From assembly GCA_016647705.1 (NCBI GenBank), contig CM028328.1, positions 1,164,001 to 1,228,000 of the forward strand: a DNA stretch of 64,000 nt, in the 5' to 3' direction. The notes under the pieces are model-generated. The model worked only from the letters and a program-made list of their open reading frames with translations. It was not told the DNA's origin and did no database searches. Of the stretch, positions 1 through 64,000 are shown one piece after another. The DNA comes from Eucommia ulmoides. Its lineage: Eukaryota > Streptophyta > Magnoliopsida > Garryales > Eucommiaceae. The position numbers were made by a program, and so were the translations under genes. Every line of letters starts with the position of its first letter. Within the stretch, counting starts at the first letter, position 1.

Positions 1-300
1 ACGTAACGGTAGGGAGATACGAGTAACTGAATGATCTCTCCATTCTTATGGTAACAAGCTAATCACTCTATAAAAAGGGTAGAAGGTAACTGATAATATA
101 CTCTCTGATTGGTGTGTGCAATTTATTCTCACTATATTCAGATTAACTTATTCTCACGCTGGAAGTTCTTTGACTGACACCACACCGGTGTCCCCCATTA
201 GAATTCACGGTTTTGCAGATAGAGAAGAAAGACGAAATATTTTTTGGTACGTGCAGAGCTGGACATGTGACAGAAAATTTTTGACATCTCCTTTATTTAA
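1..300 (+). mobile_element. Possible 3' part of an LTR (remnant)
   Basis: A TATA-like CTATAAAAAGGG near 68 is followed by a transcribed-looking stretch with no long ORF, the layout of an LTR promoter and R/U5 region. The left edge lies outside the window, so terminal repeats and a target duplication cannot be checked. It could equally be anonymous intergenic DNA. Confidence 0.3.
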
Positions 301-380
301 TCATGTCCTCTTTCATCCTTAATGAAAAAATGATACTTGTTGATTAGTAGATTTCGTTAATTCACATTCTATTAGAACTT

Positions 381-1784
381 GGGGACTTTAATCATGGAGT
401 GAGATATCTTATTATGGCACTATGCTGAGTAATGAATGGGGACAATACCATAATCACAATCATACAAGATTTGGTTGAATACTTCATTTTTTTAGTTTTT
501 TGAATGTCAATTTCAAACCATTTTTCATAATTTTTTTCATATATTTAGAACTTTTGTTGATTATATCCACTTTTTTAATATTGTTTTCTGATTTTAAGTA
601 TTGTTTGATGTATGAGAGTGTATTCTTAAGATTATTCGAAGAGATGATCGATCAAGGTGCGCGTAAGTTGATTTAAACACACTTTATCGTAAAACCCAGA
701 AAAAAAGAATGATACATTTTAATGATATTGAAAATTAGTGTATAAGAAATTCTATTAGTGTTTCTATTAGGGTGAACAGATTAGTAATATGTATATAGAG
801 AGAAAAAAGGCAAATACTTTTTGGGTGTGTCTAAATATACACTTCTTTTTTCGCCGGCGAAAATCTGTCTCTCTCATCCTCCTAATACCTTGTTCCTACC
901 ATCCACCCACCTCCAGCTCCCACTCCACCCCCTACAATCATTGACCACCGTTGTCAACCCCTTTCCCTGTCGTACTCTTCATCCTCCTCTTCTTTCCTCT
1001 CTCTCTTTATATATATATATATATGTACATACTTGGATTTGCAAATCTGATGCATGGAAGTAGTTAGAAAAAAAAAATTACATATAGGATCATCTTTACT
1101 TTTATATTTTTGGGTACAAATTCTACCCTTATTACAAAAAGAAAAATAGTTATGTCTTTAAAATTTCTACATCGTGTAAATGCCATAAAAAAAAAAAAAA
1201 AAAAAAAAAACTTGCATAAATGAAGTTCTTATGTAATTATCTTCCCATTCAAATTTAATGGTCAAGTCAACTGCTGGCCCATGACATTTAATTCTTGTGG
1301 AAATCGTTGATAAGCTAAATTACACTTTATACCCTTAAACTTTGACTGTAATCTCAATTTATCCCCTAATATATATCATTTTTCGCAATCTACCTTTCAA
1401 AAATTAAATTTTTACCTCACATTTCATCCATTCTAATTGCAAGAGCAATAACACGTGCATCGCACTCTAATTTTTTCTTAAATTTTACTTCAATTATGAT
1501 GTACATGTTGTTGTTCTAACAATTAAGATTGACAAAAACTTAAGAGGTGTTAGTCTGGTTGGTAAGAGATGTATCACATTTCTTTGTCAATTAATATTCG
1601 ACTTTCCTAGAAAAAACTCTAGGAATTAAATATTGAATTCAATCATAAATACACTAGGTCGATGTGAGTGAGTGTATCCTGGAGAGATGATTCGCTGAAG
1701 TGCACGTTAGTTGACCTGTATACAACATACTGTATAGTAAAAAATAAACAAATCATGTTGATCAGACCAATTACAGACATAAAT
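381..1784. repeat. Large tandem duplication, copy 1
   Basis: This 1404-base unit is followed directly by a second copy. The join falls after ACAGACATAAAT, where the sequence restarts with GGGGACTTTNATCATGGAG. The unit contains a pyrimidine-rich block with CATCCTCCTAATACC, a TA microsatellite and an A-tract, and has no credible coding region. It is intergenic, upstream of the ZIP gene. Confidence 0.85.
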
Positions 1785-3243
1785 GGGGACTTTGATCATG
1801 GAGTGAGATATCTTATGGGCATCATGCTGAGGAATGAATGGGGACAATACCATAATCACAATCATATAAGATTTGGTTGAATACTTCATTTTTTTTTTTG
1901 TTTTTTTAAATGTCAATTTCAAACCATTTTTCATAATTTTTCCCATATATTTTGGAACTTTTGTTAATTATATCCAATTTTTAAATAATGTTTTTTGATT
2001 TTAAGTATTGGTGGATGTGTGGCAGTGTATCCTTAAGATTGTCCGGAGAAATAAACGGTTGAGATGTGCGTAAATTGATTTGGATACACTTTATCGTAAA
2101 ACCCAGAAAAAAAAAAGAATGATACATTTTAATGACGTTGAAGGTTAGTGTATAAGAAATTATATGAGTGCTTTCTATATAGAGAGAGAAAAAAAGTAGA
2201 TACTTTTTGGGTGTGTCTAAATGTACACTCCTTTTTTCTCTGGTGAAACTCTCTCTCTCTCATCCTCCTAATACCTTGTTCCCACCATCCATCCACCTCT
2301 TGCTCCCACCTCACCCCCTACATTCATCCTCCTCCTAATACCTTGTTCCCACCATCCACCCACCTCCAGCTCTCACCCCACCCCCTACAATCATCGGCCA
2401 CCGTTGTCAACCCCCTCTCCTGTCGTACCCTTCATCCTCCTCTTCTTTCCTCTCTCTCTCTCTCTTATATATATATATATATACACACATACCTAAATTT
2501 GCAAATCCGATGCATGGGAGTAGTTAGAAAAAAATATATATGTATAGAATCATCTTTACTTTAATTTTTTGGGGTACAAATTCTACCATTATTACAAAAA
2601 GAAAAAGAAAAATAGTTATTTCTTTAAAATTTCTACATTGTGTAAATGCAAAAAAAAAAAAAAAAGACTTGCATAAATGAAGTTCTTATGTAATTATTTT
2701 CCCATTCAAATTTAATGGTCAAGTCAACTGCTGGCCCATGACATTTAATTCTTGTTGAAATTGTTGATAAGCTAAATTACACTTTATACCCTTAAACTTT
2801 GAGTGTAATCTCAATGTATCCCCTAATATATATCATTTTTCGCAATCTACCTTCCAAAATTTAAATTTTTACCTCACATTTCATCCTTTCTAATTGCAAT
2901 AGAAATAACACGTGCATCGCACTCTTATTTTTTTCTTAAATTTTTCTTCAATTATGATGCACATGTTGTTGTTCTAACAATTAAGATTGATAAAAATTCA
3001 AGAGGTGTTAGTCTGGTTGATAAGAAAATGTATCACATTTTTTTGTCAATCAGGATTCGACTTTCCTAGAGAAAACTCTAGGAATTGAATCTTGAATTCA
3101 ATTCTAAATGAACTAGGTCGATGTGAGAGAATGTGCCCTGGAGAAATGATTAGTCAAAGTGTTTGTAAGTTGACCCGTATACAACTTACTGTATAGTAAA
3201 AAATAAACAAAACATGTCGATCAGACCAATTACAGACATAAAT
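1785..3243. repeat. Large tandem duplication, copy 2
   Basis: Second copy of the unit at 381-1784, alignable from end to end with scattered substitutions and indels. It is about 55 bases longer, mainly because a roughly 70-base pyrimidine-rich block starting CATCCTCCTAATACC is itself duplicated within about 2260-2395. No gene is visible. Confidence 0.85.
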
Positions 3244-4214
3244 AAAACTTTGCCTCGTACATTGCAAAAAAGTTAACAGGTTAAAGGACATTATTGAAAT
3301 TTCACTCAAATATTAGGGGCACAAAGTGTAATTTAACCTAACATAAACATAAACATCATTGTAGGGTCCAAGCCCGGGGGGACTAGGAATAATATAGTCA
3401 ACCAAATTTTGGTACCATCCCCCACTTGAGATTCCTTCCAAGTAATGCCATGACAAATTGATTTGGATATTGCTTTCTCATACATCAATTGTGTTTGACA
3501 AATTGTTTATTGATAGATTATTATTTTTTTAATTAATTTTTGATGGAGTGAATCTGGAAACGGGGTTTTGATCGAATGAATCGATTGAACGGGTTGAATA
3601 TGTAGTTAAGTTTCTAATCAGATAAATCAATTGAACCTAACTGATTTAGTTCAGATAGATCTAGTAGAAAATTAGATTGATACATTCAACAGTGATATGC
3701 TTGAAAAGTTTGGTTTGTTGCTACGTATAACACTAAATCGGTCAAGTATGCCCCCCATCGATTTAGTGGTTCAGGACATCTCTCGTATCCCTGATTCAAG
3801 ATCACAGAGGGTAAAACAATCCAATAGCCTAAATGCCTGAAAAATTGATAAGAAATGTCTACGAGGCACACCATATTCTGGATCAAAGGCTTAGTTTTTG
3901 GGGGGTGAGGAATCAAGTAATTTTTTTAAAAAAAATTACATATAAAAATATATAATAAACTCCCTAAAAAAAATTAGGCCCCTCAACTGATTTACCGAAT
4001 CGGTTGTTGTTTGGGATGTTCAACCGTGGCATTTCAAATTCGCCAAAATCTCAAAATATGGGATGTTCAACACGAAGAACTTCAGCCTCACATTTGAGCT
4101 CTTAATTGGTTAACTACCTCTTGAGTAATCTTTTGAAGTTTCACTCTTATCGAAGATACTCAATCTCATGCTTAAGGGTTTTCACCGCTCCAGATCTTGT
4201 TTTCAGCTACCTGT
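3244..4214. other. Intergenic DNA, nothing recognised
   Basis: AT-rich sequence with short poorly coding ORFs only. Around 3300-3345 lies a GGGGCACAAAGTGTAATTTAACC-type end, the signature of the low-complexity foldback MITEs common in this window. I see no other gene or element edge. Confidence 0.5.
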
Positions 4215-4219
4215 TGGAC

Positions 4220-5062
4220 TGATTTCAATGTTACAAAATAAAAAACGTTGTTAATAATTTTGAATTTAAAATGGATTGTGTTCAATACTTGACTTTCTAA
4301 TCGAAATATTTCATCATTTTATATTTCGATTGTGTTCAATACTCCACTGAACCTAAGAAGTTTCCCCTGATAACAGTTCAAGTTTCTTTCTTTCGTTATT
4401 CAAAAAAATGTTGTTGAAAAATAATGAAAAACGTGTTAAGTTTAATAGAGTGATAAAATGATAAAAATATCTCATTAGAAATTCATTTGCTAGGTGTCAC
4501 AGTCCAAGCCTTTGTAGGCTAGAAAGCGGACCATGTGGCGCTAACTAAGGGATCGCCTAGTAGCAAGTTTGAAGATCTGAGAATCTTTAATAGCGGAAGC
4601 GGTTTCAATAGCAACAAATTTCTCTATAACAACACATGCCGGCAATATAGGGAAAAATACAATTATAATAACAACAATTGTATTAATATAAAATGTTACA
4701 AGGTGTGAAAGACTTGAATGATTTCAAGAGTATGTCCTTCCATATAATACTTTAAACAAAAAAAATACAAGTGATAACAATAGATATCATTATGCTCGAG
4801 GAGATACAATGAAGTCTTTCTACAAGGAATTAAAGAAATAAACTAAACTAGTTTAGAAAACAAATGAAAAAGGTCACGGATTAACGGTCATGTGCGAGAA
4901 CAAGCACTAGACAAGCTAAGACTGTGACACTAGGCACAACCTATTTTTTGTTCAAATTCGTTAATAACGTTTTCAATTTTGATGGATTGAAATAAATATA
5001 AAATTTAAGAGATCAAATGTACAATTTGATAAACTTTAGGGGCACGAAATGTAATTTTCCCA
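4220..5062. mobile_element. Foldback MITE family A, copy 1 (split by a solo LTR)
   Basis: The two halves (about 4220-4494 and 4936-5062) match the other family A copies. Conserved blocks are AAAACGTTGTTAAT, the GTGCTCARYAYGTGA-type region, CACTAAACCTAAG and the terminal CAATTTGACAAACTT and AATTTTCCC. The family is a long imperfect inverted repeat of about 500 bases ending GGGAAAATTATATTTTTGG. This copy is interrupted at 4495-4930 by an LTR. No coding capacity is seen, so any movement would need a transposase supplied in trans. Confidence 0.75.
4495..4930 (+). mobile_element. Solo LTR (TGTCACAGTC...GACTGTGACA) inside MITE A1
   Basis: The 436-base insert starts TGTCACAGTC and ends GACTGTGACA, a 10-base inverted repeat with TG...CA ends. 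It is flanked by the perfect 5-base direct repeat CTAGG (4490-4494 and 4931-4935). There is no internal retroelement domain, so this is a solo LTR left by LTR-LTR recombination. The orientation is arbitrary. Confidence 0.85.
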
Positions 5063-5117
5063 AAGAAAATCTGTACTACACTTCGCAATGGTCGTCGTCT
5101 TCCGCAATTTGCTGTAC

Positions 5118-5224
5118 TCTCTCTCTCTCTCACTCTCTCTCTCTCTAAGCTGTCTCCGTCCATGGCTGCGTGTGTGTGTGTGTAGTACAATAGCCCCACG
5201 CGACGAACAGTTTACATATAAAAA
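5118..5224 (+). promoter_or_regulatory. Probable core promoter of the ZIP gene
   Basis: A CT microsatellite (about 5118-5147) and a TG run lie upstream of a TATA-like CATATAAAA at 5216-5224, about 64 bases before the ATG at 5288. Pyrimidine-rich tracts next to TATA boxes are common in plant promoters. The transcription start is inferred, not seen. Confidence 0.45.
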
Positions 5225-5287
5225 CCCCCTCAAGAAAATGAGGTCTTCCTTCAACAACTCCCTTCTTTGTCTTCGTCTTCGTCTCAA

Positions 5288-8280
5288 ATGGCGAAATCCC
5301 GATCCAGATACCTTCTCCTCCTCCTTGTTTTCTTCCTCTTCGTAATTATCTCCGTCTCCGCGCACGGCGGCGATCACGACGACGATGCGGATGCTGATGC
5401 AGACACCGATTCGGACGCGGATTCGCCGAAGCCGGATCTCAGATCTAGACCGTTGATTCTGGTGAAGATTTGGTGTTTGATACTCGTTTTCGTCGGGACT
5501 TTCGTCGGAGGGATATCGCCTTGCTTCTTGAAATGGAACGAGGGGTTTCTGGTGATCGGAACACAATTCGCCGGCGGCGTGTTCTTGGGGACTGCGCTGA
5601 TGCATTTTCTGAGCGATTCGAACGAGACGTTCGGGGATTTGACGGACAAAGAGTATCCGTTTGCTTTCATGCTGGCCAGCGCCGGGTATTTGATCACTAT
5701 GCTCGCCGATTGCGTCATCTCTTTTGTCTACGACCGGCAAATCAATGGCTCCGCCGCCGGCGATCCTCGGCGTCAAGGTCTCTGATTATTTTCAATCCTC
5801 TTAAATATATATATAGTTTTGAAATTTGTTGGTTAGGGTTTCGTGTTCTTGGATTTCTGTTTCCATTATCAGAAAACTTGGAACATAAATCGAAATCTTG
5901 GAACATTTTTTGCTGTTTTCATAATGATTTGTTCGTAGAAAACGGAGATCAGAACTGTAAATGATTCAAATTTTGATTTATTTTTGCAATTGCAGGTGTT
6001 GTTCTTCATGATATTAAGGAGGTTGAAGAAAATGGAAGAAATTCACAGCCGCAACTACAGGTGCCTACAAATTATGAGTTTTTTGCACTTTGCACCCTTA
6101 AATTTAAGAGAAATTCTACTTTACCCCTCGTCGTTTTAATTTGAATATATTAACCTTGAAGTATCTAAATCGTCAGTCAGTATGTTCATAATTTTTTATG
6201 ACAGAATTCACCCATGTGTGATTATGTGTGTTGACTAGGTCTAGAGTTCCTAATTTGAAAAATTCACGATTTAATGTATTCAAAGTGAAAAAATCGGAGA
6301 AAAAGTGGAATTTTTCTGAAATTTTAGAGTGCAAAGTGCAAAAATCTCATAAATTATTATTATATTAATAGGAACTAAAAGGAATTATATAATTTTTTAA
6401 AAATTTTAAATATTAAAAAACTAGGAAATGAAAAAAGTAACTCAAAAGTGTTTGTATTATATATATATATACACACAATAACAACAATTAAACTTTTGTC
6501 CTACTTATATAGGATTGGCTACATGAATTCGTTTTATGGCATAATGATCGATCAAGAGTTATCCTCTCAGTCATATTTAATGTCATTAAATCAATTCTAA
6601 TAGTCTCGTCCAATATCTTCTTAGGTCTACTTTTCCTTCTAGTAGTCCCTTGAAATAAATTACATTTTTGCACTAGTGCTTCAACCGGTCTTCTATACAT
6701 ATTCACAAACCATCGTAAACGATTTTCTATAATTTTTTTCTTCGATAGGTGTTATTCTTAAATTCTCTCTAATAATTTAAGAATTTTAATTTAATCCATT
6801 TTTGTCTTCTCATCCATCCAACACAGCATCTTCATTTCTGTCACTCCAATTTTCTAGATATGTGTTGTTTTTATCACTCAACATTTTGAACCATATAGAA
6901 ATGTTGGTTTTATGGCAGTTTTGTAGAACTTTCCTTTAAATTTCAACAGAATCTTACGATCACAAATCACCCTAACTGCATTTCTCCACTTTAACCAATC
7001 TGTCTTGACTCTATGTGTAATATCCTCCTCGATTTGGTCATTATTTTGAATCATTGAACCTATATATCTAAAATAATCAATTTTTGCCACCTTCTCGTCT
7101 CCAATTTTTGACCGCACCAACATTTTTTTGAGTATTACTGAAATTGTAATGCATGTATTCTGTCTTGTTTCGACTAATTTAAAATATAATTAAATTTTAT
7201 TTTTTTTGAAGTGGATTGTGAAATTATTTAGCCACAATTTTATTCGAAAGACTTTCATAATGCACCTATTCCCCTCACATGCATTTTTTTAAAAAAAAAA
7301 TAGGCGTTGTAATTTATTATATAAATATCATTTAAGTATAAAAATTAAAAATAATTAAATTAACTAATTAATCATTTTATTTTGCGTAGATGAAGTAAAT
7401 AGATTAAATTTTTAATTAAATTAAGATAATTTGGATGTTTATTTTTTAAAATAAAATATATATATAAGTTATTAAATCATTTTTTTGAAAAAATGTCCAA
7501 AAGGGAAAATTATATCTTTGGTCCTGGGTGGTTGTTTATTGGATCCTGAAGTTTGTCAAATTGTATATTTGATCCATTGAATTCCACACTGGTTTGAATC
7601 CCACAAAATGAAAACGTTGGTATTGAGTTTAGAAGGAAAATGGGTTGTACTTAGTACGTGACCTTCTATTTAAAATATTATCATTTTGTCACTCCACTGA
7701 ATCTATAACGTTTTTTGTTAATATTTTTCTAACAACAATTCGTCTGAAAATTCAGGATGATGTCACGAACCACCACTTTACCAAAGCCCCTCTAGTCACC
7801 GCCACTTCATTTGGCGATAGCGTCCTCCTGATCGCCGCCCTGTGCTTCCACTCTGTCTTCGAGGGCATAGCAATCGGCGTCGCCGAGACGAAAGCCGACG
7901 CCTGGAGAGCCCTATGGACCGTCTGTCTCCACAAGATCTTTGCCGCCATCGCCATGGGCATCGCCCTCCTCCGGATGATCCCAGATCGTCCGCTCCTCTC
8001 GTGCACCCTCTACGCCTTCTTTTTCGCGGTGTCGACTCCGATCGGAATCGGGATCGGGATTGCCATCGACGCTGTGACGCAGGGCGCCGTTGCCGACTGG
8101 ATCTACGCCATATCGATGGGGATTGCGTGCGGCGTCTTCATATACGTGTCGATCAACCATTTGCTGTCGAAAGGGTATAGGCCGGAGAGATTGGTCGCCA
8201 TTGATAAGCCTCATTTTAGGTTTCTTGCTGTTCTGTTGGGGGTTGGGGTTATTGCAGTTGTCATGATATGGGACACTTGA
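5288..8280 (+). CDS. ZIP11: ZIP family zinc/iron transporter (ZIP2/ZIP11-like)
   Basis: Integral-membrane transporter predicted to import zinc and related divalent metals into the cytosol. Three exons, 5288-5777, 5996-6060 and 7756-8280, all with GT-AG sites, join in frame to 359 aa, the usual family length. An N-terminal signal peptide ends near VSA, followed by an acidic HGGDHDDD stretch that may bind metal. Eight membrane segments follow. The ZIP signature [10 protein letters not shown] lies in segment IV and [14 protein letters not shown] in segment V, with the metal-ligand His and Glu present. The chain ends VVMIWDT, as in the ZIP2/ZIP11 clade. The variable loop before segment IV lacks the usual HxHxH run and has only NHH. 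The ATG at 5288 is chosen because the same frame upstream has no other ATG before the probable TATA box. Intron 2 (1.7 kb) carries a LINE fragment and two MITE pieces. ZIP11 rather than ZIP2 is judged from remembered similarity. Confidence 0.93.
6085..6350. mobile_element. Small foldback MITE in ZIP intron 2
   Basis: The left end TTTTTTGCACTTTGCACCC is mirrored by GTGCAAAGTGCAAAAATC at the right, with partly complementary arms between. It belongs to the 'cannot-code' foldback elements ending in GCACTTTG-type repeats. No clear target duplication was found. Confidence 0.6.
6488..7135 (-). mobile_element. LINE retrotransposon 3' fragment in ZIP intron 2
   Basis: Two reverse-strand ORFs (7123-6878, then 6706-6488 in another frame) match the C-terminal end of plant L1-type LINE reverse transcriptases. 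They show the [17 protein letters not shown] block, [26 protein letters not shown] and the trailing RPKK...TLDR region. The catalytic palm domain is absent and the frame is broken, so this is a dead 5'-truncated piece, antisense to the ZIP gene. Confidence 0.8.
7500..7725. mobile_element. MITE family A, copy 2 (half element) next to the ZIP exon 3 acceptor
   Basis: Starts AGGGAAAATTATATCTTTGG and follows the family A left arm through AAGTTTGTCAAATTGTATAT, AAAATGAAAACGTTGG, TGGGTTGTACTTAGTACGTG and CACTCCACTGAATCTA. The right arm is missing. It stops about 30 bases before the exon 3 splice acceptor at 7755/7756, so it borders the acceptor's pyrimidine tract. Confidence 0.75.
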
Positions 8281-9005
8281 AGTCAATCTTCTTCTTTTTT
8301 TTTTTCCTTACAGATGGAAAATATGATAGTATTTTTTTTTTTAATTTTTTTTTGAAGGAAAATTCTGTTAAGTAGAGTTTGGTTCAAGGTTTGAAATTGG
8401 GATTATAAATTAATGAATCTAAATTTTTAAATTTTTAATTGGAATCATTGGTATTTTGTTAGGTGGTGTTTGGTTGGTGTTTCTGTTTTTCTGTTTCTAT
8501 TTAAACATCCAATGAATTAGGATGGAATGGGATGCGATGAGAATTAAGTTTTTGTTCTGGAATATTCTAGAAATAAAAACATGTTAAGTAACGACTATCA
8601 TCCTAAAATTTTCCTTTAATTTATGAAAACAAAAACTTTTAGTTGTAATGTTCTTTTTTTTTTTTTTTTATGGTAATGAGAATAGTTTTGTGGAAGTGAA
8701 CAAAAATTAATTAATTTTTTTTTTTTTTGTTTCTTAAATTCTTAAAGAATTTAGGAATTGTTATTTTTGTAATTGTATTCTCACTAAACAGTTTGTATAT
8801 ACTGTTATTGTGAACCTTGCTATTATTAAATATAATTATTTTCGCTATTTTAAATCATCTAATCTTTAGGCTTACTATTAGACCAAAATTTTTCTAGACT
8901 CAGAAGCTTGGCCCAATGGAAACAAACGAGAAAAAAAAAAAAAAAATGAACTTGAAATCATAAGCATACCATTTTAAAATAAAAAATTCAGACGTCATTT
9001 TTTTT
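8281..9005. other. ZIP 3' flank with MITE family B remnant
   Basis: AT-rich DNA between the convergent ZIP and membrane-protein genes. At about 8457-8690 a TTAGGTGGTGTTTGGTTGGTG end is followed by CTGGAATATTCTAGAAATAAAAAC and TTATGAAAAC blocks that also occur in family B copies at about 36.0, 45.4 and 47.1 kb. The rest is homopolymer-rich with no gene. Confidence 0.55.
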
Positions 9006-9182
9006 TATATATTCATGAGTGTTTCCACACCCACACAGGGTGTGTAAGACTACTCTCGTTCGGGGAGCGTGGCTGACCCAAACGACAATTGTTTTTCTGC
9101 AATCTCAAACCCCTAATCCTATAGAGACCCTTCAACTGCTTTAACTTAAACGGGTCTTACCACTTGAGCCACATTTTGTTGG
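9006..9182 (-). mobile_element. tRNA-derived SINE-like repeat, copy 1
   Basis: Read on the minus strand it begins near TGTGGCTCAAGTGGTAAGAC, an A-box-like start. A B-box-like GGTTTGAGATT follows and it ends in a T-rich plus-strand run (a poly-A tail on minus) after CACTCATGAATATAT. Two further copies (26050-26235 and 28850-29040) share the order and the same orientation. Confidence 0.6.
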
Positions 9183-9404
9183 TAAAAATTAAGACATCGT
9201 TGAACTACTAAAATAAGCCTCTCCTCTTTAAACAGACAACTGAACCAAAACATCATCAGATAGGTTACATTGCCTAAAAATAAAACAAAATTGCATTTCT
9301 TGAAAGAAACACTTTTTTTGTGGTACATTTTAACTACAAAATCTGTCATAAAGTCCTTGAAAACGTGAGAAAATCTGTCAACCTTATTTAGAGAGGTCCG
9401 TGAA

Positions 9405-9512
9405 AATGTGAGAAAAAACAAGGTAAGGTTGCGTACAATAGACCTAAGTGGTCTGACCCTTCCTCGAACCCCACGCATAGCGGGTGTTTTAGCACCGGGC
9501 TGCCCTTTTTTA
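9405..9512 (+). mobile_element. Au-type SINE, 3' part
   Basis: Contains the hallmark TGCGTACAATAGACC, GGTCTGACCCTTCC, CGCATAGCGGGTG and CACCGGGCTGCCCTTTTTT of plant Au-family SINEs. The 5' tRNA-related half is missing. It sits 18 bases beyond the stop codon of the minus-strand membrane-protein gene, so it probably lies antisense in that gene's 3' UTR. Confidence 0.8.
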
Positions 9513-9529
9513 TTACAACTTTGGATGAA

Positions 9530-12500
9530 CTAAAGCTCCACATGAAGAACTTTCTCCAAACAAAATGATACAATTACTGGCCCTGCAAAATCCCCAATTG
9601 CACAGCCTGAAAAAAAAAATAGAAATAAATTAGAAGTGAAAAAAAAAAAAAAGGAGGGAGGGGGGGGGGGGGAAGAGAGAGATTTATAAATTATTTTTAG
9701 GGTTAATGGCAATTTTTAGTGTTTTGCCCGAATTGTACTTTACACCCTGTAGTACTTTCGCGCACACTTACTTCCCCAATATAGTTTAAACTAAAATTCA
9801 ACGGTTATATTTTACGTTAAAGTTGTGATAGTCAAAGCTCGAAGAGTTAAAATTAATAAATTATTTAATATTAATTAATATTTTTACCCCAAGATCGGGT
9901 GGGGTTGAATAATATCTGTTTGCCCTCCGGATTTTTTTTCGTTTTCCTTTATTCCCCCAGATCGGGTATAAAGATAAATTTGTTATTTCGCAAAATTCTG
10001 TTAATTATTTAACCGTTACACTTAAGTCATAAACATAGAAAGGGTAAGAGCTGACAAATATACCACAGATATAAAATACAAATCGGTCAAATTACATGGG
10101 ACAAAGTGTAATTAACCCTTATTTTTATGTTCAATTAACAATTATAAAGACTATTGTAATGTGATAAAAGTAAGATTAATAAAATTTTATTGATTAAAGT
10201 CCCGCTTACTAATTTTTATTACTTAGATTTGTTCCTCAACTAAAAACCCTAAATAACGTTTTAAAAATTATCGTACTTTTGCTATGCTCACTAGAGGCTT
10301 GTTTGATGGCACTGGAAAATTACTGCTGAAAACTTATAAATTTTGAATTTTAAGTGTTTAATTTATCGAAGTAATTTTTATTTTTTTTAATACTTTTATC
10401 TTCGTATAAATTTTTGTCCCTAAAAATATTTTTACTTTTTTCTTCTGAAATATTTTCTCTATTTTTTCTCAATTTAATATTTTCTCTATCTCTATTTTTT
10501 TTATATAACCTTTTTTAGCAAGAAATTTTAATATTGATGTTAACTGGAGGTTGTGGTAGGTATATGTTTAATGGTTTTAGGTGATAAGCGGTAAAAAAAA
10601 TAAGTGAGTCATAAATCACTTAAAATTGAACAATTTTTAAGTGATACTTATATTTTAAACAGTTGCTTCGTTTTATTATCAAACACACTTAATTTGATAA
10701 ATATTTAATGCGTTCAGTTTTTAAGTGCTGAGTTGCGCTATCAACTAGGCCCCAAGTCAATGGAACTTATATAAAGAAAAACATTTTTTATAGTACTTGG
10801 AAAAAAAAAATAGTAAAAATGGGTTTGTCATCTTTAAAAAAGAGAAGATTCAACTTCTCTAAGGTAGAGTGTTGTGACATCTCTTAGACTTTGGCACCTT
10901 TCCTTAGAAAATTCTCTAAGTATAGAGGCCAAGTCAAGTATATATAGAGATAAGGAACTAGGGCTGGCAAAATAGGTAACAGGTCGTGTAACAGGTCATT
11001 ACACGATAACACGAAACACAATAAGACCCAAATACGAACACGACACGATAAGCATATCGTGTCAGACTACCCAAACACGAACACGACACGAAAATTATCG
11101 TGTCAACACGACACGACACGATAATTTTTTGGGTCACAAGATGAAACGAAACCTATCAGGTAAACACGACACGATAAGACCTGATAGGTTTCTATTACAC
11201 ATTAATCTACCCATTACACGTTAACCCATTACACGCTAATGAACCTGTTAACCTATTAAGTTGACTAAATGAGTAGGGTTAGAGAAATGTGAATATATAT
11301 ATTAGGTACTAAATTATAATATTTGATAATTTGGGGGTGTAAAAATAATTTATTAAATTAACGGGTAACTTATTAGATCTCAGGTTATCGTGTAACCTGA
11401 ATACACGAAATTCTTATCGTGTCTTATCGTGTAACCTATTGGGTTATCAGGTCAACCTGATAACCTGCGCTATTTCTTATCAGGTTATCGGGTCTGACAC
11501 GATAACGACCCGATACCTGATAAGCAAAACCTAGACCTGATAATTTCGTGTTGGTCTCGTGTCGTGTCATTGTGTAAATACCTGTTTTGTCAGCCCTAGA
11601 AGAGGGCTACCATGGAGCCACCATAGTTTCTAAAATATTCTAAGATATCATAGAAAACTCTTGAGCACCCTAAATAACTCCCCTATCTTCCCCTACCCTT
11701 CTAGAGAAATCCAATCTAGAATATTCTTTTGTAAAATATCTAATAGAATTCTCTAGATGATAAATTGTAGCCGTTAGATCGAAATGATCTCAATCATTCA
11801 TTGTAAGGCAGTTGGCCTATATAAAAGGGAGGGAGCTCATTTGCTCTCCACAAAAAGTTGAGAATTGCAATACAAATTTTCTCATTCTCCCAAACTCTCT
11901 CTCTCTCTAAAGCTTTCTAGCTTCCTTTCTTCCTTTTGTTTAGTTGATTGTCTTGGCAAGACTTACTTAGTCCTTCCAAAGGGTTGGAATCGAGATTAAG
12001 TGCCGCATGGTTACTTTGGAGAAGTAAGTCTGTGACAGTGTGGTTGTGTAATATTGAAATAGACTGAAATCAGAATTTAAAATAACCGCATAAAAAAACA
12101 TATGCCTTTATTTCGAATTCTAATTTTAGGGTTTCAATTTCGTGCATCCAAACACTACCTAAGTGCGGGTGATGAAAGTTTCTTACCAATCCATTGACCG
12201 GCTGAAGGGCGAACAATTAATGCACCAAACCCGGCTCCAATAGAAGCAAAAACCAGCGATGAAGTACATCTCACAGTAGTACGATAAATCTTCTTTCCGA
12301 GAAGTTGAATTTGTTGGTTTTTATCGACTTTATCGGTTTCCGCTTCATAGAAAACAGTGGAAAAGAACCGGTAGATATCGATTCCTACCTGAACAACCCA
12401 TGAAGCTAAAACTCCGAGAAAATGTCCTGCTCACAGATCAAAAGGATGGAAATGAAACAGTGTAGGCCAGAGCTAATGCAATCGAATAATAGATGAATTC

Positions 12501-13400
12501 AACCAAAAGAGTTGGAATAGGAGTTGAATTCAACCACAAACTATAAGGTTTTTCCGTGTTGGTTTCATATCTGAAGTAAAAATTGCATGCGTTAATTTGC
12601 AAGTCAAATCCTAAGGCTCGAATATCGCTACCAAACGCTGCCTAAATGTTGATTACATTCGGATTTGTGTTGAATTCAACCAAAAAAGTTGAAACATGAG
12701 CCAAAGTATGAGGTTTGGGTTTCATATCTAACAAAAACTTATACCCGTTCATTTCCAATTCAAATTCTAAGGCTTGAATATTGCACTATCAAACGCTGCC
12801 TAAATTACATTCGAGTATGTGTTGAATTCAACCAAAAAAGTTGGACATAAGTTGAATTCAACCAAAGTATAAGGTTTTGGTTTCATATCTAACAAAAGAT
12901 TGTATGCATTCATTTTCAATTCAAATTCTAAGGCACGAATATGCATTACCAAATGCTGCCTAAATTAATTACATTCGAGCATGTTTTAATTCAACCAAAA
13001 AAGTTGGAACATGAGTTGAATTCAACCAAGTATAAGGATTTGGTGTCATATATAGGCATTCATTTCCAATTCAAATTATGAGGCTTGAATTATATTCCAC
13101 CAAACGCTGCCTAAAAGTTGATTACCTCGGAAAGTTGTTCTGCTAACACTATAGAAGTAAACTGAAGTCGGCATTCCTCTTTTGGCCTTGCGAGTGGCTG
13201 ACTGAGGAACATCTGTTAATAAAAATTATTGATTAAAATCAGTTGATATAGACGTTAATCTATGAGGATGAACAAAGTGGAACAAACGGGCAATACCTTT
13301 GAGAAGTTTCCATGCCATTCGCTGAGAAACATAATGCACAGCAAGTCTTTCCAGAATCCGTCTTGTAGTCACAACCGTGGTCTGAGATACAATGCAAAAT

Positions 13401-13431
<31 letters not shown>

Positions 13432-15299
13432 ACAAGGGAATAAGCTTTAGTAAGAATTTGAAACACGTAAACGAATGAATCTTGGGGTGCATTTGGGAAA
13501 GGGATTAGGTGGAGTTATTTGATTTCTAGATGGGATTTTCAGTTTTTAATTAGCAAATTTCTTAAGAAAATTTTACAAATGCCTTCTCGAAAATACTTCA
13601 TTTAAATACCTCACCCAAACACCCCCTTATAGGATTCTAAAAGTTAGTGTTTATAAAGTGAGTAGAACTACCCCCTGCACCAAGTACACACACACACATA
13701 TTCAGGCAAGTTTAAAAGCCAAGAACATAGTTTATGACCTCGTTAAGGTTCCTTAACGGTTCCATTGATCTCCACATGTAGGATAGATGTATAAAAATTG
13801 AAGCAACAAACATAGAGCCCTTTTGGTTTTCTAAATTATCCTATTATATGATAACTTATTTTTTATGAATCGATTTTGTATATTTCTCTATTTACCTCGT
13901 TTAATGAAATTACATATTGTTGTTTGAACAAAGAAACATACAATCATTAAATAAACTACATTTTTAAGGCATATTTTACTCCAATTTTATGAGAAAATAA
14001 CATTTAAACTAGAATTAAAACGGTTAACTAGCTAATTGAAGTATTTTCTTTTTAATTCTTACAAACAAATACTAAACTATAACAATTCATAAATTGACTA
14101 ACTTAAAAATAGTACAACTTGAGAATTGAAAGACAGCCAAACAAGCACATAAAGTTACATTCTTCTTCTTCCCCAAATAGGCATGGTTTCAAGCAAGAAA
14201 TAATACTATCAAGCAAAAATTCACGCATAAACATCAACTCAAGCATGCATACAAACTTCTTGAGGTTTCAGTTTGTTGAATCCCACATCCGAAGTGGGAT
14301 AAACCCAACAATCTTACCCTCACACGTCAGGCCTTTGGTCGACTAATCCTCAACCCGTCCCTACCTTTGTGGCTATTTGGGCTCTGATAGCATATACAAC
14401 CCAATGGGCCCAACTCACACTCAAAAGACGCCTTGAAAGAGAAGGATTGCCCTAGGCAAGAACAAGTAACACAAGCGATGTGGGATTCAACCCAATTGAT
14501 CCATAATTAGAGTATCATCCATGTTACAATGATTCAATTCATGACTGTATATAGAAGTATAAAACAATTTTTGAAAGAGAGATATAGGGGGAAAATCGAT
14601 CAAACTGACCTCGCGAACAATTTGCTTCACAGATTTCTTCAAAGGAACAACCAAATCTACGCGCTTCTCATCTGTAATTTCCTGTAGCTCAACATCATCC
14701 TCATCTTCTTCTTCTTGCATGGTTCGAGGCTCCAAAAGAGGCAAATAAAACAATAGGAAGGACCTTAATGATGTCAATGCAAGAGCCTTCCATTGAAAAG
14801 CAGAGAACAAGGATTTGAGATCAATTTTATACTCTTTGGTAGTGTATTTCAGTGAATCAGGCGTGAAGATCTTTCCATATGCATTTTTTATACTAGACAT
14901 ATAATCTTCATCTAATGCTGCTCCAGCATCACAATAAGCAACTGGTATTTCGCGGTTACTGTAGTATGAAATTCAAATTAATCAAGGAAAATTTGCTGAG
15001 AACCAACAGTTAGAGAGAGAAAAAATTTGAGCGACAAACAAAGAATCAATAAGAGTAAGCATGTTTCATTATTATGCATCAATCAAATCGAAGAACGAGC
15101 TGCATTGAATCCTTCAAATTTACAGAGATTTTACTCACCCGAATATAGCTCTGGAAGCAAACGGAGAACCGGCGGCGACGGAAGCAGCGGCAGTGGAAGC
15201 AGCGACTGTAGCTGAAAAAACGCCATACGAGTGAAGAGTTTGCCCAGTCCAGCTTGGATTCTTCCTGAGCAGATCCAATACTATAGCGATTCCCGCCAT
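9530..15299 (-). CDS. Conserved plant membrane protein of unknown function (six exons)
   Basis: Exons 15299-15139, 14958-14610, 13381-13297, 13212-13126, 12426-12187 and 9606-9530 join in frame to 332 aa, starting MAGIAIVLDLLRKNPSW and ending EKVLHVEL. The N-terminus has an Ala/Ser-rich stretch. The centre has FLLFYLPLLEPRT, an acidic EEEDEDD run and VVPLKKSVKQIVRE. The C-terminal half has hydrophobic segments around GHFLGVLASWVVQVGIDIYRF, SSLVFASIGAGFGALIV and the last 20 residues. From memory it resembles Arabidopsis At1g26180-like proteins, which have no assigned function, perhaps in an organelle membrane. All splice sites are GT-AG. Introns 4 and 5 are swollen by a tandem repeat and by nested transposons. 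Confidence 0.88.
9698..10125. mobile_element. Foldback MITE in intron 5 of the membrane-protein gene
   Basis: Left end TAGGGTTAATGGCAATTTTTAGTG and right end GGGACAAAGTGTAATTAACCCT are inverted relatives. The arms share TTTGTACTTTACACCC-type text. Non-coding. Confidence 0.55.
10868..12041 (+). mobile_element. Probable Copia-type solo LTR with a nested hAT MITE
   Basis: A body starting TGTGACATCTCTTAGAC and ending AAGTCTGTGACA is bracketed by AGTGT (10868-10872) and AGTGT (12037-12041, overlapping the last base by one). A TATA box in GGCCTATATAAAAGGGAGGG near 11815 and the following leader-like text fit an LTR promoter. Without the 640-base insert at 10959-11598 the LTR is about 525 bases. 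It lies sense-opposed within intron 5 of the membrane-protein gene. Confidence 0.65.
10959..11598. mobile_element. hAT-like non-autonomous element (TAGGGCTGGCAAAA ends)
   Basis: Termini TAGGGCTGGCAAAA and TTTTGTCAGCCCTA are inverted repeats. The inside is built from many copies of ACACGACACGATAA, TATCGTGTC and ACCTGATAA in both orientations, a known plant hAT-MITE pattern. The flanking 8-mers do not match well, so no intact target duplication is claimed. Nested in the solo LTR at 10868-12041. Confidence 0.75.
12490..13118. repeat. Intronic tandem repeat, about 4 units of about 155 bp
   Basis: Units recur near 12500, 12668, 12827 and 12982. Each has GTTGAATTCAACCAAAAAAGTTGG, then GGTTTCATATCTAACAAAA, CATTTCCAATTCAAATTCTAAGGC and CAAACGCTGCCTAAA. 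The array fills intron 4 of the membrane-protein gene between exons 12426 and 13126. Its consensus resembles the 115-bp array at 30.4-31.7 kb. Confidence 0.8.
14274..14483. mobile_element. Short element with TGTTGAATCCCACATC ends (TRIM/solo-LTR-like)
   Basis: Begins TGTTGAATCCCACATCC, with a nearby GAAGTGGGAT, and ends near GATGTGGGATTCAACCCA, an inverted copy of the start. GGGCTCTGATAGCATATA and CCCAATGGGCCCAAC inside recall widespread small plant LTR-like elements. In intron 2 of the membrane-protein gene. No target duplication is visible. Confidence 0.45.
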
Positions 15300-16300
15300 T
15301 TCAACTACGAATTGACGCTCCGACTAACCAAATGAATCAAATCAAAACTTCAACAACTCGATTTTCTTAGCATAATCAGATTCACCGAACAAATCCACAG
15401 CTCTCTATCGACCTCAAAGCTGAAAATAGTCTGAAAAATACTTGAACACGCGAATTTAAACAGGCGATTGAGAATCGTTTCAGGCAAATTCGAATCGAAA
15501 GGGTTGCGAATTTGCGATTGAAAGGAGGAGGGGTGATTATGAAGATCAATGGTGGTGTCTTTTGGTTTCTTAGGTTTGGAAATTTTACACATTTGGACCC
15601 CCAATTTGGGGTCAAATACCACTTTGGACCCCATAACTTTTTCCTCAAAAAACTTTGGGTTAATTGCTTTTTACCCCCCTATACTTTGATTTTATTTTAT
15701 TTTAACCTCTCCATTTTAAAAAAAAATTACTTTTTTTCCCTCCTACTTATAATAAATCAGAAAACCAACTTTGTTGTTGTTGTTGAACTTAACAGAATAT
15801 GTTAAAAAAAAATAAAAATTGTGAACAATCCACGAAATTAAAATTTTAATCCGTGCAATTTATGCGCTACAATAATTTTTTCAGAAATCCAAAATTACTA
15901 CCAAAAGTACAAAAGTCATTGTACGGCATAACAATTACTAGAATATTTTATATGAAAAATTTACAATAACTTTTATGTATTATAATAATTTTGGATTTCT
16001 GGAAAATATATTGTAACGCATGAACTACGTGGATTAAAATTTTAATTTCGTGGACTGTTCACTAATTTTTTTTTAAAATGAAATTAAATATTCCATCTAA
16101 ATTTTACATGAACTGGACAAAAATACTCTTTATTTTTAGTTTTAGTTTTAGTTTTATTTTGTGTTTGATGAAAAAGAAAATAAAAATTGAAAGAGAAGAG
16201 GGAATGAGAGCTGACAACCGAAAATGTTGGTTTTTCCGTTTTTATTACGAGAAAATATGTTGTATTTGTAAGTGTTGAATTAATTAAGTAATTTGGTCCA
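15300..16300. other. Upstream region of the membrane-protein gene with MITE pieces
   Basis: Holds the 5' flank of the minus-strand gene, then at about 15657-15800 one arm of the GGGTTAATTGCTTTTTACCCC element family (full copy at 33.5 kb), then MITE family C at 15817-16066. No other gene is seen. Confidence 0.5.
15817..16066. mobile_element. MITE family C, best copy (long near-perfect inverted repeat)
   Basis: The left arm GTGAACAATCCACGAAATTA continues as AAATTTTAATCCGTG and is mirrored at the right end, about 33 of 35 bases complementary. The interior has ACAATAATTTTTTCAGAAATCC and its inverse. Related copies lie at about 28183-28420, 33228-33480, 33838-33930 and 43771-43990. Confidence 0.75.
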
Positions 16301-16304
16301 ATTG

Positions 16305-17945
16305 TTCAACGTTCAATATGAGATCGTTTTCTAACCTCAAAGTTTGTCAAATTGTATCCGTAGCCCCTCAAGTTTTATATATGTTTCAATCCTACAAAAT
16401 AAAAAATATTATTAATGATTTTTTATGGAAATTAGACCGTGCTCGGTATATGGTCTTTTAGTGATGATGTTTTTATCATTTCATCATAAAAACTCCACTA
16501 AAAGTAAGACATTTTTATTTTTTATATTTTTTGAATAACGTATGAGAATTCTTTCATTTTCAGACAAGTTGTTTTGTTAAGAAAATATAGAGAAAATGTT
16601 TTACATTTAGTAAAATGATAAAATAATAAAAATAACTCAATGAAAAAGCGATATGCTGACCAAGACCCAATTTTAATAATATTTTTAAATTTCCAAGATT
16701 AAAATATGATGAAGGCAAATTTGGTCACCCCTAGCTTGCCCAATGAATGCCTATACGTGGACGAAGACCTTGACCAAGGTTTGACAAAATTGTCGAGTTG
16801 AACAAAGATCATATGTCCATAGTGTAGGGGTCCAACTAGCCAGGCGAGGTCTTTGGAGATTTGAACGACCAAAGGTCCAGGTCGAGTCCTGGCTGGCCAT
16901 AGTCGAGCAGAGACAATTGACCCTGCCAAGGTAAGCACACTTTGTCGAGTTGAATATACCCTGCAGGGCTCAAGGTGCCGAACTCAAATCACCAAGCCAT
17001 CTCAGAGCGGTATTTTAAGAAGGGAAACGCCTAGATGACCCTTATTAGTACATGAGATTGACCGTGAAGGTCTTCTACTAGGCACGAGTCTTTAATCGTC
17101 CTCCACTCGGTCCACCACTTAAAAGATCAGTAGATGATGTCCCCGCCCTCTAGAGTTCCCACCTTTTCTTCTATGGTCCCTGGTCGGCCATCTCCAGGTC
17201 AGACACCTCCTGGTTGACCCTCTCTATGTCGACATCCCCGGGTCGGCCATCTCATACTTGTTCATCTTTTGCTCGGCTCGAACGTCCGAGCAGGGTCGAG
17301 ATGGCTCATCATCACCTTTGAAGATGGAAGACACTCATCTCAGCACCATGGGCTAGGGCGCTTCTCCATGTTCATGTTTGGTCGGCCCATGGGCTTTTCC
17401 TAAAAGGGCTAAAAAGCCCAGGCCTAAGAGCCTAACCCCTCTACGCGCCCACACATTGGTCACGCTCTGAGTTATGATAATTAACTGATCTTGGGCCCCC
17501 TAATTTTGCAGAGCTAATCATCTTCCTCACCTATAAAAGCCAAGACATTCAATGCCTAAATGTATTGCTCATCTACCATTTCGAAGCAAATTTAGTGTCT
17601 GTCTCGTTAAGCTCTTACTCTCACGCCGAACGAGTTTCATCAGGCACAACCCTCGGTGAGTGCTTGTGTGAGTATAAGTATGGAGCTCAGTCTGGATTGG
17701 AAGGACACCAAACTTGGACTTCACGACATTTGAGAACCGTTTACTTGAATGGACGAGGTTTAGAAATTCTCCACCTCCACCTTAGCAATGAAAATCCACG
17801 TGTCTTATGACCGAAAACCAATTGAAAGTGTTAACCAATTTTCAACACCAACAAAATATATATAATATTCGAGAGACTATCTAATTTGACAAATCGCAAG
17901 CTTGAGACATCCACTCCATACTTTAAGGACTAAAAATATAAGAAA
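16305..17945. mobile_element. MITE family A, copy 3 (split by a 1.15-kb solo LTR)
   Basis: Family A text runs from about 16320 (AAGTTTGTCAAATTGTATCC, TGCTCGGTATATGGTCTTTT) to 16706. It resumes at 17854 and ends near TACTTTAAGGACTAAAAATATA at about 17940. The insert is the LTR at 16707-17853. Confidence 0.7.
16707..17853 (+). mobile_element. Solo LTR, 1147 bp, in MITE A3
   Basis: Starts TGATGAAGGCAAATTTGG, ends TTTTCAACACCAACA, and is flanked by the perfect 5-base duplication AAATA (16702-16706 and 17854-17858). A CCTATAAAAGCC TATA box near 17531 lies about 320 bases from the right end, as expected for a U3/R junction in plus orientation. No gag-pol sequence is present. Confidence 0.88.
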
Positions 17946-18067
17946 AAAAATACATTTTTGGTTCTTAGAGTATCGGGTGAGTGTCTATGTGGACTCTGAG
18001 TTTTATCAGATTACACATTTGATACCTTTAAGTTCCATATCTGTTTTAATTTCACAAAATTGAGAAG

Positions 18068-18890
18068 GAATAATGACACTTTTGACCCTTCATATGCAGT
18101 CAGTGCCCAATTAACCCCCTGTATTTAGAAATAGACACATTAGTCCCTTGACATTTCAATTTTGTTTCAATTTTGCTCCAATTAATATTTTATTAAGGTT
18201 AATGGTAATGGTAAAAGGGTGTTTAGGTCATTTCATGTTCAAATTCATTTTCTACTATTCAACCTATATGGATTAATTACACTTAGCACCCTTCATATTT
18301 TTAAAATTATATTTTTTACCCTTAACTTTTTAAATAATTATATTTATTCTCACCCTACTACCACCACCACTGCCAATCGCCATTGCCGGAGAGAGAGAGA
18401 GTATAATTATATTTTTATTTTGTTATTTTGCTTAATAAAAGGGTTAAAAAAAAATATTATTTTAAAATGAGAATGTTAGTGTAAAACGATAGGGGAGGTA
18501 TTGGCATAAACCGGTGGGCATTGGCGGTGGCGGGTGGTGGTGGAGGTAGGTGGTGGGAATGGCTGTTTGCGGTGGGGGTTGGTAGTAGCGGTGGCGGAGG
18601 CGTTGTGAGGGTGCGATAGGGTGAGAAATAAATATAATTATTTAAAAAATTAAGGGTAAAAAAATAATTTTAAAAATAAGAAGGTGCGAAGTGTAGTTAA
18701 TCCATATAAGCTAAATAGTAGAAATTGGATTTCAACACGAAATGACCAAAATACTCTTTAACCGTTACCATGGACTTTAGCAGAATAATAATTGGAGCAA
18801 AATTGAAATGTCAAGGGGCTAATGTGTCTATTTTTAAATACAACGTCCAATTGAGTACCGACTGTATTTGTAAGTGATCATAAGTATCAT
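18068..18890. mobile_element. Large hairpin (long-TIR) element inside MITE A4
   Basis: Arms of about 250-300 bases pair. GACACATTAGTCCCTTGACA and TTTTGTTTCAATTTTGCTCCAA at the left return inverted at 18795-18835. GGATTAATTACACTTAGCACCC near 18269 returns as GTGCGAAGTGTAGTTAATCC near 18690. The loop has a CCACCACCACTGCC-type stretch and a GGTGGCGG-rich partner. Long arms fit a Mutator-like non-autonomous element. A target duplication could not be fixed. Confidence 0.65.
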
Positions 18891-19262
18891 TATCTCAATT
18901 AAAAAACATTGTTAATGATTTTGAATGAAAAATGGATCGTACTCAACACATGATCTTATAATGTGGATGTTTTTGTCATTTCATCATTCGACTAAACCTA
19001 AGTCATTTTTTCCCAACGATGATTTAACGTTTTGTCTCTCTAATTTTTTACCGAAGTCGTCGTTAGAAAAAAAGTTAAAAGAAAACAATTTAAACCTTGT
19101 GAACCGATAAAAAAAAATACACTTATTATATGGTCACGTGTTGTGCAAATTCAAAATTTCATCCAAAATTATTAACAATGTTTTATTTTATGGGATTGAA
19201 ACGAATATGAAATTTGAAAGACCAAATGTGTGATTTGACAAATTCAGAGTCCACATAGATAC

Positions 19263-20571
19263 TGTCACAGGGTCGAATTTTTACCACCCAAAAAAAACCA
19301 ACTCTGTAGTGGCCTAGTTGCATTGACAACTAGCAGCCCCGTGAATGTCCTGCGACGCGGCGGAATTTCGCCGACATGGTTGTAACATACACACGTCCCA
19401 ACAACGTAATACAACGGAAATACACCGAAACACTACCGAAATGCACCCACGCAACGGCACACACACGTTTACGGGAAAACCCAACCTTGTATTACACAAC
19501 TCGGGTTACAAGGAACCAATTACAACACTTAGTCTGCAAATCCGCAGGCATTTACTCTACCCCTCAAAAACAGACTATACGTTACAATTTATAGGCAAAA
19601 ACGGCAGTTGACAGCCCCAACTGCGTAGGCAGACAGATGACACCTGTCCCGACATGTGTCAGCACCCTGGGAGTCGATTTTTCTGTCTGAAAACCAACCA
19701 AAAACCACCCAAAACTGCCCAGAACCGTCTGGTAACCAACAGTCCACCAGCTTACCAAAAGCTCAGCATCCTTCCAGCGTTTTTGCACCGTCCCAGCATC
19801 TGCCCGTTACCGTCTTGTCCTAAAATTAGCCAACGTCCTCTAATGTCTTGCTATGCCGCCTGCATGGCCGGAACGCGTCGTTGCACCCAACGACCGCCAA
19901 CGTTCCATGTGCATTTCTCGCACTAGAATGCACCGCCGCCTAACGGTGCGTCATGCTCCTACATGACTATGCCCAAAACGTAGCGTTGCGCCTACATTCT
20001 GCTTTGTTGCATCGTTCTGCCCAACGATGTCCTAACGCTGTATGCATTTTTCACACCAAAATGCACCATCGTTCCCAACAGTCCGCCACGCCGCACCCAT
20101 GACACTGTTTACCACGTATCGTTGCGCCTCCGTTGCACCATTTTGCCTCGGTACCGCACCGAGGTCTTCCCTTGGTCCCGTGACTCCCCACGAGAACCCC
20201 ATTATCGGCAACCTCTGCCGACGCTGCCAACGTCTGTCCTCGTTGTCCAACAGTGCACCGTTTTGCTAACGCATGCCCAACAGCTTGGTCCAGCGCCTCC
20301 CTGCTCCTCCAACGCATGTTTCCGCGTCCAAGGCACCGTTTACAACGTAGCGTTGCACCTACGTTGCACCATTTTGCCTCGGTACCGCACCGAGGTCTTC
20401 CACATTGCCCAACACCTGCCGGTATTGTGCCACAACGCTGCTGCCCACCGACAGGCACCAAGCTGGTGCCCTGTTTGCGAACGAACCCATCCGTGCCGCA
20501 TGCACCATGTCCGGTAGCAAATCGCACCAAGTCGGTGCTGTTTGGTTCTCCGTCATTGTTAGGGTCTAACA
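19263..20571 (+). mobile_element. Solo LTR, 1309 bp, GC-rich, in MITE A4
   Basis: Starts TGTCACAGGGTCG, ends GTTAGGGTCTAACA, and is flanked by the perfect 5-base duplication GATAC (19258-19262 and 20572-20576). It is clearly richer in G+C than its surroundings. It contains an imperfect internal repeat: TTGCACCATTTTGCCTCGGT followed by ACCGCACCGAGGTCTTCC occurs near 20134 and again near 20364. The open frames inside are by-products of the base composition. Confidence 0.88.
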
Positions 20572-20637
20572 GATACCCACTTCAGGGACCAAAAATATAA
20601 TTTTCCCAACTATTTGAACCCAAAACAAAATACAAAG

Positions 20638-21106
20638 TTGGAAAATTATATTTTTACTGCTAACCTATAGGTAAGTGTTTATGCAAACCCTGAAATTTAC
20701 TAAATTGCGCATCTGTTTTCCAAATTCTATATCTGTTATTCTGCAAAATTGAAAACGTTATTAGTAATTTTAGACAAAAAATGAGTTATTCTCAGCCCGT
20801 GATCTCCTAATGGGATTATTTTTGTTATTTCATCACTTAACTAAATCTAAAACATTTTTTTTTATAATGATTCAAGTTTTTCTCACATATTCTTCAGAAT
20901 CGTCGTTAAACAAAAAATGGTTAAAGAAAAATATCTTAATTTTAGTAAAGTGATAAAATAACAAAAATATTCTCATTAAAAGACTACCGTGCTGAGCGAA
21001 GTCTATTTTCTATCCAAAATCATTAAACGTTCTTAATTTTGTGCCGTCGAGACAAATGTAAAACTTAAGGGACCAAATGTGTAATTTGACAAACTTAAAC
21101 ACCCAC
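20638..21106. mobile_element. MITE family A, copy 5 (nearly complete)
   Basis: Runs from GGAAAATTATATTTTTACTG through AAAATTGAAAACGTTATTAG, TTATTCTCAGCCCGTGATCT and AAGTGATAAAATAACAAAAA to TGTGTAATTTGACAAACTTA. It is separated from copy 4 by only about 30 bases and ends about 290 bases before the WSS1 start codon, so it may border that gene's promoter. Confidence 0.78.
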
Positions 21107-21398
21107 CCCGATTTATAAAGCAACGTGAAATAACATCGCCGGTCACCGGCGAAATGTTGGCGGAATTTCAAATCCCGCCAAAGTAAATTTGGTCTTCGTG
21201 CCCTAATTCAAACGAGCACCAATCAATCAAATCGTTTTTGCCTCCAAAAAACCAGTTCAGATCATTGAGATCGATTCGTTTTTCTATGATCAGTAATTGG
21301 ATGTTAATTAAGTGCATGGCGATTTGATTTCCGAGTCCAAATTTTGAGGTTTTTGATTTCGAAAACGCGGCGGTGGTAGGTTCTCCGGCAACATTCCG

Positions 21399-24322
21399 AT
21401 GAATCTGGGAGATTTGAACAAGGTATGGGAGATCAAAGCTCTCAAGAAGGCTGGACAGGAAGAGGCGAGGAGTATTCTCGAAAGAGTCGCCAAACTTGTT
21501 CAACCTATCATGCGTAAACACAAATGGAGGGTGAAGCTTCTCTCTGAATTCTGGTATTTCTTCTTCCTTCGTTCTCTCTTTCATGATCAATGGTGAATTT
21601 CTGATATGGAAATAAATTTGCAGTCCGAACAATCGATCTCTTCTAGGGCTGAATGTAGGAGGGGGAGTACATGTGAAGCTGAGGCTTAGGAGGCCCAACA
21701 GGGATTGTGATTTCTTCCCTTTTGATCAAATTCTGGATACAATGCTGCACGAGCTCTGCCATAATGTTCATGGTCCTCACAATGCCAATTTCTACAAGCT
21801 TTGGGATGAAATCAGAAAGGTTGCTTTTCCATTTCTAATTGCTAGCTACTTTTTCATTTTGAAAATGATTCGTACTCCCTGCAAATCCTAGGTTTAACAA
21901 TGGCGTTGAGCCATTAAATTACTTGTATAGGGCATTGCCATTGCTGAGTTCATTCAAAAGTTTCATTTATAGAACAATGAAAGGTTTCATGGCTGTATAA
22001 ATAACATAGTATGGCCATAGTTGATCATATCCACTCTGTATCTTTACTTTTCCATGCTGATATTTCTTGATACCATGATTTGGTAAGACGTTTCTCTTGG
22101 GTTTATTGGACGCTGGTGGTCAGGTTATAAGTGTGAGGGAAAGCCGAATTTCACGAGTTAGATTTTGGGGTTGAGAGAGGCTAAGACCACCCTACATAAC
22201 TATACTAGAAGCGATATTATGTGGCTGAAATCAGATATTATTTTCGAATTTGACCCATATATTTAGAATTTCTGATGAGAAATTAGTGATATGGGTTTGC
22301 AACCATTTTTTTGACATTAGTTTATTGGTGGTTTGATCGTTTCAAATTCTGATAAGAAATTTTGACAGGAATGTGAGGACCTAATGGCTAAGGGAATAAG
22401 TGGATCTGGAGAGGGATTTGATCTTCCCGGGAGGCGTTTGGGTGGTTTTTCTAGACAGCCTTCTCTTTCATCTCTTCGCCAAACTTCCCTAGCTGCTGCT
22501 GAAAAAAGAGCACGTATGGGTTCTCTGTTACCATCTGGACCTAAACGTTTGGGCGGTGATAGCTCTATTATGGTTGCACTTAGCCCAATTCAAGCTGCTG
22601 CAATGGCTGCCGAAAGGAGATTTCAGGATGATGTCTGGTGTGGTTCTGAGTTGTGTGAAGAATCTGGCGAAGGAGAGTGTAGTAGTAGTACTGATATCTC
22701 AAAGGAGCCTGCTAGTACAATTCAAAATGCTGAAAATGCCATCTCTAGAAAAAGAAGCCATGAATCAAACAGCAGCCTTGTGGACTTAACTACGGATAAT
22801 TCAGTGTCTCAAAAAAGAATTCATCGAACCGATAACAAGTCACTTCCTCCACTTTCTCAGTCAGTATTTGTTCATCGAGAATCTGGGCTGACAAATTCAA
22901 GCAAGAATGCCTCAACTTCTGAATCCGAATTCACATGGAATCTCGATGAAACAGGCAAAACAGAAGAACCCGTTATGTGGGAGTGTGCGACCTGCACTTT
23001 GCTGAACCCAGTAAGAATTCTAATTATTTGGATTTCGATATGGTAATCTTGCAAATACTAGGTTCTATTTGCCAGTTAAAACTTTAGGGCTTGTTTGGTT
23101 GTTCTTCAATTTGCAAATTGCACTATTTTTCAATTAGTTGATTTATAAATTGTTATAATTCAGTGTTTAAGTTAAAAGAATCAGAAACACTTAAATTATA
23201 TAGATAACCATTTTAATTTCTAGTTCAGAACCTCAGATGCTATTCTCTCCTGTAGTTGGGGACTTGGAGTGAAATAATAAAAGGGTAGAGTGTACAAAGT
23301 ATCCCGCCATCTCGAAGTCTGGGGAGGGTCAGATTCACGTAGCCTTAGTTTGTATATTTCTCCATTTACCTATAATCTAATTGATTTACATACATTTTTG
23401 AACAAAGAAGGATGCAGTTATTTTTAATTTAGTTTAATTTTGAAACTATATGTTTTTTTAGTACGAGTAAAATATAGTTTAAAATTTAACTAAATTAAAA
23501 CAATCTTATCTTTCTTTGTTCAAACAAACAATATGTAAATTTAATTAAATCATAGGTAAATGATGAAATGTACAAATCAAATCACCAAATCGCGCCCTTA
23601 GTCTATTCCCCTATTCTATCATGGGGCTTGGACACTTTTCACAACCATTATTTCACTTTGGTTCCCATAGTTACAATTTGAACACATAATATTCCGAAGT
23701 ACCGTAATCATCCCACTTGAGTCCAAATCAATAACTTCATTAAAATTTTGGATGACAATTAGTCAATTGTTGTGCACCCAATTATTTTTAATGGGACTTT
23801 ATGTATATTTCCAACCTCTTCCTTTCCTTGCTATTTTTTACAACAAAAAACCTGTGTGTGTGTATCATGTTATGTATATTTCTGAGTATTTTTGGGGAGA
23901 GGGGGAGATTGGAATTTGTCTATAAAGTCTCCTAAAAACAATCATGTGCATGGCAGACAACTATTTCCCATCCAATATTTTAATGGGGATAATGACTTGG
24001 AATGGAGAGGGATGATCAAGAAACTTTAAGGTGTTATATGTTCAAATTGAAACTATGTGGGGGGCCAAAGTGAGATTTTATCATACTTTAGGGTTGCAAA
24101 GTGTCAAAAACCCTTCTATCATTTTTGTATACAGTGTAATGCTTCTTTTATGCTGTTCATGTTCTAAATTTCTAACATCTGCAGCCATTAGCTCCAATAT
24201 GTGAGCTTTGCAGCACCCATAAGCCTAAAGATGTTGACAAGAAGTATAAATTTTGGTCATGCAAGTTCTGCACTCTGGAAAACAGTGTTAAATTAGAGAA
24301 GTGCACAGCTTGTGGAAAGTGA
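21399..24322 (+). CDS. WSS1A: WSS1-type DNA-protein-crosslink metalloprotease (WLM domain)
   Basis: Zinc protease predicted to degrade proteins crosslinked to DNA, working with SUMO/ubiquitin and CDC48 in the nucleus. Exons 21399-21553, 21624-21819, 22369-23010 and 24185-24322 join in frame to 376 aa. The N-terminal WLM domain begins DLNKVWEIKALKKAGQEEAR and carries the catalytic HELCHNVHGPHN (HExxH plus the third His). A basic FDLPGRRLGG stretch follows. A CDC48-type SHP box and SUMO-interaction motif (VDLTT near residue 251) are plausible in the Ser-rich middle. Two RanBP2-type zinc fingers close the protein (WECATCTLLNP...CELC and WSCKFCTLENS...CTACGK). The short spacing between the two fingers and the exact C-terminal CGK end fit the family. 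Intron 3 contains a foldback MITE. Confidence 0.93.
23625..24115. mobile_element. Foldback MITE family D in WSS1 intron 3
   Basis: The left end GACACTTTTCACAACCATTA and right end TTAGGGTTGCAAAGTGTCAA are inverted relatives. TTCAAATTGAAACTATG and its inverse lie in the arms. Related copies are at about 36440-36670 and 42640-43525. Confidence 0.6.
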
Positions 24323-25400
24323 AGATACTCGCATGGATCTCCCGTTGCTACTCGAGCGCCAAATCTTGGCACTTGAGTCATTTTTCGATCTGCCTCGAGG
24401 TACCCCTTTTTTGTGCATTTAAGTTATTAGGGTGGCGTTTGTCTTTTGTCTTTTGTTTTTGTTTTTTTGTTTTTGTTCTCATAAAACTGAGAACAAAAAA
24501 GAAAATGAAATAGGACAAACGCCACCGGCCACCCAGAGTGCTTCGTGCTCATATAAACTGTTTCATGTTATGTTTTTATCATAACGTTGGCGCTATTGGG
24601 TTATTTATTGGATTGATTTTTGCATGTTGATATGTTATTTTAAACGATTTGGTATGCGTCGCCTTAGGAAACGAATTCAAGAACAAATTCGTGTTAGTAA
24701 TCTAATGAGTTTCGAGAGGGAAGCTTTTGCCTTTAAACCTAGATTGCCATGAAATGTTAGATGAACTAGGGATATTTCTTGTTATTTCGATTGATACTGA
24801 ACGCACCTCTGTCATTTTAATAATACTTAAGATTTGGTTACCTAAGATACCGTTATTATATTTTGTTGACGAAAATACCCTTGTAATGTAACATAATATT
24901 TTCTATTTTTATTTTTGTTTTCTATTTTCTACTCTTTTTGTTTTTTTGTGTTTTTGTTCTGTATTTTTTTATTTTATTTGTTTAGTTCATTTTTTTAATT
25001 TTTTTAAAAAAAAATTGGTATGATATTTGTGTGGGACAAATAGTTGTTGTTGGTGGTATGATATTTGTACAAAAAAAGAAAAAGAACAATGAAAACTAAA
25101 CTAGAAATTAAAAAGGAGATAAAAATGAGAACTAAAAGAATTGCAAAAATTAAAACAAAAATATGAATTAAAATAAAAAATATAATAAAATAAAAATAGA
25201 TAAGAAATCATTTTTTTTCTTTTTGGTTTTTAAATTTAAAGTTTTTCTTTTTGTTTTAATTTTCGTTTTTTAGTTTTTTGTCAACAAAATGTGATAAGAC
25301 GTGTCTTAAATACTATTTAAATGACAGGGGGTGTATTCAATATTTTCCTAGATATACCATGAAGCTCGTCTAAGTATTAGTTGGAGGTTAAAAATTTCAA
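24323..25400. other. WSS1 3' flank with a 95-bp hairpin element, then AT-rich DNA
   Basis: About 110 bases past the stop codon a short foldback (24432-24525) has perfect ends GGTGGCGTTTGTC and GACAAACGCCACC around T- and A-rich arms. It probably falls in the WSS1 3' UTR. Beyond it the DNA is homopolymer-rich with no recognisable gene. Confidence 0.55.
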
Positions 25401-25427
25401 ATCCCGACTCAAAATCCGTAGTCTACG

Positions 25428-25930
25428 AAGTTTGGGTACAGTTTCACTTTATCCCTAATTAGTCGAATTTGCTTCATAAAATTCTTTTTTGTCAATTTGG
25501 TCTAATTGATTGATTCGGGTATTTTTTCCGTTAAGGTTGGGAGCAAAGTGTAATTTCTTTTAATCTTTAATGGTGTAGAGTGCAATATAGCCTTTTCTTA
25601 TATTAATTAGTTAGATGAGCATTAAAACGGCAGGATGGTGCTACAAAGCTCCTGTTATGTGCGGGGTATGAGGAAATGGCAGATCACTTGAGTCTATTAT
25701 ACGCAATCTTTGCGTTGTAGGAGGCTATTTTCACTACTTGAATCTGTGACTTTCAGGTCACATGCTGATAATTTCTATTGTTGCGCCAAGGCTCCCCTTA
25801 GATGAGCAATGAAAAATAGAAATTAATTAATTGGGCCAAATTGATATAAAGTAAAATTCAAGTGATAATTTTCAATAATTAAACAAATTAGGGGGTGAAA
25901 TGATATTGTACCCAAACTTCAGGGGTACAA
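25428..25930. mobile_element. Foldback MITE interrupted by an Au SINE
   Basis: GAAGTTTGGGTACAGTTTCACTT at the left pairs with GTACCCAAACTTCAGGGGT at the right. The insert is the SINE at 25622-25797. Confidence 0.55.
25622..25797 (-). mobile_element. Full-length Au-type SINE with perfect target duplication
   Basis: On the minus strand it starts GGGGAGCCTTGGCGCAACAA (A-box region) and continues through a B-box-like AGATTCAAGTAGTG, GCGTATAATAGAC and ACATAACAGGAGC, ending in the GCACCATCCTGCCG region. It is flanked by the perfect 11-base direct repeat TTAGATGAGCA (25611-25621 and 25798-25808), which supports a complete and relatively recent insertion. Confidence 0.88.
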
Positions 25931-26049
25931 AGTACTATTTTAGCCTAATTTTTTTTATTTTTTTTTCAATAATTGCTTTACCCCCTTGTATTTTTGGTCT
26001 TGTTTTATTCCTAATCCCTCTACTTTAATAACTTATATATATATATGTA

Positions 26050-26235
26050 TATATTTTTTTTTTAATACCCACGAGTGTTCCTTTACCCATATAGGGTGAA
26101 AAACTAGTTTATTCAGGGTACGTGATTGTCCCTTCCAACAAGTGTTTTTCTGTAGGTTCGAATCTCTGACCTTGTAAAGGTTCTTAAATTGTTTTAGTTC
26201 AAGTATGCATCGCCACTTGAGCTATATCTTGTTTT
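26050..26235 (-). mobile_element. tRNA-derived SINE-like repeat, copy 2 (best copy)
   Basis: On the minus strand ATAGCTCAAGTGGCGATGC gives a good polymerase III A box and GAGATTCGAACCT a B box about 60 bases on. The 3' end (ACACTCGTGGGTATT) runs into an A tract. A GA/TA-rich flank follows at 26340-26600 with no gene. Confidence 0.7.
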
Positions 26236-26927
26236 TTTTAAATTTATATATCATCACCTTCTACTTTTAACTAAAATAAATTAATTGTTTTGACATTTTA
26301 ATTTAAATTTAATATTTAAAAGTAATAAAAGAGAAAAATCAACATTATCTCTCTCTCTCCCTCTCTTTCTCTCTCTTCTTTTTTTAATAAAGACAAAATA
26401 AAATTTAAAATCAAAGGTAGGTTTTTTTTTTTTTCATTTCATATAAAATTTAAATAAAAATTTCAAATTTCGCGCAAGAAGTTAATTTTTTAATTTATTA
26501 AAAGTAGAAGGGTTAAAATATAATTTTTTAAAGTAGATAAGATAAAATAAAACAAGATTAGAATATAATTTATAATTTGACTCCTTAGGGTGATTATGTG
26601 AGTCAATTTTTTATTTTATTTTTTTAAAAACAATAATTAAAAAGTTGCTTGTCATTTAATAATATTTAATTTAATAAAGATGAATCACATGATTAGTTGA
26701 CCAAATCCAATGCACAAATTTAGGTCATATTATTTTTTAAAGATTGAGTACATTTTCAACTTGACTAAGGGCTTGTTTGGATATGGACTAAACATTTAAT
26801 TATTATTTAGAGAGAAATAAATAAAACTTATTCTATAAATCAAACATATTTTATGTTTTGGATATTTTCCATCGTTGGATCAACTCTAGATTCAACAATT
26901 GAGATCAAACAACATTTTACATTGCGT

Positions 26928-27560
26928 TTGGTACGTTAGAATGTATTGATAATAAGATTAGAATTAATATGATAATGGAATGAAATTATTATTACTATTC
27001 CTATGTTTGGTGATGAAAAAGATTACATGTGGTATTAGAATAATATCAAAATGTAAAATAATAATTTAATTGAATTTTCAAATGGTATAGTAGTTAATTT
27101 AATTAAATTTAATTCTAATTCAAATATTTGTTTAGTATTTGGTGTCGTTTTTTGACCGATTATTGATTAAAATCTAATCCCATGTAATTGAGATTAACTA
27201 ATACTAAGTTTATTTTGGTATTGGTTAATCTCATGTTTTGTGGGATTAAGGAACTTTTGGTAATAGAAATGAGATTAAATCACAGGGTTAGTGGCATTTT
27301 ACCTCTATGTGGTTTGGTGATTTGGTCGATTTGCACTTTATCCCCTTGTGATTTGAAAATCGCCTCTTATCCTCCTGTGGTTAAATTTTCAAAACACTTA
27401 TTCCACTGATACAGGGGGTAAGTGCTAACATAAGAGAGTAAGTGCAAATCAGTTAAACCACAGGCGGGTAAAGTGCTATTAACCCTTAAATTACACGTAC
27501 CAAACATAAGAATGGTTCATTCTAATCCCATATTGAATTCCGTATACCAAACGTCACCTT
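26928..27560. mobile_element. Foldback MITE with a second MITE nested inside
   Basis: The outer ends GCGTTTGGTACGTTAGAATG and GTATACCAAACGTCACC are inverted relatives. The inner element at 27283-27488 has ends GGTTAGTGGCATTTTACC and GGTAAAGTGCTATTAACCC with CCACAGG-type inner repeats, a widespread plant pattern. Confidence 0.65.
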
Positions 27561-28182
27561 AAATCTTTATAATCTAATATCAAGTAATATCACTAACAAA
27601 TCAATAATATGTCAAAATATTTTACACAAAAAAATTAACATAGTACTTTTAGTCAGGGAAATCACTAATTAACAAATAAAATACACAGATGAAATTTAAA
27701 AGGTATAAAATATAATTAGAGTCAATTACTTTGTAAGTGTGGGAGTGAAATTTTTAGGCGAGATTTTTTCCTTTGTAAATATTTTATCTACTTATCACAA
27801 CAATTTGTTATTTTCAAATGAATCCCAGCCGTTAAAAAAAAGATATATTAAAAAAAAAACATGATTTATTAATAGATATTTGAATGTAATTTTTTTTTAA
27901 TTAAATGCAATGAAATTGATTTAATTAATTTTGAACCGATATAATTTTAATTTTGTATTAATAATTAATTTTAAGCTCAAAAAATGAGTTTGATTGAAGT
28001 TTAATATGCACGAGAATTTTGGGGTACCTTGAAAATATTAAAATTATAGAATTTGATGAAAAAACGAAGAAAGAAAATAAAATTGAAAATAAAAACAAGA
28101 CGTGATTGGTATGGTGAGAAAATTGCACGGAGAGAGAAATAAGAAAAAAAATGTACAATTTTTAAAGTAGTTTTTTAGTAAA
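27561..28182. other. AT-rich intergenic DNA
   Basis: Very AT-rich with homopolymer runs and scattered short ORFs. I see no gene, element end or RNA in it. Confidence 0.5.
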
Positions 28183-28425
28183 CAATACACAAATTTGATT
28201 TTTTTTGCTCATACAGCCTATGCGTTATAGTTATACTTTCAGAAGTGTAAAGTTACTACATCATATGAAAGACTGTAATTTTCATGTAAAAAATTACAAT
28301 GATTTTAGATTTTTGACAAAAATTATTGAATTTCTGAAAAAATTACTGTACTAAGTGGGTTCAATAAATAATAAGTTACAAAATTTGGGTTCTATGGCAA
28401 AAATTCAACTTTTTAATTCCACTAA
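28183..28425. mobile_element. MITE family C, degenerate copy
   Basis: Shares CAATACACAAATTTGA, the TACAGCCTATGCGTTATA region, AGTTACTACATCATAT and ATTATTGAATTTCTGAAAAA with the better copy at 15817-16066. Ends are eroded. Confidence 0.5.
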
Positions 28426-28532
28426 TTTGGGAGGAAATGGAGGAAAAAATGAGGTTGAATTCTTAAATAAAATTTATTAAAATTGCAATTAAACACCTGA
28501 TAATTGAATATTTAATTTATTGATAAAAGGAC

Positions 28533-28640
28533 AGTCCAGTGTTACAAAACTCTCGCTATACGTGGGATCCGGGAAAGGGTCAAACTACTTAAGTCTATTG
28601 TACGCAGTTTTACTTTACTTTGATATGAGACTAAAATAGT
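28533..28640 (-). mobile_element. Au-type SINE, partial
   Basis: Reads as an inverted Au SINE tail: CAGTGTTACAAAACTCTCGC, GGGATCCGGGAAAGGGTC and TCTATTGTACGCAGTTTTAC. The tRNA-related half is not recognisable. Confidence 0.7.
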
Positions 28641-28849
28641 AAATTAAATACGTTTTTTTCCCCGAAATCTTATATTCTCTTTCTTCTACATTAATCTAGT
28701 CAAATTTATCACATTTTTGAAAATAAATTTTATTGCGCAATGTAATGTAATCACAAGTTTAGGGTGCAATGTGTGATCAAATTTGTGTGTGGGGAGCAAA
28801 GTGAAATTTACCTAAGTAGTATTGTGTTCTAATTGGTCGGCCATATATA

Positions 28850-29040
28850 TATATATATATATATTTATATATTCACGAGTGTTTTCACATTCACACAGTG
28901 TGCGAGATTAATTTCGTTCGGAATTCTATAACTGTCTTTTTTAACAAATATTTTTTTTTACAGTCTAAAATTTCTGATGTTACAAAGAACGCTTGAACCC
29001 TTGATGCCTTTACTTGGTTATACTTGGTACATAACTTGTA
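28850..29040 (-). mobile_element. tRNA-derived SINE-like repeat, copy 3 (degenerate)
   Basis: Follows a TA run with TATTCACGAGTGTTTTCACATTCACACAG and TTCGTTCGG as in copies 1 and 2. The tRNA-like half is eroded. It lies just upstream of the probable transcription start region of the BAH/Agenet gene. Confidence 0.5.
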
Positions 29041-29817
29041 TTATCGTATCTCTCTCTCTCAAAGATGAGATTTTAATTACACTTGCCTGCCGCCTACCCA
29101 ACCTCCCTCCCACATCTCTCGCCACTTCTCTCCCTCTCTCTCTCTCTCTCTCTCATCATCACCTTCTTCATGGGATGTGAAATCCTGAGGCTCTGCAACT
29201 CTCTCATCGAATCGCTTTTGCCATGTTTACTTCCTCCCTGAGGTCTCTCAATACCAGATTTTTGTCTCTTCTTCTTCCCCCCCTCCTCCTCCTCCGCCGC
29301 CGCCGATCTTTTACAGTTTAAAGCACCAACGAAACCTTCCTCTGGTCTTGACTACTCGTTGAAGCTTCCATTGGAGTACCGCCGTCAGAGTTTTCACTTC
29401 AGAACCCAGTTCTTGAGCTGGGTCTGTTTCTAGTGTTTCCCCATACCCAGATGCCCATTTCGTTTTCTCGTTCATTTTCTTCGGAATTTTACCCTTTTTT
29501 TTTTGGTTTCTCTACGGATTTGGAGTTCGATTTGGCTGTCTGATCTTCTTGCAGATCTTTATAACCTTGGATTTATCTGGGTTTTCTTCAATTTTTGTTT
29601 ACTGTACCTCGTTCGAGTTTTGACCATGAAATTCATGGATATCTTAAGCTGGGACATCAAAATCGTGAAGATTTATGCGATTTTTGTCTCGATTACTTCT
29701 AGATTGTAGTTGTCTGTTCGATGAATTCAACTGGGTTTTAAAGTTTAAACCCTTTTCGTCATTTCCCTTGTTAAAACCACTTCAACTTTCAAAATTAGGG
29801 TTTATTCTAGGCTTACA
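29041..29817 (+). promoter_or_regulatory. Probable promoter and 5' UTR of the BAH/Agenet gene
   Basis: Contains CT microsatellites near 29049-29060 and 29130-29155 and a C/T-rich run of CCTCCTCC and CCGCCGCC near 29280-29305. Long upstream ORFs lack coding character. This is typical of a pyrimidine-rich plant leader; an intron in the leader is possible but not proven. Confidence 0.4.
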
Positions 29818-32282
29818 ATGGCTTCTACTCACTGTTTTGTCGAGTGGAAGGAACAATTTGTCTCGAAGGAGAGGGGCAACCGTGTGGTTCACTATTTCTT
29901 GAAGGATATTACAGGGGAATCGATTCTAGCTGTTGTCGGCACCGAGAGAAGTGTTAGACACATGTTCTATGTTGTTTCTGAGGAATTTGTGAATGTTCAT
30001 GGGAAAGAAAATTGGATCTATGCCGGATTTCGATGGAGATCGCGGAGAGAAGTTGTTAACTGGCTCACATCTATGTTGTCGAAACATCATCGTACAAGTA
30101 TGTCTGTTTTTCTTACATATTACCCGTAATTTACTTGCAATTGTTGAACATAATTTAGCTATGATCAGGTGTTCTTTAGAATTTCATGGCTTATCTTTGT
30201 TTTATCTAGAATTTTAGATGAATTGATGGCTAAAAATGAAGAACATTTGCTAAGATTTTGTGAAACTATGAATTTTAACTTTGGATCATTTGGATTTGTT
30301 ACTTACAGTGAATTAATTACCGATGATAATAGATTACACGATTCCTTGGAAACTTTGAGGTTGTGTTTTGCTTACACGTTTATTTCTAATTCGAATTCTG
30401 AATCTCCAATTCTGTGCTTCCAAACACAACCTAAAGGTTTAATTTTGGGTAGTGTTTATTCCTTTGTAACACTAAGGTAGTGTTTGATTACATGTTTATG
30501 TCTAATTACAATTCCAAATCTCCAATTTTGTGCATCAAAACGCTACCTAAAGGTTTAATTTTGGGTAGTGTTCCTTGCTAACATTTAAGGTAGTGTTTGG
30601 TTACACGTTCATTTCTAATTCCAGTTCCGAATCTCCAATTCTTTGCTTCGAAATGCTACCCTAAAGGTTCAATTTTGGGTAGTGTTTGTTCCTTGGTAAC
30701 ACTAAGGTTGTGTTTGGTTACAAGTTCATTTCTAATTCCAATTCCAAATCTCCAATTCTTTGCTTCCAAATGCTACCTAAAGGTTCAATTTTTGGTTGTG
30801 TTTATTCCTTGGTAACAATAAGGTAGTGTTTGGCTACTCGTTTATTTCTAATTCCAATTTTGAATCTCCAATTGAGTGCATCCAAACGCTACCTAAAGGA
30901 TTAATTTTGGGTAATGTTTAATTCTCGGTAACACTAAGGTGGTGTTTGGTTACACGTGCATTTCTAATTCCAATTCTTTGCTTCCAAATGCTACCTAAAG
31001 GTTATATTTTGTGTAGTGTTTGTTCCTTGGTAACACTAAGGTAGTGTTTGGTTACTTGCTTATTTCTAATTTCCAATTCTGAATCTCCAATTATGCGCAT
31101 CCAAACGCTACCTAAAGGATTAATTTTGGGTAATGTTTATTCCTTGGTAACACTAAGGTAGCGTTTGGTTACACGCTCATTTCTAATTCCAATTCCGAAT
31201 CTCCAATTCTTTGCTTCCAAATGCTACCTAAAGGTTTAATTTTGGGTAGTGTTTATTCCTTGGTAAGACTAAGGTAGTGTTTGGTTACATTTTTATTTCT
31301 AATTCTGATTCTGAATCTCCAATTTTGCGCATCCAAACGCTGCCTAAAGGATTAATTTTTGGGATTCCTTGGTGACACTAAGGTAGTGTTTGGTTACATG
31401 TTTTATTTCTAATTCCAATTCCGAATCTCCAATTCTTTGCTTTCAAATGCTACCTAAAGGTTTAATTTTGGGTAGTGTTTATTCCTATTCTGAATGTCTA
31501 ATTCTAATTCCTATTCCTAAAGGTTTAATTTTGGGTAGTGTTTATTCCTTGGTAACACTAAGGTAGTGTTTGGTTACTTGTTTCTAATCCCGATTCCAAA
31601 TCTCCAATTTTGTGCTTCCAAATGCTACCTAAAGGTTTAATTTTGGGTAATGTTTGGTTACAAGTTCATTTATAATTCCAATTCTAAATATCCAATTCTT
31701 TGCTCCCAAACACTACGTAAATGGTTAATTTTTTGGGGGTACTAAATGTATTTTATCCCATGACAGAATCACCAAAGAATGATCTTAAATCCGGAGTCGG
31801 TTCTCAAGAGATCCACATGCCCGAATACAAGGTATATCTTATTTGTTATATCTTAGCACTTTAATTATTGGCTTAAATGTTCTTCTCCTCTTTATTTAGG
31901 GTTAATACCAAAAATGGTTTATTATTATTATCGTTTTTTTGGCACGTGCATGGCAGGGTTGCGTTGTGAGGAGTTTGAAAGGACACACTACGGACATTGT
32001 ATGGTCTGGAATAGCGTGGACTTGTGGTAAACAGCTCAAGCACTATCCGTCGTTTTGCAGGAACGGAATTAAGATTGGGGTAAGTTCTGCCACTCTATTT
32101 ACTTGGCTAAAGATAGGATTTTTCCTATATTTAAAGAGAGAGATTGGATGGATTCATATATGTATATATATGAAGGGTATAGCAGTCATATTACACAAAT
32201 AGTGAATGCTATGTTTGGATCAGGGTGAAGGGGGGAGGGAAAGATTGGATAGATTCAATTCCCTTCCCATTTTTTCCTCTAT

Positions 32283-32357
<75 letters not shown>

Positions 32358-35274
32358 TACACCACATATATACACACACCACATATACACACACACACAT
32401 ATGCATCTTGTTCTCTCTGTAACTCTCGGTCTCTACTATGCAGACACAATCATTTGTCTATGTCATGGCCGAAGAAGATAGCCGTTACCTTGCATATGTA
32501 GAAGACATGTATGAAGACCGAAAGTGCCAAAGAAAGGTCAAAGTAAGGTGGTTTCACCACAATCGAGAAGTCAAAGGCGTTGTCTCCGTCAAAAACTCTC
32601 ACCCTAAAGAAGTCTTCATCACGCCCTACGCCCAAGTCATCAGTGCGGAGTGTGTGGATGGACCCGCCATTGTCTTAACAAGCGAGCACTACGAAAAATG
32701 CCTGACCGTTTTTCCCGATGACGTCCTGTCGAGAATACACATTTGCTTCAGACAATTCAAGAACAACCGCGTCAAGCCGTTCAAACTTAGCAAATTTAGA
32801 GGCTATTTCGACCAGCCTATTTTCTCGTGTTTTGGCCCCGATTTCTTTGAGGACGACGAAGTGTTTGGACATGATGATAATGTTAAACATGGAGCCAAAA
32901 GGAGCAGAACTTGTAGAGGGCGTCAGAACTCGGCAATTGAATCGTCGTATCAAAAATTGAAGGATCAACCTTGGAATAACGCCTCCACGCCTTTCAATGT
33001 TAATGAACGAGTAGAGATTTTGTGCTTAGATAGTGGTATTCGCGGGTGCTGGTTTAGGTGTACGTTGTTGCAGGTTTCTAAGAGACAGATTAAAGTTCAG
33101 TACGAAGATGTGAAGGATGAAGATGGATTTGGCAATCTTCAGGTATGATTGGAAAAAGCATTCAAATTTTCTCATATATTGCCTCCTATTTGGAATAAAA
33201 AAATTAATTTAAAAAATGGGTTCTTATTGAACAGTCCACGAAATTAAAAATTTTGTGCATGCATTCCACACGCAATAATAATTTTTTCAAAAACTCAAAG
33301 TTACTGCATGAAAATTACTGCTAATTCCATGTTTAAAAATTGAAGTGATTTTCATGTAGTGCAATAACTTTGGGTTAATTATTGGATTTTTTAAAAGGTT
33401 ATTATAACGAGTAGATTGGGTGAATATTGGGTTCGCGAAATTTGGAGCGCATGGCAGCAAACCCTGTAAAATAAGTTAATTTTTGGGTTTATTGCCCTTT
33501 ATCCCTTGTACTTTGATTTTGTTTCAGTTTTAAAACCTACACTTTATCCCCATTCCACTTATAATAATTTGGAAAACTAACTTTTTTTTTTGTCTAACTT
33601 AACGGAATATGCTAAAAGAGCTAGAGTAGCTTTTATTCATTTTTTTTAGCTTTAAGTATTAAATTTAAATTAAAAAAATAGTTAATTCGTTGTATAATTT
33701 TTTTCCATAAAATGTGAGTTTCTCCTTTTGGTCAACAGTAGAAAAGGGGGGGGGGGTATGTAGATTTTTAAAGTGAAGGGGTCAAAATGAAGCAAGACCG
33801 AAGTACAAGGGGTAAAAAGCAATTAACCCAAATCAAAATTTTTGTATATGCAATCCCACGCGCAATAATAATTTTTTCAAATTTTCAAAAATTCAAATTT
33901 ATTGGATGATAATCATTTGCAAATTTGACGCGCTTACTAGGAAAACATAATATTATTGAAATTGAATTTGTTTCCTCATAATGACCTTTTTTTTTTCTTG
34001 CAATTTTTAGGAATGGATCCCGACTTTGAGACCTGCCCTACCTGACAAACTTGGGATGAGGTATTCAGGCAGGTCAACAATCCGGCCTGCCCAAGCTCGA
34101 GATCAAACCGATACTACATTTGAAATCGGAGCTCCGGTGGATGCGTGGTGGAGCGATGGCTGGTGGGAAGGGGTTGTAACCGCCATTGACAACTTTGCTA
34201 ACGAAACCCATCAAGTTTATATTCCAAGTATGTTTCTTCTTTCATATTCTAGTGTTCTTATTTTATATATTTTTGTTTAATTTTTTGAACAACTCGAGCG
34301 CTGTTTGGTAACTATTTTTAAGTACTTTTTAAAATATAAAAAAATAATTTAACAAAAATGGAATTTTATTTAAAAGCTTAAAAAAATCAAAAAACCAAAT
34401 GAGTGATGGTGTAGAATTAATATCTTGAGTAGTATGGCTATAAATGATCTGTTAATCCAAAAGGCAGGTACAACTATTTTTGCTTTTCAAAAAGTACTTA
34501 AAATCGTGTTTTTAATTTTTTTAAGTGCAAAACAAACGCTATTTTTAAAATTAAGTGCTTTTTTTTGCTAAAAAATGATACTGGATGGCGCCTTAATTGT
34601 TCGTCATTACCACTGCTTTAGTTGACTTCAACTATGATATCAAATAAAAAATTCAATATATAGTTGATGTCAGTTGGATGTATTCAGTCGAGTTGATATT
34701 AAATGATGCTTTCAAACTTATTTGAAAAACTACAAAAATAAACGGGAAAAAAAGGGGGATAAAAATTGCAGATTAGTTATTCCAAGGATAAATTTATAAT
34801 TTTGATTTTTTTTTTTTTTTAATATCAGGTGAAAACTTAATTTTGAATATGAACCGAGAAAACCTAAGGGTTTCAAGAGATTGGATGGGAGAACAATGGA
34901 TGGAAGTCAAAGCAAACCCTAGCATTCTCTCATCCATATCCTCAACTAATCTCAAGGAGACCAAATTCGATGTTTTTCCAAATTCACCCGTTGAAGTTTC
35001 AATCGATAATAAAACTTCACCGATCTGCCCCAAAGAAGAAAAACTCGAATCCGCTCATTTAGAACCATCATATGGCACCGAGCACGAGGATATCGATGAA
35101 AAACCGCAATCGAAAGAAGAAAATCATGGCAATGACATCAATCTTGAAAAAGCAGAGGTGGTTTCTTATGGAAATGGCGGTGATTGTGATGATGACAAAA
35201 CGGGTGATAATGGCGGTGTTAAGGAGTTGGACACTCATGTTCTCCAAGAAGAACTCATCGAAGTGGCGGCATAA
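29818..35274 (+). CDS. BAH and Agenet (Tudor-like) domain protein
   Basis: Predicted nuclear chromatin reader. Exons 29818-30097, 31767-31831, 31957-32079, 32444-33142, 34011-34227 and 34829-35274 join in frame to 609 aa. Residues 1-95 (MASTHCFVEWKEQFVSKERG...) form a plant-specific N-terminal region. A BAH domain follows at about 150-290 (TQSFVYVMAEEDSRYLAYVEDMYED and KVKVRWFHH blocks). Two Agenet modules lie at about 345-475 (VNERVEILCLDSGIRGCWFRCTLL and IGAPVDAWWSDGWWEGVV). The acidic C-terminal tail looks disordered. This matches the plant BAH-plus-Agenet family (for example At1g68580). BAH modules bind nucleosomes or methylated H3 tails and Agenet modules bind methylated histones; the exact ligand here is unknown. 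Intron 1 (1.7 kb) is almost entirely a tandem repeat. Confidence 0.92.
30366..31735. repeat. Intron 1 tandem repeat, about 12 units of about 115 bp
   Basis: Each unit has AAGGTAGTGTTTGGTTACA, a TTCATTTCTAATTCCAATTC block, AATCTCCAATTCTTTGC, CCAAATGCTACCTAAAGG and TTTAATTTTGGGTAGTG. CTACCTAAAGG-type marks recur at about 30427, 30547, 30656, 30772, 30888, 30988, 31106, 31225, 31340, 31450, 31626 and 31710. Two variants (CAAACGCTACC and CAAATGCTACC) largely alternate. Confidence 0.9.
32287..32400. repeat. CT/TA/CA compound microsatellite in intron 3
   Basis: A CT run (about 32287-32320) passes into a TA run and then ACACAC repeats just upstream of the exon 4 acceptor of the BAH/Agenet gene. The pyrimidine run could serve as or compete with the acceptor's polypyrimidine tract. 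Confidence 0.85.
33228..33480. mobile_element. MITE family C copy in intron 4 of the BAH/Agenet gene
   Basis: Starts GAACAGTCCACGAAATTAAA and carries CACGCAATAATAATTTTTTC, as in the best copy at 15817. A second piece at about 33838-33930 follows beyond the next element. Confidence 0.6.
33485..33832. mobile_element. Foldback MITE with GGGTTTATTGCCCTTTATCCC ends
   Basis: Ends TTTATCCCTTGTACTTTG and GAAGTACAAGGGGTAAAAAGC are inverted relatives, and the arms carry TTTTGTTTCAGTTTT and its inverse AAAATGAAGCAAGACC. It sits in intron 4. Partial relatives are at 15657 and 25930. Confidence 0.65.
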
Positions 35275-36000
35275 CAACATTTGATGATCAAACGGTACGT
35301 ATTTCTCACACGTGCTCTTAAAATTAATTGCTAGTATAAATGAGAATTTTTAAGTAGAATAATTTTTTAGGGTTTTTCTTTGTAAATAAGTCGTGCGATG
35401 AAAGTTATAATATGCATCATTTTGTTCGACTACGCAAAGAGGACTTCTTTTTAGGTGTACAGCATGAAAAAAAAATTAGAAAAATTTGATTGTAAGTCTT
35501 TAACTGATTGTTGAGGGTGAGCCTTGGGTACAATGGCTGGCCCTCCCCAAACCCCACAATGGCGGGAGTCTTTGTGATCTGGGTTGTCCTTTGTTTAACT
35601 GATTGCTGAAGGTGAGAGATATGGTGGAGATACTCCGTGTCGTCGAAATATTTCGATATCTCCCTGTTTGCAGTGGCTGTTGTGACTTGAAAATTCACTT
35701 TTAGTACTAGAATGTATATTGTTGATTAATGAATTAACTCTGTTCTTGCCTTTTGTTCTGGAAATTTTGTTCTGGAAATTGTGTTCATCATTTGCATTTT
35801 CATGATCATGAACATGAGAAGAGTCCATTTTTAAGCATATGCTCTGTCATTTGCATTTTCATGATCATGAACATGAGAAGAGTCCATTTTTAAGCATATG
35901 CTCTGTTATTGTTGATTAATAAATTCACTCTGTTGTTAATGGCTTTTGTACTGGGAATTAGGGTTTTCACACTTTGTACCCCTGAAGTTTTACACGATGT
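35275..36000. other. BAH/Agenet 3' flank: SINE remnant and 62-bp duplication
   Basis: At about 35513-35597 a degenerate Au-type SINE tail (GGGTACAATGGCTGG, CCCCACAATGGCGGGAGTC) is visible. At about 35783-35906 a 62-base block containing TTTGCATTTTCATGATCATG is tandemly duplicated. No gene. Confidence 0.6.
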
Positions 36001-36690
36001 TCTTGCGTTTAGTAAACACGTTTCTGTTCCCAAAATTTTGGGAGTAATTTGAGAATATTTTCTGAATTTCTTAAGAATCTGAGAAACAAAAAATGTTGAT
36101 TTCTATTCACTCCCACGAAACTGTTCCCACTACTATCCCGTTGGCCACCGTCTCCCACCAACCACCACTACCATACAATAAAAAAAAATGACAAGTGTTA
36201 CAACCAAATGTGTTTCTTGATTTTGTTCTCATAAATTAAATAAACAATTTCAGGACAATGGTTCTTACCAATCGTGTTTCTATTTCTGAAATACTCCAGA
36301 ACAGAAACATAATTCTCTCATCCTATTCCATCTCAATTTATTGGAAGTAGAAACAGAATAGCAAAAACACTAACCCAACCCCACCTTAATCATCATTATT
36401 GTTCAAGTCACCAACTCCATTATAATTTTGGACGTTCCACATGCACTTAATTGATTTTAAAAGGTTTTGTTAGCAATTCCAGCTTCCTCCTTCAGTCCCT
36501 ACAATTGGCCGTTTGTCCTCCGAAATTGTGATGAAGTTATTGATTTAGATTGAAATCGGATGATTACGGAACTTCACGGTATTATGTGTTGAAATTGCAA
36601 CGATGGGGACAAAAGTGTAGTGGTGGTCAAACTTCATGGGGGCAAAGTGTCAAATTGCAACTATGGTATGGTCATCATTTGCAAACAGAG
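36001..36690. mobile_element. MITE family B copy (36001-36392) and family D piece (36440-36670)
   Basis: The first part shares CAAAATTTTGGGAGTAATTTG, TATTCACTCCCACGAAACT, CTCATAAATTAAATAAAC and GAAATACTCCAGAAC with family B at 45.4 and 47.1 kb, ending CACTAACCCAACCCCACC. The second part ends GGGGGCAAAGTGTCAAATTG like family D. Together they fill the 3' flank of the pectinesterase gene. Confidence 0.6.
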
Positions 36691-39600
36691 TTACAGCCTT
36701 AGCCATTGATCTCCATCAATGAAACTTATGGCAAGAAATTGCCTCACTTCTTCATACTCAAAAGACTTGGACCAAGCTGCTCTGTTTCTTCTATTTGCTC
36801 CTCTGCCTCTGCACTTGTATTCCCCGAAAAATGCGGTCCTGCACGAAGCGAAAGTACGACAAAAATTTATTTATTTATTTTTCGTGATTTTTTTTTTTTT
36901 TTTTTTGTATTTTGATTACGAAAAAAAGTGTTTTTTTTCTGTATTTTTTTTTTGGAAAAAAGAAAAGTGAAGTTTTGTTCCCCTGATTTTCTTTATTTTG
37001 ATTGTGAAAAAGTGAGATTTTTTCTTTTTTTTTTTCTCTGTATTTTGAATGCGAGAAAGTGATTTTTACGGTGATTTTTGTATTTTGATTGCGAAAAAGT
37101 GAGTTTTTTGGGGAAATTTTTGTGTTTGATTACCAAAAAGTGAGTTTTTTTTGGGTGATTGTTGTATTTTGATGGTGAAAAATGAGATTTTTTTGTGTTT
37201 TGATTAAGAAAAAAATATTTTCTTTGTGGGTTTTGGTTTTTGATTGTGAAAAAACATTTTTTTGTGTGATTTTTGTATTTTAAATTCCAGAAAGTTTGAT
37301 TTTTCCTGTGTTTTTTTGTATTTCAAATGCGAAAAAATGTTTGTTGTTTTTTTTTTTTAAATTTTTGTGTTGTGATTGCGAAAGATTAGAGATTTGTACT
37401 TTTGCCTCGACGGGTTGTTCCAATCGCTCCATCCTTCTGGAGTTATGATATTGTCGAAGTTGCAAAACGAATAGACTATGCGCGAATACTCCCCCCACGC
37501 TCTTCCCAAATACACATTTCCGGTCCCATATATCGTGCAATTTACAAAAGAGAACCCAGTTTCATCCCGTTCTGAATCCCGGTGATGAGCCGCTATTGCT
37601 CCATATTGTTCCGCCCTCGAATGAAGAACACAATCCTAACATTCAAAAATTAGAACACGTTACAATCAAATTATTATTGCCGAATGTATTGATCCAACCA
37701 ACGTAGTTAACAAAACGGGTGAAGTGTTTTATTTCGATTCTCGAATTAAGTCGTTGGGTTGGTTGAGTGGGAAGAGTGGTGTAGAAAAAGTTGTACAAAA
37801 TCAATCTTAGCCATTCATCTTTTAAACTTAAATCGAAACTGTTAAAATATATTTTATTAATAGATAGATTATAACGGGTAAATTGCGTACCCCTCTATTT
37901 TAGTTAATTATCACTTTACTCACCTCCATTTCAAAAATTACATTTTACGTATTTGATTTTTTTTTTTATTTTTTTTCCCTATATAAATTAACGGAATATA
38001 CTTAAATATAGAAGAAATTGCCTCTTTTAAAATTTTATTATTTAAAGATATTTATAATAAAAAAATCAAAATTATAATAAACGAACAATTTTATCTATTT
38101 AATCTAAAATTTGGATGAAAAATTTAACTCTGTACATTTGTTAGCATATTTCATTAATTTAAACAGAAAAAAATTAGTCGCACTTTATTCAAAAGTAAAA
38201 GTAGGTAAAAGATAATTTTTTGAAGTAGAAGAGGTGAAGTGATAATTAGACAAAGTAGAACGGTAAATGGAAATTTACCGTATATATATATATATATATA
38301 TGTATATATAGGGTATGTATACCTTATAGAGTGACCTTGATTTGCCAAAAATGAAGTCCACAGAGCCTTGAATGTAGCATTGGTAAAAATAGTGAGAGCC
38401 CTTATCATCCAAAAGGGTGTCTTGTGAACCTATAATTCTTACTCTATACAACAAGGCCTTGTCTCCTCCTATTCTCAATGCTACTGCTTGCATGCCTTGC
38501 CCTCCGGCTACCGCCACCACAGAGTTCTATACAAGTGGTACCAAGTGATTAGCAGTAATAATTACATTTTCTACCCCGTTTCGGCAAATTTCGATTCATG
38601 GTTTTGTTTGGTTTGTAATTGTAAAATTGTTTTTTTTTCTTTTTGAAATCGGTTGACGAGAGTTTCTTGCTTTTGTTTTGGGTGTATGTGTGGATGCTGA
38701 AATTTGTTAAATTGTATATTTGGTCTTTTAAGTTTCACGTTTGTTTTAATCTTGCAAAGTTGAAAACGATGTTAATGATTTTGGATGAAAAACGGGTTGT
38801 GCTCAGTATGTGGTCTTCTAATGAGGATATTTATGTCATTTGATAACTACACTAAATCTAAGGTATTTTTCACTATGAACGATTCGTTGCTAATGATGTT
38901 GGAAGGAAAAAGAATCATGTATTTTCGTGATTTGATCACTACACTAAACCTAAGGCATTTTTCACTAAGAACGATTCGTTGTTAATGATTTTGGATGAAA
39001 AATAGGTTGTGCTCGGTACATAGTCTTTTAATAGCAATATTTTCGTCATTTAATCACTACGCTAAACCTTGAAATCTATGTCATTTTTCACTAAGAACGA
39101 TTTGTTATAATGATTTTGGATGGAAAATAGGTTGTGTTCAACACGTGGCCTTCTAATGAGGATATTTTTGTCATTTGATCGCTACACTTAACCTAAGTCG
39201 TTTTTCACTAAAAACGATTCAGATTTCTCATTAAAAGATCACGTACTGAACACAACTCATTTTTCGTCTAAAATCGTCAATAGCGTTTTCAATTTTGCGT
39301 GATTGAAATAAATGCAGAACTCGAGTTTCTCTGGGTTGATGTGTAAGTTTTTAAAGTAGAAGGATTAAAGCAAAACGAAAACATAAGAGGATAAAAAACA
39401 ATATTAGATTGTTTGAAATCGATAATTTAGGTGCAAAATCAAAATCATGAATAATAGGGGGGGTGGAAAGTGTAATTAGGATTACTACCTGAAAAGTGAC
39501 GGCGGTTGCGCAGAAGTAATCTGAATCGACGGCGACGGAGGGCGATCCATATGTACCCAATTCATGACCGTTTTCATCTTCATCGGACGCCTTGTTGTTC

Positions 39601-41237
39601 CACGTAATCACCGTCTCCGATGCCTGGTTTTCTTTTCCGATAAATGAAATGTATGGCTTTGATGATGGTATATATACTTTCTCTCTGCAATTTTTTTGGT
39701 GTTAGAGAGAGAGAGCATATACATACATATATATATAGAGAGAGAGAGAGAGAGCATGAGTATAAATCACTGTTGGCTTTATCCCACGTCGCGGGATGTA
39801 GACAGTAGAAAGGGTTGGTGGTCGGTCAGGTTATAACAAATCTGACTCAACAATCACATATAGAAAGACTAGTCGAGAGTTAGCCGATATGGAAAGAATA
39901 ATCGAGAGTTAGCCGATTGAAAGCCCGATGCTTGATGGAGAGATTGTAAGGTTTGTCGTACGTCGGATATGAAAGGGACTTGTGATTTGATTATAAATGT
40001 AAAGAAAAAATTTCACCTCGTGAATTAGTTTTTGGCGTCAAGAGATCAAGACCGCCCTCCAATCATGAAAAATTAACCCCTGTTTTGGCCCAAAGATTTA
40101 TGAGGAATGTAAATTTCAAAGCATACACAAATATATATAGACAGAGAGAGGAGAGTGAGAGAGCGTGACCATAAATCACTGTTGGTTTTATCCCACGTCG
40201 CGGATGTAGACAGTAGAAGGAGTTGGTGGTCAGCTTATAAGTGGGAGAAATCTCTGTTCATGAGTTGGAGTCGGGTGACAACAAATATGACCCAACAGTA
40301 ACAAATGGAAAGACTGGTCGAGAGTTAGCCGATCCAAGATCCGATTTGTGATGGAGAGATTGTAAGATTTGTCGTACATCGGATATGGAAGAGAGAATGT
40401 AAGAAAAAATTTCACCTCATGAATTAGTTTTTGGGTTCAAGAAATCAAGACCGCCCTACAATCATGAATAATTAAGCCCCTGTTTTGGCCAAAAGATTTA
40501 CTAAGGAATGTAAATTTCAAAGCATACACACATATATAGAGAGAGAGCATAAATCAAAGCAATATATATAGATATAGAGAGAAAGAGAGAGGAGAGAGAG
40601 CATGAGCATAAATTACAGTATACTTGAGCATAAATATATATATATACAGCATGAACATAAATCACTATTGGGTTGGAAGGAGTTGGTGGTCAGCGGGGAA
40701 ATGTTAATTTTTGGAGTTAAGAAAAATCTAAAACGATCGTTAAATTGATATCAGAGTTCAAGTGACAACAATTTTGTTCCAATAACCACAAATTGAGAAA
40801 CGGATCTAGGGTTGGCCGATGTATGGGAAAAAGTTTTAGGTTTATCCCCAAGAAACGGATTGATGGTCAGATTATAAATATGAGAAAAAGTCTTTAACTC
40901 GTGTACTAGTTCTTGAGTCGAGGCCCAAGACCATCCCACAATCACGGTATACTTGATACATGAAAAATTAAGCCCTTTGAGAGAGAGATATAGAGAGAGA
41001 AATTTGAATCTAAATTCTCTCCAAATCTCTTAGAGAGAGAGCGGGGAAGTAGAATTTGAGCTCTGTTTTTCAAAATTCACAAATACAAACCCATAAACTC
41101 CTGTAAGAATGTAAACTATTCCTTAAAGCCCTTTTAGAGAGAGAGAGGGAGAGAATTTCTAGAGAGAGAGAGGAAACCAACATGTAAATTCCAGGAAGAA
41201 TGTAAATTATTCCTCAAAAGCTCTTTTAGAGAGAGAA

Positions 41238-41296
<59 letters not shown>

Positions 41297-41708
41297 ACCA
41301 ACCTGTAAATTCCAGTAAGAACGTAAACTATTCCTCAAAATCTCTTTTAAAGAGAGAGATAGATGTATACAGATATATATATATATATACACATATACAC
41401 ATATAGAGAGAGAGAGAGGAAACCAACCTGTAAATTCCGGGAAGAATGTAAATTTTGACCCTCGCCGAATTATACAGGGGAACCATATCAACCGCACCCT
41501 GTACTGTAACAGAATCACCCTTTCCACTCCAATCAACCACTATAACTCTACTCCGATTCCCTTCCTCCGCGATAACCAACCTCTCACTCTGTTCATCAAC
41601 CCTCACATCCTCCCAACTTATAAAACCTCTCCCTCCAAAACCCACTTCAAAATCACCCAAAAACACCCACAAAACAGCCAAAATCACCCCGGAAAACTTG
41701 ATTTTCAT
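36691..41708 (-). CDS. Pectin methylesterase (pectinesterase, no PRO domain)
   Basis: Cell-wall enzyme that removes methyl groups from homogalacturonan. Exons 41708-41428, 39684-39489, 38526-38323, 37635-37400 and 36838-36691 join in frame to 354 aa. A signal peptide ([16 protein letters not shown]) leads to FISWEDVRV, then [11 protein letters not shown] and [17 protein letters not shown]. Catalytic motifs are present: [25 protein letters not shown] (first catalytic Asp), [12 protein letters not shown] (second catalytic Asp) and [13 protein letters not shown] (substrate Arg, Trp), with GWSDW and a QWLRL end. It lacks the N-terminal inhibitor-like PRO region, which puts it in the short PME group (QRT1-like by remembered sequence; the exact orthologue is uncertain). 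Introns 1, 2 and 4 are loaded with microsatellites, tandem repeats and a MITE. Confidence 0.93.
36855..37380. repeat. Intronic T-rich minisatellite in pectinesterase intron 4
   Basis: About ten degenerate units of 40-50 bases built on TTTTGTATTTTGATTGCGAA and AAAGTGAGTTTTTT fill the intron between 36839 and 37399. Confidence 0.75.
38685..39345. mobile_element. MITE family A, copy 6, with a triplicated core, in pectinesterase intron 2
   Basis: Left arm AATTTGTTAAATTGTATATT, then AATGATTTTGGATGAAAAA with TTGTGCTCRGTAYRTRGTCTT and CACTACACTAAAYCTAAG repeated about three to four times (near 38775, 38905, 38975 and 39110). The normal right arm CAATTTTGCGTGATTGAAAT follows. The other copies carry this core once. 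Confidence 0.75.
39700..40980. repeat. Tandem repeat of about 400 bp in pectinesterase intron 1
   Basis: ATAAATCACTGTTGG, TTTATCCCACGTCGCGG, GTCGAGAGTTAGCCGAT, TTTCACCTCRTGAATTAGTT and AGACCGCCCT recur in the same order from about 39756 and 40167, with a weaker third copy from about 40640. Units are separated by GA and TA microsatellites. Confidence 0.8.
41080..41460. repeat. Tandem copies of the exon 1 end and 5' splice site
   Basis: The plus-strand block CCAACCTGTAAATTCC plus GAATGTAAA spans the true exon 1/intron 1 junction (41428/41427). It recurs near 41303 and 41183 and, more degenerate, near 41095, each followed by ATTCCTCAAAAKCTCTTTTA and GA/TA runs. On the minus strand these are successive copies of TACAG|GTTGG-type donors about 120 bases apart. 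Confidence 0.85.
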
Positions 41709-42179
41709 CTCAATTCCTCAGCTATCCGTGATGGGTTTTCTCTGAAATGGCGTGGAGTTTGAAGAACAGGGGATTTACAGAATGGGCTAAAGCATGAAAT
41801 CAATACATACGTGTATATATATATAGAGAGAGAGAGAGAGGGTGAAGAAATCAAACGTTTGAAAAGAGGGGTTTATGCAGACGTTAGCAGGAGAATGGGA
41901 GATAGTGTGTGTGGGTTAATAATTAAGGAAGAACGCAAAGATGGGTTGATTCTTTTCTAGAGAGAGAGAGAGAGAAAGAAGGTTGGTTGAAGAGTGGTTA
42001 TGGAAGTCCAAGAGCTCTGCATAATTAAATTCAATGGAGAAGATGAAGTTAGAGAGAGAGAGAAAATCATATAGAACGTGGAGGAGAGAGAGGGGATTGA
42101 TCGTGGGGATGTTCTCGTGAATATTAAGGTAAGAGAATTATGAAACGATCCGTTTGAAGAAAACCGCGCCATGGAACAC

Positions 42180-42860
42180 GACTCCGATTATCCCGTGAAC
42201 ATCTTTCCTGTAATTTAATTTTTACAATAATTACATAATCAACCCCCATATTTTATCATACTCTACTTTTATATCCTTCTATTTTTTGGCCACTTGAATT
42301 TGGTCTTAACTTTCATTGATTTCATTAAAAAAAACGGAAGACCCAGTACATGCCCTGGTTAAATGTATCTAATTTGTGTATAAAATAATTGTTAGATGTA
42401 ACAAATATTACACAAGTATATATAATATAGTTACATGTAATTTGTAATCTGTAATTAATATTACACATATACATGTAATAAGTGTGAGCACATGCAGGAC
42501 TAATAAACAAACAAAAACAAATTTAAGAGACTAAATCAAAACTTATATTTTAAATGAGATTAATAATAGATTACACCTACTATGTGCAACTAATCACCGA
42601 TTATCTTAAACATGCAATGTTTTTAGTTCCCATTTTTAGAGGTTTTGACACTTTTTACCCCCGAAGATTTGATCATTATTTTAATTAGGTCGTTGTAATT
42701 TGAATTTGAATACGTTGAATTTTCGTACGAATCCCACTTCAGTACAAATTAATAACTCAATTATAATTTTGGATACCAAACCGTCAACTATTTTTAATGT
42801 GATATTGATGACCTTTTCATCATTTTCTTTTGCCTTTAGTTTTTTTTAATAAAAGAACAT

Positions 42861-42907
<47 letters not shown>

Positions 42908-44400
42908 GTTTGAGTATTTGGGCAGGATAGAGAAAGGAGATGACTGAAAATGCTCATATAGTCCCTTAAAAACAATCACATACAAGGCAAGTCAGTAAGT
43001 GACTATTTTATGTCCTAAATTGTAATAAGAATAATGACTTGAACTGTAGTGGGATGATTAAAATTTTAAAATATTAGGTTTTTTTGTCGTGGGCACCAAA
43101 TATTGGGGCCCAATATGCATTCAGCCCAATAAATTACTAGGTTTGATATGTGATCCATTTATATATATATATTTTATTTTTTATTTTTTATTTTTTTTTG
43201 CAATAGGTCCAAACTGTCATGTTCAAATAATGCATATGCTCTCTTATTGGTTTTTAACAGTGGACGATCGCGAAATTACGTTCAACAGTTCAATATTATT
43301 GATCAATTTTGTTTCTGAAAGTGAATTTTTTTTTATTTTTTTTTTCACATCTGATGAAAAAATAGAGATATTTTTGTCCAAAATAAATTTGATGGACTTG
43401 GTATAAAAAATCCAATTTTTTTTTAACCTTATGAACTAAAATTTTGAAACGATGGACGGTGGACAAAAAGACCCAATATATCATACGTTCAAATTGAAAC
43501 TACGGGGATCAAAGTAAAAAATTAATAAAACTTCTAATTTACAAAGTCTCTTCATTTCACCTCATCCATAACTAACTATTACATCATAGCACTCCCACTT
43601 CTTTTTCACCCCTCAAACACTTACTACAAAAAGATAAAAATAAAAATGTAACATAGCCACACTCCATGTGTGTTGAATGCAACTTTTGTTTGAATGTATG
43701 GGTGGAAATAGTCATCCACATTCCAAAAGTATTCATCTATATCAAATTAGATTAATTTTTGAAAGAAAATTTGATAAACAGTCCACAAACTTTAATTTTT
43801 TGTCCATACAGTCTACACGTTACAATAATTTTTCCAAAGTTTCAAAGTTATCGTACTACATAAAAAAAATATTGTAATTTTTTTATGTAAAATATTACAG
43901 TAACTTTTATAACGTGTAATGATTTAAGACTTTCGACAAAATTATTAAACTTTTCCAAAAAGGTATAAAATTTGAGAGATGACAAAAAAATCCTTTTTTT
44001 TTTTTTAATTATTTTGTGAAAAAAAATGTTCAATTTCACTAATTATATATTGTAATACAATTATTATTGCATAATCAACCCAAAAGAGAGTAAAAAAAAG
44101 AAAAAATAAAAAAATAAAAAAAAAATAATTCCCCTCATAATTTGACCGAATTGAAATTTACACTCCGATAATATTTTCGTTGACACTTATCCTTCATTGT
44201 TCTAACTTAATTAACAATGATCTGTGAAATGATAAATTTACTCTCATATCCAACCAGGCCCAGAGAAATGAAAAAAGGTTGAAAACAAAGAATGTATATT
44301 ATCCAACCTGACTCGAGGTAAACGCTTACAAAAATACCACAAGGGTATAAAGTACAATTCAGTCAAACTGCAAGGAGAAAAGTGCCATAAACCTTTAAAA
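42180..44400. other. Intergenic: MITE D, TA microsatellite, MITE C
   Basis: Between the start of the pectinesterase gene and the end of the NIFK-like gene. A family D foldback spans about 42640-43525 (TTTTGACACTTTTTACCCCC at the left, TTCAAATTGAAACTACGGGG at the right) with a TA run near 42870-42905 and an unidentified T-rich insert at about 43083-43490. MITE family C lies at about 43771-43990. No gene is seen. Confidence 0.55.
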
Positions 44401-44421
44401 AAAATACATCCAAGCCATGGC

Positions 44422-47400
44422 CTAATTTTCTTCATCAAACCTGATTTTCTTTGGCATTGGTTGATTGCTTCCCACCTGCAACAAAGTCATTAATGGATTT
44501 TTTTAACCATAACTTCACATTTACATATAAACCCTAAATCCTAATCCCACTAAATAGAAAGGGAAAATTAGATTTTTGATCCTTCAAGTATGGGGTAGTG
44601 TCTATGTAGATCCTAAAGTTTTCAAAATTGTACATTGGATCACTCAAGTTTCACATGTTCAAACCGTAAAAATGAAAATGTTGTTAATGAATTTGGGCAA
44701 AAAACGGGTTTCGCAGCTTCTACTCAATAAGTGAGCTTCTAATTTTTGCCAGCTCACTGCTCCACTAAACCTAAGACGCTTTCCCCCAATAACTTATTCA
44801 GTCTTCTCTCATTTCTCAAGCGAATTGTAAAGAAGGGTTAAAAGAAAATGTCTTAGGTTCGGTGGAGGGATGAAATGATGAAATATCCACGTTAGAAGGT
44901 CACATGCTAAGCACAACCCACTTTCCATCCATAATCATCAACAACATTATTAATTTTACGGAATTAAAACAAATGTAGAACTTAAGGAACTAAATGTGCA
45001 ATTCAGCAAATCTCAAGATCCACATAGACACTCACTCTATACTTTACGGACCAAAAACATAATTTTTCCCAAAAATGTTGCACCGGGATTGAGGTAATTT
45101 TTGGAAATTCCTAAAAATATTTCAAAAAAAAAAAAAACCATTTTTCTCCCTCTCACAAATCATAATCTCATTCGTCGTCCTCGTGTCTAAAGAGAAAATA
45201 TTATCTTTCTCATGAACCCCGACTCGAAAAATAAATGAAAAGAGAAGAGGGAAATCCTTACTATTTCAGGGCAGTCGTAATCAATCCCGGCAGCCTCAAT
45301 CCTCTTTCGCCTTCGCTTGTCCCGCTTCATGATTCCTTCAACCAACTTCTTGTGCTGTTCTAAGGTCCTCTCCTGGTTGTAGATACATTGTAATGAAGTT
45401 AACATTGGATATTTCATGTCATATATAAGTAAAGCCATGTTTGGTTACTGTTTCCGTTTCCTAATTTCTCTTCTCACACTCAAAATTTTGGGTTTAATGT
45501 ACAGAAATGCGTTTCTATCCTAAAATTTTAGGAGTATTTCCTAAATTCCTTAAAATCTGAGAAATAAAAAAATACCGATTCATATTCACTCCTACAAAAA
45601 CTATTGCCACCAATACCCCGCCAGCCACAATATACTTAAAGGAAAGAACAAATATTGCAACCAAACGTGTATCTTGTTTCTGTTCTCATAAATTAAAACA
45701 ACCAATTTCAAGACAACGGTCGTTAACTCGTTATCAAACATGTTTCTATTACCAAAATACTCCAGAACGAAAACTCTCATCCTACATTATAGGAAGTAGA
45801 AACAGAAAACCAGAAACACTAACCAAACGCAACCTACCTTGTCATGTCGTTTCTTCTCAATTTTAACCCAGTCTAGAGGCTTGTACCAACGGTTAACACC
45901 TTTCCACCTGCCAATTAGAAAGTGAAATTAGTAGCCATGAAAGTAAATGACAACAAACCGTGGGAGTACTTAATACAGGCAAGCTTTGATGTACCACTTC
46001 AGGTCAAGAGAGTTCCAGTTAGGGATGGCAAGGTTCAGTTTTGAGCCGGTTTCACTAGAACCAGAACCAAAACCAAAACTACGATTTTTTAAGAAATTGG
46101 TTTTAAAACCGAACCGTTTAATTTTATGCAAAACAAAAACCACGAAACCGTAAGGTTTTTTAATTTTTTATATAAAATTAAAACCAAAACTAAAATCACG
46201 AAACCGTGAACAATTGTTTTTTATATATAAACAAAAACATAACTAAAATACAAGAAGAAATTATGAAAATCTCAAAATTAACCCAATTAACCCTATAATA
46301 TATATATACACACACTAGGGATCAAAAGGTAAATAAATGGAAAAAAAAAAAGTGATGGTAATATTTATAATAAAAATATATCTAAAATACTGGTTATACG
46401 GTTCGGTTATGCGGTTCAGTTTCACGGTTCCGATCCCAAAACCAAAACCACTTCAGTTTGCAATTTTGAACCCAAAACCATAATAAAAACCATTTAATCG
46501 GTTCAAAACCGAACAGTTTGGTTTGGTTTGGTTCAGTTACCCGTTAGTTCGGGCTAAATTATCATCCCTAGTTCCAGTACTACTAGCATTCCTTTTTTGT
46601 TTAAAACATGAATACAATGAAACTGTTAACAGTAAAACTCACATTCCACATATATTAGATAATGACAAGCCTCAACTACTTACAGCTTTGGATGAACGCG
46701 CTCAGGAGGAATAAGATGAACTTGCAAGAGGTGCTCAAACAGTAAATAGTTATGCATGCAATCGGCCACAACTTTAGCAACCTCGGGGGATTCAAATTCA
46801 ATGAAGCCAAAATACTTCGAGTTTCCTGTCTGTGGAACCACAATACATATTAAAATGAACCAGTAAGCTGAAATGCCATGGTTTAATTTACAACAAGAAG
46901 TACTGCAATGCTAATTGAAATGCCGATGCAGCCAAAAGTTCAATATCAAAGCTTGCATGACTCTGATCAGCAAGTCTAAGCGGCTTCATCGACTATATTT
47001 GCACAGTTGCACCTACTCGTAAGAGTTTCAACTACACTAGGCAAGGTTCACAGACACTACGGCTCATTTGGCTACTGTTTCTGTTCCCGTTCCCAAAATA
47101 TTGGGATTAATATGCAGAAACACGTTTGGTAAACACATTTTTGTTTTCAAAATTTTGGGAGTAATTTGGAATTATTTCTTAAAATCCTTAACAAGCTGAG
47201 AAACAAGAAAATGTTGATTCCTATTCACTCCCACAAAACTATTCCCACCACCATCCCACTGGACACAACCACCCCGCCGGCCAACACCACCCGCCGGCCA
47301 CCTCCAAAAAACTCATATCAGGAAGATAATTATATAAAAATAAGAGTGAAAAGGGATTAAAGCCGGACCTTCTTATTCCTCGCAATTCTAAGTCTCTTTA

Positions 47401-47825
47401 TCGCACCGAATTGTTTGAAGAAACCTGATACGATGCAAGAAACACGAGTCTGAGTTAAACTGTAAATATACGCAAGATCAATGCATGATATACAAGAAGC
47501 ACGTCACCTTCCATTTCATTCTCATAGAACCCATGCGGAATTCGACCAACATATAAGGTAGTAGCTTTACTTTCCGAAATTTCATCCTCATGAAGCTTAC
47601 GACCAGGACCTCCCTCCAGTGGCTTTTCAATACATTGACATACATTTAAAACAAGGAGTCAAATGAGTTATGAAATCAAGGAGAATCAAGGGGAATAAAA
47701 ATTATTTACAAGAAATGACTATATACCAAAAAATCTGTGGCGGCGTCTTTGCTCTTAGAAGCTGATAACTGGGATGAACCTTTTTTTAATTTCTTCAACA
47801 TGTCTTTCTTTGCCTTGGCACCCAT
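44422..47825 (-). CDS. NIFK/Nop15-like nucleolar RNA-binding protein (single RRM)
   Basis: Predicted pre-60S ribosome assembly factor that binds pre-rRNA in the nucleolus. Exons 47825-47727, 47622-47508, 47424-47369, 46829-46684, 45907-45838, 45372-45262 and 44475-44422 join in frame to 216 aa. The basic N-terminus is [17 protein letters not shown]. An RRM follows at about residues 55-130, with RNP2 [12 protein letters not shown] and RNP1 [35 protein letters not shown], the signature after the RRM in this family, comes next. A basic [21 protein letters not shown] tail ends in [10 protein letters not shown]. The start is the only Met before the 5' UTR splice acceptor. The acceptor of exon 2 has a weak pyrimidine tract, so its start is the least certain junction. 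Introns contain three MITEs. Confidence 0.92.
44561..45072. mobile_element. MITE family A, copy 7 (complete) in NIFK-like intron 6
   Basis: About 512 bases with both ends present, GGGAAAATTAGATTTTTGATCC and GGACCAAAAACATAATTTTTCCC. The arms pair along most of their length (for example ATGTTAATGAATTTGGGC against CATAATCATCAACAACA). The best reference copy of the family in this window. Confidence 0.85.
45432..45838. mobile_element. MITE family B at the donor site of NIFK-like exon 5
   Basis: Ends GCCATGTTTGGTTACTGTTTC and ACACTAACCAAACGCAACC are inverted relatives. Inside are AAAATTTTAGGAGTATTTCC, TTCACTCCTACAAAAACT, TTGTTTCTGTTCTCATAAAT and CAAAATACTCCAGAAC. On the minus strand the intron begins GTAGGTTGCGTTTGG, so the element starts within about three bases of the exon 5 donor. 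Confidence 0.75.
46020..46570. mobile_element. hAT-type MITE with perfect 8-bp target duplication
   Basis: Ends TAGGGATGGCAA and TTATCATCCCTA are inverted repeats. The flanking GTTCCAGT occurs at 46012-46019 and 46571-46578, an exact 8-base duplication typical of hAT insertions. The body is made of ACCGAACCG and GGTTTGGTT-type repeats. In NIFK-like intron 4. Confidence 0.9.
47058..47330. mobile_element. MITE family B, partial, in NIFK-like intron 3
   Basis: CATTTGGCTACTGTTTCTG, CAAAATTTTGGGAGTAATTT and TATTCACTCCCACAAAACT match family B. The distal arm is replaced by a CCGGCCACC-type stretch. Confidence 0.6.
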
Positions 47826-47831
47826 CTCTCT

Positions 47832-48725
47832 GCCAATGACCCCAAGAAAATTAAATCGCGTGAATTTTTTTTAATATTATTATCTCTTTCAGTTAGAATT
47901 TGACCAATATACAATATCATGGAAGTGACAATCTAAACGGCATCTCTAATGGGAGATGCACCAGCATAGCTATTTGGCTCTAAACGCCCGTGCATTTACT
48001 GAAAACGATTTTACGTAGCAACTTAATTAAGAACAAGCATGAAATAGAGTCCAAACTGCAAACTACTAACTAAAGCAACAAAAAATAAAGTGTTTCAAAC
48101 TTCAACACAATCAATAATCATCGCGAGGATTGTCATCACTCATCACCAAGTCAAGAGGATTATCATCATCGATTCAAGAGGATTGTCACCAATCATAAGC
48201 CTTCAAATTCAAGCCCTTAAATGAATCCAAACACTACTCTTAACAAAAACAGAGAAAATCCAAACACCACCCTAAACAAATCCAAATACTATTTTAATAA
48301 TCAAATTCAAGCCCTAGAACATTTCAATCGTATTAAACAGGAAAATTCAAACAAAAACAGAGAAATTCGATAATAAAATTAAAATCCTAAAACCGAACAC
48401 ATCATTCATAAACCCTAAAACAGAAAATTCGAACAGAAATTTAATCCCTAAAGGCCTGAACTGAACAAATCAGCATAAACAAATAAATTAAAAATAAAAA
48501 ACAGTATAAACAAATAAATCAAAGACAAACTATATACGAATTAAATTAATAAACTTACAGGGAGGCAGGGAGCAAGTGGAGGAGCGGTGCACTGAGAGGA
48601 GAAGAGAGACGGCGGAGCAGGAGCGGCAGCGCTGAGTGGCCGACGACAGCTGCGAGAGTGAGAGGAGGAGGAGGGCTGGTTGCTGCTGAAAGAAGAGCGG
48701 AGAGAGAGAGAGTTTAGGCCTTTAG
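47832..48725 (-). promoter_or_regulatory. 5' UTR exon, leader intron and promoter of the NIFK-like gene
   Basis: A pyrimidine-rich leader exon (about 48720-48560 on minus, with CTCTCTCTCTCC and CTCCTCCTCCTCTC) ends in CTCCCTGTAAGTTT, giving a GTAAGT donor at about 48558. The acceptor is CTTGGGGTCATTGGCAG, just 5' of the ATG at 47825. This leader intron explains the 700-base non-coding gap. Confidence 0.6.
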
Positions 48726-50119
48726 GGTTTAAATAAGGGGGGTGTTTGGTTACATATATAGGTTTTAAGGTGAGTGTTTGGTAACATAGATAGGAGTTAA
48801 ATGGGTTTCCGGTTCGATTTTGGTGGTTCGGGTTTGGATAGTCGGACGCCCGTTTATAGGGGTGGGTAGCGGGTGGGTTGGAGCTGTAACGATCCGGTTT
48901 TCCAAGGCAGTCACTAGGTTTCTCCCGAATAGAGCCAAAAGACAACTCACTCCACCACCACGTTTCCGCTGCACCTCTCTAATAGAATAATAATAACATA
49001 TTTTTCCAAATTAAAATTTTAGCTTTTCCACGAAGCCGTCTATTTTGTAACAAAATTACAAAAAAATATTTCAACCATTCACTCTCAATAATTATCCTGA
49101 CAGCCTCCAAAATAAAATTCACTACCTTTTCTAATTATACCTAGCGTAAGTAGTGGATCTGTCTTTAGCTGCGGCACTTGAAACCAAGCCAGAATAAAAT
49201 TTCACTGTCATCATTGCAATAAGATAATGTATTTAAATCAATCAATCCAAACATTTTGACATATAATAAAATATTGCACTCATATTTTTCTTACTAGCCA
49301 TAGGATCGTTTCACATCACGATCGGGAGTTATCATATCCACCCTGCAGGACTTGCCTAATAGGTAACAACATATATAATATATCCACCTTGCAGGACTTG
49401 TCTGACAGATAACAACAAATATCCACCCTGCAGGATTTGTCTGACAAGTAACAACATATCCACCATGCAGGTCTTGTCTGACAAGTAATCCACATCTTGC
49501 AGGACATGCTCTTCTGACAAGAAGACAATTATGGCATAATCGGATAATAAAAACCACCTTCCAACTTTAAAAAACTTACTTGATCTACATAAGTTATAAA
49601 ACCGTCCATTTTAATAAATGTTTTCTTTTTTCACAATTTATACAAAAATATAATTTTTCAATTTACATAGAAGACAATACACTCACCTTGATAGTCACAC
49701 TGTTACTTTGCTACCGCCGAAACACTGACGTTGTCAACTTCGCTTGTGAACCTAACAACGACATGGCCTAAACTAAGAATTTGACTAAATAAATTTACTA
49801 TGCAGTGTGTGCCACCAAAATGCAATTTTTCATATTCTCAAATTTTCTTAATTACATAAAATTTATTTAAATTAAATGTTCTGTTTTCTCAATCCAATAT
49901 TAATTTTACCACTAACTATTATAGTTACTTTTATAAAATTTATCGATCAATAATTTAAGTATATATAAAAATATCAACTATTAGTAATCAATGCAATACT
50001 AAAAATATAATTTTAATCAAATTTATAATTCTTACTTCCAATTAAATTCTTCACAAAATATATATTTCTACATGAATATAACCCGCTATATTTTCCAAAT
50101 GTGTGTGTGTATATATATA
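48726..50119. other. Intergenic with a minisatellite and a possible LTR-like start
   Basis: TGTAACGATCCGGTTTTCC at 48892 looks like the start of a gypsy-type LTR, but I could not find a matching end or duplication. A minisatellite at about 49325-49530 repeats ATATCCACCCTGCAGGACTT plus GTCTGACAAGTAACAAC about five times. The rest is AT-rich to a TG/TA run at 50101-50119. Confidence 0.5.
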
Positions 50120-50255
50120 GAGTTTTTTTATTAAATAGTCCCTTATAGAGAGATCAGTTAGAGTAAAAGCTTTTTTACAAGACCGTTTAGGGCTCATACC
50201 ACCCCGTACAATGGGTTTAGATTTCAGTCCTCCGACGAAGACAAGGCGAACGGCA

Positions 50256-50515
50256 ATGGACGATAATACCCCTATTCACACCGACGGGCCAGATGGACGA
50301 ATCGTTTCGGTTATGGTAAGCGACAAAACAGAGATTTTCATACGCTGATTCAAATACATGTACGACATTCCTTATACAGGCGCGGATTTTCAAAAACATT
50401 CGATTCAAAATTGTAGGCGTTGCAAAACCGGAACGAGGTGAACATTTTGAAACGGCGGCGACGGCGACTATATCACGCGACGGCGATTATATCACTGTGT
50501 CTAAAGGCGAAACAG
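50256..50515 (+). CDS. Short two-exon reading frame at the left end of the MULE (unknown)
   Basis: An ATG at 50256 opens MDDNTPIHTDGPDGRIVSVM (50256-50315, donor GTAAGC). A good acceptor at 50379/50380 continues ARIFKNIRFKIVGVAKPERG through YITVSKGET to a GTCAGT donor at 50515/50516. Codon phase is kept. The next acceptor seen (51707/51708) does not join in frame with the transposase ATG unless the G5 run at 51716-51720 has changed length. It may be a 5' part of the transposase gene or the start of a separate VANB-like gene. I do not recognise the protein. Confidence 0.35.
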
Positions 50516-50556
50516 GTCAGTTATTCGATTGTATTCATTAAAAAGTTATATAGTCG

Positions 50557-50965
50557 CGTTTAATATCGTTTTTGGGTTTTTCGGAGTTGTTACAATGTTT
50601 TCGAAGTTGGATGTTCGAGTTTTGGCGATGAACGAATGCCCATCAGTGAAGGATGTACGCTCCTGAGGAAACGTGAGCAGCACGTTAACGTTAATGCACT
50701 GGGGATTTATTTTGTACATCGCGACGTAATAACAATGTCAATATAAGCAAACACAGTCAGGGTGTTTAATACCCTTTTTCGGGTTTTTCGGCGTTGTTAC
50801 AACGTTTTTGGAAGTTGGATGTTCGATGGGTGGCGAGGAATGAATGCCATTCGTGAGGAATATACGATACGAGATAACGTGAGCAATGCGTTAACGTTAA
50901 CGTACTTCCGGTTTCTGTGTGTACGACGACGTAAGAACAATGTGGATACAATCAAACACAGTTAG
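50557..50965. repeat. Two tandem units of about 205 bp in the left non-coding part of the MULE
   Basis: GGGTTTTTCGGAGTTGTTAC, TTGGATGTTCGA, AACGTGAGCA plus a GTTAACGTTAA motif, and ACGTAATAACAATGT occur in the same order in 50557-50760 and 50762-50965. Each unit carries one palindrome copy, so the motif was amplified with its context. Confidence 0.75.
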
Positions 50966-51300
50966 GAAATGGGTGTACATGGTAAAATTAACTAACTCAC
51001 AGTTTTTTAGCTTTTTTCTGAAAAGTAAGATGCTCCAAGATACAGCGGGTATCAGGGTGTATTCAACGAAACGCTTTCAACGTAAACATGTTTTGACTGT
51101 AACTATTTTTTTGCGTTAACGTTAACGTAATGATTGTACACTGTAAAGTTATTTAACTCACACTTTTTTCAGTTTTTTTTTTCGAAAATTGAGATGCTAC
51201 AAACTACAGACGCACTCGTTTTGTATTCAATAAACAATAAAACGGGGTAACGTTAACGTGTTTTTAACAAGCTGCTATTTTCTCGTTAACGTTAACGTTA

Positions 51301-51465
51301 AATGCATTACCTAAAAATGCATTAACGTTCACGAATCAGTGTAGTGCTGGATTGCGTTAACGTTAACGCATGAAGTAATGCATTAACGTTTACGCAATCA
51401 GTATAGTGCTGGATTGCGTTAACGTTAACGCATTAGGTAATGCATTTAACGGTGACGCATTAAGT
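51301..51465. repeat. Tandem units of about 63 bp with paired palindromes
   Basis: GCATTAACGTTYACG, AATCAGTRTAGTGCTGGATT, GCGTTAACGTTAACGCAT and a GTAATGCAT tail repeat in order at about 51319-51381 and 51382-51444. Located upstream of the transposase ATG. Confidence 0.8.
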
Positions 51466-51723
51466 TATCTAGACTGTTTTTTTTTTTGCACAATTACGCA
51501 TTTTAAGTTTATGTGTTAACGGTTACGCAATTAATCTAACTGCTGGACCAGAGTAACGCAGCGTTAACGTTAATGTAACCCCTGTTTTTACAAGTCAATT
51601 TGATTGCGTTAACGTTTACGCATTTACTAGTAAGCGCGGTTTACAGATTAATGTTCATCTACTGTTTTTTTCTTGCACTTTGGGTTTGCATCCTTCTGAT
51701 CTTGCAGATTTACTAGGGGGTAA

Positions 51724-54145
51724 ATGGCTACGCGCATATTTTTGATGTGCAAGTTTGATGGTTACTCGTTGGGCGTCAAGGTAGATGATGATTTCACGCA
51801 AGCGGTGCTTATTCAAAATGTGTTGTCGCGGTGGGACGTGTTGAGGGATGTTTCGTTCGAGATGTTTTATTCCATACCAGGGCATGACAGGTGCCTAATA
51901 TCGTGTCAGGACGACGTAGAGGTAATGGTTAGCCTTGCACGAGCAATGAAGCTTGAATATGTCGGGGTGGAGATAAAGGTGCGCGGCAGTGGTAGCGGAC
52001 CAAGCGGCAGTCGGGACAGGATGTTATTTGAATATCCAACGGGACAGGGGGGCGGGATGGCATAGACGGGGAGGACGACATGTTGTCCGTTTTCTGCCCA
52101 TTGCCTAAAAAGGCATTATTGTCCGATCATTGGGCTGAAGGTCTTAAAGAAGCCGGGTAGATTTTTAAGGGTGGAATACCGGAATTTAGAGAATCACTGA
52201 GGAAATATGCTGTACAAATGGGTTTCACATTTCAGTACTTAAAGAACGACAAGAAGAGGGTGACAGCTGAATGTTCGCTCAAGGAGGAGAGGGATTGCAA
52301 ATGGAGAGTGCATGGCAGGCTAGACAAAAGGAATGGGTTTTTTTACATTTGGGAGTTCCAGAAAAATCATAGTTGCGGCGCTGCTTATAGGACAGCGAGG
52401 AATGAGAAGATGAACTGTAGCGTTGTGAAGTCATGTCTTTTAGACTTAGTTCGGAATACCCCGTCAACTCACCCAATTGACGTTGTTCACACGTTCAAGA
52501 ACGACTATGGGATTGAGATCCCATATCACATTGCATAGAATGGCGTGGAAAAAGCTCGGGATGATTTGTACGGCGACCACGAATCGTCTTATGATCAATT
52601 GCGATGGTACTTGGATGCATGCAGGCAGACGAATCCAGGCAGCCACCTGGCGTTGGATTATGATAAAGAAACTAGGCATTTCAAGAGACTGTTTGTATCG
52701 TTCTATGCGACTGCGCACGGGTTCAAATACTGCAGGCCGATGCTGTTTCTAGACGGGACATTTCTGGGGGGTAGGTACAAGGGGTGTTTGTTGGCGGCCA
52801 GCGCAAAGGATGGAAACAATGGTAAATTGGTTGATTACTTATTACATAAACGCAATAACACTTATCGTTAACACATTAGATGCAATTAACGCTTTCCTTT
52901 CTTTTTTTTACATTTTTTTAACAGTCTTTGCGAGGGGGTGTGTGGTGTGTGGGGGTGTGTGTGTTTCTGATGAGACAAGTTGATCATGTTTGGGGATGAG
53001 ACATGGAATTTTTTTGCAACGTTAACGTTAACGCATTAAAAACGGCTGTGTATACAATGTTTTTTTTATAGCGTGCTAATCTGTTTTGTGTTTTTCGTAA
53101 ATGGACAGGTCTTTTCCCGGTTGCATTCGCTGTTGTTGATGTGGAGAACGATGACAATTGGTATTGGTTCATGACCAATTTAGATAAAATTGTGGCGAAA
53201 GAACGTGTGCTAACCTTCATTTCTGATCGACATAGTGGCATTCTTGAAGGGGTCCGGAAGATGTTCCCGCATTGTTTTCATTCTTATTGCTTGAACCACC
53301 TGAAGAACAATCTGAGGGACAAATTGGCGGGTTTGAAACAAGCGTGGAATTAGAAGCTCGTGCACAAATATTCGATGATGGCATATGCGACGACGCTTGA
53401 CAAATACTACCAGCTGAGGGAAGAATTAAGAACAGAAGGTATGGGACGAGTAGAGAATTTCCTAGAGGATGTGCCGCCAGACAACTTCTGCAACATGTTT
53501 TTCAAAGGCAAAAGATATGGGGAGATGTCGTCCAACCTAGCGGAGTCATTCAACGCATGGATCCGTGATTACCGGCACCTGCCGATCATATTAATGGTCG
53601 ACAAGATTAGGTGCAAGGTAATGAACCAGTTGTCAGTGAGACGTGCCGAATCACTCCTGATGACGGGTTTCCTATGCCCAGTACGCGACAAAATGCTGTC
53701 GCGGATGATAAGTGACGGGCGGACGTGGAATGTTGTTGAGTGCGGCAACAGCGTATACGAAGTGCACTCGATCCCATCCGTTCTGGTTGATGTGGATAAA
53801 AAAAAGTGCTCCTGCTTCGGTTGGCAGGGAAACGGGTTCCCGTGTGTTCATGCTTGTGCGGCGATACAAAAAAGCGGCCAGAATATACATTCATCCGTTG
53901 AGTCGTTTTTCTTGGTGGAATATTACCGAATGACTTACTCGGAAGATATATATGGTGTACCCACCTTCGAGAAACCGGAATGGAATGCATCGGAAGCTGT
54001 AATTATCTCGCCGATCACAAAAAAACAACCAGGTCGACCGCGGAAGAAACGCATCCCATCTAGGGGTGAGATCCCAGAAATAAGATGTGGTAGATGCAAA
54101 AAGAATGGGCACCACAACAGGAAGACATGCACTGCTTCAATTTAA
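51724..54145 (+). pseudogene. MuDR-type (MULE) transposase, decayed
   Basis: Two exons, 51724-52821 and 53109-54145, joined by a clean GT-AG intron (AKDGNNG/LFPVAFAVVDVEND). In order: a PB1-like N-terminus (MATRIFLMCKFDGYSLGVKV), a MuDR-type zinc DNA-binding region (ECSLKEERDCKWRVHG...NHSCG), and the MULE DDE core with LFLDGTFLGGRYKG (first Asp), FISDRHSGIL (second Asp) and NLAESFNAWI (Glu). A SWIM finger (CSCFGWQGNGFPCVHAC), an AT-hook-like PGRPRKKR and a zinc knuckle (CGRCKKNGHHNRKTC) close it. Damage: a frame change in the G run at about 52040-52050, and TAG codons at 52158-52160, 52536-52538 and 53351-53353. The catalytic residues are still there, so decay looks recent. The family cuts and pastes DNA at terminal repeats. 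Confidence 0.9.
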
Positions 54146-55309
54146 AGCACAGAGTAATCAAATATTTCTTTTTATGTAGTTTTGACACAGCAACACTTTA
54201 TGTGTTTAATGTCAGTGGGGAGTGGAACCTCGTTTTTTTCACATGATGTTTTTGTTTTGCGTAAACATGTAACGAACACACACAAACTTTTAATGTTCAA
54301 CGCTTTCATAATTTTTTTGTATATATTTAATCGCGTTAACGTTAACGCATTTACAAGACCCACCTCAATAACTAATCGCCCGTCGTTAAATCCCTTTTTT
54401 TGGACAACCAACCAGTTAAGAGCAATCACAGTTTGCGTTAACGTTAAGGCGAACGCATTTTACAACCAAAAAACTCAAATAACGAATCGCGTAAACATTA
54501 ACGGTTTTTTATTACAAACCAGCATAAGAGCGATAGAACTACGTTAACGTTAACGTGAACGAATATTACAGCAACTAATTGCGTTAACATTAACGCAGTA
54601 AGGAAACCATCACATGTAACTTATAACGCGTTAACGTCACGACAAATACAACCCAGTAACAAAGTCAAACGTTAACGCAGTTCTTTAAAGTTCAGAAACA
54701 AAACAATTGCATTTTGTTTTTGCATTAACGTTAACGTGAACGAAAGTACAAATTGCATTAAAGTTAACGGATTAACGAACCATCCATTTAACATATTAGC
54801 GTTAACGTTAACGCAATTAAGTGACAACTACGTTAACGTTAACGCAATTTTTTTTAAGCATTTAAGGTACTTTGCGTTAGCGTTAACGTTAACGCAATAT
54901 TTTTACAGACCAGAACAAATCAAAAAAAGAATTTCCGTTAACGTTAACCTGCAACAGTCAAAATTGTTCAACAAGACCAACAAACTAAACCAAATCTAAA
55001 CATTAACTAAGCCCATTAACGTTAACGCGTGGGGTCACAGGCAGCGTATGTAAAATTACAAATTGCGTTAACAATTAACACATTTACAAAAACCACATCA
55101 AATTCAAAAGGCAAAACATTCAACGCAATAAACCAACGGATGAAATAAGAGTTAATTACATTTTTTGTTCGAGTCAACAATAACGCATTTGCACGTTAAA
55201 GCACTGATAAAACACACGCACCCACAATCGCTAAAAATGAATAAATCAGGGGGATATATACATTTTCTCAGATTTTTGTCTCGCATCATCGATAAACTCC
55301 CCCCACAGG

Positions 55310-58300
55310 TCATGGTGTGCCCTGATCTGGTTGGGTTGTTTCAACATCGACGCCCACCACGGGGACCCAACTGTAGTGCGGATGGTTGAGCAGAGCATGT
55401 ATTACGTCTCTCCAGACACCCCGTACATCCGCCACCGACAGTTTTTTCGCGACGGGCATATTTGTAGCATATTGTTTCATAATGTACATAACAAAAATAC
55501 CGCAATCAGTCCTGCAAACCCGGGGGTGGGGGGGGATGGGGGGTAGGGAAGGTAAACAGATGAGAATGATAAATTTGCAAATACATACGATTTTTAGTAC
55601 ACATGCTTCGGACGGGTGAACTTACGCCCCGCGTTGTTGTGGCGAATCGAGACATTGTTCTATACGTGCGTCACCCCAATCTGGACGTATTTTCATGTTG
55701 ATATGTCGTTCCACAAACCTTTTCTGTTCAGAATTTAGGTTAGTCAAACAAAATAGAGTGTAGTTAGAGACAATCAAAGTAGTCACACATTAAATCACAT
55801 ACCATCGTAAGTGCATCATTATAATAATGATCGGTCGTGTTCTTCCTTGGTCGGATGGAATTGTAGAATGTCCATTTTTTATCGGGTATATCCAGCACCA
55901 TCACAGTCCAATGATTGGGTGACGCATGGCGACCGGTAGTGTTCATCGGGAACACCAAATAACGGGTTTCTTTGCTGAACGCGGCGGAGATTGTGTAGTA
56001 CAGTTCCTTCACCAGCACATTGTTGTCCTCCCGTATAAGATCCTATGATTTTTTTTACGTGTTAGCAAGTTTGGATGAAAAAGGAAAAAAAACTAACATG
56101 TGCTAAAGTGTCTTACCCAAATGCATGATATCGCGAACCGCGTTTCGTGCAGCAGCACGATTGGCGTGGTCATCCGCACGCGATTGATTGATCTAACTTC
56201 ATCTTCCAAACACTCTCCATACGAATCAATCACCTGTGAGTAAAGAGGGGGAGAAAGACAAAACAAGTAACGTTAACGTTAACGTTAACGTAACATGAAC
56301 GTTAACGTTACATTACGTAAACATTAACGTAAAAGCAAATTTTGTCAACACAAGCACATTTTTACGAAATAAGTTGATGTAATTAGTTAATCAGGTCAAT
56401 AACAAACACTATGCTGACGATTTCATACGTTATCCGACACACGTCGCTCCATAATCATGCAAATGATGTCGCCACATGAGACCGTGGCCATGGGTTTCCC
56501 ACCTCCAAACACAAATGTACTGGGACATTGTCAAAAACAACATATCACATGATCAGCAAACATTTTTATGGAAAAAGGAATTTCAAAAGTAAACAGGCAC
56601 TTTGAGTAATTTTTTATTTCTTACCCTGGCCCCTCTTTGGAAATCACAGTCAACTTCTCCCAATCGTTGTCATCAAGCATCGCACCAACGGTCGTCGAAT
56701 TACGAGCTGGGAGTACTGCATTGTCTTCATACATCGTTGCCGGGGAGAGCTCATCGACATTAACTATGTCAGATCTCTCTTTCTGCTTCCCTTTCCCTTT
56801 TGCTTTTGGGTAGACAAAATCGCTGCCTTGTTTCTTTGGTTGCCTCTCCTTCTTCTTTACTCGACCAACCATGGAGCTAACCTTTTGCGTTGCCTCCCCA
56901 TGCGACGTAGGCATAGGGACTGGCGACGGCGCATCGGGGGTGTCAGTCGGTATGACCATAGACAGCGGTTGAGGTTCTTGAAGTTCGCGGACTGCGAGAG
57001 TGGTAGGGGTACCCCTACCCCCCATTTGCATGTGGGCGTTCAATTTCGTCTGTAGGTCCTGTATTTGTTTATTGAGCGCCACACGCATTTTAACGTCTGA
57101 TTTTGCTATCTCCTTCTTCTCTTGCCTCAGCAGTTTGTTTATTTCTTGTTCTGTCTTCAAGTCAAGAGCAAGATCATTATATTTCTTCTTCATTTCGCCA
57201 GCAGCATCAGCATGTTGCTGATTCAACGTTTCGATTGTTTTTTTAAGTGTTTCCACCTCCTGGGCGAGTTCGTCACATCTCCGCCTAAGGTCCTCCTGTT
57301 CTGTATCGACGGCGGCCTCTTTATACTTCTGAGTCACGTCATGCACGCTCATTTCCGTTAGGATGTCTCTCTTCTCCCCAATTGATTTCGCTAATCTTAC
57401 AGAGAGATTAGAGACAGAACGCTCATAACTTTCTTTTTCTTGCAAAGACGACGCTTTCAGATTATCAATTTCCTTTTTCTGCTCGACGTTGGCAGCGGTT
57501 ATGATTGCGATCACCCTATGCAGCGCTGCAATGGTCTGATCTTTTTCCATCTTATTCGCAGTGAACTTACCCTGCATTTGGTCGATCTGTCTGCGGATGT
57601 CATCAACTACACCTGCGGAGACAGACGGTGGCCGCAAGTCACCCGCTGAAGGTGTGCAAAATGCACTCTCAGCGGGGGCAGCATCATCACCCAAATCGGT
57701 TGCGGCTTGAGTTGGGACGGGAGAAGGATGATATATGAGGGGTGTGAGATACCGCCCTATGATGTCGTCAACCATTGCATCATAGTCATCAGCAGCAGCA
57801 GCAGCAGCGTCTGGATCTCTGCCCTCATTGCCCGGGCTATCGTTAAATGAATCATTACTATCCTCTTTCAAAGCAATCCCCATTTGAAGCTCTGTCAAAG
57901 TCTCATCAGCGAGCTGATCTTTCACCTGGCAAGCATGTGCAAGCATTAACGTTAACCAGCCACACAACCACACACACACACACCCAAAACAACTAACCGA
58001 TTGCGTTTACATTAAAATTAAATTGCTTGCGTTAACGTTAAACATAAGCACAAAAACCAACAAATAAGTTCGCTAATGCTAACGCAAATAACAATTCCAG
58101 CCACAACATCTACTTTTTTTGCTATTGCGTTAACGTTAACGCACTATTTATTTGTGCATTAACGTTAACGCAAAGATTTATATGCTTAACATTAACACAT
58201 ACATAATTGCGTTAACGTTTACGCAATTATTAAGTGCGTTAACGTTAACGCTAACGCAATAACAATCTAACAATACATAACTTAGTTTGCTTTAACGTTA

Positions 58301-60881
58301 ACGCAACAACTAATTGCGTTAACCATAACGTAAAATACCACTTACCATTTTTCACGTACCTGCATCAACGTTAAAATCACAACATGTTTTTTTTGCTTAT
58401 CTTATCAGCTGGCAGTAGACCGAGGGGAATGCCTTCCAAGTTGGAAGAAAACGTGGTGAGGCACCACCGCTCCAAACGCGGCACACTATGCTGCCTACCC
58501 TCGGTGTGGTCAACCAACGTTGTGTGCTCGCTCAACCAATACTGTAAGTAAAATTTGTAATATGTCAAGCAGGGTCCACAAACAACGCTTATAAATATTT
58601 GAAAAACATTTTCACAATGGGTATGTGTATACCTGGAGAGCAAGCACGCACCCCGTGACCGCCCGGGGTTCCATGTACGATTTCTTGAGGCTGCTTTCGA
58701 GATCTGTGAACATCGCAGCTGTCCAGTTGTAATTTGCCATGTCTTTAATTGTTTCAACATAGCGAACCAACGATTTCTGGACCTGCTGTCCAGTTGTCGC
58801 AAAGAAGCACGTGGTCATTAGGTGTAGAATAACCATGCGGACAACATCCTGCACTGTTTCATTGTCCATGGCGGCGACATTCGCTTGCACTTGTGATCTC
58901 AAATAAGCAACACTAAACCCACGGTCTGCGAATGTTAGTCTGGACATGAATGGGGAGTCGGATTTTGTGTAACGACTCAGAACAATGGGTTCTTCGCCCG
59001 TTGATATCCCGAATATCAGCTGGATGTCAAGCGGGGTTATCCGGATGAGCCTTCCCCCTATCCTAAACCCCCCCCCGTGCAGGGTTGTAGCATCGGATGA
59101 TCATTTCAATGAGATCATCATTTTTGTGGATGTTTTCGAGCGTCACCCGCTGCTCATATAATGTCTCGAATATTTTTGCAAATGGGGTCCGGGCCAGCAG
59201 TGCCTTATGCTGATCGTTGAGTTTGCAGTCTCTCAGCAATTCATAGGTCTGCTTAAGGTTGGAGCGATAAAGGAATGTCCGCTGGCTCGAACTTTCCTTT
59301 TTCGGCTTCTTTAGGAGTTTTACTGCAAGAACGACGGGGGGAAACACAATTAATGCACATTACAAGCCACACGTTAACGTTAAAGCAGTTATCCATATCC
59401 CCTCATTACGTAACATAAAACTGGGTACTATTTTGCGTTAACGTTAACGCACAACAAGAAATGCGTTAACGTTAACGCATTTCTTTCAAAAAAACAAAAT
59501 ATCGCACCAAAACGGCCCCCACCCTTTTCCCAGGCAAAACATCTATGTGCGTTAACATTAATGCAATTACATCCACGCGTTCACGTTAACGCAAGACGCA
59601 ACAAATAGTGCTGCACCAGTCAGACAAACAAACAAACCTAAATCTAAACACACAGGCTAAAATTAATGTTAACCTTAAAGCAGTCATCCATATCACTCGG
59701 TACGTAACAAAAACATGCTACTACTCTGCGTTAACGTTAACGCACAACAAGAAATGCGTTAATGTTAATGTATTTCTTTCAAAAAAACAAAATTTCGCAC
59801 CAAAACGGTCCCCACACTTTTCCCAGGCAAAACGTCTATGTGCGTTAACATTAATGCAATTACATCAACGCATTAACGTTAACACAAGACGCAGCAAATA
59901 GTGCTGCACCAGTCAGACAAACAAACAAACCTAAATCTACATACACAGGCTCAAATTAATGTTAACCTTAAAGCAGTCATCCATATCACTCGGTACGTAA
60001 TAAAAACAGGCAACTACTCTGCGTTAACGTTAACGCACAACAAGAAATGCGTTAACGTTAATGCGTTTTTTTCAAAAACACAAAATATCGCACCAAAACG
60101 GTCCCCACCCTTTTCCCAGGCAAAACGTCTATGTGCGTTAACATTAATGCAATTACATCCACGCGTTAACATTAACGCAAGACGCAGCAAATAGTGCTGC
60201 ACCAGTCAGACAAAAAACAAACAAACCTAAATCTAAACACACAGCCTCAAATTAATGTTAACGTTAAAGCAGTCATCCATATCACTCGTTACGTAACAAA
60301 AACAGGCAACTACTCTGATTCAGCGTTAACGCACCACAATAAATGCGTTAACGTTAACGCATTTTCCTCAACAAACCAGAACGTCGTCCCAGATTTGAGA
60401 AAAAAACCGACGAGTAACGCAAAAGGGCCCTCCCCCCTTTTTACAGGCAAATGTCTGTTTGCGTTAACATTAACGCAATCACATCAACGCGTTAACGGTA
60501 ACGCAATCGAAGTACATAGTGGTGTACCAGACAAACAAACAAACCTAAATCTAAACATACGACTCACATTTATGTTAACGTTAACGCAAGCATTTTTTTT
60601 ATAAATTCCTTCTTTTCGGAGGCAAAACAACATGTGGGTTAACATCGCAAAACAACGAAACAAAACACGACGTACGATTTCAAAAAAAACGTAAACAGGG
60701 GAACAGAGCATGTCGGAGTCGGGTAAAATAGACGAACATCATCGTCTCGCTTCGTGATTTTCATTTCTAAAACACCGTCCCCTAACAACATTGTATCGAT
60801 TTTAGGGTTTCACATACCGTCGGGACTGAGGGTTGCTCGTTTTTGTGTGGAAGACGAGGGGGCGCGTTCAAAATTCTCCAT
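55310..60881 (-). pseudogene. DUF1985-like/coiled-coil/ULP1-type protease gene of the MULE
   Basis: Nine exons: 60881-60818, 59322-58633, 58541-58360, 57925-56625, 56519-56429, 56233-56117, 56042-55803, 55723-55626 and 55511-55310, about 990 codons. It begins MENFERAPSSSTQKRATLSPD. Exons 2-3 hold a DUF1985-like block (KIFETLYEQRVTLENIHKN, GGRLIRITPLDIQLIFGIS, YWLSEHTTLV). Exon 4 is a long coiled coil rich in Lys/Glu heptads with a basic KKKERQPKKQG. Exons 5-9 form a C48 cysteine-protease fold with the catalytic His in SPNHWTVMVLDIP, a Gln in DSPQQRG and the Cys in TDCGIFVMYIM. The usual Asp after the His strand is Asn (FYNSIRPR). Two frame breaks, at the C9 run 59075-59083 and an A8 run (T8 at about 58387-58394), disrupt it. 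In VANDALs, VANC-type proteins with related regions act as anti-silencing factors; the role here is inferred. Confidence 0.85.
59385..60575. repeat. Four tandem units of about 294 bp in intron 1 of the ULP1 gene
   Basis: Units start at about 59385, 59680, 59973 and 60269 with GCAGTYATCCATATC. Each carries a GCGTTAACGTTAACGCACMAC motif, AARAAATGCGTTAACG, a CCAGGCAAAACGTCTATGTG-type stretch, GCGTTAACATTAAYGC, an ACGCGTTAACGTTAACGC-type copy and GACAAACAAACAAACC. Units 2 and 3 are the most alike, unit 4 the most diverged. Each unit supplies four to five palindrome-type sites. Confidence 0.92.
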
Positions 60882-61449
60882 TATCTGAAGACGATGGGGC
60901 GATTTTGGATTATTAGTTTTAGGGTTTTGGGGTTTCAGAGTTTTTAAGCGAGGAGAGGATAGATAGCGTGGGAGAGAATAGAGAGCGTTTTGGCAGTTTT
61001 TTTGTATGCGATCGTGCAGCTAGTGGAACTTGTAACAGGACATATCGGAATCAGAACGGACGCAGTAACACGCCGACAGCTAACCGTGCGTTAACGTTAA
61101 CGCAATCCGCTACTGTTAACAGAAAAAAAAAAATAAAAAAAAATACCGTTGCAAAGCTATCGTCGAGCTCTTTAATTTGATCACATTTTTATATGATTTG
61201 ATTCAGAAATCAGATTTATAGAAGCGGATTACGTATTGGGTGGTTTTTTTTTAGTGCCCTGTTCGGCTGTTCATGTTGTAGTGTTTGTATCCTCAGAATG
61301 GCATGTTGCGTAAATAAACTGTAAAAGGAAGGGCAAAATGGAAGGACTTTTTCCTAAAGAATTGAGGTGGTCTGAAAACTTAATTCTAATTGTATTAGGG
61401 TCTAAATTGTGAAATGTGCTCTAACAGAGGACTAAAAAATAAAATTCCC

Positions 61450-62800
61450 ATATATATATATATATAAACACCACACCTACTTATACAGGCATAAAATAGA
61501 AGTGAGAGAAATATAGAAAAAATTTACCTTAGAGAATATAATGGAAAGAATGGTGGACGAGGATTAAGGTGCGCAAAAGAGAGTATAAATATATCTAGAG
61601 AGAGGAAGACTATGCACATTTATATCTATATCTATATATTATATATAAAAGCGGAAGACATGCTCTCATATTCAAATATTGTTCATCTATCAATTTTTAT
61701 TCATTTGGATGAATAAATGGTCAAAATTTGTTTAACACTCGTGATATTAACTCCCCACAATAATATTATGATTTTTCATATTTTTTGTTTTTAAAAATAG
61801 TGTAATTTGAATAACATTTTAATGTAAATTAATTGAATCATTCATACTTATATTAATTCTTTTCATTCTAATTAATTATCCAAATAGTTCAATGATTTTC
61901 TTCTAATTTAAAATAAATGTCTCCTTTTTTTTTTTCTTTTTTTTTCTTTTTTTTTTTTTATAAATATGACATATTAAATTGGCAAAAATAATTATATTTT
62001 TTTTTTCTCTTTTGTTGTGATTTTTTATTGATAATCACTATTAAAATTTATAATAATAATAACTACTAAACAACACAAAGTGAGAACTATTATTTTGTTT
62101 AAAAGTTAGCCTAAAAAATAAAATTAAAAGAACTATAAATAAATAAATAAAATTTTTATTCAAACACACATTAACAATTTTTAAAATTATATATCTCCTC
62201 TTAGAATTTAATATTTAAATTTATTTTGCTCTTTTGCTTATTATTTTGAAGTATAAAAATAAATTAGAGTGATCGAAAACGATATTTTTTTAAATGTATT
62301 AAATTTTTATTTAAAAAAAAATATTATTCAACATTAAATTAAAAGAAACATCACTAAACATTTCATATATAATATTCAAATGTTAAATATTTATTAATAT
62401 AAATTTAATTTATTTTTTAAAACCCGCATGTTGTTCGGATCTAAAACTAGTATTAATTCCACCGTTTCTTGGTAAGGTAAAATTGATATTTTGCATTAAT
62501 TACACAATTAGCCCTCCCTCAAGAGAATTAATTACACATATAACCGAAACAAATTTGTAATATTACTCAAAGTCTAAAGCTTTTAAGAATAAATTTTAAA
62601 TTGCATATTAACCCCAAATAATATATTTTTTTTTATTATTACTTTTTTTTTTTCTTTTATCAAGTCAAAACTGATATATTAATTCCCAATTTTTTTATTT
62701 TTTTGTTTTTTTTCATTTTTAAAATAACGCACTACGCCCAAATATTTTTTTTAAGTGTTATGAAATGCATTTAAAGATATGTATATGCATAATTGGGGCT
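61450..62800. other. AT-rich intergenic DNA with homopolymer and TA runs
   Basis: Dominated by T runs, TA microsatellite pieces (61450-61466, 61620-61650) and TTTAATTTATTT-type sequence. No gene, RNA or element end is recognised. Confidence 0.5.
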
Positions 62801-62804
62801 TACA

Positions 62805-63370
62805 GGAGCGGTTTGGGCCAAAACCGTGGACTAAACCATTATTATGCAGGTAAGATTACTTTAAACCATGGACAACTCAACAATGTGCAGGTTGGGGTGG
62901 ATTGAAGTATGCAGGTTGGTTAGTTTAAACCGTGAGTTGTCCAATAATGTGCGAGTTGGGCTAGTTTAAACCGTGGATTGTCCAATAATGTGCAGGTTGA
63001 GCCTATTTTTGGGTTGGCCTAATGAGAACCGTGGGATGTCCAAGTATTTTCGGGTAAGACCTTGAAATATAATAAATATTGCTAAAAAAAAACCATTACA
63101 TTACTAAAATTTGTAGAAATATTGCAAAAAAATTAAAGTGGCATAAAAACAAGAAAAAAAACCTACAATGTGATTTGTAAACCATAACAAAAATAGAAAA
63201 AAATTACAAACGTAAATAATAGCTCTAAACCTGCAAACTTATAAAACAATAGAGGTGAGCAACGGGCAGATTGAGGCAGTTTGGATCAAAACCGCGGACC
63301 AAACCAATACTATACGACTTGGGCTAGTTTTAACTGTGGACTGCCTAATAATGTGCGGGCGGAGAATTTT
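62805..63370. mobile_element. hAT-like repeat pieces with internal 41-bp tandem units
   Basis: GTTTAAACCGTGGATTGTCC, AATAATGTGCAGGTTGGGCT and variants repeat about five times in 62815-63010. A second piece near 63250-63365 (GGTGAGCAACGGGCAG, CAAAACCGCGGACCAAACC) matches the same family. The pattern is common among plant hAT-type non-autonomous elements. Boundaries are eroded. Confidence 0.6.
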
Positions 63371-64000
63371 GTGCTATATTTTTGGGTATTTACCACTAGT
63401 CTTACTTGTATTTGACTCGTTATTATAAATTTTTTCTATCATTTGTAAAATATCACTTTGTTAGTTGGGTTGAATATTATTTAATGTTTCTCTAGATAAA
63501 AAAATTGGATCACCTTGGCAAAATAGTTGAAATCGGCCTGTTATCAATCGTGGTCAAGCGAGTAGTTGTTATAATGAACAAAGACGGTGACCTTTTCATC
63601 TAACAAGATATTAATAAAAATATTTTTAAAATAGGGATAAATTTAAAGGAATCCGAAAATATTAGGGGTCAAGTGACCATCTTGGTGGACTACGCTCAGG
63701 GTCGATCTCCAATTCAAAGTACGAAATTGGGAATTTGAAATAGGAATTAAAAGTACGTTCGTTTTTAATTTCAATTCCAGAGCCTTACTTCAGTGCAACC
63801 AAACACTATCTAAAAGCAACTCCAACCCACTAGCCATCTCATGAGTCAAATGGTGTAACTATCATTTTACCTAATTAAACTTAAAAATTAAAGCTTTAAC
63901 TCAAACGTCATCACTCTTGCTATTTTACTTAAGATTGAGAGGTTAGCTAAAAATTGGTGTGAACATTTAAATACCATTTTGCCAACTCATCATCAATATT
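63371..64000. other. Intergenic tail of the window
   Basis: AT-rich. Near 63720-63815 a stretch (GAAATTGGGAATTTGAAATAG, AATTTCAATTCCAGAGCC, CAACCAAACACTATCTAAAAG) resembles one unit of the 115-bp array at 30.4-31.7 kb, suggesting the parental MITE family. No gene is seen. Confidence 0.45.

Follow-up and report, generated by a model that had tools for sequence, protein, structure and literature searches.

The window analysed here, a 64,000-nucleotide stretch of the Eucommia ulmoides genome, contains a MULE with two genes and many copies of a palindromic site, motif A, laid out as follows.

50111..50119: left target-site duplication ATATATATA, 9 bp, identical to 61450-61458
50120..61449: whole MULE, 11,330 bp, termini GAGTTTTTTTATTAAATAGTCC / GGGAATTTTATTTTTTAGTCC common to the full paralog
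50561..50965: diverged tandem pair, units of about 205 bp, 77% identical, one site each
50682..51621: 12 sites within 3 mismatches, clustered in the 5' leader
51316..51459: 62-bp array, inside the 5' leader cluster
51724..52820, + strand: transposase exon 1, PB1-like start and DBD_Tnp_Mut
52821..53110, + strand: transposase intron, GT..AG boundaries read from the sequence, one site at 53019-53034
53111..54145, + strand: transposase exon 2, MULE domain and SWIM finger, one in-frame TAG
54333..55028: 15 sites clustered between the facing 3' ends of the genes
55310..56540, - strand: Ulp1-type Peptidase_C48 exons (Pfam PF02902, E 1.8e-11 on manually joined exons)
56270..56291: accessory-gene intron, two overlapping sites (GTTAAC tandem)
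56624..57934, - strand: coiled-coil exon in open frame 56621-58006, coiled coil judged mainly by eye
57943..58331: 9 sites within 3 mismatches, clustered in an accessory-gene intron
58400..59330, - strand: PMD/DUF1985-like domain exons, frameshifted near 59070 at a C/G run
59371..61103: 19 sites clustered upstream of the accessory gene, the 293-bp array among them
59373..60364: 293-bp array, upstream of the accessory gene
61450..61458: 9-bp target-site duplication ATATATATA on the right

A sequence-only reading had placed the element at 50680-61105, an extent too short for a MULE that spans 50120-61449. A full paralog lies at C1:11232342-11243509, and a coding-free short copy of 951 bp keeps both termini and seven sites and has no open frame longer than 70 amino acids. 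All three are flanked by a 9-bp target-site duplication; that of the window is of low complexity, and at the same junctions the paralog carries TATATTATA and the short copy AAAAAAATA. Target-site duplications of MULEs measure 8-11 bp, and MULE ends are either long TIRs or non-TIR, as in VANDAL and KI-MULE; the inverted ends found here are short and imperfect, and hence non-TIR-like. Transposase domains above cut-off, the 9-bp duplication and the non-TIR-like ends together identify the window element as a MULE. The window copy is broken by frameshifts and in-frame stops, and several of its relatives are broken too.

The joined transposase protein matched PF10551 (E 7.5e-17), PF03108 (1.3e-13) and PF04434 (2.2e-9), all above the Pfam cut-off; these scores are for manually joined exons, and the separate pieces also pass. 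The PB1-like start of exon 1 remained below cut-off (E 0.018), and in the window copy exon 1 is interrupted by a frameshift and two in-frame TAG stops. For the two largest transposase segments, dN/dS was 0.26-0.32.

The accessory gene runs in reverse to the transposase gene and encodes a PMD/DUF1985-like domain, a coiled coil and a Ulp1-type protease, and the same layout of a Ulp1/C48 gene opposed to a mudrA-type transposase was observed in related elements B, C and D. It had been described as a DUF1985-ULP1 gene; the protease assignment holds, with one C48 exon reaching E 3e-5 by itself, but DUF1985 was matched only below threshold and PMD at least as well. The window protein matched PMD at E 1.4e-6 (28.2 bits against a cut-off of 34.9) and DUF1985 at E 0.004-0.011, below cut-off. 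The DUF1985 match of a clade B relative (E 5e-6 over profile positions 15-131 of 141) was likewise below cut-off, and the DUF1985 profile gave no match to the clade C piece. Wherever either profile matches, PMD fits the domain as well as DUF1985 or better, both under the Pfam cut-offs. The coiled-coil exon has a weak bZIP_1 match (E 0.034), and the position expected from Ulp1 spacing to hold the C48 aspartate reads asparagine. No homologue of the accessory protein was found among about 8,000 candidates at E ≤0.001 or among 2,026 candidates at E ≤10, so Pfam and relatives within this genome are the basis of the family assignment. The C48 part matched no PDB sequence, and the structure prediction of the PMD-like exon was unusable (mean pLDDT 44). 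Across five segments of the accessory gene, dN/dS was 0.18-0.76.

Allowing up to 3 mismatches to GCGTTAACGTTAACGC, 58 sites were counted, all of them in non-coding DNA of the MULE, including introns of both genes, with none in the 5,149 bp of modelled exons and none in the other 52.7 kb of the window. Within 2 mismatches of the 16-mer there are 45 sites, and the exact 12-base core GTTAACGTTAAC occurs 23 times, always between 50890 and 61101, where shuffles predict 0. The earlier count of 23 exact cores against a chance expectation far below one was thus borne out, as was the restriction of the sites to the element and to its non-coding parts within the window; the two CpGs ascribed to the palindrome were not, the 12-mer having one and the 16-mer three. 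The 58 sites form 41 flank clusters and are therefore not a single array; between the outermost sites and the element ends lie about 560 bp on the left and about 350 bp on the right. In the non-coding part, de novo expectation-maximisation recovered the same site lengthened to 18 bp, TGCGTTAACGTTAACGCA, with a likelihood gain of 720 (76 and 78 for two shuffles), and the palindromic flank information extends over these 18 bp, beyond the hexamer GTTAAC. Among convergent GCGTTA/TAACGC pairs within 60 bp, 17 of 32 share a single offset of 10 bp, and only 3 of 44 nine-base half-sites stand alone, indicating that the unit is the whole palindrome. No helical (10.5-bp) periodicity of the sites was found, and neither a site-pair spacing of 24-32 bp (p = 0.043 after removal of array copies) nor a weak period of 27-28 bp (eleven periods tried, p 0.02 and 0.04) is claimed.

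Where three tandem arrays had been reported, more are present, with periods of 62, 6-23, 27 and 293 bp as well as the diverged ~205-bp pair. In the paralog there are 53 sites, and none starts in an exon column. Between window and paralog, 114 of 865 motif columns and 491 of 4,615 spacer columns differ (p 0.033), the motif being slightly more diverged; motif columns are thus no better kept than spacer, and no site-level constraint was seen. With the oldest copy included, the 293-bp array varies in 62 of 207 spacer columns and 14 of 79 motif columns (p 0.037); among its three recent copies the figures are 24 of 212 and 8 of 79. Site-level conservation is not claimed, because the array signal is lost among recent copies and the paralog comparison points the opposite way.

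The genome-wide count that had been proposed as a check returned 7,712 copies of the 12-base core against 183 for a reversed control. In a first sample from C1, 16 of 50 exact sites were in stretches without a recognised part of the window MULE family, among them an apparently unrelated repeat (L022, L027) that bears its own tandem GTTAACGTTAAC. When IMG/VR was scanned for the 16-mer, 15 stretches came up and none held a second exact site.

All 11 sampled relatives with at least 73% transposase identity carry motif A downstream of the transposase, as against 0 of 9 at 61-67%; in 8 of 8 sampled at ≥83%, site density is similar. In eight of the nine distant relatives a similar scaffold is spelled differently, about TGAGTGAATATTCACTCA in clade B and about TGATTGAATGTTAACG in clade C. 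The absence of the motif from related MULEs had been named as evidence against a recognition array; among the 20 relatives it is present in the closer 11, and the nine distant ones lack it at the threshold used and mostly carry different, related motifs, as co-evolution predicts. Elements with different motifs retain about 60-70% transposase identity to the window. De novo searches returned tacGTTAACGTTAACGta for element D (likelihood gain 405; two shuffles 83 and 63), TacGTgaATATtcACgtA for B (322; 85 and 100) and tanGTtAAcgTTaACnta for C (259; 59 and 145), with exons of these elements masked from tblastn hits and with some flanking DNA included in the B and C stretches, whose element ends were not located. 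Motif type tracks the transposase tree, with 3 changes against a minimum possible of 2 and a shuffled mean of 9.1; two labels are weak: L048, where A and C tied 1:1 and C was chosen, and L055, whose B label comes from one site.

Sites confined to non-coding DNA and renewed in tandem, a reverse Ulp1 gene, a site-keeping non-autonomous copy and differing motifs in sister lineages fit a sequence-specific, element-encoded anti-silencing system. We consider it fairly probable that this is a Kaonashi-type MULE with an anti-silencing address system of its own, in which an element protein reads the palindrome and relieves silencing of the copies that bear it. Most likely, the reverse-strand accessory gene would encode a dimeric DNA-binding protein that recognises the 18-bp palindrome, which is dense in every larger non-coding part of the MULE; host silencing would be relieved on copies with the palindrome, non-autonomous ones included. 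Sites would multiply via local tandem duplication, with fast turnover, and in sister lineages the site may have changed spelling while keeping a similar scaffold (about GTNAAYRTTNAC), presumably along with the proteins. The best reading is a VANC/Kaonashi-like system with its own cis code, in which the sites with their distribution, the genes, the termini and the lineage-specific motifs of relatives are observed, and for which we infer the binding, the identity of the binder, its dimerisation and the loss of methylation. The analogous but distinct cis/trans pair proposed earlier is partly supported, by the anatomy and by the motifs of relatives; binding by an element protein and its methylation sensitivity are putative. 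Several results count against the best reading: no site-level constraint or 10.5-bp periodicity, exact sites outside recognised parts of the family, a few exonic sites in elements B and D, sub-threshold PMD and DUF1985 matches, an accessory protein for which both homologue searches came back empty, asparagine at the C48 aspartate position, broken copies, and dN/dS 1.04 in a 79-codon middle piece of the transposase.

According to Sasaki 2022 in EMBO J, Arabidopsis reportedly has at least ten VANC systems, with gain and loss of DUF1985, DUF287 and Ulp1, and their specificity is said to come from motif sequence, density and helical periodicity; the last was not found in the window MULE. VANC21 and VANC6 recognise short motifs, to which they bind within tandem repeats of non-coding DNA, and bring about demethylation, the VANC21 motif being YAGTATTAY in one orientation and the VANC6 motif AGTTGT[CA]C (Hosaka 2017, PMC5735166); neither was found in the window element. 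As described there, VANDAL21/VANC21 and VANDAL6/VANC6 of Arabidopsis resemble the window MULE in being MULEs with a short motif in introns, intergenic and terminal non-coding regions and tandem renewal, and VANDAL motifs differ between related families as the motifs of relatives do here. However, the Arabidopsis proteins are DUF1985 proteins with proven binding to the motifs given above, whereas the window MULE has a sub-threshold DUF1985 match and putative binding to an 18-bp palindrome. Kaonashi (KI-MULE/KIU) likewise has a Ulp1 protease domain in a gene reverse to mudrA (PMC2528002), and Ulp1-bearing VANC genes act similarly, recognising motifs of other KIU elements and lowering the methylation of these, according to a review (PMC13317346). 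PMD, the best Pfam match for the N-terminal domain of the accessory protein, is the domain of MAIN/MAIL, and MULE-captured PMD was speculated by the authors of one paper to serve anti-silencing (PMC5418596); the MULE PMDs reported there, from grasses and Amborella, are fused to the transposase, whereas here the domain is in a separate gene with a coiled coil and Ulp1. The proposed system would extend the VANC type to palindromic, probably dimeric recognition and would connect the PMD and DUF1985 domains.

Subterminal repeats serve synapsis or excision in some other transposons, and the palindrome could be the transposase's own binding site, repeated internally to aid either process. The transposase does carry a DNA-binding domain, and the dense sites of this MULE family follow the transposase tree; however, sites are dense in mid-element (15 between the genes) and in introns, the nearest are about 560 bp (left) and 350 bp (right) from the ends, and elements with other motifs still share about 60-70% transposase identity with the window, which makes this explanation unlikely. 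That the MULE uses host transcription factor binding sites as enhancers is slightly more improbable still. Tandem amplification of the core in an apparently unrelated repeat and occurrences away from recognised parts of the family speak for a host factor, and the motif centre AACGTT contains an ACGT core; such a factor would explain neither the different spellings in sister lineages of the same genome nor the sites that lie where the two genes meet with their 3' ends.

The arrays might also have grown passively from the slippage-prone hexamer GTTAAC, without a binding protein, since the hexamer is palindromic and makes up GTTAACGTTAAC when repeated in tandem, arrays with several periods are present, and motif columns are no better conserved than spacer in the paralog comparison. 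The 41 flank clusters, the 18 bp of palindromic information, the similar density in all eight close relatives and the clade B sites of related scaffold, which are spread over several separate regions of the element, render passive growth very unlikely.

Returning to the anti-silencing reading, we suggest tentatively, as something that may well prove wrong, that one genome holds a readable recognition code, a palindromic scaffold of about TnnGTnAAy-rTTnACnnA kept by a clade of Ulp1-bearing MULEs and re-spelled at few positions by lineage, with halves GTTAAC in A and GTGAAT in B. The strict scaffold GTNAAYRTTNAC occurs 30 times in A, 13 times in D and 3 times each in the B and C stretches, and the few matches in B and C mark their motifs as degenerate versions, by PWM and mismatch counts (reversed controls for the mismatch counts, 0-3). 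The B, C and A motifs overlap at a looser threshold: at 5 of 18 mismatches, each of the three clade C stretches has A-like sites (4, 1 and 2), and two of them have B-like sites as well (3 and 4). At 5 mismatches, 2 of 36 A-type sites in element D and 1 of 10 B1-type sites in element B are in exons. A candidate hybrid site of clade C, with one B-like and one A-like half, has the same orientation in 8 of 8 cases in the full element and may be read as if by a heterodimer or caught mid-switch; the de novo search on the clade C element returned a degenerate palindrome, which counts against the hybrid. If the code is real, residue-to-base rules of VANC-like specificity could be inferred from paired proteins and sites. 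The several lineages of this genome, alike in gene layout but with differently spelled sites on one palindromic scaffold, make VANC-type target choice and the joint change of protein and target accessible to swaps of proteins and sites, with sequence-specific epigenome editors as a possible yield.

The sequence-only reading had counted 23 exact GTTAACGTTAAC cores in the Mutator-like element (MULE) and had confined them to its non-coding parts. Both statements were borne out: the 23 cores span window positions 50890-61101, and when matches to GCGTTAACGTTAACGC were counted at up to three mismatches, 58 sites were found in the non-coding DNA of the element, with none in the 5,149 bp of exons as modelled by us and none in the other 52.7 kb of the window. 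The probability of no exon site is ~5e-16 under an even spread over the element, a value to be read with the overlapping and duplicated sites not being independent. Likewise, GTTAACG occurs 66 times in the non-coding DNA of the element and zero times in its exons or elsewhere in the window, and when 8-mers of the non-coding part are ranked by frequency, the top seven are all pieces of the palindromic site, whose information reaches 18 bp (TGCGTTAACGTTAACGCA). The palindrome is distinct from the VANDAL21 motif, as had been proposed, and the element holds neither Arabidopsis motif (YAGTATTAY, AGTTGT[CA]C). The element ends were set at 50120 and 61449 by alignment to a full paralogous copy (contig C1:11232342-11243509), main blocks of the two being 85-96% identical, and perfect 9-bp target duplications flank both copies (ATATATATA; TATATTATA).

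The host genome was searched with the C-terminal 263 residues of the transposase, 145 of 3,742 first-look candidates being scored, and at least 146 matches were obtained. Besides the window, 44 among the matches listed are full-length or nearly so at 94-98% identity, and 26 of these are stop-free in the queried stretch, so copies with the last part of the transposase open do exist; the sequences point to a family recently active in its host. The ~1.25 kb 3' of the transposase was then compared in 20 matches, hand-chosen across the identity range. The expectation that related MULEs share the palindrome (motif A) held for all 11 relatives at 73-98% transposase identity (1-17 sites at three mismatches; 10-17 in the eight at 83% or above) and failed for all nine at 61-67% (Fisher p 6e-6, related copies not being independent). 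At four mismatches, five of these nine carry 3-5 TGAGTGAATATTCACTCA- or TACGTGAATATTCACGTA-like (B-like) sites, three carry 3-4 TGATTGAATGTTAACG-like sites, and L055 has a single B-like site. L055 (transposase L079) is a long-branch relative with neither motif clear in its downstream region, and could carry an additional motif. A full element was read for the B-like kind and another for the TGATTGAATGTTAACG-like kind, both with the same two genes, and de novo searches of each element separately returned similarly shaped palindromes, well above shuffles in elements A, B and D and less clear of them in element C (259 vs 59 and 145). Hybrid-like sites in element C lie in a single orientation in eight of eight cases, but the de novo search of that element gave a palindromic consensus, so that a hybrid site in clade C is a possibility rather than a finding. 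Mapped onto the transposase tree, motif labels require three changes (minimum possible two; shuffled mean 9.1), a number as low in 0 of 200 shuffles, with near-copies pushing toward low counts.

The genome-wide count proposed with the motif was carried out on the host assembly (946.7 Mb, 391 contigs), and returned the 12-mer 7,712 times vs 183 times for the 12-mer read backwards. Fifteen 10-kb stretches covering the first 50 listed 12-mer places, all on contig C1, were sampled with five control stretches, none of which held a motif site. Coding or terminal sequence of the family of the window element was present in seven of the 15 (34 of the 50 places) and was not found in the other eight (16 places), among which L030 is counted with a borderline end match (39 vs 35 for the best of five controls). 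Three of those eight (L022, L023 and L027) contain copies of another repeat, whose own tandem units include the core.

Copies bearing the motif in the sampled stretches
L029 4546-5496: non-autonomous copy, 951 bp, AAAAAAATA on both flanks
L022 3584-5081: other repeat, MULE ends not recognised
L022 9812 to L023 1134: other repeat, MULE ends not recognised
L027 4197-5298: other repeat, MULE ends not recognised

The L029 copy has both family ends and seven sites, and no open frame above 70 aa was found in it; termini and sites are what it retains. The other repeat bears GTTAACGTTAAC in ~46-bp tandem units, with extra units gained in one copy, and may be a second repeat with the same address tag. 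Literature matches to the 12-mer, judged by titles, included no plant-transposon paper, and no report of the palindrome was found in titles and abstract openings, from which absence from print is not claimed.

A domain search identified the plus-strand gene as a MULE transposase, with a Camellia protein as its top-scoring database match (46% identity). The minus-strand accessory gene encodes a PMD/DUF1985-like domain, a long coiled-coil exon and an Ulp1-type C48 protease (C48 E 1.8e-11; PMD E 1.4e-6, under the PMD cut-off). The corresponding region of a clade B relative scores against PMD (2.4e-7) and DUF1985 (5e-6) on overlapping residues, both under cut-off, which places the accessory domain between the two families; these families may be homologous. 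The C48 domain (window 55764-56042, minus strand) has asparagine at what we take, from the spacing in Ulp1, to be the aspartate distance after the histidine (NHW...FYNS), and its cysteine motif DCGIF is retained. The window copy is no longer intact, with two frameshifts and TAG stops at three in-frame positions. Both frameshifts lie at or adjoining G/C runs (52040-52060 and 59050-59085), so homopolymer assembly errors are possible.

The palindromic site and the long coiled coil suggest that the accessory protein may be a dimer. In Arabidopsis, YAGTATTAY in non-coding tandem repeats is reported as the VANC21 binding motif, AGTTGT[CA]C is found in VANC6 regions, and expression of VANC21 or VANC6 leads to demethylation of their own and closely related families (PMC5735166); the same non-coding regions are targets of RdDM (PMC10398659), and VANC genes with Ulp1 are said to work likewise (PMC13317346). 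The matching parts are present in the window element; binding and demethylation were demonstrated for VANC, whereas here we infer them. Furthermore, a non-VANDAL element with the VANC6 motif is also affected by VANC6 (PMC5735166), a case that the unrelated motif-bearing repeat of the host genome resembles.

Between the window element and its paralog, divergence is 5.9% in exons, 10.6% in the non-coding spacer and 13.2% in motif columns, and 39 sites start in a shared column, of 58 in the window and 53 in the paralog; this divergence and the partial sharing indicate fast site turnover, and constraint on individual sites is not supported by the comparison. In the transposase, dN/dS is 0.26-0.32 for its two largest segments, 1.04 for a 79-codon middle piece and 0.65 for the PB1-like part; five segments of the accessory gene give 0.18-0.76. 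Among the 53 core substitutions in variant sites, 24 are transversions, 27 are transitions at CpG and 2 are transitions elsewhere, a CpG share that fits methylation of these sites in the past. The observed/expected CpG ratio is 1.13 in motif-free non-coding DNA, 0.96 in exons and 0.81 outside the element, and the element is thus without strong CpG depletion.
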